Source: Zunongwangia mangrovi (GTDB taxonomy: Bacteria; Bacteroidota; Bacteroidia; Flavobacteriales; Flavobacteriaceae). From it: a DNA stretch of 64,000 nt. The notes beneath the pieces were generated by a model that had not been told where the DNA came from, did no database searches, and saw only the letters and a list, made by a program, of their open reading frames with translations. Positions 1 through 64,000 of this stretch are shown here, in pieces (position 1 is the first letter of the stretch; every line of letters begins with the position of its first letter). The position numbers were made by a program, and so were the translations under genes. The DNA lies in the NCBI RefSeq assembly GCF_900112105.1, contig NZ_FOKV01000003.1, positions 372,001 through 436,000 on the forward strand, in the 5' to 3' direction.

Positions 1-5
1 GGATC

Positions 6-44
6 GAATCCGCTTTCTATTTTCAGGAAGCGGATTCTTTTTTT
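6..44 (+). terminator. Rho-independent terminator of an upstream gene
   Basis: A perfect 10-bp inverted repeat (GAATCCGCTT at 6-15, AAGCGGATTC at 28-37) is followed by a run of seven T. It ends whatever gene lies left of the window. The T-run overlaps the -33 element of the next promoter. Confidence 0.8.
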
Positions 45-74
45 GCATTCCCCTGAAATTATAAAGTATCTTTG
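43..74 (+). promoter_or_regulatory. Bacteroidota-type promoter for the CvfB-like gene
   Basis: TTG at 43-45, a 21-base spacer and TATCTTTG at 67-74 match the Bacteroidota sigma consensus TTG-N19-21-TAnnTTTG. The start codon at 92 follows closely, so the leader is very short. Confidence 0.7.
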
Positions 75-91
75 TCATCTAAATTTATGTT

Positions 92-925
92 ATGCTGAAT
101 ATTGGCGAAAATCATCGTTTAATTATTGATCGTGAAACCGAACCTGGTTTGTTTCTTAAGAATGCTGAAGGAGACGAGGTTTTATTACCTAATAAATATA
201 TTCCGAAGGAATTTCAATTAGAAGATGAAATTGAGGTTTTTGTGTACCTGGATCATTCAGAGCGTCCGGTGGCAACTACTTTAGAACCTTACGTGAAATT
301 AGACGAATTTGCCTTTTTAGAATGTGTAGAAACCACAGATTTTGGTGCTTTTTTAGATTGGGGATTAGAGAAACATCTTTTTGTTCCGTTTAAAGAACAG
401 GTGTATCCTATGCAAAAAGGACATCGTTATTTGATCTTTTGCTATTTAGATGAAGACACAAATCGGTTGGTAGCTTCAAGTAAAGTTCATGCTTATTTAG
501 ACAATTCAGATCTTACAATAAAACCTTTCGAAGAAGTAGATCTTATCGTGAGCAATAAAACAGATCTTGGCTATAACGTGATCATCAATGAAATTCATTT
601 AGGCCTGGTGTATAACGATGATGTTTTTCAGCCCATAGAAATTGGCGACCGTATTAAAGGATTTATAAAGAAAACTCGAAAAGACGGCAAGATCGATGTT
701 ACGCTGCAACGTCCTGGTTACAGAAGTATAGAGCCAAATGCGCAGGCAATTTTAGATGAACTGCAAAATCAAAACGGATTTTTAAATATCACAGATAAAT
801 CTTCGCCTGAAAAAATAAAAGCCGTGTTTAAAATGAGTAAAAAGAGTTTTAAACGTGCTGCTGGAAATCTTTATAAACAACGCCAAATCGATATAAAAGA
901 AGACGGAATTTACCTGAAAAATTAA
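92..925 (+). CDS. S1-type RNA-binding protein, CvfB/YitL family
   Basis: Predicted 277-residue cytoplasmic protein of the CvfB family (S. aureus virulence regulator CvfB, B. subtilis YitL), which binds RNA through tandem S1-like beta barrels and ends in a winged-helix domain. The sequence shows repeated S1-like stretches (around residues 65-130 and 140-205, the second closing with 'KTRKDGKIDVTLQRPG') and a C-terminal basic helix-turn-helix segment (about 215-275). The length is usual for the family. The ATG at 92 is the only good start; an ATG at 87 is out of frame. A consensus promoter lies just upstream and the gene is probably monocistronic, with a convergent gene 15 bases past its stop. 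Its specific RNA target cannot be seen. Confidence 0.85.
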   Translation: MLNIGENHRLIIDRETEPGLFLKNAEGDEVLLPNKYIPKEFQLEDEIEVFVYLDHSERPVATTLEPYVKLDEFAFLECVETTDFGAFLDWGLEKHLFVPFKEQVYPMQKGHRYLIFCYLDEDTNRLVASSKVHAYLDNSDLTIKPFEEVDLIVSNKTDLGYNVIINEIHLGLVYNDDVFQPIEIGDRIKGFIKKTRKDGKIDVTLQRPGYRSIEPNAQAILDELQNQNGFLNITDKSSPEKIKAVFKMSKKSFKRAAGNLYKQRQIDIKEDGIYLKN

Positions 926-939
926 GTTCTTTTGATTTT

Positions 940-1449
940 TTAGTAATAATATCTGCTACTACGGCGATAAGAATAGGGTCTTGAATACATACTATTCATT
1001 GTAGAATTATACAATGAGTTGTGATAGCGGTGAAAAGGATTACTACTAAAATTAGTATTGTTATTATTGAAGTTATTAATGCCGGTATTCAACTGGTCCT
1101 GCTGGTTGTTACCTGTAAGCTGAATTGCTTTTTCTTCCTTTGGTTCTGTTTGTGGTAAACTAATATTGGCCAGGCGTTTGGCTTTTGCCAGTTCTCTTTG
1201 TCGATTTTCTTCGCGAATAATGCCTACCATATCAAATTCTTCACGTTCGTTTTGTACACCAATAAAAGTACCGCTTGGCAAATTAGGATCGTAAACTAAA
1301 AATTGATTGGGTCTTAGATCGGTTAGCACCGGTGGTAGAAATTTGTCTTGATCTAGTTCTAAAACAACAGTTTCTTTTGCAGAGATTTCCTGCGCGAATG
1401 ATACCGTGTTTATCGTTAGTAGAAAAAGGATGCTAAGAAGATGTTTCAT
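940..1449 (-). CDS. Secreted hypothetical protein with Asn-rich tail
   Basis: I do not recognise a family. The 169-residue product begins with a clear signal peptide (residues 1-20, cleavage likely after 'SFA'), so it is exported to the periplasm or beyond. The mature part has a short ordered-looking segment (about 21-95), a charged stretch rich in Arg, Glu and Lys, an Asn/Gln-rich stretch (about 112-140) and a C-terminal tail rich in Tyr, Ser and Arg ending in YYY. Low-complexity polar tails of this kind are often disordered. It converges on the CvfB-like gene and is divergent from the GLPGLI gene. TAATTTTG (reverse strand, 1517-1524) could be its -7 element, without a clear -33 element. Confidence 0.7.
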   Translation of the reverse strand: MKHLLSILFLLTINTVSFAQEISAKETVVLELDQDKFLPPVLTDLRPNQFLVYDPNLPSGTFIGVQNEREEFDMVGIIREENRQRELAKAKRLANISLPQTEPKEEKAIQLTGNNQQDQLNTGINNFNNNNTNFSSNPFHRYHNSLYNSTMNSMYSRPYSYRRSSRYYY

Positions 1450-1682
1450 TAAACCTGGACGTTTCTAAAACCTGTTTCAAAAATTATGCTAAACTTAAAA
1501 CAGACAGCGCTAAATTCAAAATTAAGAATCAAATTTTTATAGATAACCGATATTGTTGATTTTTAGTACACAAATTTAAAATTCGAGGCCGAATTTTTTA
1601 AAATAAATCTGATAATTAGATTCTTATGCTTAGATATTTTATATATTCCAATTTCTTTCTAACTATTAATCATCAACTCATC

Positions 1683-2429
1683 ATGAAAATATTAGGCTAT
1701 TTCTCGATAGTATTAATTTTATTATTCGGTTTAAATTCGGTGTATGCCCAGCAAACCTCAGGAATAGTAAAATATAAAGGAGTAATAAATGAAGATTTCA
1801 GGAATAAATTTTTAGAAGAATTCAAGAAGAAAAAAGATGTTGCTCCAGAGATTAGAAAAGGTGTCGTGGAAATGTACTTAAATGCTGAAGAAGACAATTA
1901 CGAACTTCATTTTAAGGGTCAGGAATCCTATCTTCATTATGTTGAACATCTTGAAAATGAAAATAGAAATACCGTGAAAATCGGAAGTAAGGCAGGAACT
2001 AGTGATTTTTATGTAAATCTAGATGACAAAAAGATCATTAAAAAAACTTCAATGATGGGGCTTTTAAATTATGAGGAGATAAGCTGGGAAGTAAAAAACG
2101 AGAGCAAAGAAATTGGAGATTACAAATGCTTTAAAGCTGAGGGCATCGAAAAAAAATATCTGCGTGATGGGAAGATTGAAGAAGAACCTGTTGTTGCCTG
2201 GTTTGCACCAGAAATCCCATTGCAATTTGGGCCACATAATTATAATGGGCTTCCAGGCTTGATCTTAAGAATAGACAAGGAAGAGTTTTCTATTATAGCT
2301 ACTGAAATTATGCTGAATCCAGAAGAAAAAATTAAGATCGATCCTGTAAAAGATGATGCTAAGATTCGCTCAAGAAAGGAAGCTTACCAAATGGCAACAG
2401 AATACTATAACGACACCTACGGAAATTAA
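1683..2429 (+). CDS. GLPGLI family secreted protein
   Basis: Exported protein of the GLPGLI family (TIGR01200), known mainly from Bacteroidota and of unknown function. The name-giving motif is present as 'YNGLPGLILRI' in the C-terminal third. The reading frame is open from 1626, but the ATG at 1683 is preferred because it puts a proper signal peptide (Lys, hydrophobic core, 'VYAQ' cleavage site) at the N-terminus, giving 248 residues. The mature part is a Lys/Glu-rich beta-type sequence, as usual for the family. A DUF2059 gene follows 87 bases later in the same direction; a shared transcript is possible but not shown. Confidence 0.85.
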   Translation: MKILGYFSIVLILLFGLNSVYAQQTSGIVKYKGVINEDFRNKFLEEFKKKKDVAPEIRKGVVEMYLNAEEDNYELHFKGQESYLHYVEHLENENRNTVKIGSKAGTSDFYVNLDDKKIIKKTSMMGLLNYEEISWEVKNESKEIGDYKCFKAEGIEKKYLRDGKIEEEPVVAWFAPEIPLQFGPHNYNGLPGLILRIDKEEFSIIATEIMLNPEEKIKIDPVKDDAKIRSRKEAYQMATEYYNDTYGN

Positions 2430-2516
2430 TTCAAGAGAAATTAAAATTCCTGCTAAAAACTTCGAATTTAAAAAATAAAGCTACTTTAGTCGCGAATATA
2501 AACACCAAACCTAATC

Positions 2517-2924
2517 ATGAAAAAGTTAGTATTTATCCTATTTGTAATTTTAGGAACCAGCGCTTTTGCACAGGAAATAGAAGGAGATTCTTTTCAGAAA
2601 AAAGCAGTAAAATTAATCGAATTAACCTCTGGGCAACAATTCGAGATCATTAGCGAGCCTATCGTAAATCAAATTCCAGAAGGAAACCGTGAAGATTTTA
2701 AAAAAGAACTTAAAGCGAGCCTTAAAGGTCTTTATGTAAAATTAGCTGAGATTTATCGTGAAGAGTTCACAGAAGAGGAGTTAGACGAAATTCTTGCTTT
2801 CTACGACACACCAGTCGGGAAGAAAATGGTAGATACGACTCCAAAAGTTATGCAAAAAGCGATGACCGTAGGTCAGCAATGGGGTATGGAGCTTCAGTCG
2901 ATTATGGCAAAATATATGCAGTAA
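2517..2924 (+). CDS. DUF2059 domain secreted protein
   Basis: A 135-residue exported protein. Residues 1-18 form a signal peptide ending 'AFAQ'. The rest matches the DUF2059 pattern: an N-terminal helix pair, then 'FTEEELDEILAFYDTPVGKK' followed by a Met-rich amphipathic helix ('KVMQKAMTVGQQW'). The domain is widespread in Gram-negative periplasmic proteins; its function is unknown. A terminator follows at 2945, so the transcript ends here. Confidence 0.85.
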   Translation: MKKLVFILFVILGTSAFAQEIEGDSFQKKAVKLIELTSGQQFEIISEPIVNQIPEGNREDFKKELKASLKGLYVKLAEIYREEFTEEELDEILAFYDTPVGKKMVDTTPKVMQKAMTVGQQWGMELQSIMAKYMQ

Positions 2925-2944
2925 AAGCTAAAATTCTAAAATTA

Positions 2945-2974
2945 AAAACCTGGTTTTTATAACCGGGTTTTTTT
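2945..2974 (+). terminator. Terminator after the DUF2059 gene
   Basis: AAAACCTGGTT and AACCGGGTTTT form an 11-bp stem with one G-T pair around a five-base loop, followed by a T-run. Confidence 0.75.
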
Positions 2975-3158
2975 ATGGCCTTTTTTAAGAAAATAAATCT
3001 ATGCGCTTTTAGAAAATAGAGAGGAGACCAGATTTAATATTCATTTCTGAATTAAAATACTAATCGATGAAAGCTGAAAGCTCTTAAATATCATACTGTA
3101 AACTTTCACTTTATAAACTGCGCGCAAAACCTTATTTTTACTTCATAAATTTTATAAT

Positions 3159-3998
3159 ATGGAAAAAGCCGACTGGAAAACAGTTAAGGAATACGACGAT
3201 ATCACTTATAAAAAGAGTAATGGTGTTGCAAGAATTGCATTTAACCGTCCAGAAGTTCGTAATGCGTTTAGGCCAAAGACAACCAGCGAATTATTAGATG
3301 CTTTTCAAGATGCGCACGAAGATACTTCTATAGGTGCTGTGCTACTTTCTGCAGAAGGACCTTCACCAAAAGATGGCGTGTATTCTTTTTGTAGTGGTGG
3401 CGATCAGAAAGCCAGAGGTCACCAGGGATATGTAGGAGAAGATGGATATCACCGTTTAAATATTTTAGAAGTACAGCGTTTAATTCGTTTTATGCCAAAA
3501 GCGGTAATTTGCGTAGTGCCCGGCTGGGCTGTTGGTGGTGGTCACAGTTTGCACGTAGTTTGTGATATCACTTTGGCGAGTAAAGAACATGCGATCTTTA
3601 AACAAACAGATGCAGATGTTACCAGTTTCGATGCAGGTTATGGATCTGCTTATTTAGCGAAAATGGTCGGGCAAAAGAAGGCTCGTGAGATTTTCTTTTT
3701 AGGCCGAAATTATTCAGCGCAGGAAGCTTACGAAATGGGAATGGTAAATGCTGTGATTCCGCATGAAGAATTAGAAGATACCGCTTACGAGTGGGCGCAG
3801 GAGATTCTTGCAAAATCACCAACTTCAATTAAAATGCTAAAGTTTGCCATGAATTTAACTGATGATGGAATGGTAGGACAACAGGTTTTTGCTGGCGAAG
3901 CCACACGTTTAGCTTATATGACAGATGAAGCTAAAGAAGGCCGTAACGCATTTTTGGAAAAAAGAAAGCCAAATTTCGAGAAAAAATGGATTCCGTAG
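3159..3998 (+). CDS. menB: 1,4-dihydroxy-2-naphthoyl-CoA synthase (MenB)
   Basis: Crotonase-fold enzyme that cyclises o-succinylbenzoyl-CoA to 1,4-dihydroxy-2-naphthoyl-CoA in menaquinone synthesis. At 279 residues it has the usual MenB length. MenB-specific features are 'FNRPEVRNAFRP' near the N-terminus, the oxyanion-hole loop 'FCSGGDQKARG', the active-site segment 'TSFDAGYGSAYLAK' and the C-terminal 'EGRNAFLEKRKPNF' that reaches into the neighbouring subunit. No other men gene is in the window. Its last 13 bases overlap the start of a PH-domain gene, which points to a shared transcript and perhaps translational coupling. Confidence 0.95.
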   Translation: MEKADWKTVKEYDDITYKKSNGVARIAFNRPEVRNAFRPKTTSELLDAFQDAHEDTSIGAVLLSAEGPSPKDGVYSFCSGGDQKARGHQGYVGEDGYHRLNILEVQRLIRFMPKAVICVVPGWAVGGGHSLHVVCDITLASKEHAIFKQTDADVTSFDAGYGSAYLAKMVGQKKAREIFFLGRNYSAQEAYEMGMVNAVIPHEELEDTAYEWAQEILAKSPTSIKMLKFAMNLTDDGMVGQQVFAGEATRLAYMTDEAKEGRNAFLEKRKPNFEKKWIP

Positions 3999-4510
3999 AG
4001 ACACCATTCAGCAATAATACGATCGATATAGCTACACTGCCAGATTTTGAGCAGGTAAGCCTTAATCCTGTTCGTAAAAAACTATTAACCAAACATTTGT
4101 TGCAAACAGGTGTTTGGTTTGTAATCGTTATTGCTTTTAGTGTTTTTATGTATTTTCAAGATGAAATTTTGGTTGGAGGTATAATTAGCGGAATTTTAAT
4201 TCTGTTTTTAATATTTGTGGTTTTCAATTTCATCAAAAAACAGTCGCGCTACGCTTATGCGATAAGAGAAAAAGATCTAATTTATAAACGCGGATTTTTG
4301 TTAAGTAAAACTACGGTGGTTTCTTTCAACAGGATTCAGCATGTATCTATAAATCGCAGTGTTTTAGATAAGTGGTTGGCTCTTTCAACCCTTAAAATTT
4401 TCACTGCCGGTGGAAGCGGTAGCGATGTAAAGATTCCCGGTTTAGATCCAACAGTTGCCGAAAAGCTTAAAGAAGCCCTGGCAGGTAAAATTGCCAACGA
4501 AAATGTCTAA
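3986..4510 (+). CDS. PH domain-containing membrane protein, YdbS-like
   Basis: A 174-residue membrane protein with two transmembrane helices (about residues 36-56 and 62-84) followed by a bacterial pleckstrin-homology domain of the bPH2/DUF304 type (about 88-170; 'YAYAIREKDLIYKRGFLL' and 'FNRIQHVSINRS'). In B. subtilis the YdbS/YdbT pair of such proteins is linked to bacteriocin resistance; whether that holds here is unknown. The start overlaps menB by 13 bases, and the stop overlaps the next start by 8 bases (ATGTCTAA), so the three genes look like one operon. Confidence 0.8.
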   Translation: MDSVETPFSNNTIDIATLPDFEQVSLNPVRKKLLTKHLLQTGVWFVIVIAFSVFMYFQDEILVGGIISGILILFLIFVVFNFIKKQSRYAYAIREKDLIYKRGFLLSKTTVVSFNRIQHVSINRSVLDKWLALSTLKIFTAGGSGSDVKIPGLDPTVAEKLKEALAGKIANENV

Positions 4511-6035
4511 GGCTTTTAGCATACCGCAACGGCAATCTGCAGTGGGAATTTTACTCATTTTCACTTCTACACTTTATAAACTCATCAGGGGATTTTGGGC
4601 AGCTTTTGCCTATTTTATATTCAAAAGACCAGAGGGAGATATTTTACTCTACATCGTTCTAGGAGTTTCTGTGATCGTTGTTTTAGTCGCCATCTATAGT
4701 TATTTTGATTATCGAAAATTCCTTTTTCATATCGATTACGAAGCTGAAGAATTTATTCTGAAAAAGGGCGTTTTTAGCTCGGATTTTGTGTCGATTCCTT
4801 TTGATAAAATTCAGCAGGTAAACTTTAAAAGGGGAATTTTGCAGCGATTAGCCGGAGTTTATAGTTTGGTTGTAGATACTGCTGGAAGCAAGCAAAAGGA
4901 AGTTGAGATTAAAGCGGTGAATACTGAAGATGCGAATCAACTCGCTGATATTTTAAACAGCCTGAAAGAGGGAGGGAATGAAGACGCTGAAATTTTAGAT
5001 GAGACTCAAATTAATACTGAAGCTAAAACTGAAAAATCTCAGGAAGAAAAATGGACGTATCGTTTAAGCTTGGCAACCTTAATCAAAACAGGTTTAAGTA
5101 GTAATTTCTTTAGAGGTTTCGGACTTATTTTTGTGTTTATTTCTACGATTTTCAATGAGCTGAATCAGTTTTTTAAAGAAGAAACATCAGAGTGGGAATC
5201 GCAGTTTACTAAAGATATAGGCGGTGTAGCAACCGAGTCGATTTTGTTTATTTCCGGGCTTATTTTTTTACTGCTCGTATTAAGTATTTTTATTACAACT
5301 GCTGAGGTTTTTATTAAATATTTCAATCTTAATCTTACACAAACCAAAAGTAGTTTAGACCTGCAAATGGGCTTGCGTACCAATACGCGAGTTTCCTTAA
5401 AACCCATTCGAGTTCAGATTTTAAAGATCGTCACCAATCCAATACAAAGACACTTAAATTTGTATAAAGCCGGTTTATGGGTGGCTAGTAGCGAAGATAA
5501 TGATAAGAAAAGCGTGATTCAGATTCCGGGATTGGAAAAAGATACCATTCAGAAGATAAAATCCTTTCTTTATCAGTCTTCAAAAACCGAATCTGGAACT
5601 ATTTTTAAACCACATTGGGTAGAATTATCACGGCGTTTGATTATTGGCGCGATACCAGTGATTGCGACCGGGATCCTGCAATACTTCACTAATTTTATCG
5701 AATTTCAGTGGTGGATTTTAGTAGCTTCAGCGTATTTATTGATTTATGCAGTTTTTCAATTCAGAATATATAACTCGCTTAGTTTAAAAATAGGAGAGGA
5801 GTTTATTACAAAATCTTATTCTGCCTGGGATGAGACCATCGAAATCGTGGAAATCTACAAATTACAGGGAATAACAGTAAAACAACCTTTATGGTATAAA
5901 AAGCGAAATTTGGTACATATTGTTTTTCACAATGCTGCAGGTGATATTACATTTAGAGCCGTAGATAAGACGATTTTGCACAAAATGAACTATTGTCTTT
6001 ATGCTATAGAACGAACCAATATAGCCTGGATGTAA
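4503..6035 (+). CDS. Multi-PH-domain membrane protein, YdbT-like
   Basis: A 510-residue membrane protein of the YdbT type with several bPH2/DUF304 repeats (around residues 65-145, 285-355 and 435-505 of this start), each carrying a variant of 'FDKIQQVNFKRG' or 'PIRVQILK', separated by pairs of transmembrane helices. A charged linker of Glu, Lys and Thr (about 155-190) sits between the first two repeats. The frame is open from 4455, but the ATG at 4503 is chosen because it overlaps the upstream stop in the classical ATGTCTAA arrangement and leads directly into a hydrophobic segment. It probably works with the PH protein encoded just upstream. Confidence 0.75.
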   Translation: MSKAFSIPQRQSAVGILLIFTSTLYKLIRGFWAAFAYFIFKRPEGDILLYIVLGVSVIVVLVAIYSYFDYRKFLFHIDYEAEEFILKKGVFSSDFVSIPFDKIQQVNFKRGILQRLAGVYSLVVDTAGSKQKEVEIKAVNTEDANQLADILNSLKEGGNEDAEILDETQINTEAKTEKSQEEKWTYRLSLATLIKTGLSSNFFRGFGLIFVFISTIFNELNQFFKEETSEWESQFTKDIGGVATESILFISGLIFLLLVLSIFITTAEVFIKYFNLNLTQTKSSLDLQMGLRTNTRVSLKPIRVQILKIVTNPIQRHLNLYKAGLWVASSEDNDKKSVIQIPGLEKDTIQKIKSFLYQSSKTESGTIFKPHWVELSRRLIIGAIPVIATGILQYFTNFIEFQWWILVASAYLLIYAVFQFRIYNSLSLKIGEEFITKSYSAWDETIEIVEIYKLQGITVKQPLWYKKRNLVHIVFHNAAGDITFRAVDKTILHKMNYCLYAIERTNIAWM

Positions 6036-6093
6036 GAGCGCCAAATTCGTAGAATTGGACTCCGGATATTTTCGAAAAAAACAAAGATAAAAA

Positions 6094-6669
6094 ATGAAAG
6101 AAGCTGAGGAGTTTTGTCCTAAAAATAAAGAAGAATGGAGAAACTGGCTCAAGCGAAACCACGTTGATAAAAATGCAGTATGGTTAATCTTTTATAGAAA
6201 AACTTCCACTAAGTATAATTTAAGTTGGAGTGAATCTGTAGATGAATCTCTTTGTTTTGGTTGGATCGATAGTACAAAAAAGACAACTGATAACGAGAAG
6301 TATAAACAATATTTTACAAAGCGAAAAGCTAAAAGTAATTGGTCTAAAGTCAATAAAGAAAAGATTCAAAAATTAATCGATAATGGACTTATGGCTGAAG
6401 CCGGGTTGGCAAGTATTGAAATTGCGAAAGAAAATGGTTCCTGGACATTTTTGGATGATATTGAAAATCTTGAGATTCCAAATGACTTAATGCTGGAATT
6501 TTCCAAAAATGAAGGAACTTTGGAATATTTTGAAAGTATAAGTAAATCAGACAAAAAATCAATTTTATACTGGGTGAGTTTGGCTAAGAGAGAAAAGACC
6601 AGGCAAAAAAGAATCTTAGAAATCGTAGAAAATGCTCTTCAAAAAAATAAACCTAAGCAATTTCGATAA
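6094..6669 (+). CDS. YdeI/OmpD-associated family protein
   Basis: A 191-residue soluble protein of the YdeI family (sometimes called bacteriocin-protection or OmpD-associated). Typical features are an N-terminal 'EWRNWLKRNH', the conserved 'FGWIDS' core, the 'RKAKSNWSKVNKEK' segment and a basic C-terminal helix ('AKREKTRQKRILEIVENA'). No enzymatic role is established. It starts 58 bases after the PH-domain operon and may be read from the same transcript. YdeI-like and DUF1801 proteins, such as the one 243 bases downstream, share a related fold class; that link is an inference. Confidence 0.8.
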   Translation: MKEAEEFCPKNKEEWRNWLKRNHVDKNAVWLIFYRKTSTKYNLSWSESVDESLCFGWIDSTKKTTDNEKYKQYFTKRKAKSNWSKVNKEKIQKLIDNGLMAEAGLASIEIAKENGSWTFLDDIENLEIPNDLMLEFSKNEGTLEYFESISKSDKKSILYWVSLAKREKTRQKRILEIVENALQKNKPKQFR

Positions 6670-6810
6670 AAGTTCTAAAATTCTATTTTTAATACTTGGC
6701 CTTTTCTTGGAATTATAGGTCATCAAGAATTTCTGTTTTAATTGTTTCAGTCGCGATATCTATCTAAATTTTTCAAAATAAAGATGCTTTTTAAACAAAG
6801 CCATCACAAG

Positions 6811-6828
6811 TTGCCCTGAAGTAGTTTA
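6811..6828 (+). repeat. Copy of a dispersed repeat end
   Basis: TTGCCCTGAAGTAGTTTA matches 17 of 18 bases of 59222-59239, the right end of the palindromic repeat near the other edge of the window. The remainder of that repeat is not seen here, so this is a fragment at most. Confidence 0.4.
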
Positions 6829-6912
6829 GGTATACATAATACCGCCACAATATTAAATCACTTAAAAAAATTCAAAGTGAAATAAATTTCTGCGTACATT
6901 TAAAAAGTTTAA

Positions 6913-7341
6913 ATGAGAGAGATGATATTAAATACAGATGCAAGAGTAAATGCGGCTTTTGAGAATTATCCGGACTTCGTTCAAGATAAAATGCGAAAAC
7001 TTCGAGAATTGGTTATCGAAACAGCAGAAGAAATGAAGGATGTAGCTGTTTTGGAAGAAACTCTTAAATGGGGAGAACCAAGTTATGTTACAAAAAATGG
7101 AAGTACATTACGTATGGATTGGAAAACAAAAGCACCAGATCAATATGCATTATATTTTCAATGTACTACTAGATTGGTAGATACTTTTAGGTTAATTTTT
7201 GGTCAAAAATTTCAATTTGAGGGCAAAAGAGCCATCATCTTTAGAATAAATGATATAGTTCCCGAAACCGAATTAAAGGAATGTATAAAAGCCTGCTTTC
7301 GTTATCATAAGGTAAAAGACCAGCTAACTTTAGGAATATAA
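6913..7341 (+). CDS. DUF1801 domain-containing protein
   Basis: A 142-residue soluble protein with the DUF1801 (YdhG-like) pattern: an N-terminal helix 'VQDKMRKLRELVIETA', then 'EETLKWGEPSYVTKNGSTLRMDWK', a beta stretch ('QYALYFQCTTRLVDTFR') and a C-terminal helix 'ELKECIKACFRYHK'. The biochemical role is unknown. The start could also be the ATG at 6922. The 243 bases upstream carry a repeat fragment but no promoter I can name. A short inverted repeat follows the stop. Confidence 0.8.
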   Translation: MREMILNTDARVNAAFENYPDFVQDKMRKLRELVIETAEEMKDVAVLEETLKWGEPSYVTKNGSTLRMDWKTKAPDQYALYFQCTTRLVDTFRLIFGQKFQFEGKRAIIFRINDIVPETELKECIKACFRYHKVKDQLTLGI

Positions 7342-7343
7342 AA

Positions 7344-7364
7344 AGCCGCTAAAAATTAACGGCT
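7344..7364. terminator. Possible weak terminator between convergent genes
   Basis: AGCCGCTAA and TTAACGGCT form a stem with one mismatch around a three-base loop between the stops of the DUF1801 gene and the E1 gene. A second inverted repeat (AAAATTGATG at 7377, CATCAATTTT at 7394) overlaps the end of the E1 gene. Neither has a strong T-run. Confidence 0.4.
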
Positions 7365-7390
7365 CTGTTATTATTGAAAATTGATGATTT

Positions 7391-9799
7391 TTACATCAAT
7401 TTTGGGAATTTCTTGGGATTGCTTTCATGCATAATAGCGTAAACTTTTTCAAAAACATCTTCATGTGACGGTTTAGAGAAATAATCACCATCACTACCAT
7501 AAGCCGGGCGATGTTCTTTAGCAGTTAGCGTTTGTGGCTTACTATCTAAATATCGCCATGCATCCTGCTCTTCTAAGATTTTTTGAAGAATATAGGAAGA
7601 AGCACCGCCTGGTACATCTTCATCGATAACCAGTAAGCGATTTGTTTTCTTTACGCTTTCAACAATATCTTTAGCAGTATCGAAAGGAATCAGAGACTGA
7701 ACATCGATAATTTCAACATCTATACCCGCTTCGGCAAGTAGTTCATCAGCGGTTTGTTCAATTATTCTTAGTGTCGAGCCATAAGAAACTAACGTTATAT
7801 CCTTACCTTCTCTAAGGGTTTCTACTTTACCAATTGGGGTTTTAAATTCTCCAAGGTTTTCTGGTAAACGTTCCTTTAAACGATAACCATTAAGACATTC
7901 TACAATTAAAGCAGGATTATCCAGATCGAGTAAATTATTGTAGAAGCCGGCAGCTTTTGTCATGTTTCTTGGTACCAGCACAAAAACTCCACGAATTAAA
8001 TTTAAAATCCCACCAAGTTGAGAACCACTGTGCCAAATTCCTTCTAATCGATGTCCTCGTGTTCTTACGATTAATGGGTTTTTCTGCTTTCCTTTAGTTC
8101 TGTAATGTAAAGTAGAAAGATCGTCACTAATAGTTTGTAAGGCATACATTACGTAATCTAAATACTGAATTTCTGCAATAGGGCGTAAACCTCTTAGCGA
8201 AAGACCAATTCCCTGTCCCAGGATCGTGGCTTCGCGAATTCCGGTATCAGCAACACGGTAAGATCCATATTTTTTTTGAAGACCTTCTAAGCCCTGATTT
8301 ACATCACCAATTTCACCAGCATCTTCTCCAAAAATTAAGGTTTCTGGACGCGTTTCAAAGATCTTATCAAAATTATCTCTAATCACGATTCGCGCATCTA
8401 CCATTTTAGCTTCATCAGCATATACCGGTAAAACTTCTGTGTCTATAGCTTTGTTGGTGCTATATAAGTGACTACTATATTCATCGAAAGACTGGTCGTT
8501 AAAATTGTTGATCCAGCTTATAAGCTCATTTTTATCTTCTCCGCTATAATTAGTAATATAACGTAGCGTTTTTCTTGCTAAAGAAAGGACATCCTTTTTT
8601 AATGGTTCTTTAGTGCTATTTAATTTTTTAATTAGTGGCTTTAAACTTTCGGCAGCATCACTGTTCTTGGCGATATTATTAAGAATTTGAAGCAATTCTT
8701 TCTGCTTATCCTTATTAGGATTTAAGTAAGCATTCCAGGCACGCTTTTTACCTTCTCTAACTTCGCGTTTAATATCTTTATCGAGCTGTTCTATTTCCTC
8801 AGGAGTACTGAAGCCATTATCTATGATCCACTCTCTAAATTTTACGTTACAATCGTATTCCTTCTCCCATGCAAGACGTTTATCACTTTTATAACGCTCA
8901 TGAGAACCTGAAGTAGAATGTCCCTGCGGTTGTGTTAATTCAACGACATGGATAAGAACAGGGCAATGCTCTGTTCTTGCGATTTGTTGCGCTTTATCGT
9001 AAGCTTCAACAAGTGCTACATAATCCCAACCATTTACAACGATGATCTCGTAACCATTGTTTTGATCTTCATCGCGTTGGAAACCTTTTAAGACTTCAGA
9101 AATACTCTCTTTTGTAGTTTGATGTTTCGCATGTACAGAAATCCCATATTCATCATCCCAAACACTTAGTACCATTGGTACTTGTAAAACACCTGCAGCG
9201 TTTACAGTTTCCCAAAAATGCCCTTCACTGGTACTCGCATTTCCAATAGTACCCCATGCGATCTCGTTCCCGTTCTCCGAAAATTTTTCAGCATCTATAC
9301 CATCAACATGTCTGTAAATTTTAGAAGCCTGTGCTAAGCCTAACAATCTTGGCATTTGGCCGGCAGTTGGAGAAATATCTGCACTAGAATTTTTCTGCTG
9401 CATCAAATTTTTCCAGCTTCCGTCTTCATTAATGTTATGAGAAATAAAGTGACCACCCATTTGGCGGCCGGCAGACATTGGTTCGTTAGCAATATCGGTA
9501 TCGGCATAAAGCCCGGCGAAAAAGTTTTCGATGCTTAGGGCGTCGATTGCCATCATAAAAGTTTGGTCGCGGTAGTAACCAGATCTAAAATCACCATTTT
9601 TAAAGCTTTTAGCCATAGCCAGCTGCGGCAATTCTTTTCCGTCTCCAAAAATCCCAAATTTGGCTTTCCCGGTAAGTACTTCTCGTCTTCCCAGTAAGCT
9701 ACATTCGCGGCTCGTTACGGCAACTTTGTAATCTTCTAAAACCTGAGTTTTAAAATCTTCGTAAGAAATCGATTCTTTAGTTTCGGTTTCGCTTTGCAT
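7391..9799 (-). CDS. Fused E1 alpha/beta 2-oxoacid dehydrogenase
   Basis: Thiamine-diphosphate E1 component of a branched-chain-type 2-oxoacid dehydrogenase complex, with alpha and beta subunits fused in one chain of 802 residues. The alpha part (about 10-400) holds the thiamine-pyrophosphate segment 'GTIGNASTSEGHFWETVNAA' near residue 183 and 'HSTSGSHERY'; the beta part (about 455-802) holds 'IFGEDAGEIGDVNQG', 'IAEIQYLDYVMYA' and 'LLVIDEDVPGGASSYI'. Such fusions are common in Bacteroidota and act with E2/E3 enzymes encoded elsewhere; 2-oxoisovalerate is the likely substrate but is not proven. The frame opens at a TTG at 9823, but that codon lies inside the -7 promoter element, so the ATG at 9799 is taken as the start. 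Confidence 0.9.
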   Translation of the reverse strand: MQSETETKESISYEDFKTQVLEDYKVAVTSRECSLLGRREVLTGKAKFGIFGDGKELPQLAMAKSFKNGDFRSGYYRDQTFMMAIDALSIENFFAGLYADTDIANEPMSAGRQMGGHFISHNINEDGSWKNLMQQKNSSADISPTAGQMPRLLGLAQASKIYRHVDGIDAEKFSENGNEIAWGTIGNASTSEGHFWETVNAAGVLQVPMVLSVWDDEYGISVHAKHQTTKESISEVLKGFQRDEDQNNGYEIIVVNGWDYVALVEAYDKAQQIARTEHCPVLIHVVELTQPQGHSTSGSHERYKSDKRLAWEKEYDCNVKFREWIIDNGFSTPEEIEQLDKDIKREVREGKKRAWNAYLNPNKDKQKELLQILNNIAKNSDAAESLKPLIKKLNSTKEPLKKDVLSLARKTLRYITNYSGEDKNELISWINNFNDQSFDEYSSHLYSTNKAIDTEVLPVYADEAKMVDARIVIRDNFDKIFETRPETLIFGEDAGEIGDVNQGLEGLQKKYGSYRVADTGIREATILGQGIGLSLRGLRPIAEIQYLDYVMYALQTISDDLSTLHYRTKGKQKNPLIVRTRGHRLEGIWHSGSQLGGILNLIRGVFVLVPRNMTKAAGFYNNLLDLDNPALIVECLNGYRLKERLPENLGEFKTPIGKVETLREGKDITLVSYGSTLRIIEQTADELLAEAGIDVEIIDVQSLIPFDTAKDIVESVKKTNRLLVIDEDVPGGASSYILQKILEEQDAWRYLDSKPQTLTAKEHRPAYGSDGDYFSKPSHEDVFEKVYAIMHESNPKKFPKLM

Positions 9800-9820
9800 G
9801 AACTTCTTTTTTGGATCACA

Positions 9821-9851
9821 CAAATATAGCTAAAATTAGAATTATACACAA
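9821..9851 (-). promoter_or_regulatory. Promoter of the E1 dehydrogenase gene
   Basis: Read on the minus strand: TTG (9851-9849), a 20-base spacer and TATATTTG (9828-9821), an exact match to the Bacteroidota promoter consensus. It rules out the upstream TTG codon as a start and leaves a leader of only about 15 bases. Confidence 0.75.
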
Positions 9852-9995
9852 TTCATAAAAATCCTTATATTTTAAATATAACATATTTTAACATTGGTTA
9901 AATTGAAATTATTTAAAAAATATTCGTGATTTTTCGTTTTTATTGAATTCTTTAAAATTTACTTATAAAAAAAATTGGTGCAAAAAACTTTAATA

Positions 9996-12812
9996 TCAAT
10001 ACCATCTACGGGTAAAAAGCCTGATTAACGTATTGATATCCAGCGATACAATAAATCGTATTTTTTGATCGTAATCTGGCTGAGCGATCTCCCAAGCCAG
10101 ATTAGAGTAAACTGGGAAAAAAACTTCAAAATAATCTTCAACAAGTGCCACGCGAACACCAGAGTCATATAGAAATTGGCTATTTTCGCCTCTGTTTTTT
10201 ACTATTCCTGCATCACCATAAGCAAAGATCCATTTCCAAATATTGGTGCTGGCGTTCACAGTAGTAATCCATTGGTTGGCATATTCTGGCATTACCTGCG
10301 ATTTAAAACCACCTTCAGCCATAATGATCTGCTGGCTAAATAGACCATCACCTTCGCTTCTTCCGTAGTAATTATAATCGAAAAGATAATCTGTTGGCCT
10401 GTCTAAAGCAAAGCTGAAATAATCTGCATCTTGCTGAAGATCACTATAAATAAAAGTACCACCATAAAACCGAAGATTGATCTGGCGATTGTTTTTAAAC
10501 AATTTTCTATACTGAAGGCTTAGTGAGACTTTACTGAAATTTTCTGCCAGTTGATAATCGATCACTGCTGAAGTACGATCCACCAGATAAGAGTTTCCAT
10601 AGCCATAACGCACATTAAAAACATTGTAATTAGGTGATGTTTGGGTTTGATCGAAAGGATTTTCATCGCGATCTACATTAATATTTCTAATCGATAAACT
10701 TTGTCTCTCATTATTTCTAAGATTTTGCGGTCTAAATACAAAATTTAGGTAAGGGGTATATCTGCGATAAAAAAGATCGTAGCCGTAAGAAAATCGGTTT
10801 CCGCCAATTCCCATACGAATAGTTCTTAGATCCTGATTGTCGTAGCGCCAGGTGTAACTAATATTAGCACTTCCTACTACGGTGTTACTATTAAAACCGT
10901 ATTTAGGCGAAATTCTAAAACTAAGATCTTTGGCCAAAAATGTGGTGTTGTACATTTTTGGACCAATAGAGATTCCGTCGTATAGGTTATAATCAAATTC
11001 TGGCGTGAAGAATACCTGCGCATATTTTGGATCCTCAATATCTTCTAATAATCTAAATTGAATTGGTTTATTAAAGAGTTTACTAACGCCTCGAAAATTA
11101 TTACGCTGATTATATTCTGGGATTACCTGCTCGTAATTAAGCGCAATTCGTTCAGCATCATTTCTTGGGATCGTTACTTGCTTTTCTTTGCCAATATTAT
11201 CTACCCATCTTTTATAAATGATCTGGTCGTCTTTAATCCCGTAGAGCGAAACTGGCATATTATTGTCTCGCTTATTTTTAATGGTAACCTTAAGGGAGTC
11301 TTTACTCTTTTTAAGTTTCGATATTTTAAAGTCTATTTTTTTTCTAGTATTCACGTAGTCTTCAAAAAACCAGTCTAAATTTTTATTGGCATTTTTGCGT
11401 AATATCGATTCAAAATTCTGTCTCGTTCCAAGTTGAAGTCGGTTTTCCGAATAGAATTCAGAAATAGTTTTTTTTACAGGTTCACTACCCAGGTAATCTT
11501 CCAAATATTTTATGCCAATTCCTGCTTTATAAGGATTAGCGATATTTACATTGAATTTTAGCAATGAATCCTTGCTGCTTCCCAACGGCTGATCAATATT
11601 TAGCCTGGCCATATTCATGTACAGAAATTGGTATTGATCGTTAAATTCTAAATCTGCTGCATGAAACCACCGTAATCCAATAATCTTACTAAGACTACCA
11701 ATAAGTTTCATTTTTGGATAATAACGGTCTACATAATCGATCATTAAGCAGATCGCAATAGCATCATGAACCCATTGATCTTGCTGCGGATCTAATAGTA
11801 AACTGTTACTTAAAAAGTTATTGGTAATCGTTTTTAATTGCTGAATATCATAGTTGAATCCATCTGGGAAAGGTCTTATAAAATCGGGTAATTGATTTAA
11901 GCCATAAACCGGGTTTTTTAAATAATCTTCTTTAGTGATCAATATTTTTTGATGCGGATATTCTCCTAATCGTTCCTGAAGAAAATCGAAGATGCGGGTA
12001 AGAATAATATCTTTAATTTCAGGTTGTAATCCATCATCATCAAGATTGGTTACCAATTGATGTTGCCCAACAGGTAAAGTTTCTGGCTCGTAAGTTTGTG
12101 TAAGTAAAAGCTCAGATTCTACACGATTTTCACCAGTTAGTCTAATATGCCTGCGGTTTCCGGCAGCATAATTATGAAAAATATTTAATGCAGTAGATGG
12201 AAAGAATTCGGTAGGAACGTCTAATTGAATATCTAAATTTGCCGGTGGCGTATACTGCTCACCAATATCTTTATGGCTATATAATTTCCATTCACCATCA
12301 TAAACAGCAGGAGTTAGATACCAGAATTTTAGTTTATAATTTCCGTCGCTACTCACCCCAAAACGAGTAAATTTATCACTGGGGATTTTTACGCTATACT
12401 TAAATTTTAAATTGATCTTTTCGCCAGGTTGCAACTTTTTATTCAGCAGAACTCTTAAAATGTCTGGATGATTTTGTGGCCTGATCCAAACAAGGTCGTT
12501 GTTATTATAAGTAACTTTTTCTAGGCTTGTATAGCCTTTTTCTTCTGGCTTAGAAAAATGAAATTTACGAACATATTCCTCCCCAAACCTTCGGGCCAGG
12601 GGAGTGTTCTTGTCTTTAAATGCATTTGCCCAATCATTAAGATAGATTTCCCTAATCGGCTCTTTGACCGTATTAACATAAGTAAGTTGTTGATCAATGT
12701 AAATTGTTCTTTCTTCTTTGTTAAGCTCAGCGTTTATTAAAATCTGATGCTGAGCCACAACACCATCTATCTTCAACAAGCAACAAAAAAAAAGTACAAA
12801 AAGGGTTCTCAA
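9996..12812 (-). CDS. M1-peptidase-like outer-membrane protein without zinc motif
   Basis: A 938-residue exported protein. Residues 1-21 are a signal peptide; residues about 25-460 follow the plan of M1 (gluzincin) aminopeptidases: beta-rich N-domain, then 'YGLNQLPDFIRPF' in the place of the substrate motif and 'DQWVHDAIAICLMIDYVDRYYP' in the place of the usual 'WLNEGLATYLE' helix. The zinc motif HEXXH should fall at about residues 325-332, but the sequence reads 'QLKTITNN', and no HEXXH occurs anywhere, so zinc-peptidase activity is unlikely. From about residue 600 a repeated beta-strand pattern ending in aromatic WY indicates an outer-membrane barrel. The start is a TTG: an in-frame stop lies four codons upstream and no ATG would keep the signal peptide. 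Confidence 0.7.
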   Translation of the reverse strand: MRTLFVLFFCCLLKIDGVVAQHQILINAELNKEERTIYIDQQLTYVNTVKEPIREIYLNDWANAFKDKNTPLARRFGEEYVRKFHFSKPEEKGYTSLEKVTYNNNDLVWIRPQNHPDILRVLLNKKLQPGEKINLKFKYSVKIPSDKFTRFGVSSDGNYKLKFWYLTPAVYDGEWKLYSHKDIGEQYTPPANLDIQLDVPTEFFPSTALNIFHNYAAGNRRHIRLTGENRVESELLLTQTYEPETLPVGQHQLVTNLDDDGLQPEIKDIILTRIFDFLQERLGEYPHQKILITKEDYLKNPVYGLNQLPDFIRPFPDGFNYDIQQLKTITNNFLSNSLLLDPQQDQWVHDAIAICLMIDYVDRYYPKMKLIGSLSKIIGLRWFHAADLEFNDQYQFLYMNMARLNIDQPLGSSKDSLLKFNVNIANPYKAGIGIKYLEDYLGSEPVKKTISEFYSENRLQLGTRQNFESILRKNANKNLDWFFEDYVNTRKKIDFKISKLKKSKDSLKVTIKNKRDNNMPVSLYGIKDDQIIYKRWVDNIGKEKQVTIPRNDAERIALNYEQVIPEYNQRNNFRGVSKLFNKPIQFRLLEDIEDPKYAQVFFTPEFDYNLYDGISIGPKMYNTTFLAKDLSFRISPKYGFNSNTVVGSANISYTWRYDNQDLRTIRMGIGGNRFSYGYDLFYRRYTPYLNFVFRPQNLRNNERQSLSIRNINVDRDENPFDQTQTSPNYNVFNVRYGYGNSYLVDRTSAVIDYQLAENFSKVSLSLQYRKLFKNNRQINLRFYGGTFIYSDLQQDADYFSFALDRPTDYLFDYNYYGRSEGDGLFSQQIIMAEGGFKSQVMPEYANQWITTVNASTNIWKWIFAYGDAGIVKNRGENSQFLYDSGVRVALVEDYFEVFFPVYSNLAWEIAQPDYDQKIRFIVSLDINTLIRLFTRRWY

Positions 12813-12868
12813 AGGGGAATTTTACATTTTAAATTCTATCATATTTACGAAAACAATAAATGTCTGGT

Positions 12869-13558
12869 TTAGAAATTAGGGCTAAGATTGTATTCATCAT
12901 AGAATTTATCTAAAATTTCGATAACTTCTTCTGGAGTATCTACAACCTGTACAAGATCCATATCTGGAGCGCTAATATTCTTAAAGCTATCTAATAACGT
13001 TGTTTTTATCCAGTCTACCAAACCGCTCCAAAATTCGCTTCCCACTAAAATAATTGGGAATTTGTCGATCTTATGTGTTTGAATTAAAGTAATAGCTTCA
13101 AATAATTCATCTAAAGTTCCAAAACCGCCCGGCATTACTACAAAGCCCTGTGAGTATTTTACAAACATCACTTTTCTCACGAAGAAATAATCGAAATCTA
13201 AACTCTTATCATTATCGATATATGGATTGTCGTGCTGCTCGAAAGGTAATTCAATATTAAGTCCTACAGATGTTCCTCCGGCAAGGTGAGCGCCTTTGTT
13301 TCCTGCTTCCATGATTCCGGGACCACCACCGGTAATAATTCCGTAGCCATGATCTACGATCTTTTTGGCAACATCTTCAGTAAGCTTATAATACTTCATA
13401 TCTGGTTTTGTACGAGCAGAACCGAATATCGAAACACATGGGCCAATCTGACTCAGTTTTTCGTATCCGTTTACAAATTCGCCCATAATCTTAAAGATCG
13501 CCCAGCTATCATTTGTTTTTATCTCATTCCAGGTTTTTCCTCCTTGTTTTGGTATCAT
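12869..13558 (-). CDS. LOG family protein (TIGR00730 Rossmann fold)
   Basis: A 229-residue protein of the LOG/lysine-decarboxylase-like family, whose characterised members are cytokinin riboside 5'-monophosphate phosphoribohydrolases or general nucleotide hydrolases. The diagnostic motifs are 'GGGPGIMEAGNKGA' and 'PGGFGTLDELFE' (PGGxGTxxE, substrate and catalytic site). Bacterial members often cleave AMP or related nucleotides to ribose 5-phosphate and base; the physiological role here is not known. It follows uvrA on the minus strand with a 92-base gap that holds a small CCCGAT/ATCGGG hairpin, and precedes the M1-like gene by 56 bases. Confidence 0.9.
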   Translation of the reverse strand: MIPKQGGKTWNEIKTNDSWAIFKIMGEFVNGYEKLSQIGPCVSIFGSARTKPDMKYYKLTEDVAKKIVDHGYGIITGGGPGIMEAGNKGAHLAGGTSVGLNIELPFEQHDNPYIDNDKSLDFDYFFVRKVMFVKYSQGFVVMPGGFGTLDELFEAITLIQTHKIDKFPIILVGSEFWSGLVDWIKTTLLDSFKNISAPDMDLVQVVDTPEEVIEILDKFYDEYNLSPNF

Positions 13559-13650
13559 TCTTTTAATCTTTTACCCGATAATCGGGATTAAATGTTCCGT
13601 TTTAATTCAGATAACTATCGTCATCCGGATTGCTCGGAATCATAATTATT

Positions 13651-16482
13651 TTATTTAAGTTCTTTTTTAAGGAATCTTGCCGTGTGGCTTTTTTTGTTTT
13701 TGGCAACTTCTTCAGGTGTGCCGGTTACGATTACTTCGCCGCCGCCTTTACCACCTTCAGGGCCAATATCGATAATATGGTCTGCCATTTTTATAACATC
13801 CAGATTATGCTCGATAATTAAAACAGTATTTCCTTTGTTGGTTAATTTATTCAGGACTTCCATTAAAACTCTAATATCTTCAAAATGAAGTCCGGTTGTT
13901 GGTTCGTCTAAAATATAAAAAGTATTTCCGGTATCACGTTTAGATAATTCTGTAGCTAATTTTATACGTTGCGCTTCACCACCAGAAAGTGTAGTACTTT
14001 GCTGCCCAAGCGTAACATAGCCTAAACCAACATTTTTGATGGTATTCAATTTTCTAAAGATCTTCGGGATAGGTTCAAAGAAATCTGTAGCTTCATCGAT
14101 GGTCATTTCTAACACATCTGCAATAGACTTTCCTTTATACCGAATTTCTAAAGTTTCACGGTTAAATCTTTTTCCGTGGCAGGTTTCACATTCAACATAA
14201 ACATCGGGTAAGAAGTTCATCTCGATCACTCGAAGTCCGCCACCTTTACAGGTTTCACAGCGCCCACCTTTTACATTAAAACTGAATCTTCCCGGTTTAT
14301 ATCCTCTAATTAAAGCTTCAGGAGTTTTAGCGAAAAGACTTCTAATTTCAGAAAAAACACCGGTATATGTCGCCGGGTTACTTCTTGGTGTACGCCCAAT
14401 TGGCGACTGATTGATGTCGATCACTTTATCGATATGATCTAAACCTTTGATTTTTTTATAAGGTTTAGGCTCTTTAACACCATTGAAATAATGCGCGTTC
14501 ATGATTGGGTAAAGCGTCTCGTTGATCAAGGTAGATTTTCCACTTCCAGAAACTCCCGTAACAGCGATCATTTTACCTAATGGAAATTCAATCGAAACAT
14601 TCTTCAGGTTATTTCCTGTTGCGCCGGTGAGTTTGATTTTCTTCCCGTTTCCTTTTCTTCTTTCCTTAGGAACCGCAATTTCTCGTTTTCCACTTAGATA
14701 ATCGGCAGTAAGCGTTCTATTCTTTTGCATTTCTGAAGGTGGTCCCTGGCTAATGATCTCACCACCATGCTTCCCGGCTTTTGGGCCAATATCGATCACA
14801 TGATCTGCACGCTCGATCATGTCCTTATCGTGTTCTACCACGATCACAGAGTTCCCAATATCACGTAAAGAAACCAGAGAGTTGATCAGTTTCTCGTTAT
14901 CACGCTGATGCAAACCAATACTTGGTTCATCTAAGATATAAAGTACACCAACCAATTGCGAACCAATTTGCGTAGCCAGTCTTATTCGTTGCGCTTCACC
15001 ACCCGATAAACTTTTTGAGCTTCGGTTTAAGTTTAAATAGGTAAGCCCAACATCTTCTAAGAATTTGAGTCGTGTTCTAATTTCTTTAACCACTTCAGTA
15101 GCGATCTTTTTTTGTTTTTCTGAAAGTCGGTCTTCAAGATCTTCAAAAAGTGCTACTAAATCACTAATATCAAGATTCGCTAATTCAGCGATATTTTTTT
15201 CGTCGATCTTAAAATAAAGCGATTCTTTCTTCAGCCTTGTACCGTTACAGCTTGGGCATTCGATCTTATCCATATATTCTTTCGCCCAGCGACGTAAAGA
15301 ACTAGAGTCATTATTTTTATAAGTCTCTTCGATAAAGGTAGCAACGCCTTCAAAATCGATCTTATATTCTCTGGTAATTCCTATGGTTTTAGATTCTTTG
15401 CTGAATTTTTCTTTTCCGCCGTACATGATCATATTCATGGCTTCCTGCGGAATTTTTTCGATAGGATCGTTCAGGCTAAAGTCAAAACGTTCTGCGATAA
15501 GCTGAAGTTGGGAGAATACCCAGTTCTTTTTTTGCGGCCCATGTGGAGCTAATCCACCGCTTTTAATCGACTTAGAGCGATCTGGAATAATTCGATCTTC
15601 ATTTACTTTATAAAGCGTCCCAATACCGCTACAGCTAGGGCAGGCACCTTTTGGAGAGTTGAATGAAAATGTATTTGGCTCTGGATTAGGATACGAGATT
15701 CCGGTGGTAGGACACATTAAGTTTCGACTAAAAAATCGAACCTCGCCGGTTTCCTGCTCCATGATCATAAGTACATCGTCGCCGTGATACATGGCGGTTT
15801 TTATACTTTCGTCCAAACGTTTTTGTGCATCGGTATTATCGTCGATCTTTAAACGATCGATCACGATCTCGATATCATGCGTTTTATATCGATCCAGCTT
15901 CATGCCTTTTACGATATCCCGAATTTCACCATTGGTTCTCACTTTTACAAAACCCTGTTTGGCGATATTCTCGAATAACTCACGGTAATGTCCTTTTCTG
16001 GATCTAATTACCGGAGCCAAAACACTTACACGTTTATCTTTATAATGTTCGATGATCAAATCCTTGATCTGATTATCGGTATAACTTACCATTTTCTCGC
16101 CTGTGTTGTAACTGTAAGCTTCACCGGCGCGGGCAAAAAGTAGCCTTAAGAAATCGTAAATTTCGGTAATCGTTCCTACCGTACTACGCGGATTCTTACT
16201 CGTAGTTTTTTGTTCGATCGCAATAACAGGAGAAAGACCTTCAATTTTATCTACATCAGGGCGCTCTAAACCGCCAAGAAACTGGCGAGCATAGGCAGAA
16301 AATGTTTCGATATAACGACGCTGACCTTCAGCATAGATCGTATCAAAAGCAAGGGAAGATTTCCCGGAGCCTGAAAGTCCCGTGATCACGACTAACTTTT
16401 CGCGGGGAATTTCGACATCAATATTTTTTAAATTATGAACTCTGGCTCCTAAAACCTCTATTTTTTCTTCAGTTTTCGTCAT
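13651..16482 (-). CDS. uvrA: Excinuclease ABC subunit A (UvrA)
   Basis: Damage-recognition ATPase of nucleotide excision repair, acting with UvrB and UvrC in the cytoplasm. The 943-residue product has both ABC ATPase halves: Walker A '[14 protein letters not shown]' and '[14 protein letters not shown]', signature motifs 'LSGGEAQRI' twice, and two zinc-finger cysteine sets ('CPSCSG', 'CPSCNG'; 'CETCKGGG', 'CETCHGKR'). The frame extends to a TTG at 16512, and an ATG lies at 16491, but the start at 16482 gives the family N-terminus '[20 protein letters not shown]' and leaves a short leader after the -7 element at 16500-16507. uvrB and uvrC are not in the window. Confidence 0.95.
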
Positions 16483-16499
16483 ATTTTTCATCAAGATCG

Positions 16500-16507
16500 C
16501 AAAGTTA
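16500..16507 (-). promoter_or_regulatory. Candidate -7 element of the uvrA promoter
   Basis: TAACTTTG on the minus strand fits TAnnTTTG. The -33 position, 20 bases upstream, has TTT instead of TTG. It sits about 17 bases before the uvrA start chosen here. Confidence 0.5.
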
Positions 16508-16599
16508 CTCAATGCATTGCTAACTAAAAAGTAAGCAAAGTTTCACCATTGTTAATTTCAATCTAAATTTGAATAATTTTGTTGAATTTCGATTAGCAA

Positions 16600-17193
16600 T
16601 TACTGTTCCAGTAGTTCTTTTTTCCTTTTTTCTGAAAAAGCTTCAAGTTCAGCAAAAAATCTATAGAATTCATCTTTAAATTCATCGTAAAACGCTCTAA
16701 GCTCGTTTACAGATTGGTCCATTTTCGATCTAAACTTGGTGCGCTGGTTCATTTGCGATAAAATAAGTCCAATGCCATCGATCGTAGAATAAGTTACCAG
16801 CCAGTTATGCTCTATCATGTATGGCATAAAGTTTTTTACTCGCTTTGGCAAAACCTGGGGATTACGCTGAATAAGATCATAAAAATCCTGGCTGTAATCT
16901 TCTAATTTCATCTCGTGAAAATCACTCCAGTTTGCAGCTAAAAAATGATCATATAATATATCGACGATCACCGTACTGTAATGTGAATATTTATCGAAAA
17001 GCCTATGAACACTATGATGAACGATAGGATGGGAATCTGTAAACTCGTCGATGTTTCGATGTAAAGTGATTCCCTGTTGTACGGCTTTTGGATAGTCTAA
17101 ATATTGCTTTCCTTTTACAGAATCGGCTATAAAATTACCGATTTTTAGCATGTCATTATTTCCAGAGAGGTAGATGTGGGCCAGATAATTCAT
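16600..17193 (-). CDS. Acyl carrier protein phosphodiesterase-like protein (DUF479)
   Basis: A 197-residue protein of the AcpH/DUF479 family; the E. coli founder removes the phosphopantetheine arm of acyl carrier protein. Matching features are 'MNYLAHIYLSG', 'GNFIADSVKGK', 'GITLHRNIDEFTDSHP' and 'DILYDHFLAANW', which carry the conserved His and Asp residues of the HD-like metal site. The frame opens with a GTG at 17199; the ATG two codons later at 17193 is the more likely start and matches the usual 'MNYLAH' beginning. The gene is divergent from glmM and is separated from uvrA by about 120 bases, so it is probably transcribed alone. Activity on ACP is inferred only from the family. Confidence 0.8.
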   Translation of the reverse strand: MNYLAHIYLSGNNDMLKIGNFIADSVKGKQYLDYPKAVQQGITLHRNIDEFTDSHPIVHHSVHRLFDKYSHYSTVIVDILYDHFLAANWSDFHEMKLEDYSQDFYDLIQRNPQVLPKRVKNFMPYMIEHNWLVTYSTIDGIGLILSQMNQRTKFRSKMDQSVNELRAFYDEFKDEFYRFFAELEAFSEKRKKELLEQ

Positions 17194-17237
17194 TGCCACA
17201 ATATAACGATTCTACTTCTTTAAGTTTTGTTAAGATT

Positions 17238-17267
17238 TTGAGGAGGCGTGACATCCTGCTATATTTG
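17238..17267 (+). promoter_or_regulatory. Promoter of glmM
   Basis: TTG (17238-17240), a 19-base spacer and TATATTTG (17260-17267) fit the Bacteroidota consensus exactly. A small AGGGC/GCCCT hairpin (17273-17289) then lies in the leader before the start codon at 17312. Confidence 0.75.
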
Positions 17268-17311
17268 TAATAGGGCCAAAAAAAGCCCTTGGAAACAAAC
17301 AAACTTACAAC

Positions 17312-18697
17312 ATGAGCTTAATAAAATCTATTTCAGGAATTCGTGGGACTATTGGTGGTAAAATTGGCGATAACTTAACGCCAATCGATACCGTGAAATT
17401 TGCTGCAGCTTACGGAACCTGGTTAAAATGGACTTCAGATAAAGAAAACTTAAAAGTAGTAATTGGTCGTGACGCCAGGATTTCTGGGAGTATGATTCAA
17501 CAACTTACGGTAAATACTTTGGTTGGTTTAGGAATCGATGTGGTAGATATCGATCTTTCTACAACACCAACAGTTGAAGTTGCAGTGCCTTTAGAAAATG
17601 CTGATGGCGGAATTATTCTTACGGCTAGCCACAATCCTAAACAATGGAATGCATTAAAATTGCTGAATAATAAAGGTGAATTTTTAAGCGGAGAAGACGG
17701 AGCGAAAATTCTTGAAATTGCTGAAAGTGATGATTTTAATTTTGCTGAAGTCGACGATCTTGGGAAAATTACCAAAATCGACGATTACATCGATCGACAT
17801 ATCGAAGAAGTTTTAAAACTGAAGTTGGTAGATGCAGAGAAGATTAAGTCGGCTAAGTTTAAAGTTGTTGTAGATGCGGTGAACTCTACCGGCGGAATTG
17901 CGATCCCAAAACTTCTTAAGCAATTGGGTGCTGAAGTGGTTGAATTATACTGCGAACCCAACGGCCACTTCCCTCATAATCCCGAGCCTTTAAAAGAGCA
18001 TCTTGCTGATATTTGTGAATTGGTAAAGAAAGAAAGTGCCGATTTTGGAGTGGTGGTAGATCCAGATGTAGATCGTTTGGCGTTTATCGATGAAACCGGA
18101 GAAATGTTTGGCGAGGAATATACCTTAGTGGCCTGTGCCGATTATGTACTTGGGAAAATTCCGGGTGATACGGTTAGTAATTTATCGTCTTCCAGAGCTT
18201 TACGTGATGTTACGCAAAAACATGGCGGAAGTTATAAAGCCAGCGCGGTTGGCGAAGTAAATGTGGTAACGCTAATGAAAGAATCTAATGCGGTTATTGG
18301 CGGAGAAGGGAATGGCGGAATTATTTATCCTGAAGCGCATTACGGGCGTGATAGTTTAGTGGGTGTGGCTTTGTTTTTAACACATTTAGCTGAAAAGAAA
18401 GTAAAAGTTTCTGAGCTGCGAGCTGAATATCCTGCCTATTACATGAGCAAAAATAAAATTGAATTAACTCCGCAAATAGATGTTGATGCTATTTTAAAAG
18501 CGATGGAAGAGAAATATGCAAATGAAGAAATTAGCACGGTAGACGGGGTGAAAATTGACTTTCCAGAAAATTGGGTACACTTAAGAAAATCGAATACAGA
18601 GCCTATTATTAGAATTTATACCGAAGCCAAATCACAACAAAAAGCTGATGAACTTGCACAGCAAATGATTAGTGAAATTAAGGAGATCGTTGGGTAG
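17312..18697 (+). CDS. glmM: Phosphoglucosamine mutase (GlmM-type phosphohexomutase)
   Basis: Alpha-D-phosphohexomutase that probably converts glucosamine 6-phosphate to glucosamine 1-phosphate, the step before UDP-GlcNAc for peptidoglycan and lipid A. The 461-residue protein has the phosphoserine loop 'TASHNP' with Ser106, the metal-binding 'DPDVDRLAFID' in the middle, the sugar-binding 'GEGNGGIIYPE' and the phosphate-binding 'RKSNTEPIIRIY' near the C-terminus. The short N-terminus 'SGIRGTIGGK' is GlmM-like. A phosphomannomutase or phosphoglucomutase role cannot be excluded from sequence alone. It has its own promoter and is followed by a repeat-rich region rather than a partner gene. Confidence 0.85.
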   Translation: MSLIKSISGIRGTIGGKIGDNLTPIDTVKFAAAYGTWLKWTSDKENLKVVIGRDARISGSMIQQLTVNTLVGLGIDVVDIDLSTTPTVEVAVPLENADGGIILTASHNPKQWNALKLLNNKGEFLSGEDGAKILEIAESDDFNFAEVDDLGKITKIDDYIDRHIEEVLKLKLVDAEKIKSAKFKVVVDAVNSTGGIAIPKLLKQLGAEVVELYCEPNGHFPHNPEPLKEHLADICELVKKESADFGVVVDPDVDRLAFIDETGEMFGEEYTLVACADYVLGKIPGDTVSNLSSSRALRDVTQKHGGSYKASAVGEVNVVTLMKESNAVIGGEGNGGIIYPEAHYGRDSLVGVALFLTHLAEKKVKVSELRAEYPAYYMSKNKIELTPQIDVDAILKAMEEKYANEEISTVDGVKIDFPENWVHLRKSNTEPIIRIYTEAKSQQKADELAQQMISEIKEIVG

Positions 18698-18709
18698 GTG
18701 GTTTTTGGT

Positions 18710-18780
18710 TAACAGTTTGCAGTTTACGGTGAACGTTTGGAAATTAATAGTTTACGGTGAGCAGTTAGCAGGAGCAGTTT
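18710..18780 (+). repeat. Left flank repeats of the palindrome array
   Basis: AGTTTACGGTGA occurs twice (18721-18732 and 18749-18760) within a stretch made of variants of 'cagtttacggtgaacagt'. A related sequence occurs in inverted orientation at 19916-19940 (ACTGTAAACTGGGACTGTTC and on), so these two patches bracket the GIY-YIG gene and three and a half of the palindromes. Confidence 0.6.
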
Positions 18781-18859
18781 GAGTAAATTTTCGAAGTATT
18801 AAATTTAATAAACAAGCAAATATGGAGATCCCAAAATTAAATTGGGGTTTTCAAAGCAC

Positions 18860-18996
18860 TTCTCGATACAACGAATCTTTCCGTTTTACTTCAAGATTCG
18901 TCACTCGAAGTGACAATTTCGTAAATAAGAATTTTTTTGGCTGTCAGTTCGAGTGGTTTTAATGGAGTGATAGCGGAATTAAAATTGTATCGAGAA
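18860..18996 (+). repeat. Palindromic repeat, copy A
   Basis: A 137-bp imperfect palindrome. The outer arms are TTCTCGATACAA (18860-18871) and TTGTATCGAGAA (18985-18996), exact reverse complements; the inner arms CACTCGAAGTGACA (18902-18915) and TGTCAGTTCGAGTG (18942-18955) match at 13 of 14 positions and share the same centre, so the whole unit could fold into one long hairpin. It lies upstream of the GIY-YIG gene in the same array family as copies B-E. Just beyond it GAACTAA and TTAGTTC (18994-19014) form another small inverted repeat. Confidence 0.85.
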
Positions 18997-19049
18997 CTAA
19001 ATTTAAGTTAGTTCTTCAAATTCACTTGATATGCCATGCATGATTATTA

Positions 19050-19337
19050 ATGAAACAGTACTTTGTTTACATATTACTTTGCAACGATAATACCTATTAT
19101 ACAGGTGTAACTTCTAATCTGGAACATCGGATGAAGGAACATGACTCAGGCAAATATCCTGATTCCTATACTTATAAGAGAAGGCCTGTTGAGCTGAAAT
19201 TTTTCAACACATTTAAAGATGTTGAAGAGGCTATTTTATTCGAGAAGAAAATAAAGAAATGGTCTAAAGCAAAGAAAGTTGCTTTGATCAATTCCGAGTT
19301 TGAAAAACTTCCGAATTTAGCCAAGAAAAAGTTTTAA
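19050..19337 (+). CDS. GIY-YIG nuclease domain protein
   Basis: A 95-residue single-domain GIY-YIG protein of the UPF0213/YhbQ type. The motif is 'YFVYILLCNDNTYYTGVTSN' followed by 'LEHRMKEHDSG' with the conserved Arg and His, 'SYTYKRRPVELKFF' and the Glu of 'EAILFEKKIKKW', the metal-binding residue. The whole fold is present and no key residue is lost, so it may be an active DNA nuclease. It sits alone between palindromic repeats A and B, with no promoter that I can identify and no partner gene. UPF0213 proteins have no established job; a link with repeat mobility or maintenance is my inference from the position. Confidence 0.85.
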   Translation: MKQYFVYILLCNDNTYYTGVTSNLEHRMKEHDSGKYPDSYTYKRRPVELKFFNTFKDVEEAILFEKKIKKWSKAKKVALINSEFEKLPNLAKKKF

Positions 19338-19408
19338 AGGCAGTGTGATTTAAGAGTGGAACTATGATTTTATCGAGATTGGAAATTAAATTGGCGTTTT
19401 CAAAATAC

Positions 19409-19545
19409 TTCTCGATACAACTAATCTTTCCGTTTTACTTCAAGATTCGTCACTCGAAAAGACAATTTCGTTAATAAAATTTTTATCGCCTGTCATTTCG
19501 AGCGATTTTAATGGATTGATAGCATAATTAAAATAGTTTCGAGAA
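19409..19545 (+). repeat. Palindromic repeat, copy B
   Basis: The outer left arm TTCTCGATACAA (19409-19420) is intact; the right arm TAGTTTCGAGAA (19534-19545) has two changes. The inner arms are CACTCGAAAAGACA (19451-19464) and TGTCATTTCGAGCG (19491-19504). Length is 137 bp, as in copy A. It starts a tandem series with a 182-bp pitch. Confidence 0.85.
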
Positions 19546-19590
19546 CTAAGTTTATGGAGGACAGCAATAAAATTGGCATTTTCAAAGCAC

Positions 19591-19727
19591 TTCTCGATAC
19601 AACGAATCTTTCCATTTCACTTCAAGATTCGCCACTCGAAGTGACAATCTCGTTAATAAGATTTTTAGCGCCTGTCATTTCGAGCGATTTTAATGGATTG
19701 ATAGCATAATTAAAATAGTTTCGAGAA
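19591..19727 (+). repeat. Palindromic repeat, copy C
   Basis: Exactly 182 bp downstream of copy B, with the left arm at 19591-19602 and the same altered right arm (TAGTTTCGAGAA) at 19716-19727. The 45-bp linker to the next copy ('ctaagtttatggaggacagc' and on) equals the B-C linker almost base for base, so B and C arose by tandem duplication. Confidence 0.85.
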
Positions 19728-19772
19728 CTAAGTTTATGGAGGACAGCAATAAAATTGGCATTTTCAAAGCGC

Positions 19773-19908
19773 TTCTCGATACAACGAATCTTTCCGTTTT
19801 ACTTCAAGCTTCGCCACTCGAAGTGACACCTTCATAAATAGATTATTATAGATTGTCAGTTTGAGTGATTTTAATGGATTGACAGCGGAATTAAAATTGT
19901 ATCGAGAA
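19773..19908 (+). repeat. Palindromic repeat, copy D
   Basis: 182 bp after copy C. The outer arms are both intact (TTCTCGATACAA at 19773-19784, TTGTATCGAGAA at 19897-19908), as in copy A, and the inner arm is CACTCGAAGTGACA. The left linker matches that of C, while the right half resembles A, so the copy looks like a mosaic. Confidence 0.85.
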
Positions 19909-19954
19909 TTTATGGACTGTAAACTGGGACTGTTCACTGCTTACTGCAAAAGAC

Positions 19955-20110
19955 TTCTCGATACAACAAATTTCTACGTTACACTGCAAAATTTTCCACT
20001 CGAAGTGACATGATTTTGTCATCTCTACCATATAGGTGAGATCTTGTTTTTATTCGGAAAAGAGATTTCTCCATTCCGCTACACTCCAGTCGAAATGACA
20101 ATTTAGAAAA
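19955..20110 (+). repeat. Half copy E and a related arm
   Basis: The left half of a further unit (TTCTCGATACAA at 19955-19966, CACTCGAAGTGACA at 19997-20010) again falls 182 bp after copy D. The right half is missing; instead a diverged arm with 'CACTCCAGTCGAAATGACA' ends near 20101. The remaining bases up to 20159 are AT-rich and I see nothing else in them. Confidence 0.6.
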
Positions 20111-20159
20111 GAAAACTGATAATTGTTTACTGATTATTGTTAATTGTAATACATAAACT

Positions 20160-21062
20160 CTATTTTACAACAGCATTCTCTGGGATGGGGGCATTGCGGT
20201 GTTTAAAGCGCTTGTGCGTCCATAGATAATATTCTGGATGGGCTTTGATTTGAGCTTCCAGTCGGTCACGGAAGGAAGTGGTTATAGAAAAGTCTGGCTC
20301 AGATTGTGGATTATTGGTGATCTTTTTTAGGCGGGCTTCATAGAAACCTCGTTTTACTTTTTCGACTTCAAGATAGTACACCGGCATATCGAAATCCTTG
20401 GATAACTTTTCAGTTCCGGTAAAAAATGGCACTTTAATTCCCATAAAATCGGTCCAGAACTTATAATTTGCTCGTTTCGGAGTTTGATCGGCAATCATTC
20501 CGTAGATACCATTCAGGTTATTTTTTTGATGTCTGGCTACGGTGCTCACTACACGGTGAGATTCGATCATTTCAGTATTAAATTTTCCGCGAATATCTTT
20601 TACCAGCTTGTCGAAGTATTTATTTCTAATACGTTTATAGATTCCGTGTCCCTTAAGTTTAAGTCCGTATACTTCCATAGAGATCATCCACTCGTAACTG
20701 GCATAATGTCCACACATAACTAAAACTCCTTTACCAAGATTGTTTAGGGTCTCAATATCTTCAGGTTGAGTAAAAACAAAGCGTTTTTTTAATTCGGCTT
20801 CAGAAATTGTAAGTGTTTTTATCATTTCTAAGAACATATCACACATGTGATGATAAAACTTCTTTTTAATGATTTTTAATTCGGTTTCAGATTTTTCAGG
20901 AAAAGCCAATTTTAGATTGTTTTCCACAGTTTTTTTACGATAACCAACAATGTGATAGACCAAGATGTAAACCAGATCTGAGAATAAATAAAAAAGCCTA
21001 AAGGGTAAGATTGAAATTAACCAGAGTAGAGGATAAACAAGCCAGAAAACAAATCCCTGCAT
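20160..21062 (-). CDS. LpxL/HtrB-type lysophospholipid acyltransferase
   Basis: A 300-residue inner-membrane enzyme of the lipid A late-acyltransferase family, expected to move a fatty acyl group onto a lipid A precursor or another lipid in the cytoplasmic leaflet. An N-terminal hydrophobic anchor (about residues 4-40) is followed by the catalytic HX4E motif 'GHYASYEW' (His119, Glu124), 'GIYKRIRNKYFDKL' and 'GMIADQTPK', the segment usual in LpxL-like proteins. The C-terminal 'PEYYLWTHKRFKHR' is also typical. The acceptor is not known; other acceptors, such as ornithine or flavolipids, are possible in this phylum. It is divergent from the rhomboid gene, with mirror-image promoter elements between them. 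Confidence 0.85.
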   Translation of the reverse strand: MQGFVFWLVYPLLWLISILPFRLFYLFSDLVYILVYHIVGYRKKTVENNLKLAFPEKSETELKIIKKKFYHHMCDMFLEMIKTLTISEAELKKRFVFTQPEDIETLNNLGKGVLVMCGHYASYEWMISMEVYGLKLKGHGIYKRIRNKYFDKLVKDIRGKFNTEMIESHRVVSTVARHQKNNLNGIYGMIADQTPKRANYKFWTDFMGIKVPFFTGTEKLSKDFDMPVYYLEVEKVKRGFYEARLKKITNNPQSEPDFSITTSFRDRLEAQIKAHPEYYLWTHKRFKHRNAPIPENAVVK

Positions 21063-21076
21063 AAAAAAACTTTCAG

Positions 21077-21095
21077 CAAATATATGGTATATTTG
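21077..21095. promoter_or_regulatory. Mirror-image divergent -7 elements
   Basis: CAAATATA-TGG-TATATTTG: the right half is a consensus -7 element for the rhomboid gene and the left half, read on the other strand, is the same element for the acyltransferase gene. The two are only three bases apart, so RNA polymerase can hardly sit on both at once. I find no good -33 TTG at the right distance on either strand. Confidence 0.55.
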
Positions 21096-21114
21096 AAATT
21101 AAACTGCAATACCT

Positions 21115-21762
21115 ATGGGCAATTTAGAATTGGTAACAATTATCATTATCGCGGCAAACGTGATCATTTCTTTTAAGGGGTTTAATGATCCCGAGTTCTT
21201 TCACAAGTACAAGTTTAATATCGCCGATATAAAAAGTGGTAAAAAATATCAAATCTTAACTTCTGGATTTTTACATGTAGACCATTCGCATTTATTCGTG
21301 AATATGCTTACGCTGTACTTTTTTGCTGATGCGGTGCTTTATTATTTGGGGACAACCGGATTTATCGTGGTCTATTTAGTTAGTTTACTGTTAGGGAATT
21401 TGTTATCGCTGTATTTTCATAAAGATGAGTATAATTATACCGCGGTAGGAGCCAGTGGTGCGGTGATGGGAGTTCTTTACGCTGCCATTTTATTGAATCC
21501 CGATATGATGCTTGGCTTGTTTTTTATTATTCCTATCCCTGCCTATTTATTTGGTATTGGATATTTGCTTTATACGATCTACGGAATGAAAAGCAGAAGA
21601 GATAGCATAGGTCACGATGCCCACTTTGGTGGAGCTGTTGGAGGTTATTTATCAACAATAATCTTAGCGCCATTTGTGTTAGAGGCTCATCTTATGATGG
21701 TTATCCTTTTAGCTGCGCCGATCGTTATATTATTTTTACTTCATCGTAGCGGAAAGATATAG
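21115..21762 (+). CDS. Rhomboid family intramembrane serine protease
   Basis: A 215-residue polytopic membrane protease that cuts transmembrane segments of other proteins. The catalytic serine lies in 'VGASGAVMG' (Ser114), the catalytic histidine in 'GHDAHFGGAVGG' (His170), and the oxyanion residues in 'HSHLFVNM' (His and Asn63). Six hydrophobic segments cover residues 6-21, 60-76, 82-100, 112-128, 134-154 and 171-211, as in the minimal bacterial rhomboid core. All residues needed for activity are present. Substrates cannot be predicted. It is followed 48 bases later by a SIMPL protein gene in the same direction. Confidence 0.9.
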   Translation: MGNLELVTIIIIAANVIISFKGFNDPEFFHKYKFNIADIKSGKKYQILTSGFLHVDHSHLFVNMLTLYFFADAVLYYLGTTGFIVVYLVSLLLGNLLSLYFHKDEYNYTAVGASGAVMGVLYAAILLNPDMMLGLFFIIPIPAYLFGIGYLLYTIYGMKSRRDSIGHDAHFGGAVGGYLSTIILAPFVLEAHLMMVILLAAPIVILFLLHRSGKI

Positions 21763-21810
21763 TTTGGTATCGTATTTGGATTACAGTTTCCAAACAAAAT
21801 GATCAATCTT

Positions 21811-22488
21811 ATGAAAAAATTAGTGCTATTACTGGCGGTCATCACCAGCATGGGGATAAGCGCCCAAAATTCAACCGAAAGAAATACTGTTAGTGTAAGT
21901 GGGGAAGGAACTGTAATGGTAGTTCCCGATATGGTAACTATAAATTCTAGAATCGAAACCGAAGGTTTGGATGCTGAAGCGGTTAAAAAAGAGAATGATA
22001 AAATTGCAAGTAATATCTTTAAATATCTAAAATCGAAAGGAGTTGCTGAAAAAAATATTCAAACAGAATATGTAAATCTTAATAAGCGTGTCGATTATAA
22101 TACTAAGGAAGAAACTTTTGTTGCCAATCAGGCAATTTCGATAAAACTTGAAGATCTTAAAGATTACGAAGAAATAATGCAGGGCTTACTTAAAAATGGT
22201 TTAAACCGAATTAATGGTGTAGAATTTTCTTCTTCTAAAATTGGCGAATATCAAAAAGAAGCGCGTAAAAAAGCCGTTTTAGATGCTAAGAAAAAAGCTG
22301 AAGATTTGGTAGCACCATTAGATCAAAAAATTGGTAAGGCGGTAATGATTTCTGAAAATGGAGGAAATTCTTATCCAGTTTTGAGAATGGCTGAAATGAA
22401 ATCTTCTTCTCAGTCAGATCAGCAAACTATAGCTCCTGGTGAAATGGAAGTTAGTATAAACGTGAATATAAGTTTCCAGTTATATTAA
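21811..22488 (+). CDS. SIMPL (DUF541) domain periplasmic protein
   Basis: A 225-residue exported protein of the SIMPL/DUF541 family. Residues 1-20 form a signal peptide ending 'GISAQ'. The rest shows 'VSVSGEGTVMVVPDMVTINS', the hallmark start of the domain, a heptad-like Lys/Glu region, and 'KEARKKAVLDAKKKAEDLVAPLDQ' followed by the final strand 'MEVSINVNISFQLY'. SIMPL proteins form oligomeric rings in the periplasm; one animal member interacts with a kinase, but the bacterial role is unclear. An ATG at 21799 is in frame, but the ATG at 21811 begins the signal peptide cleanly. A strong terminator follows. Confidence 0.85.
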   Translation: MKKLVLLLAVITSMGISAQNSTERNTVSVSGEGTVMVVPDMVTINSRIETEGLDAEAVKKENDKIASNIFKYLKSKGVAEKNIQTEYVNLNKRVDYNTKEETFVANQAISIKLEDLKDYEEIMQGLLKNGLNRINGVEFSSSKIGEYQKEARKKAVLDAKKKAEDLVAPLDQKIGKAVMISENGGNSYPVLRMAEMKSSSQSDQQTIAPGEMEVSINVNISFQLY

Positions 22489-22527
22489 TCTGAAGTTACT
22501 TCAGATTCTTAATTAGTTAGTTAAATA

Positions 22528-22557
22528 AAAAAATCCCCGGTTTTGCCGGGGATTTTT
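22528..22557. terminator. Bidirectional terminator
   Basis: AAATCCCCGG and CCGGGGATTT around a short TTTTG loop, with A-runs on one side and T-runs on the other, between the stops of the convergent SIMPL and TlpA-like genes. It can end both transcripts. Confidence 0.9.
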
Positions 22558-22584
22558 AATTCAATATTTTCCAGAAGAAAGAAC

Positions 22585-23709
22585 TTATTCAGCTGCTAAA
22601 AGTTCTCCAATTCTTTTGTCTAAAGCTTCTTCACCACGAACATCACGATCTACGATCACTCCGTTTTCGTCGATAATGAAAGTAGCAGGAATTGCACGAA
22701 TTCCGTATTTTTTGGCGATTGGCTCGTCCCAAAACTTAAGATTAGAAACATGATTCCAAACAAGACCATCGTCTTCAATAGCTTTTAGCCATTTATCTTT
22801 TTCGTTAGGCTTATCTAGAGAAACGCTAATAATGTTTAAACCTTTATCGTGGTATTTGTTGTACACTTTTACAACGTTTGGATTTTCCTGTCTACAAGGT
22901 TTACACCACGCTGCCCAAAAGTCGATTATCGTTACTTTACCCATAGCATCAGCTAAAGCTAATTCTTCACCATCTGGAGTTGGACCGCTAAAATCTGGAG
23001 CTTCGCTACCAATTTCAGTAGCATTCATAGTATCAAGTTGTTTCCCGATCATTTCTCCATAAGGAGTATTTTTAACATCCTCAGACAATGAAGCATAAAG
23101 TTCTTTGATTTTCTTGATATCTGGTTGCTGAGCTCTAAGAAGATCCATAATTGCCATAATAGCGATAAATGAATCTGGATTTTCTTCAGCAATTTGCATT
23201 TTGAATAACTTGTCGTTATCGATGATCTCTTTTTGCGTTGCCTGTAAAGTTTCCAGTTTTGTAGAGTCTTTACTTTGATAAGCCGCTCTCATTTCTGCAC
23301 CAAGCTTGTTTCCTTCTTTGTTGATCGCCTGGTAATGCTCTAAATATTCATTTAAAAGCTCGTTTTCTTTACCTCCTTTTTTCTTAGAAGCCTGGATGCT
23401 ATCCTTGTAAATAGTGAAGTCGATATTTTCATTCTCTGAAATAAAAAGAACCATTCCATTAACGCCTTCAACTTCTAGAGCACTTAAATTTGAGTTTTCT
23501 ACATCAGCAAGATCAAGTTCAAATTTTCCGTTTTCAATAGAGGTAGAGTCGATTCTTGCTGGTCTTTGGTTTAGCTCCTTAACTTCAGAAACATAAACCA
23601 TTTTACCATTCTCAATTCCTTCAGCTTTACCTGAGATCGAATATCCCTGATCTTTTTCGCATCCGGTTAGTATAACCAATAAACTAGCTATTCCTATTAA
23701 TTTTCGCAT
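22585..23709 (-). CDS. TlpA-like thiol-disulfide lipoprotein with DUF4369
   Basis: A 374-residue membrane-anchored lipoprotein (lipobox 'LTGC', Cys17). The N-terminal half (about 20-110) has the beta pattern of DUF4369, common in Bacteroidota; a helical Lys/Glu-rich linker follows (110-230); the C-terminal half (235-374) is a thioredoxin fold with the redox motif 'WCKPC' (Cys269, Cys272), 'IIDFWAAW' and the cis-proline segment 'IPATFIID'. It probably reduces or isomerises disulfides in the periplasm. No partner such as DsbD is next to it. TACTTTTG on the minus strand at 23737-23730 may be its -7 element. Confidence 0.9.
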   Translation of the reverse strand: MRKLIGIASLLVILTGCEKDQGYSISGKAEGIENGKMVYVSEVKELNQRPARIDSTSIENGKFELDLADVENSNLSALEVEGVNGMVLFISENENIDFTIYKDSIQASKKKGGKENELLNEYLEHYQAINKEGNKLGAEMRAAYQSKDSTKLETLQATQKEIIDNDKLFKMQIAEENPDSFIAIMAIMDLLRAQQPDIKKIKELYASLSEDVKNTPYGEMIGKQLDTMNATEIGSEAPDFSGPTPDGEELALADAMGKVTIIDFWAAWCKPCRQENPNVVKVYNKYHDKGLNIISVSLDKPNEKDKWLKAIEDDGLVWNHVSNLKFWDEPIAKKYGIRAIPATFIIDENGVIVDRDVRGEEALDKRIGELLAAE

Positions 23710-23868
23710 GATTAAATATTAATTTTGTGCAAAAGTAATGAACTGATCGTTGAAAGCGGTGTGATTCTTGCAAAAGTTTTGTAATTTAAACTCTAAGACT
23801 TTTTAGAACATATTTATAGTACTAATAGTTTACTTTTAGATCAATTTACGGCCAAATAAATTTAAAGA

Positions 23869-26235
23869 ATGAAAGAGCAAAAGCAGGATTTCCCCCTGGA
23901 TATAACAATAAGCTTCCATAGAGTAATAGAGCAATATGAAGATCGGCTTAAAGTTGAGGAGAATCCTATTGCCAAAAAATACATCAAAAGTTTACTGGGA
24001 TACATCGAAAAATACCCAAAGCTCGTCGAGGGGATCAATAATATCAAAGATTTAGAAAAATACAAAGATCCTATAAAGATTCTGTTAGATGATCTTTTTC
24101 CCAATGTGTTAAGCAATAACGAGATAAAAGCAGTTTCGATACCTTATCATAATATTCTTTTTAATCACTCTAATCGATTAAAGAAGATCATAGATGCCGC
24201 AGGAAAAGATTTTAAGCCAAGTATGCGTGAGATCGATGATAATGCGGCATACATTAATGCCTGTATTAATATTCTAAATAAATACTACGATTTTAATATC
24301 GATTTTTCGCGGCCACCGTATTATGATATTCCAGATGAAAACGGAATTGAAAAACATTATCGAGCAAGTTTAAATGGCGATTTTGTAGAATTATACCCCA
24401 AAGAAGATGCGAAAGAGATCACACAAGAGGATGTAGATGATCTTTTGCAAAATGTTGAAAATATAGATTTGTGGAAAGAAAAGTTTCCGCCGTGTAGTTG
24501 GGTTTTTAAAGGTTTTGTGATCGTAAATCTAACCGATGTTACTGTTGAAGACGCTATTTCTGAATTGAAAACAGCTTTACTTTTTCAGAAAACAGCTCAA
24601 AAAGAGGAATTAAATAAACTGGAACGAATTTTTAGAACGATCTATAAGATTCCAGATCTTCGAGTTGGCTTTACGGGTTACAATATGGAAGACAGGACTT
24701 TTGAAAAGGTAACAAAGCTGAAGGCTAAGAGTTTTATATTAAATGACGATCTGGAAAGCGACTGCAAAACTGGAATTTGCGAGCAGAGTTTTAATAGCCT
24801 AATCAAGGATAATAAGAAATTTAGTATTCCAAATGTAGAAGCTTACGCACGAGAGAACGATAACCTCCTAGCCAGAAATTTGCTAGCAAACGATGTTAAG
24901 AGTTGTATTTTAGCGCCGCTTGCCAAAAACGGGAACCTGGTAGGAATATTAGAGTTAGTGGCTAATCGCAAAAATGTGCTTAACCGCATTAATGCGATGA
25001 AACTAGATGAAATCTTACCTTATATTATTACAGCTTCTGAGCGTAATAAAAATGACTTCGAAAATCGTGTAAAAGCGGTAATTCAAAGTGAATGTACCTC
25101 TATTCATCCTAGTGTTTTATGGGTTTTTGAGCGTGAAGCTCGAAAATTTATAAGTGACTACGATAGTGATGGGCTTGCATCTTTTAAGGATATTGTCTTT
25201 AAAGATGTATATCCTTTATATGGACAAATTGATATTGTAGCGAGTAGTGATGCCAGAAATGAAGCCATTCAGAAGGATTTGCTCTACCAATTGGATGTCA
25301 TTTTAGAAATTATTGATAAAGCTTATAAGATCGAAGAACTTCCCATCTATGAACAGGTTAAGTTTAGAATTAAGGAATTTAGAGTTGATATCGATGAAAG
25401 TCTAAATGCCAGCAGTGAACAGAAAATTTTTGGTCTTTTGCAGCGCGAAGTGAATCCATTAATGGAGCATTTAGAAAAGCAAAGTGAGGAAATAAGAAAA
25501 ATGGTAGCCGATTATCGGGAAATGCTAAATCCCGAAACCGGAATCATTTACAATCATCGTAAAGATTATGATGATACCGTACAACAGATCAACCGTACAA
25601 TGTCTCGTTTTCTGGATAAACGACAATTAGAAGCACAGAAAATTTATCCGCATTATTTTGAGCGTTACAAGACAGATGGGGTAGATCATAACATGTATAT
25701 AGGGCCATCGCTTACCAAAAATAAGCCATTTAATAAAGTCTATCTTTTTAATTTAAGATTGTGGCAAATAAAGACAATGGTAGAGATGGAAAACAGGTTT
25801 TATCACCTGCAGCAATCTACTCCAATGCACTTAGATGCGGCTTCTTTGATCTTAGTCTATAACACGACTCTCTCTATTCGTTATAGAATGGACGAAAAGA
25901 AATTTGATGTTGATGGTACTTATAATGCCAGGTACGAAATCATTAAAAAGCGTATCGATAAAGCCTTTATTAAAGGAACAGAAGAACGAATTACCACTAA
26001 AGGAAAGATCGTTATTATTTATTCGCAAAAATCTGATGAACGCGAATATGTTCGTTACGTAAAATACCTTCAGGCTAAGAAATATTTAGGAGATGAACTT
26101 GAGCTTTTAGAACTGGAAGATGTACAGGGTGTAATTGGGCTTAAAGCAATTCGAGTAAATATTTTATATACTTCAGAGGAAAAAGAGCATGAAAAGCCTA
26201 TCACTTATGAAAATCTAATGGAAGAATTGCATTGA
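23869..26235 (+). CDS. Large GAF domain-containing cytoplasmic protein
   Basis: A 788-residue soluble protein with a GAF-like ligand-binding fold at about residues 255-400 (a beta strand 'DLRVGFTGYNM', then 'NLVGILELVANRKN', the usual core strand). The regions around it are mostly helical; the first 170 residues include repeated amphipathic helices and the C-terminal 300 residues are not recognisable to me. No kinase, cyclase or DNA-binding motif can be seen. In many flavobacteria proteins of this length are simply named GAF domain protein. It has no signal peptide or transmembrane segment and stands alone, converging on the HD-PycTM gene. Function unknown. Confidence 0.7.
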   Translation: MKEQKQDFPLDITISFHRVIEQYEDRLKVEENPIAKKYIKSLLGYIEKYPKLVEGINNIKDLEKYKDPIKILLDDLFPNVLSNNEIKAVSIPYHNILFNHSNRLKKIIDAAGKDFKPSMREIDDNAAYINACINILNKYYDFNIDFSRPPYYDIPDENGIEKHYRASLNGDFVELYPKEDAKEITQEDVDDLLQNVENIDLWKEKFPPCSWVFKGFVIVNLTDVTVEDAISELKTALLFQKTAQKEELNKLERIFRTIYKIPDLRVGFTGYNMEDRTFEKVTKLKAKSFILNDDLESDCKTGICEQSFNSLIKDNKKFSIPNVEAYARENDNLLARNLLANDVKSCILAPLAKNGNLVGILELVANRKNVLNRINAMKLDEILPYIITASERNKNDFENRVKAVIQSECTSIHPSVLWVFEREARKFISDYDSDGLASFKDIVFKDVYPLYGQIDIVASSDARNEAIQKDLLYQLDVILEIIDKAYKIEELPIYEQVKFRIKEFRVDIDESLNASSEQKIFGLLQREVNPLMEHLEKQSEEIRKMVADYREMLNPETGIIYNHRKDYDDTVQQINRTMSRFLDKRQLEAQKIYPHYFERYKTDGVDHNMYIGPSLTKNKPFNKVYLFNLRLWQIKTMVEMENRFYHLQQSTPMHLDAASLILVYNTTLSIRYRMDEKKFDVDGTYNARYEIIKKRIDKAFIKGTEERITTKGKIVIIYSQKSDEREYVRYVKYLQAKKYLGDELELLELEDVQGVIGLKAIRVNILYTSEEKEHEKPITYENLMEELH

Positions 26236-26294
26236 TATTCAACGAATATCGATGCAATTTTTTAAACTTATTTTGTTGGGATTTCAACAATAAT

Positions 26295-27479
26295 TCACAT
26301 CAGATAAAAAGCGATTACAAACGCAATTACCGAGATAATAATTCCTAACATAAAAACAGTATAGGTCAATCTGAGTAATAAATATTTACGATGTAAAACT
26401 TTACCTAACAAGTGTAGATCGAGCATTAGCGATTCGTAAACATAATCTTTATCCTGAATCATTTCGTTGATTCCCCATTTAAATAGATCGAAAGGCATTT
26501 TGTGGAAATTTCCGAAGAAAAGAAGATTTACATCACGATTTTTAACCTGCTCTTTGGTGAATTCTCCGCTGGTCACATTTGGACGAGTAGACATGATCGA
26601 AAGAATCATAGAAGCAACGCTAAAAAGTACCAAAACCAGCGTAGGAATTAATAAGTGGCGATTACTTACCGCATCTAATTTTGGAATAAGGTTAGAGATT
26701 GCCAAAGAAATAATAATCGCATTTACAGAAAGTAAAATGTTGGCCTTAGTATCTGCAATATCACTTAATTTGATATGATTTCGTAAAGTTACCCTGAATA
26801 AAGTTTGAATACTTCGCTCTGGATTATCGTTTTTGTATTTAGCTTTTAGTCGGGCTTTATGCTCTTCTTTGGTTAGTTTTTTCTCTCTTTTATTTTGCTT
26901 TTCAACAAGATCTAAAAGATTCTCTTCTTTTGCGTGATTCCAGTTCTTTAGTGCATAATCGGTATAGAATTGATGCTTTTCAGTCAGCATTTTAATATTC
27001 TCCATAATCCATTCACTAGAAGTGAAATTCTTACGGTTATGCAATTGCAATTCTTGCCTTAAAAGTTCGCTGGTTTCTTCGTAATAATCTTTAGCAAAAT
27101 GAGAAGAATCGGCATCTTTAATGATCATTTCTCCGATATCCTGCGGTGTGTGGCTAAACTTAGTCGCCAGAATATATTTAGAAACCTGATCAATGAGATC
27201 TTGGGTAGCATTATTATCTTCTAAAAAGTTTTTGGCGATCTTAACACTGGATTCTTCGTGCTTCTCGTGACCCTTAGTATATCCGGTGTCATGAAACCAT
27301 GCAGCGAGCTTAAGTGCCTCTTCTTGTTTAACATTAATTTCAGAATGTTCAATTAATTCTTCAGTACTTTTAACAACTCTTTCTGTATGCTTGTAATTGT
27401 GATATAGAAAGGTATTAGGGAGTTTATCCTTGAATAATTCAAGAACATATTTATCAGCTTTATCTAAAAGGTTGTTCAT
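26295..27479 (-). CDS. HD phosphohydrolase fused to a PycTM (Pycsar effector-type) domain
   Basis: A 394-residue protein in two parts. Residues about 1-190 carry an HD-type phosphohydrolase with the metal ligands in place: His27/His31, 'WFHDTGY' (His63-Asp64) and 'KDADSSHF' (Asp122). Residues about 225-394 resemble the PycTM effector domain of Pycsar anti-phage systems ('NHIKLSDIADTKANILLSVN', then three hydrophobic helices near 245-262, 275-298 and 372-392). A basic linker (190-220) joins the two. Pycsar effectors normally sit beside a pyrimidine cyclase; none is present here, so this may be a chromosomal relative with another role. It is divergent from the phosphoesterase fusion, 55 bases away. 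The assignment rests on motif reading. Confidence 0.75.
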   Translation of the reverse strand: MNNLLDKADKYVLELFKDKLPNTFLYHNYKHTERVVKSTEELIEHSEINVKQEEALKLAAWFHDTGYTKGHEKHEESSVKIAKNFLEDNNATQDLIDQVSKYILATKFSHTPQDIGEMIIKDADSSHFAKDYYEETSELLRQELQLHNRKNFTSSEWIMENIKMLTEKHQFYTDYALKNWNHAKEENLLDLVEKQNKREKKLTKEEHKARLKAKYKNDNPERSIQTLFRVTLRNHIKLSDIADTKANILLSVNAIIISLAISNLIPKLDAVSNRHLLIPTLVLVLFSVASMILSIMSTRPNVTSGEFTKEQVKNRDVNLLFFGNFHKMPFDLFKWGINEMIQDKDYVYESLMLDLHLLGKVLHRKYLLLRLTYTVFMLGIIISVIAFVIAFYLM

Positions 27480-27534
27480 CTATAAAGTACTTGTTTGACT
27501 GTGCCAAATTACAAAATTTTGTCTAACAACATTT

Positions 27535-30500
27535 ATGAAAAGATATAACTACTACTGTTTTTTGTTTATTTTAACGCTTGTAGCTGCCTGCACAAGTTCA
27601 GATCCAAAATATCGAAAAGGAGAACCCACTTCTAACTTTGGATATCCTGAAAATAAGGAAATTGAGAAGACTTTTTATTTATTAGGGGATGGAGGCTATT
27701 CACCAGAAGGTGGTACTTCTAAAGCCTTAGTAGTCTTTAAAAAGTTTATTAAAGAAAGAGACACCAGGGGAGATTATGCGATCTTCTTGGGAGATAATAT
27801 TTACCCGGTTGGAATGCCTCCTAAAGATGATCCTTTACGTGAACAATCTGAATATCGATTGGATGCGCAATTAGATGCAGTAGAGAATTATAATGGAAAG
27901 GTGATCTACATTCCCGGAAATCACGATTGGTATAGCGAACGTATCGATGGTTTAGAACGCCAGGAAGAATACCTTATAGAACAATATGGTGATTCTTTAG
28001 ATTGGTCTCCCAGCACAGGATGTGGATTAGAGATCAAAGAAATTTCTGATGATATACAAATGATCATTATCGATTCGCAATGGTATCTTGAAGATTGGGA
28101 CAAAAGCCCAACGGTCAACGACAATTGCGATCAAATAAAAACTAGAGAAGCATTGTTCACAGAAATCGAAAGTGAGCTAAAAAAATCGCAGAATAAAACA
28201 ACGATTATCGCCTTACACCATCCTATTTTTTCTAACGGAATTCATGGTGGGCAGTATAATTTTAACCGACATCTATATCCATCGCAGCGAAAAATTCCGG
28301 TGCCAGTTTTGGGTTCTTTAGCAATGCTTATTAGAACTACCGGAGGAATTTCTATCCAGGATCTACAAAATGAACGTTATAAGTCTTTATCAGATCGATT
28401 GGAAACTATGGTTAAAGGAAGAGATAGAGTAATATTTGTTTCTGGCCACGAACATACTTTACAGTACATCGATCACGACGGGATCAAACAAATTATTTCG
28501 GGATCTGGATCTAAAGAAAATTATGTAGCGCTGGGAACAGATGGATTATTTGCTTTTTCGCTTCAGGGATTTGCGGTTTATGATGTATTTAAGGATGGAT
28601 CTTCCTGGGTTAGTTATTATCGAAATAGAAATAATGAGCCAGAGTTGATGTATCAAAAAGAAGTTTTTGAAAGTCCGAAACCTTATAAATTGGGAGATTT
28701 CCCAGATTCTTTTCCGCAGAAAAAAACAGCGAGTATCTATCCTGAAGAAGATGTAGATGTAAGTGGTTTATATCGAACATTATGGGGTAAGCGCTACCGA
28801 AAGTTATACGGGACTGATATCGAATATAATGTTGCAGATCTTGATACTTTGTATGGTGGTTTAGAGCCGATGCGAGAAGGTGGAGGTCACCAAACAGTTT
28901 CGATACGAGTAAAAGATTCTTTAAATCGAGAATATAATATTAGGCGTTTGCGCAAAGACGCTGTTCAATTTTTGCAAACGGTTGCTTATAAAGATAAACC
29001 TATAGAGAAACAATTTCAGAATACTACAGCAGAAAGTATTATTACAGATTTTTATACTTCGGCGCATCCTTTTGCATTTCTTGCGATTCCAACATTGTCT
29101 GAGGCGATAGGGCTTGCACATACAAACCCGAAGGTTTTTTATATGCCTAAGCAGGATAATCTAGAAGAACTTAACGAAGATCATGGAGACGACGTATACA
29201 TGATCGTAGAACGTCCCGAGGAACATTGGCTTGATCTGGAAAGTTTTGGATCGCCAAATCACGATATCGTTAGTACAGCCGGAATGTTTGAACGTATTCG
29301 AAGAGATGAAAAATATAAAATAGACGAGCCGGCTTATGTAAAAGCAAGGATCTTTGATATGCTGGTTGGCGATTGGGACAGGCACCAGGATCAATGGCGT
29401 TGGGCAGAGAATGAAGATGGAGAAGGTAACCATGTGTTTACGCCAATTCCAAGAGATCGTGACCAGGTATTTTCAAATTTCGACGGTGCTTTTTTTGGTA
29501 CGCTTCGATCGCTAGTTGGTCTGGCAAATCAATTTGCAGTTTATGATGAAAAACTAACGAATATTGAGTGGTTTAATATTGCTGCCATTGGTTTAGACCG
29601 TTCTATACTTCAAAACACAGGAAAAGAAACCTGGTTAGAACAGGCAGAATATATTCAGCAAAATATAACAGATGAAGTTATCGAAAATGCCTTTAGTAAT
29701 CTTCCGCCAGAAACACAGGGAGAAATAACAGAAACTGTAGTCGAGAAACTAAAAGGTAGAAGGGATAATATTGTAGAAATTGCTGAAAGGTATTACGATT
29801 ATTATGCAAAACTGGCAATAGTTACCGGTACAGACAAGGACGATTTTATTGATGTTACCAGAATGCCCGAAGGAAAAACGAAAGTTACGATCTATAGAAA
29901 TAAGAAAGGGGAACGTGCAGATATCGTAAGTGATTATATTTATGATAAAGAGTTTACCAAAGATATTTGGATCTATGCTTTAGATGACGATGATATCATC
30001 ACCGTAGATGGTGAAGGTGATCGCCTAATTTATGTGAGGATAATTGGTGGGCAAAACAACGATATTTATAGAATAAGAAACAAGAAGAAATTAAAGATAT
30101 ACGATCATAAATCTAAACCAAATACCATAGAAGAAGGTGCAGACGCCCGATTTAGATTTACAGATCAATACGACCTTAATATTTATGATAAAGATAAAAA
30201 GGTATTCAAATCTACCTCTATAACACCTGGGATAGGTTATAATCCAGATGATGGTGTTAAGCTTGGGTTTAAAGCATTGTATACTATCAATGATTTTAAA
30301 AGAAATCCCTATACCTCACAGCACGAACTAAAAGCAGGATATTATTTTGCTACAGATGGTTTTGATCTAAGTTATCAGGCAAGATTTGCAACGATTATAG
30401 GAGATTATAATTTACAAGTTGGAGCACATTTTACCAGCCCTAATTTTGCTAGAAACTTTTTTGGCTACGGAAATGAAACGGTAAACCTAGATGATGATCT

Positions 30501-31254
30501 TACATTAGATTATAACCGAGTTAAGATTAGCAGAATTGGAGGTGACGTTGGTTTGGTAAATGCAACTCCGTTTGGTAGCTATTTTAGCTATAAAGCAAGT
30601 TTTGAAACAGTAGAGATCGATCACACTGAAGGAAGATTTATAGATGAATTTACACCAGATGATACTGAAGGATTTTTTGATCGAAAGTATTTTGCCGGTC
30701 TGGATGCTTTGTATCGCTATGAAAGTTATGATGATGTTTTAAATCCAACCCGCGGAATGCAATTTGATTTAAATCTTGGTGCAAAATTAAATACGGCCGA
30801 TACAGATCGAAATTATGGATATTTTAAATCTTATTTAGAATTTTATAATTCACTCATACGTAGTCGAAAACTAGTATTGAAAAGCCATGTGCAAACACAA
30901 ATAAATATAGGTACAGATTACGAATTTTATCAGGCCGCTGTTTTAGGAGGTGGTTCTGGATTGAGAGGTTATAGATTGCAGCGATTTGCAGGAAAAAGCG
31001 CTTTTGCTACAGGAGGAGACCTACGCTATAGCTTTAATCAGTTTAAAACTTCTTTTCTTCCATTTCAAATAGGGGTTTTTGGTGGCTATGACCTTGGTAG
31101 AGTATGGTTAAAAGATGGTAATAGTGACCAGTGGCATGATAGTTATGGAGGTGGAATATGGATTAATAGTGCCGAGGCAGTAAACGGAACATTGCACGTA
31201 TTTAATGGAGATGAAGGATGGCGAGTAAGTTTTGGTTTTGGCTTTAGATTTTAA
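27535..31254 (+). CDS. Metallophosphoesterase/kinase-like/BamA-type barrel lipoprotein
   Basis: A 1239-residue exported protein with a lipobox ('VAACTSS', Cys19). Residues about 45-345 are a calcineurin-like metallophosphoesterase ('FLGDNIYPVG', 'GNHDW' at 128-132, 'ALHHPIFSNG', 'GHEHT' at 304-307). Residues about 440-680 resemble an atypical Fam20/CotH/HipA-like kinase: a G-rich stretch at 446-452, 'RRLRKDAVQF', the catalytic-loop-like 'GDWDRHQDQW' at 612-621 and a metal-site-like 'RDRDQVF' near 640. Residues about 890-1239 are a BamA/TamA-type barrel with 'GSGLRGY' and a terminal 'GFRF'. The first part should therefore face the periplasm or the surface. The kinase reading is an inference. 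A terminator follows at 31278. No frameshift is seen. Confidence 0.8.
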   Translation: MKRYNYYCFLFILTLVAACTSSDPKYRKGEPTSNFGYPENKEIEKTFYLLGDGGYSPEGGTSKALVVFKKFIKERDTRGDYAIFLGDNIYPVGMPPKDDPLREQSEYRLDAQLDAVENYNGKVIYIPGNHDWYSERIDGLERQEEYLIEQYGDSLDWSPSTGCGLEIKEISDDIQMIIIDSQWYLEDWDKSPTVNDNCDQIKTREALFTEIESELKKSQNKTTIIALHHPIFSNGIHGGQYNFNRHLYPSQRKIPVPVLGSLAMLIRTTGGISIQDLQNERYKSLSDRLETMVKGRDRVIFVSGHEHTLQYIDHDGIKQIISGSGSKENYVALGTDGLFAFSLQGFAVYDVFKDGSSWVSYYRNRNNEPELMYQKEVFESPKPYKLGDFPDSFPQKKTASIYPEEDVDVSGLYRTLWGKRYRKLYGTDIEYNVADLDTLYGGLEPMREGGGHQTVSIRVKDSLNREYNIRRLRKDAVQFLQTVAYKDKPIEKQFQNTTAESIITDFYTSAHPFAFLAIPTLSEAIGLAHTNPKVFYMPKQDNLEELNEDHGDDVYMIVERPEEHWLDLESFGSPNHDIVSTAGMFERIRRDEKYKIDEPAYVKARIFDMLVGDWDRHQDQWRWAENEDGEGNHVFTPIPRDRDQVFSNFDGAFFGTLRSLVGLANQFAVYDEKLTNIEWFNIAAIGLDRSILQNTGKETWLEQAEYIQQNITDEVIENAFSNLPPETQGEITETVVEKLKGRRDNIVEIAERYYDYYAKLAIVTGTDKDDFIDVTRMPEGKTKVTIYRNKKGERADIVSDYIYDKEFTKDIWIYALDDDDIITVDGEGDRLIYVRIIGGQNNDIYRIRNKKKLKIYDHKSKPNTIEEGADARFRFTDQYDLNIYDKDKKVFKSTSITPGIGYNPDDGVKLGFKALYTINDFKRNPYTSQHELKAGYYFATDGFDLSYQARFATIIGDYNLQVGAHFTSPNFARNFFGYGNETVNLDDDLTLDYNRVKISRIGGDVGLVNATPFGSYFSYKASFETVEIDHTEGRFIDEFTPDDTEGFFDRKYFAGLDALYRYESYDDVLNPTRGMQFDLNLGAKLNTADTDRNYGYFKSYLEFYNSLIRSRKLVLKSHVQTQINIGTDYEFYQAAVLGGGSGLRGYRLQRFAGKSAFATGGDLRYSFNQFKTSFLPFQIGVFGGYDLGRVWLKDGNSDQWHDSYGGGIWINSAEAVNGTLHVFNGDEGWRVSFGFGFRF

Positions 31255-31277
31255 AAATTATTGTAAATCAAATATTG

Positions 31278-31305
31278 AAAAACCTGCTTTTAGCAGGTTT
31301 TTTTA
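31278..31305 (+). terminator. Terminator after the phosphoesterase fusion
   Basis: AAAACCTGC and GCAGGTTTT form a 9-bp stem around TTTTA, followed by T4. It separates the fusion gene from the receptor pair. Confidence 0.85.
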
Positions 31306-31418
31306 TGCGGCAACGTTAATAAAATTAAATTTTGGTGTTATTTTTGATAAAATAGTGTTAAACTTGCAGTAGTTAAACGGTTTAGGTTTAGTTACTCATC
31401 AATCAAAAATCATCAAAT

Positions 31419-34205
31419 ATGCTTAAAAAAGCATTATTTCTGCTAGTGATTGTATCATCAATTACTGCCCAGTCTCAAAAGTTTGAGATATCAGGAAAAT
31501 TACTGGATAGTATAACTCAGGAACCTTTAGAAGGGGCCACCGTATTTACCGAGACTTTAAAAGATAGTACCCTAATCAGTTACACTATAACAGATGCTGA
31601 TGGTGTTTTTAATGTTTCAGGGAAATCTTCAAAAGAAAAAATAAATCTCTTGATCTCCTTTGTGGGGTACGATCCCGTAAAGAAATTAATTTCACTACCG
31701 CAAAGTGAATATCCTTTGGAACTTAAGCCAATCGAAATGTCACAACGAGTTGAATCTTTAAGTGATGTTTTAATTGAAGGGAGAGTACCTCCCATTAGAA
31801 TTAAGCAGGATACTCTTGAATATAATGCAGCATCTTTTAAAACAAAAGAAGGAGCAACGATAGAAGATCTTCTACGAGAATTACCGGGAGTAGAGATAGA
31901 TGAAGATGGGACTATTAAGGTTAATGGTATAGAGGTAAATAGAATATTAGTAGGGGGAAAAGAGTTTTTCTCTGGTGATGGAAGTATTGCAACAAAGAAT
32001 CTACTAAAAGATATGGTAGATAAAATTCAGGTGGTAGATACACGATCTGATAGCCAGGTTTTTCGCGGGGAGAAAGCAAGTGGAGATAGTAAAACGGTCA
32101 ATATAAAACTAGATAAAGATAAGAATAAAGGTGTTTTTGGCCGAGTTGCAGCCGGGGGAGGAAGTGACGAACGTTTCGAGTTTGCTGGTCTTGCTAATTA
32201 CTTTAATGATGATTTGCGATTAAGTGTGCTTAGTGGAGGGAATAATATCAATACTTCTGGTTTTACATTTGGTGAACTTAGAGAAATATTTAATACTAAT
32301 TCTTATACAACATATAATGGAGGAATAAGTATTGGTGGTAGAAGAATAGGTGGTGGTAATGGTATAGTGAATTCTAAAATTACCGGTGCCAATTATGCCG
32401 ATGATCTTGGGGAAAATCTGGAAGTAAGTTCAGATTACTTCTATTCTGCCTCTAATAATTATTACAGAAACGTTTCGTCTTCAGAAAATATTCGTCCAGA
32501 TGGAAATTACTTCTCAGAAAATAGTTATAACAATACCGGAAACCAGGACAAACATGAGATTAATTCAAGAATTAAAGCAACTATAGATTCGAGTTGGATG
32601 ATCGATGCACGACCAAGATTTAGTTATGATAAAAACTTTACGAGAGGGAGTAGGACTTCAGAGAGCAGGGAAGAGAATGGAGAATTAAGAAATACATCAA
32701 ATTCTAATAATTACGGACTTACAGAAACAACCAATTTCGTAAACAGCTTAAATATTAACAGGAGATTTAATCAATCGTTTCTAACATTTGGAATAAATAA
32801 CAATATCTCTAATTCAGATTTTGAAAGCAATAATCAATCAGAATTCATTTTTTATAATTCAGACCAGGAAAATATTTATCGAGATCAGATAACAAGAGGA
32901 GGCTCTAAAAACAACAATTCTCGCGCTTCAGTAAATTTTAGATCTCCAATTATCGAAAAGTTACTTTTCTACGGTATTTCTTATAATTATAGTGCTAATC
33001 TGCAGGATTCAGAAAACTTAGTTTTCGATCTGGATGAAGAATCTAATAGCTATACCAATCTTAATGAAGATCAAAGTACAAGTTTTGATAATCATACCAT
33101 AACTCACAAACCTGCTTTAAATATTAGTTATCAGGGTGAAACTTTTAATTTTTCCATAGATGCCAGATATTCTTTTGCAGATTTAGAAAGTACAGATAGA
33201 ATTAGAGATTTTAGCTTTGAGAATGATTTTAATGCTTTTGAAGGAAGTGCCAGATTCAATTATAGTATTTCAAAAACTTCGAGTCTTCGGTTAAATTACA
33301 ATTTATCTAACCAAATTCCTTCGATCTATAGCTTAACACCGTATAGAAATATTTCAAATCCACTAAACATAGTTGAGGGAAATCCAGATTTAGACCTCAC
33401 CAATCGCCATAATGTTAGATTGAGTTATAATGGTAATAATATGGATAAGCAGCTTTATTTCAATGCAAGTATCAATGGCGATTATACTGTAGATCCTGTA
33501 CAATCTCAAACCACTATAGCCGATGATCTTTCAAGATTTACAACCTTCAGCAATATAAATGATGAGTATGGACTGTCTGCTTCTGTTTGGATGAATAAGA
33601 ATTTCAAATTAGATTCTATTAATCGTTTGGGCGTTAATCTGAATATTAGTGCAAGGCATAATAAGAATTATCGATTTACCGATGAAACTTTATATTCAGC
33701 CAGTACTCAGAATTATAGAATTGGACCATCTGTAAATTTGTCTAACCAGAGCTTAAGACTTCAGCTAAGTTATTCTATGAATTTGCAAGTTGCAGAATAT
33801 GATTTGGAGACCATAGCAGATCAAAGAATATATCGAAATTCGTTAAATTTTAGTGGTTTTATAAAATTCCTTAAGAATTTTGAATGGAATAATGATTTTA
33901 GATATTCAACTAATCCGCAGGTCGATGAGGATCGATTTGATGCACATATTTTCTTTTGGAACTCTTCTATATCGTATAAATTCCTAAAAAATGATTTCGG
34001 GCTATTGACGCTTAAGGCATATGATATTTTAAACGAAAACACGAATGTCTATCAATTTTCTGGTGCAGATTCTATCACTTCTTACGAGTCTACGGCGCTC
34101 ACTCAGTATTTTATGCTAAGCTTTAGTTATCGATTTGATACATTCCATAAAAACAGAAAGAGTCAGCCAGGAAGAGTAAGGCATTACAGGATAAACACCC
34201 TATAA
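31419..34205 (+). CDS. Outer-membrane beta-barrel receptor-like protein, copy 1
   Basis: A 928-residue exported protein of the TonB-receptor-like class with an OMP_b-brl_3 barrel. After a signal peptide (about 1-18) come a carboxypeptidase-regulatory-like domain (about 20-105; 'ISGKLLDSITQEPLEGATVF', 'LLISFVGYDP'), a plug-like domain (about 115-215; 'LLRELPGVEIDEDGTIKVNG', 'NRILVGGKEFF') and a long barrel rich in Asn, Ser, Tyr and Phe. No TonB box can be pointed to. It may transport, or simply span the membrane; the ligand is unknown. A close paralog follows 92 bases later, which shows a tandem duplication. Confidence 0.85.
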   Translation: MLKKALFLLVIVSSITAQSQKFEISGKLLDSITQEPLEGATVFTETLKDSTLISYTITDADGVFNVSGKSSKEKINLLISFVGYDPVKKLISLPQSEYPLELKPIEMSQRVESLSDVLIEGRVPPIRIKQDTLEYNAASFKTKEGATIEDLLRELPGVEIDEDGTIKVNGIEVNRILVGGKEFFSGDGSIATKNLLKDMVDKIQVVDTRSDSQVFRGEKASGDSKTVNIKLDKDKNKGVFGRVAAGGGSDERFEFAGLANYFNDDLRLSVLSGGNNINTSGFTFGELREIFNTNSYTTYNGGISIGGRRIGGGNGIVNSKITGANYADDLGENLEVSSDYFYSASNNYYRNVSSSENIRPDGNYFSENSYNNTGNQDKHEINSRIKATIDSSWMIDARPRFSYDKNFTRGSRTSESREENGELRNTSNSNNYGLTETTNFVNSLNINRRFNQSFLTFGINNNISNSDFESNNQSEFIFYNSDQENIYRDQITRGGSKNNNSRASVNFRSPIIEKLLFYGISYNYSANLQDSENLVFDLDEESNSYTNLNEDQSTSFDNHTITHKPALNISYQGETFNFSIDARYSFADLESTDRIRDFSFENDFNAFEGSARFNYSISKTSSLRLNYNLSNQIPSIYSLTPYRNISNPLNIVEGNPDLDLTNRHNVRLSYNGNNMDKQLYFNASINGDYTVDPVQSQTTIADDLSRFTTFSNINDEYGLSASVWMNKNFKLDSINRLGVNLNISARHNKNYRFTDETLYSASTQNYRIGPSVNLSNQSLRLQLSYSMNLQVAEYDLETIADQRIYRNSLNFSGFIKFLKNFEWNNDFRYSTNPQVDEDRFDAHIFFWNSSISYKFLKNDFGLLTLKAYDILNENTNVYQFSGADSITSYESTALTQYFMLSFSYRFDTFHKNRKSQPGRVRHYRINTL

Positions 34206-34297
34206 AACGTTAAATAAAACTTAAAAAATTAGAACTCATTAAATATTCAACGAGTTTTTTAGTTATTAGCATACGTCAATCAATAATTCATCATTTT

Positions 34298-37072
34298 ATG
34301 TTTAAAAAATTACTGGTCCTCGCTATAGGACTTTTTAGCATTTCATTATCTGCACAAAAATTTGAAATTTCAGGAAAATTAATAGATAAAGAAAACAAGG
34401 CTCCATTAGAGGCTGCAACCGTTTTTGCAGAATCGGTGACCGATAGTACTCTGGTTACGTATACGATCACAGATAAGGACGGAGAATATAAATTAATTGG
34501 AAGAACCGGTCTTAAAGAAGTTAATGTTTATGTTTCTTTTGTAGGTTACGTTCCGCATGAACAAAGAGTTAAACTTGCAGGCGACCGTATGATAACATTA
34601 GATCCTATTGCACTCGAATTTCAGGTGGAGTCTTTAGGCGATGTTTTGGTAAAAGCTAGAAGAGCGCCGGTAACGATCAAGAAAGATACACTAGAATTTA
34701 ATGCTGAATCTTTTAAAACTCAAAAGGACGCTACGGTTGAAGATCTTTTAAAAGAATTACCAGGAGTAGAAGTAGATGCTGAAGGAAATATAACCGTAAA
34801 CGGCAAACCTGTAAATAAGATCCTGGTTAACGGTAAATCATTCTTTGGAGGTGACGATCCTACGATAGCCACACGAAATCTAACTAAAGAAATGATTAGT
34901 AAAATTCAGGTTTCTGATACCAAATCAGACTCAGATGCTTTTACAGGAGAAAATAGCGATGGCGAAAATAAAACCATCAATATTACCATCGATGAGGATA
35001 AGAACAAAGGAGTTTTTGGTCGTGTTTCTGGTGGCGGTGGTACCGATGATCGTTTTGAATATGCCGGTCTTGTCAATTATTTTGATAACGACCTTCAACT
35101 AAGCGCGCTTGGTGGCGGTAACAATATTAATTCTCCTGGTTTTAGTTTTGGGGAGATCGAAAAAATGTTTGGAGGTGGTGGATCCATGATGGTTTCCAGC
35201 ACCGGAGCTTTCAGTATTAATGGTCGTAGTTTTGGTTTTGGTAGCGGAATCATTAATTCACGAACCGGCGGACTTAATTTTGCGGATTCCTGGGGTGAAA
35301 CTTCAGAAATTTCAGCTGATTATTTTTACTCCGGCTCCAATAGTTATGAAGAAACCCAACGTGAGCGAGAAAATATCTTGCCTGATAATCGATATTTTAC
35401 AGAAAGTTATTCTAGAACAGAAGGAAATACAGATCGCCATCAGGCAAATCTAAAATTTACAACAAAACCAGATACCACTTGGTTTATAGATGCCATGCCT
35501 TCGTTCAGTTATACTAAAGCTGAAAATAGTTACGAAAGTAATTCACGGTCTTTTAATGAAAATGGTGACTTAATTAACGAATCTGAGAGTGATAACCAAA
35601 CATTTAGAGATGGAAAGACTTTTGGAGGGAATTTTAACGTGAATAAAAGATGGGCAAATGGCGCTTCATTGTCTTTACGAGTAAACGGGGACCTAGAAAA
35701 TAATGATTCAGAGTCGTATATTTTGACTTCAGCAGAAACCTTTGGAAATGATGGGCAATCTATCGATAGAAATCAATTTACAGATGGAGAACAGGAGAAT
35801 AACAATATTAATTCTACCCTTCGTTATAGACTACCGATTGTAAAAGATAAGTTTTATTTGAATTCTGAAATAGGATATGGTAACGATTCCAGAGATGATA
35901 GGCAATATGTTTACGATCTTAATGATGCTTCTGGAACATTCGATAATTTCAATATCGAGCAAAGTACAGATTTTGAAAATATAAACGAATTTTACCGCCC
36001 AGAGTTTGGATTAGACTGGAATACGAAGAAAGCCAATTTTGGATTGGATGTCGCTTATGTTTATAGAGAAATGGCGAGCAGTGATAACCTAAGAGATTTT
36101 AATTTTTCACAGGATTTTAATGCGCTGGAGTATAATTTAAATGTAAGGTATACGATCAGTCAGAAAATGCGGATCTATTCTAGTATTTCCAGAAATAATG
36201 AGGCTCCGCAAGTTCGCCAGTTATCACCTTACGTAGATGTTTCAGATCCACTAAATATCATTCAGGGTAATCCAGACCTTAAACCTTCTAATAGCACAAG
36301 ATTCTATGTGAATTTTAATAATTATGATTTTCAAACACGTAGCGGTCTTTATGCATACTTAAGTTATTCAGAAACCGATGACCAGGTGGTTTCAAGATCT
36401 CAGGTAGATGAAAATTTTGTAAGATCTACTACCTATGATAATGTTGATGGAGCCTACAGGTTTTATGGAAGTATGAGCTATAGTAAGGATATTGAACTTG
36501 ATACTTTATCTACCATTAAAGTAGGTGTTAGTGCTTACGGAAATGTAGAGAGAACGGTAAACTATAATAACGATCAAATTTATGATCGAGATTCTAAGAT
36601 GGTTGGGCCAACTTTAAATTTTACGTACGAATTAGGAGACTTTTTAGAGTTACGACCTAGTTATGGTATTAGATTCAACACGGTTGAATTTGATATTAAT
36701 GCTTTAGAAGATTATGAGTTTACCAGGCATGAGCTTCGTTTAAGAACTAAAACTAACTGGCCAGAAAATCTAGAATGGAGCAATGATCTTAGTTATTTTA
36801 ATAATCCAAATGTTGGTGCAGCTTTTCAGCAATCTACGGTCCTCTGGAATAGTACGCTTACCTATTCAATATTGGATAACAAAGGAAACATTAGTTTAAA
36901 AGCCTTCGATATTCTGGATCAAAACACTAACACACAACGTCAAACCTCAGAAAATTATGTTCAGGATGTACAAAGTACGGTCTTACAACAATATTTTATG
37001 CTAGGTTTCAGTTATAAGTTTAATACATTAGGTAAAAAGGGAGAGGTTAGAGAAAGCAACTTCTTTTTTTAA
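34298..37072 (+). CDS. Outer-membrane beta-barrel receptor-like protein, copy 2
   Basis: Paralog of the preceding gene, 924 residues, with the same order of signal peptide, carboxypeptidase-regulatory-like domain, plug-like domain and barrel. Shared landmarks include 'QKFEISGKL', 'KDTLEFNAESFKTQKDATVE', 'LLKELPGVEVDAEGNITVNG' and 'DKNKGVFGRVSGGGG' (in copy 1 'DKNKGVFGRVAAGGG'). The plug is the most alike; the barrel has diverged. Both begin 'MLKK/MFKK' and end 'LSFSYRFDT' or 'LGFSYKFNT' shortly before the C-terminus. There is no strong terminator between the two genes, so one transcript could carry both, and a good terminator follows this one. Confidence 0.85.
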   Translation: MFKKLLVLAIGLFSISLSAQKFEISGKLIDKENKAPLEAATVFAESVTDSTLVTYTITDKDGEYKLIGRTGLKEVNVYVSFVGYVPHEQRVKLAGDRMITLDPIALEFQVESLGDVLVKARRAPVTIKKDTLEFNAESFKTQKDATVEDLLKELPGVEVDAEGNITVNGKPVNKILVNGKSFFGGDDPTIATRNLTKEMISKIQVSDTKSDSDAFTGENSDGENKTINITIDEDKNKGVFGRVSGGGGTDDRFEYAGLVNYFDNDLQLSALGGGNNINSPGFSFGEIEKMFGGGGSMMVSSTGAFSINGRSFGFGSGIINSRTGGLNFADSWGETSEISADYFYSGSNSYEETQRERENILPDNRYFTESYSRTEGNTDRHQANLKFTTKPDTTWFIDAMPSFSYTKAENSYESNSRSFNENGDLINESESDNQTFRDGKTFGGNFNVNKRWANGASLSLRVNGDLENNDSESYILTSAETFGNDGQSIDRNQFTDGEQENNNINSTLRYRLPIVKDKFYLNSEIGYGNDSRDDRQYVYDLNDASGTFDNFNIEQSTDFENINEFYRPEFGLDWNTKKANFGLDVAYVYREMASSDNLRDFNFSQDFNALEYNLNVRYTISQKMRIYSSISRNNEAPQVRQLSPYVDVSDPLNIIQGNPDLKPSNSTRFYVNFNNYDFQTRSGLYAYLSYSETDDQVVSRSQVDENFVRSTTYDNVDGAYRFYGSMSYSKDIELDTLSTIKVGVSAYGNVERTVNYNNDQIYDRDSKMVGPTLNFTYELGDFLELRPSYGIRFNTVEFDINALEDYEFTRHELRLRTKTNWPENLEWSNDLSYFNNPNVGAAFQQSTVLWNSTLTYSILDNKGNISLKAFDILDQNTNTQRQTSENYVQDVQSTVLQQYFMLGFSYKFNTLGKKGEVRESNFFF

Positions 37073-37102
37073 TAATGTGTTAGAGTGCTAATTCTAATAA
37101 AG

Positions 37103-37138
37103 AAAGGCTTTTGGTATTACCAAAAGCCTTTTGTTTTT
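37103..37138. terminator. Bidirectional terminator after the receptor pair
   Basis: AAAGGCTTTTGGT and ACCAAAAGCCTTT, a perfect 13-bp stem with a three-base loop, followed by a T-rich tract. It lies between the convergent receptor and mscS genes. Confidence 0.9.
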
Positions 37139-37160
37139 TATAAAATAGACAATTATAAAT

Positions 37161-38057
37161 TTATTCCTGTTTACCTTCAGAAGACTGACTTAAATTCAAA
37201 TTATTAGTAAAATCAATAGTTCTAATAGGGAATGGAATATTAATATCATTCTTATCAAAAGCTTTTTTAATGCCAACGATCGCTCTACTTTGTGCTACTA
37301 AAATATCATAATTCTTCCTAGCATCTGTCCAAAATCTAACCGTAAAGTTGATTGAGCTGTCTGCAAAAGCGTTATACATAAACTCAACTTCTTCTTGGCC
37401 ATTCTGCGGGAATAATTCAGCGATAGTATCAACAGTTAATTTTTGAACAAATTCTAGATCACTATCGTAATGAACTCCGCAGTCTACAAAAATTCTTGAA
37501 CGCTCTGTTCGGCTGTAATTTTTAAACGCATCGTCAACAATTTTGGAGTTAGGGATAACCACAAAATTATTATCAGATTGTTTAATTTTGATACTTCTAA
37601 GGTTAATTTCTATTACCGTACCGGCATAACCGTTTGTCTCTACCCAATCACCAATTTGTAGTTCAGGTAAAAAGCTTAGGATTACTCCAGAAAAACTATT
37701 GTTAAGCGGTCCCTGTAAAGCTAAACCAACAGCCAGACCAATTACTCCTGCACCGGCAAGAATAGAGGTTAAAAGCTGATTTAAATTCAAAAGTCCTAAA
37801 GCCACAAAAAATCCGGTAAGGATAATTATTGCCTTTAAGACTTTAATCGTAATCTCTCTTATAGAATCCTGTTTTACTTTTCTAATTAAAAGTCGGTTAA
37901 CGATCTTACCAACCCATTTGGCTATAAAAAAGAAAAGTATAAAAACGAGAACTGCCAAAATAATATTTGGCAGGTTCACGATAAGGCTATTTAGCCATCC
38001 AGTTAGTTTATCAACTAAGGATTCTAATGATTTTTCGATATCAAAGCTATTTGCCAT
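37161..38057 (-). CDS. Small-conductance mechanosensitive channel (MscS family)
   Basis: A 298-residue inner-membrane channel that opens under osmotic down-shock. Three hydrophobic helices (about 28-50, 68-88, 92-118) include the pore-lining TM3 with its Gly/Ala pattern ('LAGAGVIGLAVGLALQGPL'), then the beta domain 'SFLPELQIGDWVETNGYAGT', 'VVIPNSKIVDDAFKNYSR' and a C-terminal alpha/beta domain. The length matches the simple MscS class. It starts 15 bases after dps on the same strand and probably shares its transcript, a sensible stress-linked pair. Confidence 0.9.
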   Translation of the reverse strand: MANSFDIEKSLESLVDKLTGWLNSLIVNLPNIILAVLVFILFFFIAKWVGKIVNRLLIRKVKQDSIREITIKVLKAIIILTGFFVALGLLNLNQLLTSILAGAGVIGLAVGLALQGPLNNSFSGVILSFLPELQIGDWVETNGYAGTVIEINLRSIKIKQSDNNFVVIPNSKIVDDAFKNYSRTERSRIFVDCGVHYDSDLEFVQKLTVDTIAELFPQNGQEEVEFMYNAFADSSINFTVRFWTDARKNYDILVAQSRAIVGIKKAFDKNDINIPFPIRTIDFTNNLNLSQSSEGKQE

Positions 38058-38072
38058 GTATGTTATAATAAA

Positions 38073-38573
38073 TTATTCAGCAGGAATAGCTTTATGAGTT
38101 TCAGTCGTTTTCATTTTCCATGCATCTAGCATCCAGCTCGTTTTTTCAAGCTCTCTAATGTATGCACCAATTAGATCGATGGTACCTTCGTCGCCTGCAG
38201 CATCTGCTGCTTTAACTACTTTTCTCATTTGAGAAAGAAGCACACCATGATCATTGATCAATTGCTCGATCATATCGTAATCTGTAAGTTCAGAAATAGA
38301 TTCTTCCAGATTCGACATTTTTAAATAATCGCTCAAATTACTTGTAGGCTGAAATCTTAAGGTTAATACACGCTCTGCAATTTCATCAATTTTCAATTTG
38401 GCGTCATCGTACATTTCTTCGAATTTCTCGTGTAGATCGAAGAAGTTCTTACCAATTACGTTCCAATGAAAATTTCTTAATTTTTGATAGTATAAATGGT
38501 AATCAGCCAACAAAATGTTTAACTCATCTACAGTTAAAGCAATTTTTTCTTTGTCTAATCCTAAATAGTTCAT
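38073..38573 (-). CDS. dps: Dps-type ferritin-like DNA-protection protein
   Basis: Dodecameric mini-ferritin that stores iron and protects DNA from oxidative damage. The 166-residue chain is a four-helix bundle with the ferroxidase-site residues between subunits: 'LRNFHWNVIGKNFFDLHEKF' supplies His, His and Asp, and 'EMYDDAKLKIDEIAERV' supplies Asp and Glu. The short N-terminus lacks a Lys-rich DNA-binding tail, so DNA binding may be weak. A -7-like element lies upstream at 38606-38613, and mscS follows 15 bases after the stop. Confidence 0.9.
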   Translation of the reverse strand: MNYLGLDKEKIALTVDELNILLADYHLYYQKLRNFHWNVIGKNFFDLHEKFEEMYDDAKLKIDEIAERVLTLRFQPTSNLSDYLKMSNLEESISELTDYDMIEQLINDHGVLLSQMRKVVKAADAAGDEGTIDLIGAYIRELEKTSWMLDAWKMKTTETHKAIPAE

Positions 38574-38605
38574 AGTATTTATTTATAGTTTTTTTAATTT
38601 CAATA

Positions 38606-38613
38606 CAAAAATA
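38606..38613 (-). promoter_or_regulatory. Candidate -7 element of the dps promoter
   Basis: TATTTTTG on the minus strand fits TAnnTTTG, 33 bases before the dps start. No clear TTG sits at the -33 position, which would suit an activator-dependent stress promoter; that is a guess. Confidence 0.45.
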
Positions 38614-38673
38614 CAATACTTAAAAGGTTCTGCATAGCGTTTAATAGAAGTTTAACGCTATACTTACATCAGC

Positions 38674-38994
38674 TTAGTCTATAGGTCTATTTTGCTTCAA
38701 ATCTAATTTCTTACTCATCTCATCAGACATTTGTCCGCTTGAAACTCCATATCCATCAACCAGAGTTCCTTTTCTACCATTTTCTGTAGTTATAGCATAA
38801 AGAATCGAATTATCGTCTGGATTACTCATTCCTTCAAAGCGTAATACTTTATCTACGTCGAATTCGTTCACACCAAATTTTTCGTCTTCAGATTTCAATT
38901 CAAGATGTTCATCCAGAAGATTAAAATCATGCTCATAACCTTCCTCTAATTTCAATTTATTTATTGCTTGAGATAGGGTTCCGTAATCTTTCAT
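38674..38994 (-). CDS. Small acidic conserved-type protein
   Basis: A 106-residue soluble protein, acidic, with an N-terminal 'MKDYGTLSQAINKLKLEEGY' and a beta-rich remainder ('VDKVLRFEGMSNPDDNSILY', 'ITTENGRKGTLVDGYG'). Similar flavobacterial proteins are often filed under the misleading name phosphoribosylpyrophosphate synthetase; nothing here resembles that enzyme, and I would call it uncharacterised. The frame opens at a TTG at 39021; the ATG at 38994 is preferred because it matches the usual N-terminus. It precedes dps on the same strand by about 100 bases and belongs to what looks like a stress-gene group. Confidence 0.7.
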   Translation of the reverse strand: MKDYGTLSQAINKLKLEEGYEHDFNLLDEHLELKSEDEKFGVNEFDVDKVLRFEGMSNPDDNSILYAITTENGRKGTLVDGYGVSSGQMSDEMSKKLDLKQNRPID

Positions 38995-39116
38995 TTTCGT
39001 TAATTTTTCAATTGATTTCAAATGTTAAATTACGTCTAGACTGCCTTATTTCCAAGACATTTAAATGGTTTAGTATAAGTTTAACTCGATTTGGCTATTC
39101 CTTAATATTTGAAGAC

Positions 39117-39251
39117 TTAGCGATCTTTTTTTCTGCTGAAAAGGCCTATAGGTAAAACCAGTAAGAATAAAAAATACCAACCTGTAAGGAGACCAATTAT
39201 GGTAATTATAGCTGCAAGAATATAAAACCAATAAGAATTAAAGAATTTCAT
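39117..39251 (-). CDS. 44-residue small membrane peptide
   Basis: A short frame, ATG at 39251 to TAA at 39117, encodes an all-hydrophobic peptide: 'MKFFNSYWFYILAAIITIIG' (residues 1-20), then 'LLTGWYFLFLLVLPIGLF' and a basic end 'SRKKDR'. This gives one or two transmembrane helices with a positive cytoplasmic tail. I think I have seen similar small peptides in other flavobacteria, but I cannot check. No clear Shine-Dalgarno sequence is seen, as is normal in this phylum. It lies 122 bases upstream of the small acidic gene on the same strand. Confidence 0.6.
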   Translation of the reverse strand: MKFFNSYWFYILAAIITIIGLLTGWYFLFLLVLPIGLFSRKKDR

Positions 39252-39570
39252 AGGTATGGGTTATAATTATCGTTTTTGCTAGTGTACAAAAAATTAGAAA
39301 AAAATCATGCAAATTTCGGGAAGAGCTGATAAGTAACTTTTGATGATTTTTAATGATGTAATCTGTTTCACCAGTTTAATACTCATATAGGAAGAAGCTA
39401 AGTATGTTTTAAAAAGAAGAACTTTGGTAATCAGATAACTAGCATTTTTGAAATGTTTTTCAGAAAAATAACGAAAATACAGGGGTTGTCCTTTGAAATT
39501 GTGTTTTTTAATTAAGTGTGGTTCTTATTTTATATACTGAATCTAAAAATTTGTGCAAGTCTTGGTGTTG

Positions 39571-39623
39571 AACCCCAAAAAAATCAAGGGTCTAGGGTTT
39601 ATGACTTCTAAAAACTATCTTTG
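39571..39623 (+). promoter_or_regulatory. Promoter region of the glycan locus
   Basis: TATCTTTG (39616-39623) is a consensus -7 element. About 17 bases before it, AACCC (39571-39575) and GGGTT (39595-39599) form an inverted repeat that could be an operator. The -33 position lacks TTG. The stretch 39252-39570 is AT-rich and I see no other gene or signal in it. Confidence 0.5.
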
Positions 39624-39628
39624 TAATT

Positions 39629-39718
39629 ATGAAAATTAGCTCGGCTAGTCACTTATCGTCGAATTTATTTTCTAGCAAAGGCAAAATTGCTTTTCTTTGG
39701 CGTAAAAACCAGATTTAA
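39629..39718 (+). CDS. Possible 29-codon leader ORF upstream of the LacI gene
   Basis: Six bases after the -7 element an ATG opens a 29-codon frame (starting 'MKISSASHLSSNLFSSKGKI') that ends with TAA at 39718, 16 bases before the LacI start. The peptide is rich in Ser (7 of 29) and ends basic. It could be a leader peptide controlling the locus, or a chance frame in a 110-base leader. No repeats of one regulatory amino acid other than Ser are seen. Confidence 0.3.
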   Translation: MKISSASHLSSNLFSSKGKIAFLWRKNQI

Positions 39719-39734
39719 ACTTTAGGTTGAAGGT

Positions 39735-40754
39735 ATGAAAAATAAAATCACCTTAAAAGAGCTTTCTAAATTGCTTAATGTCTCAGTTTCTACTGTTTCT
39801 AAAGCACTAAATGACAGCCCAGAAATTAGTCAGAAAACGGTAGAACGCGTTAAAGAACTTGCAGCTTTACATAATTATCGTCCTAATCCTGTGGCAGTTA
39901 ATTTAAAAAGTAGCAGGAGTGGAACGATTGGTGTGATTATCCCAAACATTGCAAATGTCTTTTTTGCCAAAGTTTTATCTGGGATAGAAGCTAAAGCGCA
40001 GGAGGAAGGATTACAAGTGATCACTTATATTTCTAACGAATCTTATGATCGTGAAGTGCAGATCATAGACCATTTAACATCTGGTTTTGTAGATGGAGTT
40101 CTACTTTCTATTGCTGAAGAAACGCAGCGTAAAAGAGCTTTCGACCATATTTATCATCTAATCGATTATGATATACCAGTAGTACTTTACGATCGTATCA
40201 ATTATGATATGCCTGTAGATAAAGTTGGGGTAGACGATGCTGAAAGTTTTAAAAAGGTGACCACCAAATTGATCAAAAAAGGAGTCAAAAAAATTGGTGT
40301 GGTTTCAACGATTCTTCACCTGGTTAACGGTAAAGAGAGAATTAGAGGTTATCAGGAAGCTTTATTGCCAAGTATGAAAGAGCATATTGCGGCATCAACA
40401 AGACGTGAATTCTTAGATGAAAAAATTCATGAAATCCTAATCGACGATAAAGTAGAAGCTGTTCTTTGTTGTGATACAGAAAGTACGATGAGAGTTTATC
40501 GTTATGCTTACGAACATAATATTCGTATTCCTGAAGATCTTAAAGTTGTTGGTTTCTTAAATGAAGAAATCACGTCTTTCCTAACGCCATCTATTAGTTA
40601 TATCGAGCAAAATCCTCGCAAAATAGGGAAAGGAGCCATGAAACTTCTTGGAAAACGATTAAAAGGTGAAGCCGAATTAAATAAAACTACAGAAAAAATT
40701 ATCAAAACTAAATTGGTAAATTTAGAATCTACTACGTTTGATTCTGAACATTAA
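39735..40754 (+). CDS. LacI-family transcriptional regulator
   Basis: A 339-residue DNA-binding repressor or activator. Residues 1-50 are the LacI helix-turn-helix ('TLKELSKLLNVSVSTVSKAL' and 'SPEISQKTVERVKELA') and hinge ('NYRPNPVAVNLKSSRSGTIG'); residues 60-335 are a periplasmic-binding-protein-like sensor ('GVIIPNIANVFFAKVLSGIE'). All the usual parts are present. It stands first in the glycan locus, 29 bases before the epimerase gene, and very likely controls it. The effector is probably a sugar or sugar phosphate, but that is a guess from the family. Confidence 0.9.
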   Translation: MKNKITLKELSKLLNVSVSTVSKALNDSPEISQKTVERVKELAALHNYRPNPVAVNLKSSRSGTIGVIIPNIANVFFAKVLSGIEAKAQEEGLQVITYISNESYDREVQIIDHLTSGFVDGVLLSIAEETQRKRAFDHIYHLIDYDIPVVLYDRINYDMPVDKVGVDDAESFKKVTTKLIKKGVKKIGVVSTILHLVNGKERIRGYQEALLPSMKEHIAASTRREFLDEKIHEILIDDKVEAVLCCDTESTMRVYRYAYEHNIRIPEDLKVVGFLNEEITSFLTPSISYIEQNPRKIGKGAMKLLGKRLKGEAELNKTTEKIIKTKLVNLESTTFDSEH

Positions 40755-40783
40755 TTATCAATATCTTGATAGAACCAAATAAA

Positions 40784-41767
40784 ATGGCAAAACTAACCAC
40801 CAGTACGGTACTCGTAACTGGTGGTGCTGGTTTTATTGGTTCTAATCTTTGCCAAAAGCTTCTCGATCTTGGGGCAAAGGTGATTTGCTTAGACAATTTT
40901 TCTACCGGAAAAAGGTCAAATCTTAACGCATTAAATGATCATCCAAATTTCACTTTATTAGAAGCCGATATTCGCGATTTTGAAGCTTGTTTAAATGCCT
41001 GCAAAAATGTAGATTATATCTTACATCAGGCAGCTTTAGGCTCGGTGCCACGTTCTATTAAAGATCCGCAAACCACTAACGATGTTAATGTAAGCGGATT
41101 TTTAAATATGTTGGTTGCGGCTAAAGAAAACCAGGTAAAAAGATTTATTTATGCAGCAAGTTCTTCAACTTATGGAGATGCTTCAGAATTACCAAAGATC
41201 GAAGATCACATCGGCAAACCTTTATCACCTTATGCGATCACAAAATATGTAAACGAATTATATGCCGATGTTTTTCAGAAAACTTATGGTCTCGAAAATA
41301 TTGGTTTGCGTTATTTTAATGTCTTTGGTCGACATCAGGATCCAAACGGCGCGTATGCCGCAGTGATTCCCAAGTTTGTAAAGAAACTGATGAGTCATCA
41401 GTCGCCCGTGATTAATGGTGATGGTAGTTTTTCTAGAGATTTCACCTATATCGATAATGTGATTCAGATGAATTTACTCGCAATGCTTACTGAAAATCCA
41501 GAAGCGGTAAATCAAGTTTATAATGTGGCTTACGGCGGAAGAACAAATCTCAACGAACTTGTTAATATTTTAAAGTCAGAATTATCTAAATTTGATCCTG
41601 AAATTTCAGGAATTTCTGCAAAATATGGTGTCGAGCGCCAGGGCGATGTTCCACATTCTCAGGCATCGATCGAAAAAGCAAAGAAATTACTCGGTTATCA
41701 GCCAGAATTTTCAGTTAAAGAAGGATTAGCTGAAGCAGTTTCCTGGTATTGGAATAATTTAAAGTAA
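40784..41767 (+). CDS. UDP-N-acetylglucosamine 4-epimerase-like SDR enzyme
   Basis: A 327-residue extended short-chain dehydrogenase of the WbpP/TviC type, expected to interconvert UDP-GlcNAc(A) and UDP-GalNAc(A). The NAD-binding motif is 'VTGGAGFIGSN', the catalytic triad includes Ser in 'YAASSSTYGDA' and 'SPYAITKYVNEL' (YxxxK), and 'GLRYFNVFGRHQDPNGAYAA' is typical of this branch. The frame starts with TTG at 40766; the ATG at 40784 is preferred. The next gene starts directly after its stop (TAAATG), so the two are translated in step and may make UDP-GalNAcA together. Confidence 0.85.
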   Translation: MAKLTTSTVLVTGGAGFIGSNLCQKLLDLGAKVICLDNFSTGKRSNLNALNDHPNFTLLEADIRDFEACLNACKNVDYILHQAALGSVPRSIKDPQTTNDVNVSGFLNMLVAAKENQVKRFIYAASSSTYGDASELPKIEDHIGKPLSPYAITKYVNELYADVFQKTYGLENIGLRYFNVFGRHQDPNGAYAAVIPKFVKKLMSHQSPVINGDGSFSRDFTYIDNVIQMNLLAMLTENPEAVNQVYNVAYGGRTNLNELVNILKSELSKFDPEISGISAKYGVERQGDVPHSQASIEKAKKLLGYQPEFSVKEGLAEAVSWYWNNLK

Positions 41768-43048
41768 ATGACACAAAAGAAAATAGCAGTTATAGGTCTT
41801 GGGTATGTTGGATTACCTTTGGCGCGTCTTTTCGCTACAAAATATCCTGTAGTTGGTTTCGATATCAATAACTCCAGAATTAGCGAATTAAAGCAGGGAA
41901 ATGATAAAACTTTAGAGGTTGAAAATAAAGATCTAAAAGCGGTTTTAAAAGAAAGTAATTCTGAAGAAACTGGTTTGTTTTGTACGGCTAATATTGAAGA
42001 TTTAACCGACTGTAATTTTTACGTGATCACGGTGCCAACGCCGGTAGATAAGAATAACAAACCAGATCTTACACCGCTTTATAAAAGTAGTGAAACTGTT
42101 GCCAGCGTTTTAAATAATGGCGATGTGGTTGTTTACGAAAGCACTGTCTTTCCGGGAGCAACAGAAGAAGAATGTGTGCCGGTTTTAGAGAAAATTAGTG
42201 GATTAAGTTTTAATAAAGATTTCTTTGTAGGTTACTCTCCAGAACGTATAAATCCCGGTGATAAAAAGCATACCGTAGATAAAATTTTAAAAGTAACCTC
42301 AGGATCAACTCCTGCGATTGCTAAAGAAATTAATGCTATTTACGCTTCGGTAATTACTGCCGGGACGCATTTGGCACCATCTATAAAAGTGGCTGAAGCT
42401 GCAAAAGTGATCGAAAATTCGCAGCGTGATATTAATATTGCTTTTGTAAATGAACTGGCGAAGATCTTCAATATGTTGGATATCGATACCAAAGCGGTTT
42501 TAGAAGCGGCGGGGACAAAATGGAATTTTATTCCGTTTACGCCCGGTTTAGTTGGTGGGCACTGTATTGGTGTAGATCCTTATTATCTGGCTCAAAAAGC
42601 ACAAGCGGTTGGTTATCATCCAGAAATTATTCTTGCCGGAAGACGCATGAACGATAGCATGGGGCAATATGTTGCTGCGGAAGTTGTAAAATTAATGCTG
42701 AAAAGAGACCTGAAAGTTAAAGAATCTAATATTCTTATTTTAGGTTTTACCTTCAAGGAAAACTGTCCCGATGTTCGCAATACCCGAGTTATCGATGTGT
42801 ATCGAAATTTGAAGGATTACGGCGTAAATGTTTCTGTTTATGATCCTTTAGCGAATCCTGAAGAAGTTTTGCATGAATATAATGTGAAAACTTTGAATCA
42901 AAAGCCAGAAACTAAATTCGACGCTTTGATTTTAGCAGTTTCCCATCAGGAATTTTTAGAAATGGATTTGGCGGAATTAAAAACTGAAGAAAGCGTTATT
43001 TACGATGTAAAAGGTGTTTTAGGCGATAAAGCTGATAAAAAACTATAA
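41768..43048 (+). CDS. UDP-N-acetyl-hexosamine 6-dehydrogenase (WbpA/TviB type)
   Basis: A 426-residue NAD-dependent sugar-nucleotide dehydrogenase that oxidises C6 of a UDP-HexNAc to a uronic acid. The N-terminal Rossmann motif is '[15 protein letters not shown]', the catalytic cysteine sits in '[13 protein letters not shown]', and '[16 protein letters not shown]' marks the C-terminal domain. The WbpA/TviB-like branch usually acts on UDP-GlcNAc, which fits the epimerase upstream (no gap between the genes). Together they could supply UDP-GalNAcA or UDP-GlcNAcA for a surface glycan. The exact sugar cannot be told from sequence. Confidence 0.9.
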
Positions 43049-43100
43049 ATTTTCATTGAATTTCAGCTTTGGTTTGCTGCAATTTTAAAGTGATTTAAAT

Positions 43101-43697
43101 ATGTATCGAAAATACGTAAAAAGTACTGCCGACTTTATTTTTGCGTTGTTTACGATCGTATTATTTCTTCCTATTTTTATAATAATCATATTGCTCATCT
43201 TAATATTCGATGGTTTTAGCCCATTTTTTATTCAGGATCGGGTAGGAAAGGATGCTCACAGTTTTAGGATATACAAGTTTAAAACAATGAGCGATAAAAA
43301 GGATTCCGAAGGAAAACTTTTAAAAGAAGAACTCCGCGTTACTCCTTTAGGCCGAATTTTAAGACAATCTGGTTTAGATGAAATTCCGCAACTTTTTAAT
43401 ATTCTTAAGTTTGAAATGAGTTTTATTGGTCCGCGACCGTTGCCGGTTTATTATATTGATCTTGATGATAGATTGCAACGAGATCGTCATCGCGTTTTAC
43501 CAGGAATCACAGGGCTTGCACAAATTACCGGTCGAAATTCCCTAAAATGGCCAGAAAAATATCGTTTAGACAATTACTATATCGAAAACCAGAGTTTTTG
43601 GCTGGATCTTAAAATTTTGCTGAAAACCATAGTGAGTTCTAACGGTTATGACGCGGTAAATTTTGAACATGTAATTCCTGAAAAGAAATCAGAATAA
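43101..43697 (+). CDS. Monotopic phosphoglycosyl transferase (bacterial sugar transferase)
   Basis: A 198-residue initiating enzyme that moves a phospho-sugar from a UDP-sugar to undecaprenyl phosphate at the inner membrane. It is the short, PglC-like form: one N-terminal re-entrant hydrophobic helix (about 12-36), then 'IYKFKTMS', the catalytic Asp-Glu pair in 'SGLDEIPQL' (Asp93-Glu94), 'SFIGPRPLPVYY' and 'LPGITGLAQITGRN'. It lacks the four extra helices of WcaJ-type enzymes. Small forms of this kind often use UDP-diNAcBac or related sugars, which agrees with the aminotransferase and dehydratase genes that follow. Confidence 0.9.
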   Translation: MYRKYVKSTADFIFALFTIVLFLPIFIIIILLILIFDGFSPFFIQDRVGKDAHSFRIYKFKTMSDKKDSEGKLLKEELRVTPLGRILRQSGLDEIPQLFNILKFEMSFIGPRPLPVYYIDLDDRLQRDRHRVLPGITGLAQITGRNSLKWPEKYRLDNYYIENQSFWLDLKILLKTIVSSNGYDAVNFEHVIPEKKSE

Positions 43698-43724
43698 CCT
43701 ATATTTCCTAAAATTCGGTAATCG

Positions 43725-44864
43725 ATGAAGAAAATCTGGCTTTCCCCACCGCATTTAAGTGGAAACGAACTGCAAAAAATACAGCAGGTTTTTCAGGAAA
43801 ACTGGATTGCTCCCGTAGGACCTCAAATTGGTGAATTTGAAGCTAAAATTTCAGCATTTTTAGGAACTGAAAATCCTCCGGTAGTTGCGCTGAATTCGGG
43901 AACTTCAGCTTTACATTTAGCCTTAAAATTACTGAATATTGGCAAAGGAGACGTTGTGATTTGCCAGAGTTTAAGTTTTGCTGCTTCGGTGAATCCTATT
44001 TTGTACCAAGGTGCCACGCCTGTTTTCGTGGATAGCGAAAAAGATACGTATAATTTATCTCCAGAATTTCTGGAAGAGGCCATAAAAGATCAAATCAAAA
44101 AAGGAAAGAAACCTAAAGCAATTATTGCGGTTCATATCTACGGAATGCCTTATAAAGTAGCTGAAATTCATCGAATTTCGGCTCAATATGAAATCCCAAT
44201 TATTGAAGATGCGGCGGAAGCAATGGGGAGTTTATACAAAAATAAACCTTGCGGTAGTTTTGGCGATTTGGCGGTGTTTTCTTTTAACGGAAATAAAATT
44301 ATAACCACTTCAGCCGGTGGTGCGTTGGTTTGTAAGAACAAAATTCAGCAAAATAAAGCAGTTTTTTGGGCCACTCAGTCTAAAGAAAACGAGGATTTTT
44401 ATCTACATAAAGAAATTGGCTATAATTACAGGATGAGTAATGTTTTGGCAGCTATCGGAATTTCGCAGATTGATGTTTTAGAAGAGCGGGTAAAAAAGAA
44501 ACGTGAAATTCAGCAATTTTATGCATCGTTTTTAAATGAGATCGATGGTTTTAATGTTTTTGCAGAATCTTCTTCAGCATTTAAAAGTAATCACTGGTTG
44601 AGTATTTTAGAAATTGATGCTGAAAAATCACCAATATCGGTTACAGATCTAATGAAAAAATTAGCTGATAAAAACATTGAAAGTCGGCGTATCTGGAAAC
44701 CTTTGCACACGCAGCCGGTTTTTGCCGAATTTGATTTTTACGGAATTGATATTGCTGAAAAAATATTCGAAAATGGCTTATGTTTGCCATCGGGAACTGC
44801 AATGAGCGATGCAGATCTCAATTTTATTAAATCCGAACTATTAGCGGCAGTAAAAAATGCTTAA
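43725..44864 (+). CDS. DegT/DnrJ/EryC1/StrS-family sugar aminotransferase
   Basis: A 379-residue PLP enzyme that puts an amino group on a 4-keto sugar nucleotide, as PglE does. Markers are 'WIAPVGPQIGEFEAKIS' at the N-terminus, 'VALNSGTSALHLALKLL' (cofactor phosphate site), 'IIEDAAEAMGSLYKNKPCGS' with Asp holding the PLP ring, and the Lys of 'FSFNGNKIITTSAGGAL' that forms the Schiff base. It overlaps the next gene by 8 bases (ATGCTTAA). With the dehydratase downstream it could make a 4-amino-4,6-dideoxy-HexNAc. No acetyltransferase of the PglD type is present in the window. Confidence 0.9.
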   Translation: MKKIWLSPPHLSGNELQKIQQVFQENWIAPVGPQIGEFEAKISAFLGTENPPVVALNSGTSALHLALKLLNIGKGDVVICQSLSFAASVNPILYQGATPVFVDSEKDTYNLSPEFLEEAIKDQIKKGKKPKAIIAVHIYGMPYKVAEIHRISAQYEIPIIEDAAEAMGSLYKNKPCGSFGDLAVFSFNGNKIITTSAGGALVCKNKIQQNKAVFWATQSKENEDFYLHKEIGYNYRMSNVLAAIGISQIDVLEERVKKKREIQQFYASFLNEIDGFNVFAESSSAFKSNHWLSILEIDAEKSPISVTDLMKKLADKNIESRRIWKPLHTQPVFAEFDFYGIDIAEKIFENGLCLPSGTAMSDADLNFIKSELLAAVKNA

Positions 44865-46176
44865 ACCAGATTTAACAGCGCAAATTATCATTTTTGGTGA
44901 AGCTTCAAAGCTTCAGGAAGTTTCAGATTTTCTTCGGCAAAATTATATAAATTTGAACATCTTGATTTTCGATAAAAACCGACTAAATTCTGAAGAACTA
45001 GACAAGCTGGAATTTTTAGAAAGCGAGTCTACTGTAATTTATATTGAAGAAGAACATAAAGCTGATTTCGGAATTAAAGCCGCGTTTTTGGATAAAGCGA
45101 TAAGTGCAAAGGCAGCTATTTTTACGCTTCCGCTTCAGGATTGGAAAAAAAACGTATTCCATTTCAACGAATTTCAGCTTCAGGATTTATTTAAAATTGA
45201 TAAAATAAGTCCGAGTAAACTTCCGCAGAAAAATAAAAAGTTATTGATAACGGGTGGTGCTGGCTATATTGGCGCTGCTTTAGTAAAGTATTATTCGGCT
45301 TCGTTTTCAGAAATTATAATTATAGATCAAAGTGAATCAGCTTTATTTTTTCTGAAAGAAGAAGTTGAGATTTTATATCCAAACGCGAATATAAATTGTT
45401 GCTTGGCAGATGTGACCAATAGGCAACGAATGACATCGATTTTTGAAGAATTTCAACCCGAAATTGTAATTCATGCTGCAGCTTATAAACACGTGGGTTT
45501 ACTGGAGAACGAGCTTGAAGAAGTTGTAAAAAATAATATTGCAGGGGCTTATATTGTTTTCTATTTGGCTGAAACCTATAATGCTGAGCAATGTATTTTA
45601 GTATCGACCGATAAGGCGGTAGCGCCAAAATCTGTGATGGGGAAAAGCAAAGCCTGGGCAGAAAAATTATGTTTATGGTTTTCGCAAAATTGTGATGAAA
45701 TCAGTTTCAAAACGATTCGGTTTGGGAATGTTTTAGGCAGTACTGGTTCGGTCTTGCCGATTTGGGATAGGCAATTGGAATGGCGAGATTCTATAAGTTT
45801 GACCAATGTGAATGCTTCACGGTATTTTTTTACGATTCAGGAAATTTTCGAGCTTACAGATGATGTTTTAGAAAATGATAGTTCTGGGCAAATTTTTACT
45901 TTGAAAAATGAGCATCCTTTGCTGTTAGCTAGGCTGGCTAATCTTTATCTTTATAATCGATCTGCTGAAATTCTAAAAACCGAATTAAAGCCAGGCGAAA
46001 AAGAGCATGAACAGCTAATCGCTGAAAATGAAAACCTGATTCAGCAATCAAATAATATTTCAATTGTTGAAGGTGCCGAAATCAATGATGATTTTATGGA
46101 GCAGCTTAGCGTATTACTTAGTGATAAAATTCCGACAGAGGAAAAAGCTAGTATTATAAAAGATTATAAGCTTTAA
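44857..46176 (+). CDS. Short CapD/PglF-type UDP-sugar 4,6-dehydratase
   Basis: A 439-residue SDR enzyme, probably a UDP-GlcNAc 4,6-dehydratase. The Rossmann motif is 'ITGGAGYIGAALVKYY' (residues 131 on), 'HAAAYKHVGLLENEL' is the substrate segment, and the active site 'STDKAV' and 'VMGKSK' (Met261, Lys265) has Met where most SDRs have Tyr, as is normal in this branch. Unlike PglF or CapD, the first 120 residues carry no transmembrane helices but a degenerate soluble domain, so the protein should be cytoplasmic. Parts of the C-terminus look less conserved. It overlaps the aminotransferase gene by 8 bases. Confidence 0.8.
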   Translation: MLKPDLTAQIIIFGEASKLQEVSDFLRQNYINLNILIFDKNRLNSEELDKLEFLESESTVIYIEEEHKADFGIKAAFLDKAISAKAAIFTLPLQDWKKNVFHFNEFQLQDLFKIDKISPSKLPQKNKKLLITGGAGYIGAALVKYYSASFSEIIIIDQSESALFFLKEEVEILYPNANINCCLADVTNRQRMTSIFEEFQPEIVIHAAAYKHVGLLENELEEVVKNNIAGAYIVFYLAETYNAEQCILVSTDKAVAPKSVMGKSKAWAEKLCLWFSQNCDEISFKTIRFGNVLGSTGSVLPIWDRQLEWRDSISLTNVNASRYFFTIQEIFELTDDVLENDSSGQIFTLKNEHPLLLARLANLYLYNRSAEILKTELKPGEKEHEQLIAENENLIQQSNNISIVEGAEINDDFMEQLSVLLSDKIPTEEKASIIKDYKL

Positions 46177-46904
46177 GTAAAAAGTTCTTTACTCTTTTCC
46201 ACGATTGGTTTAAGTAACTCGATCTCTTTCGATTTCAGTTTGATGTTTTGGAGTTTTTCTAAATGTTCCATCCGGTGAGTATCACTACTTATATAATCGA
46301 TCATTTGATTTTCGAGTAGTTTAAAAGCCATTTTTTGGATGCCTTCTCCATAATGCGAAGTAAGCGAAAGCATATTCAGCTGAAAATAACATCCACGACT
46401 TTTAAGATCGTAATATTTTCTCATTTTGCTATCATGAAAAAAGCCATAGCGCTCTGGATGTGCTAAAATTAAAACATGACCTTTGTTTTGCAGTTTAAAG
46501 ATGATCTCTTTTAAATTAATTGGTGGCTGTAAAAAAGACATTTCTACAAGACTAAAATTCCCTGAAATTTTCAATAATTTTTCGTCATCCAATTTATCCA
46601 TTAAAGACTGATCCATCATATATTCTGCCGCAGCCGAATTCTTGATATTTGCTGGTTGTGCGGCTTGTAACTTTGCGAGCGCGTTATTGATGATTTCAGG
46701 AGTATTAGGATAATAATCATTCATTACGTGTGGGGTGTGCACAAAATTTGTCACGCCAAATTCACCAAACTTGTTAATAAGCTGCAGGCTGGTTTCAACA
46801 TCTGGCGAACCATCGTCGATCCCCGGTAAAATATGATTATGGAAATCTGTGAATCCTTCTAGTAGATCTACGAAAAAATACTTCTTAGCGAAGAATGAAA
46901 ACAT
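46173..46904 (-). CDS. CpsB/CapC-like PHP-family tyrosine phosphatase
   Basis: A 243-residue metal-dependent phosphatase of the PHP class, related to CpsB/Wzb-like enzymes that dephosphorylate the tyrosine kinase of capsule export. The metal ligands are seen in 'DFHNHILPGIDDGS', 'FVHTPHVMNDYYPNTP', 'LILAHPERYGFF' and 'DYISSDTHRMEHL'. The gene lies at the end of the glycan locus on the opposite strand; its stop overlaps that of the dehydratase by three bases. No Wzc-like kinase is in the window, so its substrate must be encoded elsewhere. Confidence 0.9.
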   Translation of the reverse strand: MFSFFAKKYFFVDLLEGFTDFHNHILPGIDDGSPDVETSLQLINKFGEFGVTNFVHTPHVMNDYYPNTPEIINNALAKLQAAQPANIKNSAAAEYMMDQSLMDKLDDEKLLKISGNFSLVEMSFLQPPINLKEIIFKLQNKGHVLILAHPERYGFFHDSKMRKYYDLKSRGCYFQLNMLSLTSHYGEGIQKMAFKLLENQMIDYISSDTHRMEHLEKLQNIKLKSKEIELLKPIVEKSKELFT

Positions 46905-46961
46905 CTAATTTACTTTTCTTGAAAAGTAGCGTGTTTTAAATTAAAAGACAAAAAAATAATC

Positions 46962-47014
46962 TTACATTATTGTGAAATAAATCGTTTTAATTTTACATTA
47001 TTTGAAAAATAAAT
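46962..47014. promoter_or_regulatory. Direct repeat pair upstream of the PAS sensor gene
   Basis: TTACATTATTGTGAAATAAAT (from 46962) recurs as TTACATTATTTGAAAAATAAAT (from 46993), 31 bases apart, close to three turns of the DNA helix. It lies between the divergent CpsB-like and PAS sensor genes and may be a binding site for a regulator. Confidence 0.35.
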
Positions 47015-47112
47015 GTTTAAATTCTTAGAATTACTTTTAAAATCTTAAATTTAAAATGCCCTTTACCTTAATTATTTGCTGAAATGATGATTTTAAGTAT
47101 GAAATTAAAATT

Positions 47113-48861
47113 ATGCAGCAATCGCTTAGCCTACATCTTCTATTATTTGGTTTTATTGATGAAACCGAAACCATTTTAGGTGCTCTAAAACAGGATCCTA
47201 ATTATTACATATCTCAATGTAGTGGGCTGGAGTCCTTACAGCGTATTTTAGTAGAGAAATGCGATGTGGATATTTTGATACTTCAGCTAAATTATCGCGA
47301 AGATGACTATCAGAAGATTCTAAATTTTGTCGCTGGGCATAAAGATCTTCCTGTATTAATTATTACCAATACCAGAATTAGAAAGCATGCTTATGAAGCT
47401 TTTGCTTTAGGGATCGAGGATTATATTCATGTATCAGAAATTAATCCTCCTTCCTTGAAGCGGAGTATCTATTTTGCTATAAAACGTAAAGACTACAAGA
47501 AAGAGATAAGTAATTCAGAATTTAATTACAAAACCTTGTTTTTCTCTTCACCTCTACCTATGTGGGTTTTAGATCGTTATACACTAAAATTTTTAAGCGT
47601 AAACCAGGCCGCTATAGAACATTATGGATATTCTGAAGAAGAATTTCTAAAGATGAAAGCTAGTGATCTTTGGATAAAAGAAGAAGAAGAAAAAATAAAA
47701 TTAATGGTAAAAGAGTTTACCAATGATTTTTTACATGAAACAGTATGTCACGTAAAGAAAGATGGAAGTGTGATGACAATTAATTTTCATAGCACGCCAA
47801 TTTTTTATGATGGTAGAGAAGCTAGATTAACCCTTGCCAGAGATGTAACTGAAAATCTAAAGATAAGAAAAGCCCTAAAAGATAGCGAAATGCGCTTTAA
47901 ATCTCTTGTTCAGGAGGGTAGTGATCTAATAGCCATTCTAGACAAAGATTTTAGATACAAATATATAAGTCCCAGTATAGAAAGTATTTTAAGTATTAAG
48001 CCGAAACATATTATAAAAGATCGATTTCATGACAGAATTCATCCAGAAGACCAGTCTTTTATAAAAACCTTATTAGCGTCTATAAAACAATCCAGTAATA
48101 AAAAAATTAGTTTGCCTTTTTACAGGGTGAAGGACGGCTTGGGTTATTGGCGATTTTTAGAAACTAAGCTAACCAACCTACTAGATTTTTCCCCAATTGA
48201 AGGTATAGTAATTAATAGTAGGGATGTAACAGATCTTGTAGAGCAGAGGAATCGTTTATCTGATAGTCTTTCCAGATACGAAATTGTTTCTGAGGCTACT
48301 AGTGATATTGTTACAGATTTCAGTTTTAAAACAGAAGAAGTAAAAATTTCAAAATCGCTTTATAAAGTTTTTGGATATGATCCAAAAGAAATAGAAAAAG
48401 AGAATTTTAGAGATTGGTGGTTATCGAAAGTGCATAAAGATGATCGCACGGCAGTTAGGGAAAAAGTTATTGAAGTAATTGAGTCAGGCATAAAATCATT
48501 TCAATTAGAATATCGATTTCAATGTGCAGATGGAAGTTTTAAAAATATTTTAGACAGAAGCTATATTGTAAGAGATATTGAAGGTAATCCAGAGAGGATC
48601 ATTGGTTCTAAACAGGATATCACTAAGCAAAAAGAACAATTAGAAGAAATAAAATCACGCAATATAAAATTGGAAGAAATAGCCTGGGAACAATCACATA
48701 TGGTTAGGGCTCCTTTGGCAAAAATTATGGGTTTGATCGATTTAGTAAGGTTTAGTGAAAATAATGCTGAAGAAACTAAGGATTTATTAGAAAAAATATT
48801 AAATTCAGCCGAGGATTTAGATGCTGTGATACGCAACATAGCTGAAAAAACATATAATTAA
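47113..48861 (+). CDS. Pseudo-receiver/PAS sensor with DHp helix but no ATPase
   Basis: A 582-residue cytoplasmic signalling protein. Residues about 5-125 resemble a receiver domain, but the phosphoryl-accepting Asp is replaced (about Gln58 in 'DILILQLNY'), so it should be inactive. Three PAS-like domains follow (about 140-255, 265-380 and 390-510; the first starts 'FFSSPLPMWVLDRYTLKFLS'), then one dimerisation helix pair with an H-box 'WEQSHMVRAPLAKIMGLIDL' (His529). It stops there: no ATP-binding domain is encoded here or in the next 50 bases in any frame. It may take part in a phosphorelay as a His carrier. The response-regulator gene begins 50 bases later. Confidence 0.8.
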   Translation: MQQSLSLHLLLFGFIDETETILGALKQDPNYYISQCSGLESLQRILVEKCDVDILILQLNYREDDYQKILNFVAGHKDLPVLIITNTRIRKHAYEAFALGIEDYIHVSEINPPSLKRSIYFAIKRKDYKKEISNSEFNYKTLFFSSPLPMWVLDRYTLKFLSVNQAAIEHYGYSEEEFLKMKASDLWIKEEEEKIKLMVKEFTNDFLHETVCHVKKDGSVMTINFHSTPIFYDGREARLTLARDVTENLKIRKALKDSEMRFKSLVQEGSDLIAILDKDFRYKYISPSIESILSIKPKHIIKDRFHDRIHPEDQSFIKTLLASIKQSSNKKISLPFYRVKDGLGYWRFLETKLTNLLDFSPIEGIVINSRDVTDLVEQRNRLSDSLSRYEIVSEATSDIVTDFSFKTEEVKISKSLYKVFGYDPKEIEKENFRDWWLSKVHKDDRTAVREKVIEVIESGIKSFQLEYRFQCADGSFKNILDRSYIVRDIEGNPERIIGSKQDITKQKEQLEEIKSRNIKLEEIAWEQSHMVRAPLAKIMGLIDLVRFSENNAEETKDLLEKILNSAEDLDAVIRNIAEKTYN

Positions 48862-48911
48862 TAGATTTGAAGCCCCTTAAATCTATTTAGAACCTAATCT
48901 TAACCTACATT

Positions 48912-49316
48912 ATGTTGGAAGTCATACTAGTAGATGATGATGATATTGTTTTGATGATGCAACGAAAAATGGTTTCTAGGTGTGAAATATCATCGACGCC
49001 CATCATTTTTAAAAGTGCGGTAGCAACTTTAGAATATTTAAATAAGCCTGAAAATTTAAATAATATCGATAAGAAATACCTAATACTTCTTGATATTAAT
49101 ATGCCCATGATGTCTGGCTGGCAATTTCTTGATCTTATCAAAGAACATCCTTTGTATGATCAAATTCATGTAATTATGGTAACGTCTTCTATAGATCAAA
49201 AAGATCGAAGAAAAGCAGAAACTTATCAGCGTGTTATCGATTATATCGAAAAACCAGTCACCTTAAAGCATTGCCAGAACTTAAAGCAATTGCAACCAAT
49301 CAGCGAATTTTTTTAG
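48912..49316 (+). CDS. Single-domain response regulator
   Basis: A 134-residue CheY-like receiver without an output domain. The acidic pocket 'LVDDDD' (about 7-11), the phospho-acceptor Asp61 in 'LLDINMPMMSG' and the Lys104 of 'IEKPVT' are all present. It is probably the phosphate partner of the PAS protein encoded directly upstream, though phosphate must come from another kinase because that protein has no ATPase domain. Its 3' end overlaps the convergent EEP gene by 17 bases. Confidence 0.9.
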   Translation: MLEVILVDDDDIVLMMQRKMVSRCEISSTPIIFKSAVATLEYLNKPENLNNIDKKYLILLDINMPMMSGWQFLDLIKEHPLYDQIHVIMVTSSIDQKDRRKAETYQRVIDYIEKPVTLKHCQNLKQLQPISEFF

Positions 49317-50397
49317 GAATATTGATGCTTTTTTCAAGAGGTTGTGCTTCTTCAATTTTCTCTTTTGCCCATAATTCGTCTTCGCGTTCCAGCTCCAGTT
49401 CTTCCTGTACAGCTGTAGCTCTAGGATCGTAATTTAGTTTTATGTACATAGGGAAGTGGTCACTGCCAATACTTTTTTCCCTGGCGATTTCTATCAAGGT
49501 GAAATCTTTAGAATGAAAAACGTGGTCTAATGGCCAGCGAAATAAGCGATAACCGGCATGAAAAGTATTAAAGAAGCCACGTCCTATTCTTGGATCCATT
49601 AATCCACTCATTTGTTGAAAAAGTTTGGTAGTTCTAGACCAGGCTACATCGTTAAGATCTCCAAACACTAATACTTTACGATCTTCTGGAGAAAGATCTC
49701 TACCTAGCATTAAAATTTCTGCATCACGATTGGTCGAGGTATAACTTTCGGTAGGACTTGGTGGCATTGGATGTAAACAATGCATCTTCAATTTAGTGCC
49801 ATTTCTAAGTTTTACATAACCATGAATAGAAGGAATGTCTTCCTGTACCAGATAATGCACATCTGCATCGATCAATTCTAATTTAGAATATAAATGCATT
49901 CCGTAGAGATTGTCTAAAGGAACTTTTACGGTATATTTATAATCATCTTCAATCACTTCTAATTCCTTTTCCCAGCGCTTATCACTTTCTAGTGTAAGTA
50001 GTATATCTGGTTGGCGCTTTTTAACCAAAGCAACAAGTTTCTCTGGATGTTTGTTTGGCGTAAGGACATTACTTACTAAAATGGAGATCGTGGCATCTTC
50101 AGCTTTACCCTTAAACTTTATAACCTGTTTTTTAGATAATACTGTATAAGGAAATATTTTGATCGCTTGGTAAATAAGACTAAGAAAAAGTAATACTGTA
50201 GCTACATAATGCCATGTTTCAGAAAAGTCGTAGAAGAACGCGCAAAGAATTAGGGTGATAACTATACAAACTGAAATTTGTATCCTGGGAAAATCAAAAC
50301 CTCTAACCCACCATTGATCAAAACGGGTTATTGAAGCTAAAGTTGGAATTAAAAAGATAAAATTTAAGCAAAGTACAATTATTTCAGCGGTATCCAT
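49300..50397 (-). CDS. Membrane-anchored endonuclease/exonuclease/phosphatase (EEP) protein
   Basis: A 365-residue protein. Three hydrophobic helices in the first 90 residues (about 5-25, 33-52, 60-82) anchor it; the rest is an EEP-fold hydrolase facing the periplasm or cytoplasm. Matching motifs are 'ISILVSNVL', 'DILLTLESDKRW', 'HCLHPMPPSP', 'VFGDLNDVAWS' and 'SIGSDHFPMY' (the catalytic Asp-His pair). The arrangement resembles sphingomyelinase- or phosphodiesterase-like members of the family rather than nucleases, but the substrate is unknown. It is on the minus strand and overlaps the response regulator gene tail to tail. Confidence 0.85.
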   Translation of the reverse strand: MDTAEIIVLCLNFIFLIPTLASITRFDQWWVRGFDFPRIQISVCIVITLILCAFFYDFSETWHYVATVLLFLSLIYQAIKIFPYTVLSKKQVIKFKGKAEDATISILVSNVLTPNKHPEKLVALVKKRQPDILLTLESDKRWEKELEVIEDDYKYTVKVPLDNLYGMHLYSKLELIDADVHYLVQEDIPSIHGYVKLRNGTKLKMHCLHPMPPSPTESYTSTNRDAEILMLGRDLSPEDRKVLVFGDLNDVAWSRTTKLFQQMSGLMDPRIGRGFFNTFHAGYRLFRWPLDHVFHSKDFTLIEIAREKSIGSDHFPMYIKLNYDPRATAVQEELELEREDELWAKEKIEEAQPLEKSINIPKKIR

Positions 50398-50598
50398 GCT
50401 GATCGTTTTTATGTTGGCAATAATGTTTAGGTCGAAATCTATTCAAATCTCTTATTATTCAACAAAACTTAAAAGCATTTAAGAAAAGTATAACGTAAAG
50501 TCGGCAATTTCAATAGCTCAGGGGAGAAATAGTGTCTTTTTCTGAAAGTTGTGAAATGTTCAATTTTAATTCTCTTGAAAAAAGTTTAATTTTAAAGT

Positions 50599-51747
50599 AT
50601 GAAGAAGAAAGATAAAATGAAGGAAAGGGGATTTATCTTCAAGAAATATGAAGAACCTAATACAAGTCCTTTTGAAAAACTCTTTGAGATTTTTAAAGAA
50701 TTGATCACGCACACTTCGGGTGATCTAGATGAAGCGCTAGACTGGTTACGCCAGTTAGATGAAGAATATCAACTTACCACGCCAGATTATACGATCGAAG
50801 ATTTTATAGAAGACCTTAAGCAAAAAGGCTACATAAAAGAAGAATTAGATCCAGATGGCGATGGTGAAGGTGATGGTTCTGGGAGTTTAAAGATTACTGC
50901 AAAGACCGAAAGGGCAATACGCCAGCAGGCACTAGACCAGATATTTGGTAAGATGCGGAAAGGAAAGTCGGGTAATCACCGTACAAGTCATGTTGGCCGT
51001 GGCGACGAGCACACCGGCGATTTTAGGAATTATCAATTTGGAGATTCTTTAGACCGAATTTCGATGACCGAAAGTCTGCGGAATGCCCAGATCAATCATG
51101 GGATTGGTAGTTTTAATATGACGCACGACGATCTGGTGGTAGAAGAAACTCATTACAAATCACAAATGAGTACGGTTTTAATGATCGATCTTAGCCATAG
51201 TATGATCTTATATGGCGAAGATAGAATTACCCCTGCTAAAAAAGTAGCCATGGCTTTAGCCGAGTTGATCACGACACGTTATCCTAAAGATACCTTAGAT
51301 ATTATAGTTTTTGGTAATGATGCCTGGCCGGTTTCAATAGCAGATCTTCCGTATCTAAAAGTTGGCCCGTATCACACCAATACTGTAGATGGATTGAAGC
51401 TGGCGATGGACATTTTGCGAAGAAAGCGAAATACCAATAAACAGATCTTTATGATTACCGATGGTAAGCCGAGTTGCATACGAGAACGCGATGGTAGCTA
51501 TTACAAAAATAGTATGGGCTTAGATCCTTATATCGTTGATAAATGCTACAATATGGCGCAACAAGCTCGTAAACTTCAAATTCCTATAACAACATTTATG
51601 ATCGCGCAAGATCCTTATTTAATGCAATTTATTAGGGAGTTTACACAGGCGAATCAAGGGAAGGCATTTTATACCGGACTTAAAGGTCTTGGTGAAATGA
51701 TTTTTGAAGATTACGAAACAAACAGAAAAAAGAGAATTAGAGGCTAA
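50599..51747 (+). CDS. VWA domain protein paired with an AAA ATPase
   Basis: A 382-residue soluble protein with a von Willebrand A domain in its C-terminal half: the metal-binding MIDAS motif 'MIDLSHSM' (Asp197, Ser199, Ser201), then 'KDTLDIIVFGNDAW' and 'IFMITDGKPS'. The first 180 residues are charged and helical, with an Asp/Gly-rich stretch at 84-96. VWA proteins of this kind work with MoxR/ChlI-like AAA ATPases to load cofactors or remodel proteins, and the ATPase gene follows 14 bases later. The start could also be the ATG at 50617. The target is unknown. Confidence 0.85.
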   Translation: MKKKDKMKERGFIFKKYEEPNTSPFEKLFEIFKELITHTSGDLDEALDWLRQLDEEYQLTTPDYTIEDFIEDLKQKGYIKEELDPDGDGEGDGSGSLKITAKTERAIRQQALDQIFGKMRKGKSGNHRTSHVGRGDEHTGDFRNYQFGDSLDRISMTESLRNAQINHGIGSFNMTHDDLVVEETHYKSQMSTVLMIDLSHSMILYGEDRITPAKKVAMALAELITTRYPKDTLDIIVFGNDAWPVSIADLPYLKVGPYHTNTVDGLKLAMDILRRKRNTNKQIFMITDGKPSCIRERDGSYYKNSMGLDPYIVDKCYNMAQQARKLQIPITTFMIAQDPYLMQFIREFTQANQGKAFYTGLKGLGEMIFEDYETNRKKRIRG

Positions 51748-51761
51748 AAGAAAAAGAAGAT

Positions 51762-53225
51762 ATGAATATTGAGAAAATGAAAACCCTTGGAGATTTAAAA
51801 TCTTCAGGATATATAAGTAAAGGAATAAAAGACGAGCTTCGTGATAATTTAATTGAAAAGATTAAAAATAACGAACCTGCGTTCACCGGAATTCATGGTT
51901 ATGATGATACCGTAATTCCGGAATTAGAACGAGCGATCTTATCGAAACATAACATCAACTTACTGGGATTACGTGGGCAGGCCAAAACAAGGCTAGCGCG
52001 TTTAATGTTGAATCTTTTAGATCAATACATTCCGGCAGTTGAAGGTTCAGAAATTAGTGACGATCCTTTAAATCCAATTTCACGTTACGCAAAAGAGCTT
52101 ATTGCTGAAAAAGGAGACGATACACCAATTACTTGGATTCATAGAAGTGAGCGATTCTTTGAAAAACTCGCCACACCAGATGTGACGGTAGCCGATTTAA
52201 TTGGAGATGTAGATCCTATAAAAGCAGCGAATTTAAAGCTAAGTTATGCCGATGATCGTGTGATTCATTTTGGAATGATTCCTCGTGCTAACCGAAGTAT
52301 TTTTGTAATTAATGAGTTACCAGATTTACAGGCAAGAATTCAGGTGGCACTTTTTAATATTCTTCAGGAAGGTGATATCCAGATTCGCGGTTTTAAATTA
52401 AGACTGCCTTTAGATATGCAATTTGTATTTACAGCTAATCCAGAAGATTATACCAATCGTGGTAGTATTGTAACGCCGCTTAAGGATAGAATTGGTTCAC
52501 AGATCTTAACGCATTATCCAGAAACTATCGAGATCGCAAAAACAATTACGCAACAGGAAGCAAAGTTAGATTCCAGACAAACCGATATGGTTTATGTGCC
52601 AGAACTAGCCAAAGACCTGCTTGAACAAATTGGTTTTGAAGCTCGAGAAAGTGAATTTATCGACGAGAAAAGTGGGATTAGTGCCAGGATGAGCATTACA
52701 GCTTATGAGAATCTTTTAAGTGCTGCTGAACGTAGAACTTTAAAGAATGGAGAAGATAAAACTTTGCTAAGATTTGGTGATTTTATGGGAGTAATTCCTT
52801 CGGTTACCGGTAAAGTAGAGCTGGTTTATGAAGGCGAGCAGGAAGGAGCTGCAGCTGTAGCTACTCAGTTACTGGGAGATGCGGTAAAAACATTATTCCC
52901 TAATTATTTTCCTAAGATCGAAAAGCTACAACGTCCCGATGAAAAAACACCTTATGACGATTTGGTAGAATGGTTTTTCGAGCAAACCGGGTTTGAATTG
53001 CCAGACGATCTTACCGACGAAGAGTACAAGAAGAAATTAGATGAGGTAGCGCCATTAAACGAGCTAATAAAAAAATATCAGCCAGAAATGGACAAAATCG
53101 ACACTTATTTTTTAAAGGAATTTTTACTTTGGGGATTGGTAGAGTTTAAGAAATTAAGCAAGCAGCGATACACCAAAGGCATTCAATTTAATGATCTATA
53201 CGGAAGTTATATAAGCGGATTATAA
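51762..53225 (+). CDS. MoxR/magnesium-chelatase-like AAA ATPase
   Basis: A 487-residue AAA+ protein, probably a hexameric motor. Walker A reads 'GLRGQAKTR' (residues 69-77), the sensor 1 region is 'FVFTANPEDYTNRG' and an arginine-finger-like 'LKDRIGS' follows. The Walker B motif 'FVINELPDL' (residues 181-189) has Asn184 where most have Asp, while the catalytic Glu185 is kept. The C-terminal 150 residues form a lid plus an extra helical part. The alternative start at 51777 gives a slightly shorter N-terminus. With the VWA protein just upstream it makes a chelatase-like pair; the substrate is not known. A terminator follows. Confidence 0.85.
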   Translation: MNIEKMKTLGDLKSSGYISKGIKDELRDNLIEKIKNNEPAFTGIHGYDDTVIPELERAILSKHNINLLGLRGQAKTRLARLMLNLLDQYIPAVEGSEISDDPLNPISRYAKELIAEKGDDTPITWIHRSERFFEKLATPDVTVADLIGDVDPIKAANLKLSYADDRVIHFGMIPRANRSIFVINELPDLQARIQVALFNILQEGDIQIRGFKLRLPLDMQFVFTANPEDYTNRGSIVTPLKDRIGSQILTHYPETIEIAKTITQQEAKLDSRQTDMVYVPELAKDLLEQIGFEARESEFIDEKSGISARMSITAYENLLSAAERRTLKNGEDKTLLRFGDFMGVIPSVTGKVELVYEGEQEGAAAVATQLLGDAVKTLFPNYFPKIEKLQRPDEKTPYDDLVEWFFEQTGFELPDDLTDEEYKKKLDEVAPLNELIKKYQPEMDKIDTYFLKEFLLWGLVEFKKLSKQRYTKGIQFNDLYGSYISGL

Positions 53226-53257
53226 ATTTAGATTGAATTAAGTTGAAATAAAAAGAA

Positions 53258-53298
53258 CAAAAGCCCGGTTTTACTAAAAATCGGGCTTTTGTTTTTTT
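53258..53298 (+). terminator. Terminator after the VWA/AAA operon
   Basis: CAAAAGCCCGGTTTT and AAAATCGGGCTTTTG, a long stem with one G-T-type mismatch and a loop of a few bases, followed by seven T. Confidence 0.9.
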
Positions 53299-53396
53299 GA
53301 AATTATGAAAATCTCATATTTTTTCAGCAAATGTGTAATTTTAGTTTTTTAATTCTACGTAATTATATACTTTTATCACATCTTTTAAGGAAAACA

Positions 53397-53498
53397 ATGA
53401 AGAGTATTAAATTAAATAGCATTTCTACAATAACTCCTATCACAGGAGCTGCTATTTCTATTATTATTACTCGCACAATTATTACCCCTTTGGGGTAG
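53397..53498 (+). CDS. thrL: Threonine-operon leader peptide (ThrL-like)
   Basis: A 33-codon frame, ATG at 53397 to TAG at 53498, that starts 84 bases before thrA. Of its 33 residues 10 are Ile and 6 are Thr ('TITPITGAAISIIITRTIIT' covers residues 11-30), the very amino acids made by or from this pathway; E. coli thrL has the same character. AAGGA lies six bases before the start. A small hairpin overlaps its end. Ribosome stalling at Thr or Ile codons would thus control thrA-thrB-thrC by attenuation. The peptide was found by eye; its conservation is unchecked. Confidence 0.75.
   Translation: MKSIKLNSISTITPITGAAISIIITRTIITPLG
53483..53497 (+). promoter_or_regulatory. Hairpin at the end of the thr leader
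   Basis: TACCCC-TTT-GGGGTA, a 6-bp stem with a three-base loop, covers the last codons of the leader. A second small stem, CTCCT-ATCAC-AGGAG, lies earlier (about 53436-53450). No T-run follows directly, so the terminating structure of the attenuator is not clear to me; the rest of the gap to thrA (53499-53581) is AT-rich. Confidence 0.45.
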
Positions 53499-53581
53499 TA
53501 TGTATATAATTTTCCGTCCGCACTCACACACGTTTTAGAACGAACTCAAAACTATTTATTTCAAACTATTAAATTATTCTT

Positions 53582-56029
53582 ATGAATATTCTAAAATTCG
53601 GAGGATCTTCTTTAGCCTCTCCGGAGCGAATCAAACTTGTAGCCGAAACTGTAAAAAAGCATGTGCAACAAGATAAAACCATCGCTGTTTTTTCAGCGTT
53701 TGGAGGGGTAACCAACGATCTTTTAAAAATGGCCGAACTGGCTGCAAAAGAAGATCTTGCTTATAAAGAAATTCTGGCTCTAAACGAGAAAAGACATCTT
53801 GATGCGGTAAAAGAATTAATTCCTGTTCAAAATCAAAGCGGAGTTTTAAGTAAGGTGAAAACCGAATTCAATAGATTAGAAACGCTTTACGAAGGTGTTT
53901 ATCTTTTGAATGAATTATCGAATAAAACCAAGCATGTAGTTTCCAGTTTTGGTGAGATCTTGTCTTCATTAATTATTGCTGAATATTTTAAAAGTCTGGC
54001 TACAGATGCGCTTCTAATTGATTCGAGAGAATTGATCGTTTGTAAGAATAATAATGAAAAGATTCAACTCAATTATGACCTGACTAACAATAATATTGTT
54101 CAGTATTTTAAAGAAAACGACGCGAGTCTTTTTGTGGTTCCTGGTTTTGTGGCTAAAAACGAACAGGGCGTTCCAAGTACTTTAGGACGTGGTGGAAGTG
54201 ATTTTACAGCGGCAATCTTCGGTGGAGCTTTAGATGTTGCTAAAGTGATCATTTATACCGATGTAAACGGAATGTACACCGCAAACCCAAATGTGGTGCA
54301 TCAGGCGTATCCGCTTCAAAATATATCGTATCAGGAAGCGATGGAATTATCGCATTTTGGTGCCAAAGTCTTATATCCACCAACACTACAACCGTTATTG
54401 GATAAGGGAATCCAGATTCATATAAAAAATACTTTTGCACCAGATGATGCAGGAACTTTAATTTCAAAATCCAGTAAAGAAAACTTTAGATGGGTTACCG
54501 GTATTACGCATATCGATGATATTAAACTATTAAACATCGAGGGTAGCGGAATGGTTGGAATTCCTGGTTTTTCAAAGCGATTTTTTGAAACACTTTACCA
54601 GGAGAATATCAATGTTGTGCTTATCACTCAGGCATCTTCAGAGCATAGTATTTGTGTGGCGGTAAAAGATGATGAAGCGCAGGCTGCAAAAGAAGCTTTA
54701 GATGAAGCTTTTTCAGTAGAAATAGATTATCAAAAAATAAAACCGGTAGAAATAGAAGGTAATGTGGCTATCATTGCCTTGGTGGGAGATCGTATGAAGA
54801 GTCACCACGGTTTAAGTGGTAAGATGTTTAGCGCTTTAGGTAATAATAATATTAATATTAGAGCAATTGCACAAGGATCTTCAGAGCGAAATATATCTGC
54901 TGTAATTGCGAAAAAAGATATCAATAAAGCATTAAATACGCTGCACGAACAGTTTTTTGAAGTTCCTTCTAAAGAATTGAACCTGTTTATAACCGGAGTA
55001 GGAAATGTTGGTAGCAAGCTTTTATCGCAATTAGAAAAACAGGAAAAATACCTTCTTGAAAAATTGCGATTAAAAGTTCGTGTTCTTGGGTTATCAAATT
55101 CCAGAACCATGGCTTTTGATGAAAACGGACTTGATTTAAGCAAATGGCAAGAGTTGCTGGATGCGGGTGAAAAAGCCAGTAAGCACAACTTTTTCAATAA
55201 AGTAAAAGAGTTCAATTTACGTAACAGCATTTTTGTAGATAATACCGCAAGTGCTGAAATTTCAAAATGGTATAAAGAATATCTTGCAAACTCGATAGCA
55301 GTAGTAACCTGTAATAAGATCGCTGCAGCAGATGATTTGGTAAACTATCAACATTTGCAGGAACTTTCAAGAGAATACGGAGCATCTTTCCTTTATGAAA
55401 CCAATGTTGGTGCAGGATTACCAATTATCGATACGCTTAAAAATTTAATTGCTTCAGGAGACAGAATTCATAAAATACAGGCGGTACTTTCGGGTAGTTT
55501 AAACTTTGTTTTCAATACTTATAATGGAACCGAGCCATTTTACAAAACGGTAGAGCAGGCAATGGAAGAAGGTTATACTGAACCAGATCCTAAGATCGAT
55601 CTAAGTGGAGTAGATGTGGCGCGAAAAATATTGATCTTGTCTCGTGAGAGCGGACTAAAAATGGAGCTTAGCGATATAGAAAACAAAAGTTTCCTTTCTG
55701 AAGAAAGTCTAAATACCGAGAATAATGAAGATTTCTTTAAACTGCTTCAGGAAGACGAAAGTAAATTTAAAGAGATTTACGAAGATGCTGCTAAAGATGG
55801 AGCTCAGCTTAAATATGTAGCACAATTAGAAGATGGAAAAGCTTCGGTAGGATTACAAAAAGTAGATGCAGATCATCCTTTTTATAATCTTAGCGGTAGC
55901 GATAATATCGTACTTTTCTTTACAGATCGTTATAGCGTACAGCCATTGATCGTTAAAGGAGCAGGAGCGGGAGCAGATGTTACAGCTTCGGGAATATTTG
56001 CCGATGTTATACGAATAGGTAAGAAATAA
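53582..56029 (+). CDS. thrA: Bifunctional aspartokinase/homoserine dehydrogenase
   Basis: An 815-residue fusion catalysing two steps from aspartate towards threonine. The aspartokinase part (1-290) begins 'MNILKFGGSSLASPERIKLV' and has 'GRGGSDFTAAIFGGAL'; two ACT regulatory domains follow (about 310-450, 'LLNIEGSGMVGIPGFSKRFF', 'NINIRAIAQGSSERNISAVI'); the homoserine dehydrogenase part (465-815) has the NAD(P) motif 'FITGVGNVGSKLL' and 'VLSGSLNFVFN'. ACT domains normally give feedback inhibition by threonine. It opens the thrA-thrB-thrC operon, two bases before thrB. Confidence 0.97.
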   Translation: MNILKFGGSSLASPERIKLVAETVKKHVQQDKTIAVFSAFGGVTNDLLKMAELAAKEDLAYKEILALNEKRHLDAVKELIPVQNQSGVLSKVKTEFNRLETLYEGVYLLNELSNKTKHVVSSFGEILSSLIIAEYFKSLATDALLIDSRELIVCKNNNEKIQLNYDLTNNNIVQYFKENDASLFVVPGFVAKNEQGVPSTLGRGGSDFTAAIFGGALDVAKVIIYTDVNGMYTANPNVVHQAYPLQNISYQEAMELSHFGAKVLYPPTLQPLLDKGIQIHIKNTFAPDDAGTLISKSSKENFRWVTGITHIDDIKLLNIEGSGMVGIPGFSKRFFETLYQENINVVLITQASSEHSICVAVKDDEAQAAKEALDEAFSVEIDYQKIKPVEIEGNVAIIALVGDRMKSHHGLSGKMFSALGNNNINIRAIAQGSSERNISAVIAKKDINKALNTLHEQFFEVPSKELNLFITGVGNVGSKLLSQLEKQEKYLLEKLRLKVRVLGLSNSRTMAFDENGLDLSKWQELLDAGEKASKHNFFNKVKEFNLRNSIFVDNTASAEISKWYKEYLANSIAVVTCNKIAAADDLVNYQHLQELSREYGASFLYETNVGAGLPIIDTLKNLIASGDRIHKIQAVLSGSLNFVFNTYNGTEPFYKTVEQAMEEGYTEPDPKIDLSGVDVARKILILSRESGLKMELSDIENKSFLSEESLNTENNEDFFKLLQEDESKFKEIYEDAAKDGAQLKYVAQLEDGKASVGLQKVDADHPFYNLSGSDNIVLFFTDRYSVQPLIVKGAGAGADVTASGIFADVIRIGKK

Positions 56030-56031
56030 AA

Positions 56032-56952
56032 ATGGAAGAAATAAAAGTTTTTGCTCCGGCAACGGTAGCTAACCTTTCCTGTGGTTTCGACGTTTTGGGC
56101 TGTTGCCTTGATAATGTTGGGGACGAGATGATCATTAAAAAAAATGATCTTAACCAGCTTCGAATCACAAAAATGGAAGGCCAGGATCTTCCTATGGAAG
56201 TTGATCAAAACGTAGCTGGTGTAGCGGTAAAAGCTATGCTGGGAAAACTGCAATCTAACGAAGGTTTTGATATCGAAATTTATAAAAAAATAAAAGCAGG
56301 AAGCGGAATTGGTAGTAGTGCTGCCAGTTCTGCTGGAGCTGTTTATGCAGTAAATAAGCTATTAGATTCGCCATTTTCGAGTGCAGAACTTTTACCTTTT
56401 GCCATGGAAGGAGAACGTTTAGCCAGCGGAAATGCCCATGCAGATAATGTGGCACCGGCCTTACTGGGTGGTTTTACTTTGGTAAAAAGTTATGAGCCTT
56501 TAGAAGTTTTATCTTTGCCATCTCCAGAAGAATTGAATGTAGTTATTCTTCACCCGCAAATCGAGGTGAAAACCAAGGATTCTCGTGCGATCATTAAGCG
56601 AAATATTAGTCTGGATAAAGCGGTGAGCCAATGGGGTAATCTTGGTGCTTTGGTTAGCGCTTTATATACCAATGATTATGATTTACTAGGCAGAAGTCTT
56701 AAAGATGACATCGTAGAACCAATCCGGTCGATTTTAATACCGTATTTCGATGAAATTAAAGCCATTTCTTTAGAAAGTGGAGCGCTTGGTTTTGGTATTT
56801 CAGGTTCAGGGCCATCGGTTTATGCGATGTGTAGAGGTCAGCAAAATGCCGAAAATGTAAAAGCAAGTATTGCCGAATTTATGGAAAAACAAAGTATAAC
56901 TTACGATCTTCATTTATCAAAAATTAATCCTGAAGGAGTTAAAATATTATAG
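56032..56952 (+). CDS. thrB: Homoserine kinase
   Basis: GHMP-family kinase that phosphorylates homoserine to O-phosphohomoserine. The 306-residue protein begins 'VFAPATVANLSCGFDVLGCC', has the ATP-binding glycine-rich loop 'GSGIGSSAASSAGAVYAVN', and ends with 'GFGISGSGPSVYAMC', the third GHMP motif. The length is normal. It lies between thrA (two bases upstream) and thrC (five bases downstream), so all three are translated from one mRNA. Confidence 0.97.
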   Translation: MEEIKVFAPATVANLSCGFDVLGCCLDNVGDEMIIKKNDLNQLRITKMEGQDLPMEVDQNVAGVAVKAMLGKLQSNEGFDIEIYKKIKAGSGIGSSAASSAGAVYAVNKLLDSPFSSAELLPFAMEGERLASGNAHADNVAPALLGGFTLVKSYEPLEVLSLPSPEELNVVILHPQIEVKTKDSRAIIKRNISLDKAVSQWGNLGALVSALYTNDYDLLGRSLKDDIVEPIRSILIPYFDEIKAISLESGALGFGISGSGPSVYAMCRGQQNAENVKASIAEFMEKQSITYDLHLSKINPEGVKIL

Positions 56953-56957
56953 AAAAC

Positions 56958-58253
56958 ATGAATTATTTTAGTCTGAATAATAAAAGCCATTCTTCTAGCT
57001 TCGAGAATGCGGTAATAAAAGGTCTGGCTCCAGATAAAGGATTATATTTTCCTGAAAATATCGAAAAATTGCCTGAATCTTTTTTTAAAGATCTGCCCAA
57101 TATGCCACAAACCGAAGTCGCTTACCAGGCGATAAAGCAATTTGTTGGCGATGAAATTCCTGAAGCCGAACTAAAAAAAATTATTGCTGAAACTTTAGAT
57201 TTTGAGTTTCCGGTAGTGCATGTAAAAGATAATGTATACACTTTAGAGCTTTTTCATGGACCAACTTTAGCATTTAAAGATGTTGGAGCGCGATTTATGG
57301 CGGGTAGTTTGGGGTATTTTATAACGAAGAACGAAGTAGGTAAAGTAACCGTACTTGTAGCAACCTCTGGAGACACCGGCGGGGCAGTAGCAAATGGATT
57401 TTTAGGAGTAGAAGGGATCGATGTGGTGATCTTATATCCTAAAGGCAAAGTGAGTAAGATACAGGAAAAACAATTAACCACGCTTGGTAAAAATGTAACT
57501 GCTTTAGAAATTGATGGCGCTTTCGACCAATGTCAGGATATGGTGAAACAGGCATTTTTGGATGACGAAATTCAGTCGGTAAGACAGTTAACTTCAGCCA
57601 ATTCTATAAATGTAGCCAGATGGCTTCCGCAGATGTTTTATTACTTTTTAGCGTATCGCCAGTTAGCTTCCGAAGGAAAAGATATTGTATTCTCTGTACC
57701 AAGCGGAAATTTTGGGAATGTTTGTGCCGGGATGGTTGCAAAAGAATTAGGACTTCCTATCAAACATTTTATCGCTTCGAATAATGCGAATAGGACGATC
57801 ACCGATTATCTGGAAACCGGGAATTATGAGCCGAGACCAAGTGTTTCGACGATTTCGAATGCGATGGATATTGGGAATCCAAGTAATTTTGTGCGAATCT
57901 TACAGCTTTTTCAAAACGAATACGGAAACATAAAAGAAAATCTAACCAGCTTTAGTTATGACGATGAGGTTACAAAAGAAGCCATGCAAGAGGTTTACAA
58001 AGAAACCGGTTATGTGATGGATCCTCATGGAGCGGTGGGGTATTTGGGCCTTCAGGAGTATTTTAAAGATCATCCAAATGAAGTGGGAGCATTTTTAGAG
58101 ACCGCACACCCTTGTAAATTCCGTGAAACTGTAGAAGACGCCATTGGTAAGCAGATCGATATTCCAGATTCTATAAAAGAAGTTTTAGATAAGGAGAAAA
58201 AAGCTATTTCGATTAAAGATTATGCCGAATTGAAAGCTTTTTTACTGAGTTAA
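56958..58253 (+). CDS. thrC: Threonine synthase
   Basis: PLP enzyme that makes threonine from O-phosphohomoserine. In the 431 residues are the N-terminal 'LAPDKGLYFPENIEKLP', the cofactor-binding lysine in 'FHGPTLAFKDVGARFM', the phosphate loop 'ATSGDTGGAVANGF' and 'VPSGNFGNVCAGMVAKELG'. It ends the thr operon. No clear terminator follows; the next gene begins about 100 bases later with an unrelated function. Confidence 0.97.
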   Translation: MNYFSLNNKSHSSSFENAVIKGLAPDKGLYFPENIEKLPESFFKDLPNMPQTEVAYQAIKQFVGDEIPEAELKKIIAETLDFEFPVVHVKDNVYTLELFHGPTLAFKDVGARFMAGSLGYFITKNEVGKVTVLVATSGDTGGAVANGFLGVEGIDVVILYPKGKVSKIQEKQLTTLGKNVTALEIDGAFDQCQDMVKQAFLDDEIQSVRQLTSANSINVARWLPQMFYYFLAYRQLASEGKDIVFSVPSGNFGNVCAGMVAKELGLPIKHFIASNNANRTITDYLETGNYEPRPSVSTISNAMDIGNPSNFVRILQLFQNEYGNIKENLTSFSYDDEVTKEAMQEVYKETGYVMDPHGAVGYLGLQEYFKDHPNEVGAFLETAHPCKFRETVEDAIGKQIDIPDSIKEVLDKEKKAISIKDYAELKAFLLS

Positions 58254-58355
58254 TCTTAAAAGAAGCTATTTTTAATCAAATTTTAATGTTCACTAATTGT
58301 TGTTCGTACAAGAAAGCAGTAATTTTATTGCTTATAGATGAAACATTAAAAAATC

Positions 58356-59138
58356 ATGAAAAATAAAGTAGTAATTATCACTGGTGGAGCAATGGGGCTG
58401 GGTTATGCAGCCGCGGATGTTTTAGCTTCACAAAAAGCGAAACTTGTCTTAGTAGATTACAATGCAGATGCATTAGCAGAAGCAGAGGAAAAACTAAAAA
58501 AGACATACGAAGGTCTAGAAGTATTAAGCGTTACAGCCGATGTTTCTAAGGAAGATCAGGTAAAAGCTTATGTAGATCAAACGGTAGATAAGTTTGGTAG
58601 AATTGATGGTTTTTACAACAATGCCGGAATTGAAGGAAGACAGGCTTCAATGATCGATTATGATATGGATGTCTTTAAAAAAGTTATCGATATCAACTTA
58701 ATGGGTGTTTATTATGGTTTACGTTATATCCTTCCTATAATGAAAGAGCAGGGATACGGGCGTATAGTAAACGTAGCATCTGTAGGTGGTATTCGTGGAG
58801 TGCTTAATCAATCTCCTTATGTAGCCAGTAAGCATGCGGTTAGTGGAATGACTAAAAATGCAGCTTTAGAATATGGACAATACGGAATCCTTACGAATGC
58901 GATCGCGCCTGGAGCGATTTTAACTCCTATGGTAGCCGAAGCCTTCAAACAGGTAAACCCAGAAGATCCAAAAGCAGCAGAAAAAGAATATGCCAGTAGA
59001 AACCCTACAAGATCTTTGGGAGATCCTCAGGATGTAGGAAAACTGGTAGCATACTTGCTTAGTGCAGATAATGGTTACGTAAGCGGCCAAACAATTGCGA
59101 TAGATGGTGGGGAATCTAACATGTACGGTAACCCATAA
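58356..59138 (+). CDS. SDR family oxidoreductase
   Basis: A 260-residue classical short-chain dehydrogenase. The NAD(P)-binding motif is 'IITGGAMGLGYAAADVL', 'NNAGIEG' follows the fourth strand, and the active site has Ser in 'VNVASVGGIRG' and 'SPYVASKHAV' (YxxxK). An Asp after the second strand ('LVLVDYNADAL') suggests NAD rather than NADP. The C-terminal 'GYVSGQTIAIDGGESNMYG' is usual. Relatives are often called glucose 1-dehydrogenase, but the substrate is not predictable. It is followed by repeats and a strong terminator. Confidence 0.9.
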   Translation: MKNKVVIITGGAMGLGYAAADVLASQKAKLVLVDYNADALAEAEEKLKKTYEGLEVLSVTADVSKEDQVKAYVDQTVDKFGRIDGFYNNAGIEGRQASMIDYDMDVFKKVIDINLMGVYYGLRYILPIMKEQGYGRIVNVASVGGIRGVLNQSPYVASKHAVSGMTKNAALEYGQYGILTNAIAPGAILTPMVAEAFKQVNPEDPKAAEKEYASRNPTRSLGDPQDVGKLVAYLLSADNGYVSGQTIAIDGGESNMYGNP

Positions 59139-59170
59139 TTTTATTGGCGCCGCCAAAGGGTATAATACTC

Positions 59171-59239
59171 CGAGGCTTGCCTCGAAATTCAATAATTATT
59201 TTTAGTGAATGCCTCGTGGGCTTGCCCCGAAGTAGTTTA
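59171..59239. repeat. Intergenic palindromic repeat (CGAGGC type)
   Basis: CGAGGC-TT-GCCTCG (59171-59184) is a 6-bp hairpin; AATTCA (59187-59192) and TGAAT (59206-59210), together with the second GCCTCG at 59211, allow a larger alternative fold. The right end TTGCCCCGAAGTAGTTTA (59222-59239) recurs with one change at 6811-6828. It looks like one copy of a dispersed repeat family of this genome. Confidence 0.55.
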
Positions 59240-59254
59240 CTTCTAATTTTAGAT

Positions 59255-59289
59255 AAAAAAAGCCTTTCCAGATCTGGAAAGGCTTTTTT
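59255..59289. terminator. Bidirectional terminator
   Basis: A perfect 34-base palindrome: A-run, GCCTTTCCAGA, TCTGGAAAGGC, T-run, centred on AGATCT, between the convergent SDR and carboxypeptidase genes. Confidence 0.9.
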
Positions 59290-59307
59290 ATATTGAACAA
59301 TTTCAGT

Positions 59308-60789
59308 TTAGTATTTTACTGGAGCACCTTCAGCAGGTAAGCTGTTCTTTATGAATTCACGAATATCTTCGTTTGCAGTTTCTAGATCAGCTTTTCTAAG
59401 ATACATCATATGTCCACTTTCGTAACCTTTAAAAGAAAGTCTGTCTTGCATTTTTCCGCTAGGATCTAATTGCCACATCGAGTATTTTGCATTAAAATAA
59501 GTACAGGCACCATCAAAATAACCAGACTGGATCATTACATCCAATTTAGGATTTTGTGCCATCGCCTGTCTTAAATTCTCTCCTGTGTTATCGCGACTTC
59601 TATCCCATGGATGAACCGGGCCAAACATAAAATATTTAAGATCGGTCTTAAAATTAAGATCTTCTCTTAAGTAATAATTGATCGCCGGAGTAAAAGAATG
59701 CAACCAAGAGGTTAATTCGGCATTATAATCTGGATAATTACCCGACTCTTTACGATCGATTCCTAAGTAACGAGAATCCAAACGCCCTACGGTAAAACCA
59801 TCCTCACGACGAAGTTCTTTCCAAAAAGCACCAATAGGTAATTCTAAATTATTCTGAAGATAAACCTCTTTATCTACGCTAGAATAATAAGCCATTTTTT
59901 CAGCAGTAGCATTTTTAGTTGCTTCTGAAGCAAAACCACCCTTAACCAGTACTGGAAGTAATTCGTTTATGCTATATTCTTCAACTTCTTCTAAAAGATC
60001 GGTTAACGATTTACTCTGTAATTCCTGCGGAAGCAATTTGTGATACCACGCCGTAGCCGCAAAATATGGTAATCGATTAGCAACTTCAACAGGACCTTCA
60101 CGATCAATTCCCAGTTCGGTTGGGGAAACCAGGATCACACCATTTAAATACATCCACTGGCTATCCTGAAGCTCTAGTGCTAAACCACTAACTCTGGTCG
60201 TTCCGTAGCTTTCACCAATTAAATATTTAGGTGATAACCAACGATTTTCGCGAGTCACAAAAGTATTTAACCATTCGGCCAAATAACTAATATCCTGGTT
60301 TACACCAAAGAATTTAGATTTATCAACTTTCCCATTTTCATCTGGGATAGGTCTTGAATAACCGGTATTTACAGGATTTACGTAAATAATATCGGCAACA
60401 TCTAAGATCGAATATGGGTTTTCTTTAATTCCATATGGTTGTACAGGATAACCTTCATCGTCGATTTTTAGGATTCTTGGACCAGTATAGGCAATATGCA
60501 TCCAAACCGAAGCAGAACCAGGCCCTCCATTAAAAGAGATCACTAAAGGTCGATTTTCGGTGTTTTTAACATCACTTTTTTTGTAATACGTATAGTAAAG
60601 GCTGGCAATAGGATTGCCCTGATCGTCCCAAACTGGTTGCATCCCGGTTTGAGCTGAATAATTGATGTTTTTTCCTTTTATGGTAACCGAATGATTGGTA
60701 ACCACAGTAGTGTCTACCGGTACTTTTACTTTTTGAGCAAAAGAAACTGTAGCCATAAGCGAGAAAAAGAGGAAATAAATTTTCTTCAT
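59308..60789 (-). CDS. S10 family serine carboxypeptidase-like protein
   Basis: A 493-residue exported peptidase of the alpha/beta-hydrolase type. Residues 1-19 form a signal peptide ('VSFAQ'). The oxyanion segment 'FNGGPGSASVWMH' and the nucleophile 'GESYGTTR' (Ser194) are typical of family S10; the Asp is in 'GYFDGACTYF' and the His in 'GYESGHMMYL'. All three catalytic residues are present. It should remove C-terminal residues from peptides in the periplasm or outside. It is flanked by terminators on both sides, so it is a single-gene unit. Confidence 0.9.
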   Translation of the reverse strand: MKKIYFLFFSLMATVSFAQKVKVPVDTTVVTNHSVTIKGKNINYSAQTGMQPVWDDQGNPIASLYYTYYKKSDVKNTENRPLVISFNGGPGSASVWMHIAYTGPRILKIDDEGYPVQPYGIKENPYSILDVADIIYVNPVNTGYSRPIPDENGKVDKSKFFGVNQDISYLAEWLNTFVTRENRWLSPKYLIGESYGTTRVSGLALELQDSQWMYLNGVILVSPTELGIDREGPVEVANRLPYFAATAWYHKLLPQELQSKSLTDLLEEVEEYSINELLPVLVKGGFASEATKNATAEKMAYYSSVDKEVYLQNNLELPIGAFWKELRREDGFTVGRLDSRYLGIDRKESGNYPDYNAELTSWLHSFTPAINYYLREDLNFKTDLKYFMFGPVHPWDRSRDNTGENLRQAMAQNPKLDVMIQSGYFDGACTYFNAKYSMWQLDPSGKMQDRLSFKGYESGHMMYLRKADLETANEDIREFIKNSLPAEGAPVKY

Positions 60790-60885
60790 TGGTGATTAAA
60801 TTGTTTAGGGTTAAAGCTGAAAAATACTGCTATTTCTTATGTTCTACAAAAACAGGGCTTAATTTGTATAAAATCGGCTTAAAAT

Positions 60886-60919
60886 AAAAGGAGCCTTAAA
60901 AAAAATAAGGCTCCTTTTT
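60886..60919 (-). terminator. Terminator after the HAEPLYID gene
   Basis: AAAAGGAGCCTTA and TAAGGCTCCTTTTT form a 12-13 bp stem around a short A-rich loop, 20 bases past the stop of the HAEPLYID gene read on the minus strand. Confidence 0.8.
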
Positions 60920-60939
60920 ATCGAATTTCAGCTTGAATA

Positions 60940-61758
60940 TTATGGCTCGTAGATAAGTCTTAAAAAAGAACTAAATCGTTCATTATCCTTATCGATAGGA
61001 ATTCCAGTAACAATACCCACCAGTAAGTGATCACTCACATCTACGCGCATTTGCGGTCTAATGGTCATATCAAATTTACCGTTGTAAATCTCTTTATTAA
61101 ATTCAACTCCAATAAAATTTCGAGTACCCGGAATCATATAATGGATGTTTGAGTTAATCTGCCAGGTAGTAGTAATATTTCCGTCATTAAAATGATGATC
61201 GAATACCGGCCCGGTATAAATAAGCGAATGAAAATTACTTCCCAGTCGTTTTGCAGCGATCAAAAAAGGATTGTAAACCAATCCTGTAAATAAAGTTTCC
61301 CTGCCATAATTATTGAATTCGGTTAGCGTGAATTCCTGGATATACCCAATAGCCATAGAAGCCTGGTGTTTTTCTGAAACTAAAAAACTGTATTGCCCGG
61401 CCATTTTTATGCTGTTTAGGTTATTTCCGGGAGCAGATCCATCTTCGGTTGGATAATAAAGCGAAAATGGTAATTCGATCTCTAATCCTAATCGGTCCAT
61501 GGGCGCCCATTCATATTCTATCAAAGCGGTGTATTCATCGTAATTTTCGTTATCGGTAAGCCCAACACCAAGATTCCATTCTCTTTCGCCTTTCCTAGCA
61601 CCCAGATCCCTAATTAAATCGATATACAAAGGTTCAGCATGTAAAACTTTTGGGGGAAGACTGTCTTTTTTTGTTTCTGTATCTTCAGTATTTTGAGCAG
61701 TAATCGCTGTACTTGCCAATAAAATTGGAAGTATAAGTTTACTTATGATTTTATTCAT
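60940..61758 (-). CDS. HAEPLYID family outer-membrane protein
   Basis: A 272-residue exported protein. A signal peptide (about 1-22, 'AITAQ') is followed by 'LHAEPLYIDLIRDLGARKGE', the motif after which this Bacteroidota family is named, and then by a regular pattern of amphipathic strands ending in an aromatic residue ('LRLIYEP' with Tyr near the end), as in outer-membrane barrels of 12-14 strands. No function is known. The frame opens at a TTG at 61779; the ATG at 61758 starts the signal peptide properly. The small gene just upstream is on the same strand and could be a partner. Confidence 0.75.
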   Translation of the reverse strand: MNKIISKLILPILLASTAITAQNTEDTETKKDSLPPKVLHAEPLYIDLIRDLGARKGEREWNLGVGLTDNENYDEYTALIEYEWAPMDRLGLEIELPFSLYYPTEDGSAPGNNLNSIKMAGQYSFLVSEKHQASMAIGYIQEFTLTEFNNYGRETLFTGLVYNPFLIAAKRLGSNFHSLIYTGPVFDHHFNDGNITTTWQINSNIHYMIPGTRNFIGVEFNKEIYNGKFDMTIRPQMRVDVSDHLLVGIVTGIPIDKDNERFSSFLRLIYEP

Positions 61759-61876
61759 TATAAGTTTAGATTTTTTCAAATAATAATAGTCTCTAAATCC
61801 TTTCAGAATGTAGGATTAGAGTTAGTAAATTGTTTAGAAAGCAAAATTTAATTTGCCAGATGTAGAAAATTAGAAT

Positions 61877-62251
61877 CTAAACCTTGGGAGGAGGAGAAGT
61901 AACTTCTGGATAGAAATTGTAGTATTTATGCTGGTATTCTGAATTCAATAATTCCTGAAGAGAAAGGTCGAAAATAAACTCAGGTCTTCTCTGAAGCACA
62001 TAATTGTCGAGTGAAAAATCTTTTTTTACCAGGTGATTTTCGTTGTCGCTATCCTCATATTCTGGGATGGCATCTTCAAAACCAAGAATTTTCTCGATCA
62101 CGATCTCAACGATGCTTTCCTGGTCATTCAAACTAAGATCTTCAGGGAAATTTTTATTGAAGTCGGGCGAATCGACACTAATGTTTAATATTACCAGGCC
62201 TATGATCAAGCTGAAATAACGTAGTATTTTAGTATTCCTGAAAATCTGCAT
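61877..62251 (-). CDS. Small membrane-anchored hypothetical protein
   Basis: I do not recognise this 124-residue protein. It has one N-terminal hydrophobic helix (about 10-27, 'YFSLIIGLVILNISV'), an acidic middle region ('EYEDSDNENHL') and a C-terminal 'PEVTSPPPKV'. It is probably anchored in the inner membrane or exported. The frame opens at a TTG at 62272; the ATG at 62251 is preferred. It precedes the HAEPLYID gene by 118 bases on the same strand; I think this pairing recurs in relatives, but I cannot check that here. Confidence 0.6.
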   Translation of the reverse strand: MQIFRNTKILRYFSLIIGLVILNISVDSPDFNKNFPEDLSLNDQESIVEIVIEKILGFEDAIPEYEDSDNENHLVKKDFSLDNYVLQRRPEFIFDLSLQELLNSEYQHKYYNFYPEVTSPPPKV

Positions 62252-62353
62252 TGATTGAACATTTCTTAGCAATCTAGTTTTCGAAAAGAATTGCTACCTG
62301 GATTTTAGATTTTTGAAAAATACTATTTCCAACTGAATTGAAAAAGTAAGCCT

Positions 62354-64000
62354 TTATTTTTTATTGTTAAGATTATTATCTCTAAAAATGATCACATAAG
62401 TTAACCAGATTCCCATAAATGCTGCAAGAATAAAGAATAAAATAGCGAATCCCGGATAGCCAAAAATTACAAAATCTGTGGGAATTTGCATCAGCATGGA
62501 TGCACCAATGATCATTGCAGCAATAATGATTCCTAGCGTAATTCTATTGGCTATTTTCTGAAAACCATCGGTAAGCCGTTCTTCATCTAAAGCTTCGATG
62601 TTTACTTTAAATTTATTTTCAGCTAGATTATCGGTGATCTTATTTAAGCGCTCGGGGATATGTTCTACCAGTTTTTTGGATTCTAGTAGCATCGAGAAGA
62701 AGTTCTCTGGCTTCAGTTCATCATACATCTTTTTTTGCATGATCTTCTGCGCATGTTTCTTTATCGCCACTCTAAGATCAAATTCGGGATCTAAAACAGC
62801 GATTATCTGATCCATATTTAGTAAAACTTTCCCAAGAATATTTACTTCAACCGGCATGTGAATTCCGGTTTCTGCCGCAAGACGATTTAACTGAATCAGT
62901 AATCTACCTGTTTGCAATTCTTTCGCCGGGCTATTCTCACTTTCCATAATTATATCACTAATTATTTTATTGAAAGTGGGGAGATCGCTATCGTCATCAA
63001 TCTCACTCATATTGATAATGATATGAGCTGTTTCTGGCCCATTATTGTTACTAATCGCGATAAGTAGCTGAAGTAAACATTCTTGCATGTGGCTAGTAAA
63101 TTTAGCCACCATTCCAAGATCGATTAGTGCGATTTTGCCATCTTTTGTAAACTGAATATTTCCGGGATGAGGATCTGCATGTACAAATCCGTCGTTGATA
63201 ATTTGTTGTAAATATGCTTCAACCAATTGATCTACCATTGGCGCATAATCAACTTCTAATTGCTTAAGCGGGGAGAGGGAAGTTATTTTTTTTCCGTCGA
63301 TAAAATCCATCGTTAAAACCCTACTTCCGCAGTAATCTGGCACAGGTTCAGGAACGATCAAGTAATTATACGGCAACAGATTTTCTCCTAGTGTAATAAG
63401 ATTTTGCTGTTCTTTTGAATAATCGAGCTCGTTCAATAAAATGCGACGTAATTCGGCTAAAACTGTATCGATCGCATATTTTTTAGCAATTTTTGAATGT
63501 TTAATTGCCAGATCTGCCATTTCCTGAAGCGTATCCATATCGTCCAGAAACTTACGCTTAATACCGGGACGCTGAATTTTAACGGCAACCGGCTTGCCAC
63601 TTCGCAATGTGGCATAATGCACCTGGCCGATCGAGGCACTGGCAATTGGTTTTTTCTCGAACGTATCAAAAGCTTTAGAAATTCGTGTCCCAAGGTCTTC
63701 TTCTACGATTTGGTGTACTTCCTCGTAAGGTATTGGTGGGACATCGTCCTGTAAAGTTGCCAGTTCTTTTAAATAGGCCTCTGGTAAAAGATCTGGGCGG
63801 GTAGAAAGCAACTGACCTAATTTTATATAAGTAGGCCCCATATTTTTTAAGTCTTCTACTAACTCTTCAGGAGAGCGGTCGTAACTATCCTGATCTTTAT
63901 TTTCACTCGATGGATCTTCAAAGGCATTAGCCGTGGTTTTTCTAAAGAGATCACTATTACCATATTTCAGCATAAAACTGAAAAATTTACGATAGCGTGT
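62354..64000 (-). CDS. ABC1/UbiB-type atypical kinase, 5' end missing
   Basis: At least 548 codons lie in the window, and the frame stays open to the last base (codons for 'RYRKFFSFMLKY' precede the first ATG at 63973), so the true start may lie to the right of it. The family (ABC1/AarF/UbiB) supports quinone synthesis or lipid metabolism. Motifs: 'YIKLGQLLSTRPDLLP' (KxGQ), 'VAVKIQRPG' (ATP lysine), 'HADPHPGN' (catalytic loop) and 'LIDLGMV' (DFG equivalent), plus two C-terminal hydrophobic helices. The fold carries the KxGQ extension that favours ATPase over kinase action. It stands 80 bases from the small hypothetical gene on the same strand. Confidence 0.85.
   Translation of the reverse strand, partial: TRYRKFFSFMLKYGNSDLFRKTTANAFEDPSSENKDQDSYDRSPEELVEDLKNMGPTYIKLGQLLSTRPDLLPEAYLKELATLQDDVPPIPYEEVHQIVEEDLGTRISKAFDTFEKKPIASASIGQVHYATLRSGKPVAVKIQRPGIKRKFLDDMDTLQEMADLAIKHSKIAKKYAIDTVLAELRRILLNELDYSKEQQNLITLGENLLPYNYLIVPEPVPDYCGSRVLTMDFIDGKKITSLSPLKQLEVDYAPMVDQLVEAYLQQIINDGFVHADPHPGNIQFTKDGKIALIDLGMVAKFTSHMQECLLQLLIAISNNNGPETAHIIINMSEIDDDSDLPTFNKIISDIIMESENSPAKELQTGRLLIQLNRLAAETGIHMPVEVNILGKVLLNMDQIIAVLDPEFDLRVAIKKHAQKIMQKKMYDELKPENFFSMLLESKKLVEHIPERLNKITDNLAENKFKVNIEALDEERLTDGFQKIANRITLGIIIAAMIIGASMLMQIPTDFVIFGYPGFAILFFILAAFMGIWLTYVIIFRDNNLNNKK

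Follow-up and report, generated by a model that had tools for sequence, protein, structure and literature searches.

Reversible phosphorylation in bacteria is regarded as a cytoplasmic affair, because that is where the ATP is, and the periplasm is thought to contain little of it. The bifunctional HPr kinase/phosphatase and AceK, which carry kinase and phosphatase activity on a single chain, are both cytoplasmic. A quite separate group of proteins, the Omp85 superfamily, is known for a 16-strand barrel with an xRG(F/Y) motif. In 2014 a 'Metallo' subfamily of Omp85 proteins, with a PF00149 domain joined to the barrel, was named, and groups lacking POTRA domains were published (Heinz and Lithgow 2014, PMC4104836, in the parts of that paper available). 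The protein described here, a large outer-membrane protein of marine flavobacteria, joins a predicted phosphatase, a previously unannotated kinase-like domain and an Omp85-type barrel on one chain, and in its relatives the two enzyme sites have been divided between sister genes more than once, which suggests an unstudied envelope phosphorylation switch. Neither a kinase domain in phosphatase-Omp85 proteins nor such a split was found in the literature searched.

In the window, meaning the whole stretch of 64,000 nucleotides of Zunongwangia mangrovi DNA that was analysed, the open reading frame at 27535..31254 (+) is one frame of 1239 amino acids comprising a lipobox, a phosphoesterase, a middle domain and an Omp85 barrel; all features below lie on this strand. 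The motifs listed in an earlier sequence-only reading were found where it had placed them, namely the lipobox Cys19, GDN (86-88), GNHDW (128-132), HH (228-229) and GHEH (304-307), then GGGH (449-452), RRLRKD (470-475), FDMLVGDWDRHQDQW (607-621) and RDRDQVF (640-646) in the middle segment, and GSGLRGY (1140-1146) in the barrel. Across 88 other homologous frames, a set in which one gene is present twice, the middle-domain motifs are mostly near-invariant. The sequence begins with a signal peptide ending in the lipobox (residues 1-19, 27535..27591), and a simple lipobox pattern, not sensitive enough to catch every true lipobox, recognises 167 of the 219 full-length relatives.

The first head, a domain of residues ~45-380 (27667..28674), scores 34 bits against Pfam Metallophos (PF00149), above the cut-off of 21.5, while its profile finds TRAP/PAP type 5 as the best match in the PDB (E 2.3e-8) and Foldseek matches it to GAP50. 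Purple acid phosphatases have the ligand set GDxG, GDxxY, GNH(D/E), xxxH and GHxH, and the set is complete here, with GDGG (51-54), GDNIY (86-90), GNHD (128-131), H229 and GHEH (304-307) supplying D52, D87, Y90, N129, H130, H229, H305 and H307. The first metal motif, GDGG, and the Tyr90 of the second went beyond the earlier list. The phosphoesterase motifs and domain of the sequence-only reading thus stand, and its general calcineurin-type label has been narrowed to the purple-acid-phosphatase (TRAP) type by the PDB profile match and the ligand motifs. The first head is, by prediction, a phosphomonoesterase of that type.

The second head, the middle domain (residues ~405-760, 28747..29814), had been left unannotated. 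Pfam and NCBIfam recognise only the phosphoesterase and the barrel in the whole protein, no Pfam kinase family passes its cut-off for this domain, and single-protein searches of Pfam, NCBIfam and the PDB gave no kinase family for it, the kinase names in the PDB search being B-raf entries only (E 0.4 or worse), aligned to the phosphatase part. The AlphaFold model of the domain (pLDDT 89.4, pTM 0.89) has a two-lobed kinase fold. Among the best 50 of 500 Foldseek matches (threshold E 10), a kinase or a PI3K/mTOR/COQ8-type protein is named in 42 titles and eight are unspecified; the top match of these 50 is CtkA (E 5.4e-5), and the TM-scores to solved kinases are modest, the best among the matches listed being 0.51 by target at an rmsd of 9. 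The usual kinase landmarks follow one another in order on the model and are conserved in four architectures: a Gly-rich loop, GGGHQ (449-453, 28879..28893), lying in the N-lobe between the strands at domain residues 65-69 and 75-81; RRLRKD (28942..28959), whose Lys474 ends the third strand and is invariant among the 206 copies whose kinase site is intact; the catalytic-loop motif at 29353..29397, with Asp615 as the proposed catalytic residue; and RDRDQVF (29452..29472), with Asp641 as a proposed, DFG-like metal ligand.

Profiles point to CtkA and CotH, and more weakly to Fam20C and HipA. A deeper domain profile, A5, searched against 177635 PDB sequences, again found CtkA first (E 0.011); with the shallow profile A1, the PDB gave no kinase and Pfam, among 71 members, one weak FAM198 match (E 0.047). 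The CotH profile-profile score of 31.5 over 175 columns (18 of 30 CotH loci; phmmer had linked 21, of which three weak ones were omitted) exceeds all 100 column shuffles (maximum 22.2), with hhalign's own probability at only 8%. Membership in the curated families was rejected in each case. CotH (PF08757) stayed below cut-off, matching 1 of 64 members (E 0.039), and HipA_C (PF07804) did likewise with 5 of 64 (best E 0.034); neither matched anything in the window's own genome, and the HipA profile score (23 of 25 loci) was equalled by 2 of 100 shuffles. Fam20C (PF06702) matched 3 of 64 members (best E 0.033), and its sole match in a search of 148 genomes was a member of the present family (E 4.8e-4), at 20.4 bits against a cut-off of 26.8. 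The sequence-only reading had called the middle segment kinase-like and had named, as findings against this, a non-kinase fold or a lack of conservation at Asp615, Arg616 and Asp641. Neither was found, since the predicted fold is kinase-like and each of the three residues is invariant among the 135 copies that retain both sites; together with the CtkA and CotH profiles, this supports the kinase-like call.

A kinase fold need not mean a protein kinase, and some atypical kinase-fold enzymes perform other chemistry or use a donor other than ATP. The domain could therefore transfer AMP, glutamate or a glycan, or draw on another donor, with the phosphatase removing or processing the product. We consider this somewhat unlikely. 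It would suit a fold that is present yet brings no kinase family over its cut-off, the domain's own motifs (DWDRHxDQW and RDRDQxF, with DWDRH and DRD at their core) and a probable site outside the cytoplasm, where ATP would be scarce; against it, the Gly loop, Lys474, Asp615 and Asp641 follow one another on the model as they do in kinases, which is the pattern of a phosphotransferase.

The barrel (~891-1239 plus stop, 30205..31254) is modelled with 16 strands of 10 or more residues and carries LRGY at 1143-1146, the two features of the Omp85 superfamily. Foldseek matched it to the TamA barrel 4n74 (E 6.6e-11, TM-score 0.78 by target) as well as to BamA and SAM, and NCBIfam Omp85_fam gave 61.6 bits, under its cut-off of 200. 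Searches of Pfam and NCBIfam to E 1 turned up no POTRA domain. The beta-rich linker before the barrel (761-890, 29815..30204), visible in the model and rich in Asp/Gly motifs in the translations, has no family match and is found in barrel-less relatives too. Omp85 N-terminal domains are normally periplasmic, and the cell-surface location proposed by the sequence-only reading is left unsupported. Surface lipoproteins of the Bacteroidota carry an export signal of two acidic residues soon after the Cys (PMC5080379, in the parts available). Such a pair within five positions of the Cys occurs in 0 of the 167 copies with a recognised lipobox, and because no surface-export signal was found, both enzyme heads probably face the periplasm. 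The stand-alone relatives of the kinase-like domain begin with a membrane-spanning helix, which would likewise place the domain in the periplasm. Both observations speak against the unlikely alternative in which the barrel would carry its own N-terminal domains outward and both enzymes would work at the cell surface, a route that has been proposed for patatin-Omp85 proteins; the idea was raised for the 'Metallo' group by Heinz and Lithgow (2014, PMC4104836, in the parts available), and the Asp/Gly-rich repeats in the linker would be in keeping with it.

Sampling of the phylum found the kinase-like domain in 143 of 395 genomes, and sampling of the window's family in 141 of 199. Every one of the 220 distinct frames collected of at least 1000 amino acids (duplicates having been removed by exact containment only) is matched by all three profiles, phosphatase, kinase and barrel, so that the three parts stay together, a point on which the sequence-only reading had proposed a survey. 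Among shorter frames (lengths in the first phylum survey being those of the 150 matches listed), 9 of 10 of 630-1000 amino acids have kinase and barrel without phosphatase, and the kinase domain is alone in 9 of 9 frames of about 550 and 20 of 20 of about 430 amino acids. The middle domain is thus a domain of its own, which occurs without the phosphatase or entirely alone.

Among 219 full-length copies, which exclude frames under 1100 amino acids (including the first copy at L067 and that at L034, both cut by contig ends), 135 keep both sites, 13 the phosphatase site only, 71 the kinase site only (one of these, L129, is a 1106-amino-acid frame without the first phosphatase motifs and thus scored on gaps, not substitutions) and none has lost both. 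The kinase site was scored as broken when two or more of eleven residues were changed, a single change being tolerated in 1 of the 135 both-intact and 3 of the 71 kinase-only copies. Of the 13 phosphatase-only copies, 12 have lost RDRDQVF, which all 71 kinase-only copies retain, and 9-10 lack the Gly-loop glycines; Asp615 persists in 10 of the 13 and Lys474 in 12, so these copies may still bind something. Identity to the window's protein follows the lost site: in phosphatase-only copies it falls from 0.533 to 0.386 for the kinase domain and only from 0.534 to 0.503 for the phosphatase, and in kinase-only copies the phosphatase is down to 0.353 and the kinase to 0.445, part of this fall being general because the barrel has diverged too (0.378). 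On a tree of 170 of the 219 rows, from which same-class rows 80% or more alike were dropped, only 4 changes are needed to explain the loss of the kinase site, and 10 of the 13 phosphatase-only copies form one clade. This reciprocal decay is the best evidence that the protein would have two activities. It also bears on the improbable alternative that the kinase-like domain is a nucleotide-binding sensor, regulating the phosphatase on its own chain without transferring phosphate. The constant company of the two domains in the long frames would fit a sensor, but all 71 copies with changed phosphatase ligands keep K474, D615, D641 and D643, and the domain is also found without any phosphatase; a phosphatase sensor would not be kept where the phosphatase is altered or absent. 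A plain phosphoesterase-barrel protein with a structural spacer in the middle, consistent with the two parts that Pfam and NCBIfam detect, is disfavoured and very improbable against a conserved, separately occurring kinase-fold domain whose active-site residues are strongly conserved.

The split copies are found together. A kinase-only copy is also present in 12 of the 13 genomes holding a phosphatase-only copy, and all 52 genomes with several classifiable full-length copies have exactly one intact phosphatase site (in 11 of the 66 genomes of the pairing analysis one match, each a stand-alone frame of 416-450 amino acids, fell outside site scoring, and locus L073 is a kinase-only copy that does not come from genome G455, leaving the classes unaffected). 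The adjacent-copy loci in 42 multi-copy genomes place a phosphatase-only copy beside kinase-only copies in 9 of 9 cases; the adjacent pairs at L046-L049 and L221 consist of a both-intact and a kinase-only copy and hence show no split. In the family sample, phosphatase-only copies occur in 10 of the 48 domain-holding genomes with several matches, each with a kinase-only copy in the same genome, and in 0 of the 93 with one (Fisher p 2e-5 for 10/48 against the 84 fully readable single-match genomes, uncorrected for kinship). Both sites are intact in those 84, with a single kinase residue altered in two of them, and the remaining nine comprise two with one phosphatase ligand changed and seven with a frame that is cut, short or degenerate. 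In genome G448 (2.1 Mb) a phosphatase-only copy is the sole match, and G520 has only a degenerate kinase-like frame without the phosphatase part.

The reading that we favour, and on which our judgement is evenly balanced, is of a two-headed phosphotransfer enzyme at the periplasmic side of the outer membrane, with one head that would add phosphate to an envelope target and another that would remove it. The N-terminal lipid and the protein's own Omp85-type barrel would hold it there. The second head would be a kinase domain of an atypical type, like those of CotH, Fam20, HipA and CtkA, with the Gly loop (449-453) and Lys474 as the proposed site for the nucleotide phosphates, Asp615 as the residue orienting the acceptor and Asp641 as the metal ligand. 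The target shared by both heads could be a protein, LPS or another glycan. No neighbouring gene at the loci names a substrate; an HD-PycTM gene lies near 67 of 80 loci with no clear link, and at the nine loci of stand-alone kinase copies no neighbour besides the gene itself is common to more than four. A Riemerella metallophosphoesterase (Niu 2021) was considered as a studied homologue and set aside, since a review, in the parts available, places it among the type IX effectors.

More broadly, and tentatively, flavobacteria might possess an envelope phosphorylation switch in which each cell has a single phosphatase head and, opposing it, one or more heads from a new family of extracytoplasmic kinases. 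The two kinds of head would share a chain or be encoded separately by adjacent genes, and outer-membrane barrels, lipid anchors or a helix in the inner membrane would hold them in place. A common outer-membrane protein with a phosphatase and a kinase-like site would make envelope phosphorylation directly testable in laboratory flavobacteria, where the naturally split copies already provide single-site proteins for biochemical work, and databases would gain a new family in the hitherto unannotated kinase-like domain.

Compared with purple acid phosphatase and TRAP, the best PDB profile match, the first head shares the metal-ligand pattern, including the Tyr of GDNIY, but is lipid-anchored and joined to a kinase-like domain and a barrel. 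The second shares with the CotH secreted kinases and the Fam20, HipA and CtkA atypical kinases the fold, the Gly loop, the Lys, the order of the catalytic and metal Asp residues and profile similarity, whereas it fails to reach the curated thresholds for CotH, Fam20C and HipA_C, has its own motifs and is linked to a phosphatase and a barrel. With the 'Metallo' subfamily the protein has in common the PF00149 domain and an Omp85 barrel without POTRA, but the available parts of that paper (PMC4104836) term PF00149 a metalloprotease and name no middle domain, whereas here it is of the purple-acid-phosphatase type, with a kinase-like domain between it and the barrel. TamL, a lipidated Omp85 protein of the Bacteroidota (PMC12045153, in the parts available), likewise combines a lipobox with an outer-membrane Omp85 barrel, but has POTRA domains where the present protein has its enzymes. 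As in HPr kinase/phosphatase and AceK, both predicted activities lie on one chain; in contrast to those cytoplasmic proteins, they belong here to two separate folds, probably in the envelope, that can be divided between genes.

The reading frame at positions 27535-31254 of the forward strand encodes a protein of 1239 amino acids, and the nearest named relatives of its genome in our scan are Zunongwangia, with 92 and 91% identity. All the motifs named in the sequence-only reading were found at their positions. The first domain matches Pfam Metallophos above cut-off and carries the ligand motifs GDGG, GDNIY, GNHD, HH and GHEH, which make up the purple-acid-phosphatase set. With a profile built from 30 relatives, the best solved relatives of this domain were the tartrate-resistant acid phosphatases (E 2.3e-8); Plasmodium GAP50 was also matched, and appeared again in the Foldseek listing for the full-length model (E 1.2e-10). 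In that model (pLDDT 88.9, pTM 0.85) the barrel shows 16 long strands, with structural matches to BamA, TamA and the SAM complex. Between the enzyme domains and the barrel, linker residues 817-845 (29983-30069) form Asp/Gly-rich repeats that resemble calcium-binding beta-roll motifs.

The middle domain received no name from Pfam or NCBIfam searches. Its AlphaFold model, made with 71 relatives (pLDDT 89.4, pTM 0.89), runs from a strand through a Gly loop, a second strand, a strand with Lys474 at its end and helices to the catalytic loop and the RDRD strand, which, as modelled, is the order of elements in a kinase. Among the 50 Foldseek matches listed, 42 had kinase titles (protein kinases and PI3K/VPS34, mTOR and COQ8/ADCK3 types) and the other 8 were uninformative, two of them being ribosomal subunit entries; TM-scores were modest, and five matches had E <0.001, namely CtkA twice, Rio2, STK33 and HipA. 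CtkA was also the top PDB sequence match of a deeper profile from 64 relatives (E 0.011), with an alignment that spans the catalytic loop. Against 18 CotH proteins the profile scored 31.5 over 175 columns, compared with a maximum of 22.2 in 100 column shuffles and 17.0 for the reversed profile, although the hhalign probability was only 8%. Against 23 HipA proteins the real score was equalled by 2 of 100 shuffles, and a Fam20C search of 148 genomes gave a single match, below cut-off, to a member of the protein's own family. By family cut-offs, the middle domain belongs to none of CotH, Fam20C and HipA. We conclude that it has a kinase-like fold, as the sequence-only reading had proposed, closest to the FAM20/CotH group, which is treated as one grouping in the part of PMC9758233 concerned.

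Whether the three parts stay together, a survey that the same reading had suggested, was addressed in 259 distinct frames with profiles for phosphatase, kinase and barrel. All three matched in each of the 220 frames of at least 1000 amino acids, kinase and barrel only in 9 of 10 frames of 630-1000, and the kinase profile only in all 9 frames of about 550 and all 20 of about 430 amino acids, the last having an N-terminal membrane helix in those examined. In each of the four architectures most copies preserve the Gly loop, Lys474, Asp615, Asp641 and Asp643, and the kinase-like region is a domain of its own. In a sample of 395 genomes from the phylum, 143 contain it; among the 150 matches listed, 98 frames have at least 1100 amino acids, 38 have 840-970, nine 520-630 and five fewer than 450. 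The phosphatase profile, run against 148 genomes, found 44 places at E <=1e-45, 40 in frames of at least 1190 and four in frames of 366-426 amino acids. A CFxC motif closes the sequence of L114-L118, five kinase-like copies that stand alone, measure about 430 residues and carry the N-terminal helix.

We sorted 219 full-length copies by eight ligands of the phosphatase site and eleven residues of the kinase site: 135 had both sites intact, 13 were phosphatase-only, 71 were kinase-only, and no copy lacked both (Fisher p 0.011, without correction for kinship). The phosphatase-only copies have lost His617 in 13, Asp641 in 12 and Asp505 in seven cases, and the loop glycines, which lie outside the classing set, in 9-10; they retain Arg616 (13/13), Lys474 (12/13) and Asp615 (10/13). 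In the kinase-only copies Lys474, Asp505, Asp615, Asp641 and Asp643 are present in 71 of 71. Identity to the window protein drops most in the domain with the lost site, although it also drops in the linker and barrel. On a FastTree tree of linker and barrel (170 rows), kinase loss requires four changes and phosphatase loss nine; starred branches force every one of the former, and seven of the latter are forced. The single paralogue in the window's own genome (L002, G000:C25:321473-324988) has changed phosphatase ligands, intact kinase motifs and no lipobox that could be seen.

Copies were also classed by genome in 66 genomes, comprising all 48 family-sample genomes with at least two matches, G234 and 17 picked for unusual copies. 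A both-intact copy accompanied by a kinase-only one occurs in 40, a both-intact copy as the sole full-length one in 12, and phosphatase-only with kinase-only copies in 12; G448 has a phosphatase-only copy alone, and G450 a kinase-only copy with one not classifiable for its phosphatase state. Exactly one intact phosphatase site was found in all 52 genomes with at least two classifiable full-length copies. In the control set of 93 single-match family genomes, 84 kept both sites, two had one phosphatase ligand changed and seven, including G520, had cut, short or degenerate frames; none had a phosphatase-only copy, against 10 of the 48 multi-match genomes. Across 42 multi-copy genomes, nine loci hold adjacent full-length copies, and in all nine a phosphatase-only copy lies beside one or two kinase-only copies. 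A further adjacent pair, L050, has the same split, as L067 probably does, its first copy being cut before the phosphatase; in the pairs L046-L049 and L221 a both-intact copy is next to a kinase-only one. Though independent events are few, the two sites still behave like separate functions maintained by the cell. In G520, rated 99% complete, both sites seem to be lost: its single match, L361, is a degenerate kinase-like frame that measures 840 amino acids and has no phosphatase ligands.

The sequence-only reading suggested that the enzymes may act at the cell surface. An acidic pair close behind the lipobox marks surface export in Bacteroidota, according to the relevant portion of PMC5080379, and two acidic residues within five positions after it occur in none of 167 copies with a recognised lipobox; lipoproteins lacking the mark are assigned to the periplasmic side by the TamL authors (PMC12045153). 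Together these point, by inference, to both enzyme domains lying in the periplasm. There the kinase head would put phosphate on an envelope target and the phosphatase head would take it off the same one, with the barrel as the anchor for both; that the target is shared is the step with the least support.

The divergent neighbour (26295-27479, reverse strand) encodes an HD domain and a PycTM (Pycsar effector) domain and has a homologue in 67 of 80 loci; of the 13 loci that lack it, 10 hold kinase-only copies from the non-lipoprotein clade. It is a possible functional partner. Beside it, a 788-amino-acid protein (23869-26235, forward), for which searches of Pfam and NCBIfam at E 0.01 gave no match, is kept in 49 of the 80 loci, and two adjacent forward genes of 928 and 924 amino acids with CarboxypepD_reg and OMP_b-brl_3 domains (31419-37072) are common to only three.

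In the part of their article that bears on this, Heinz and Lithgow (2014; PMC4104836) set Omp85 proteins with PF00149 apart as a 'Metallo' group and termed PF00149 a metalloprotease; a word search of that text did not return 'kinase', and among the open-licence papers listed by our searches for the combination, none dealt with the kinase domain or the split copies. Three loci (L119, L120 and L121) hold adjacent groups of barrel-less kinase-like copies of 530-590 amino acids, in which one member is without the DRH motif (S615, R617) and its neighbours retain it, an arrangement that recalls the pairing of active kinases with pseudokinases.
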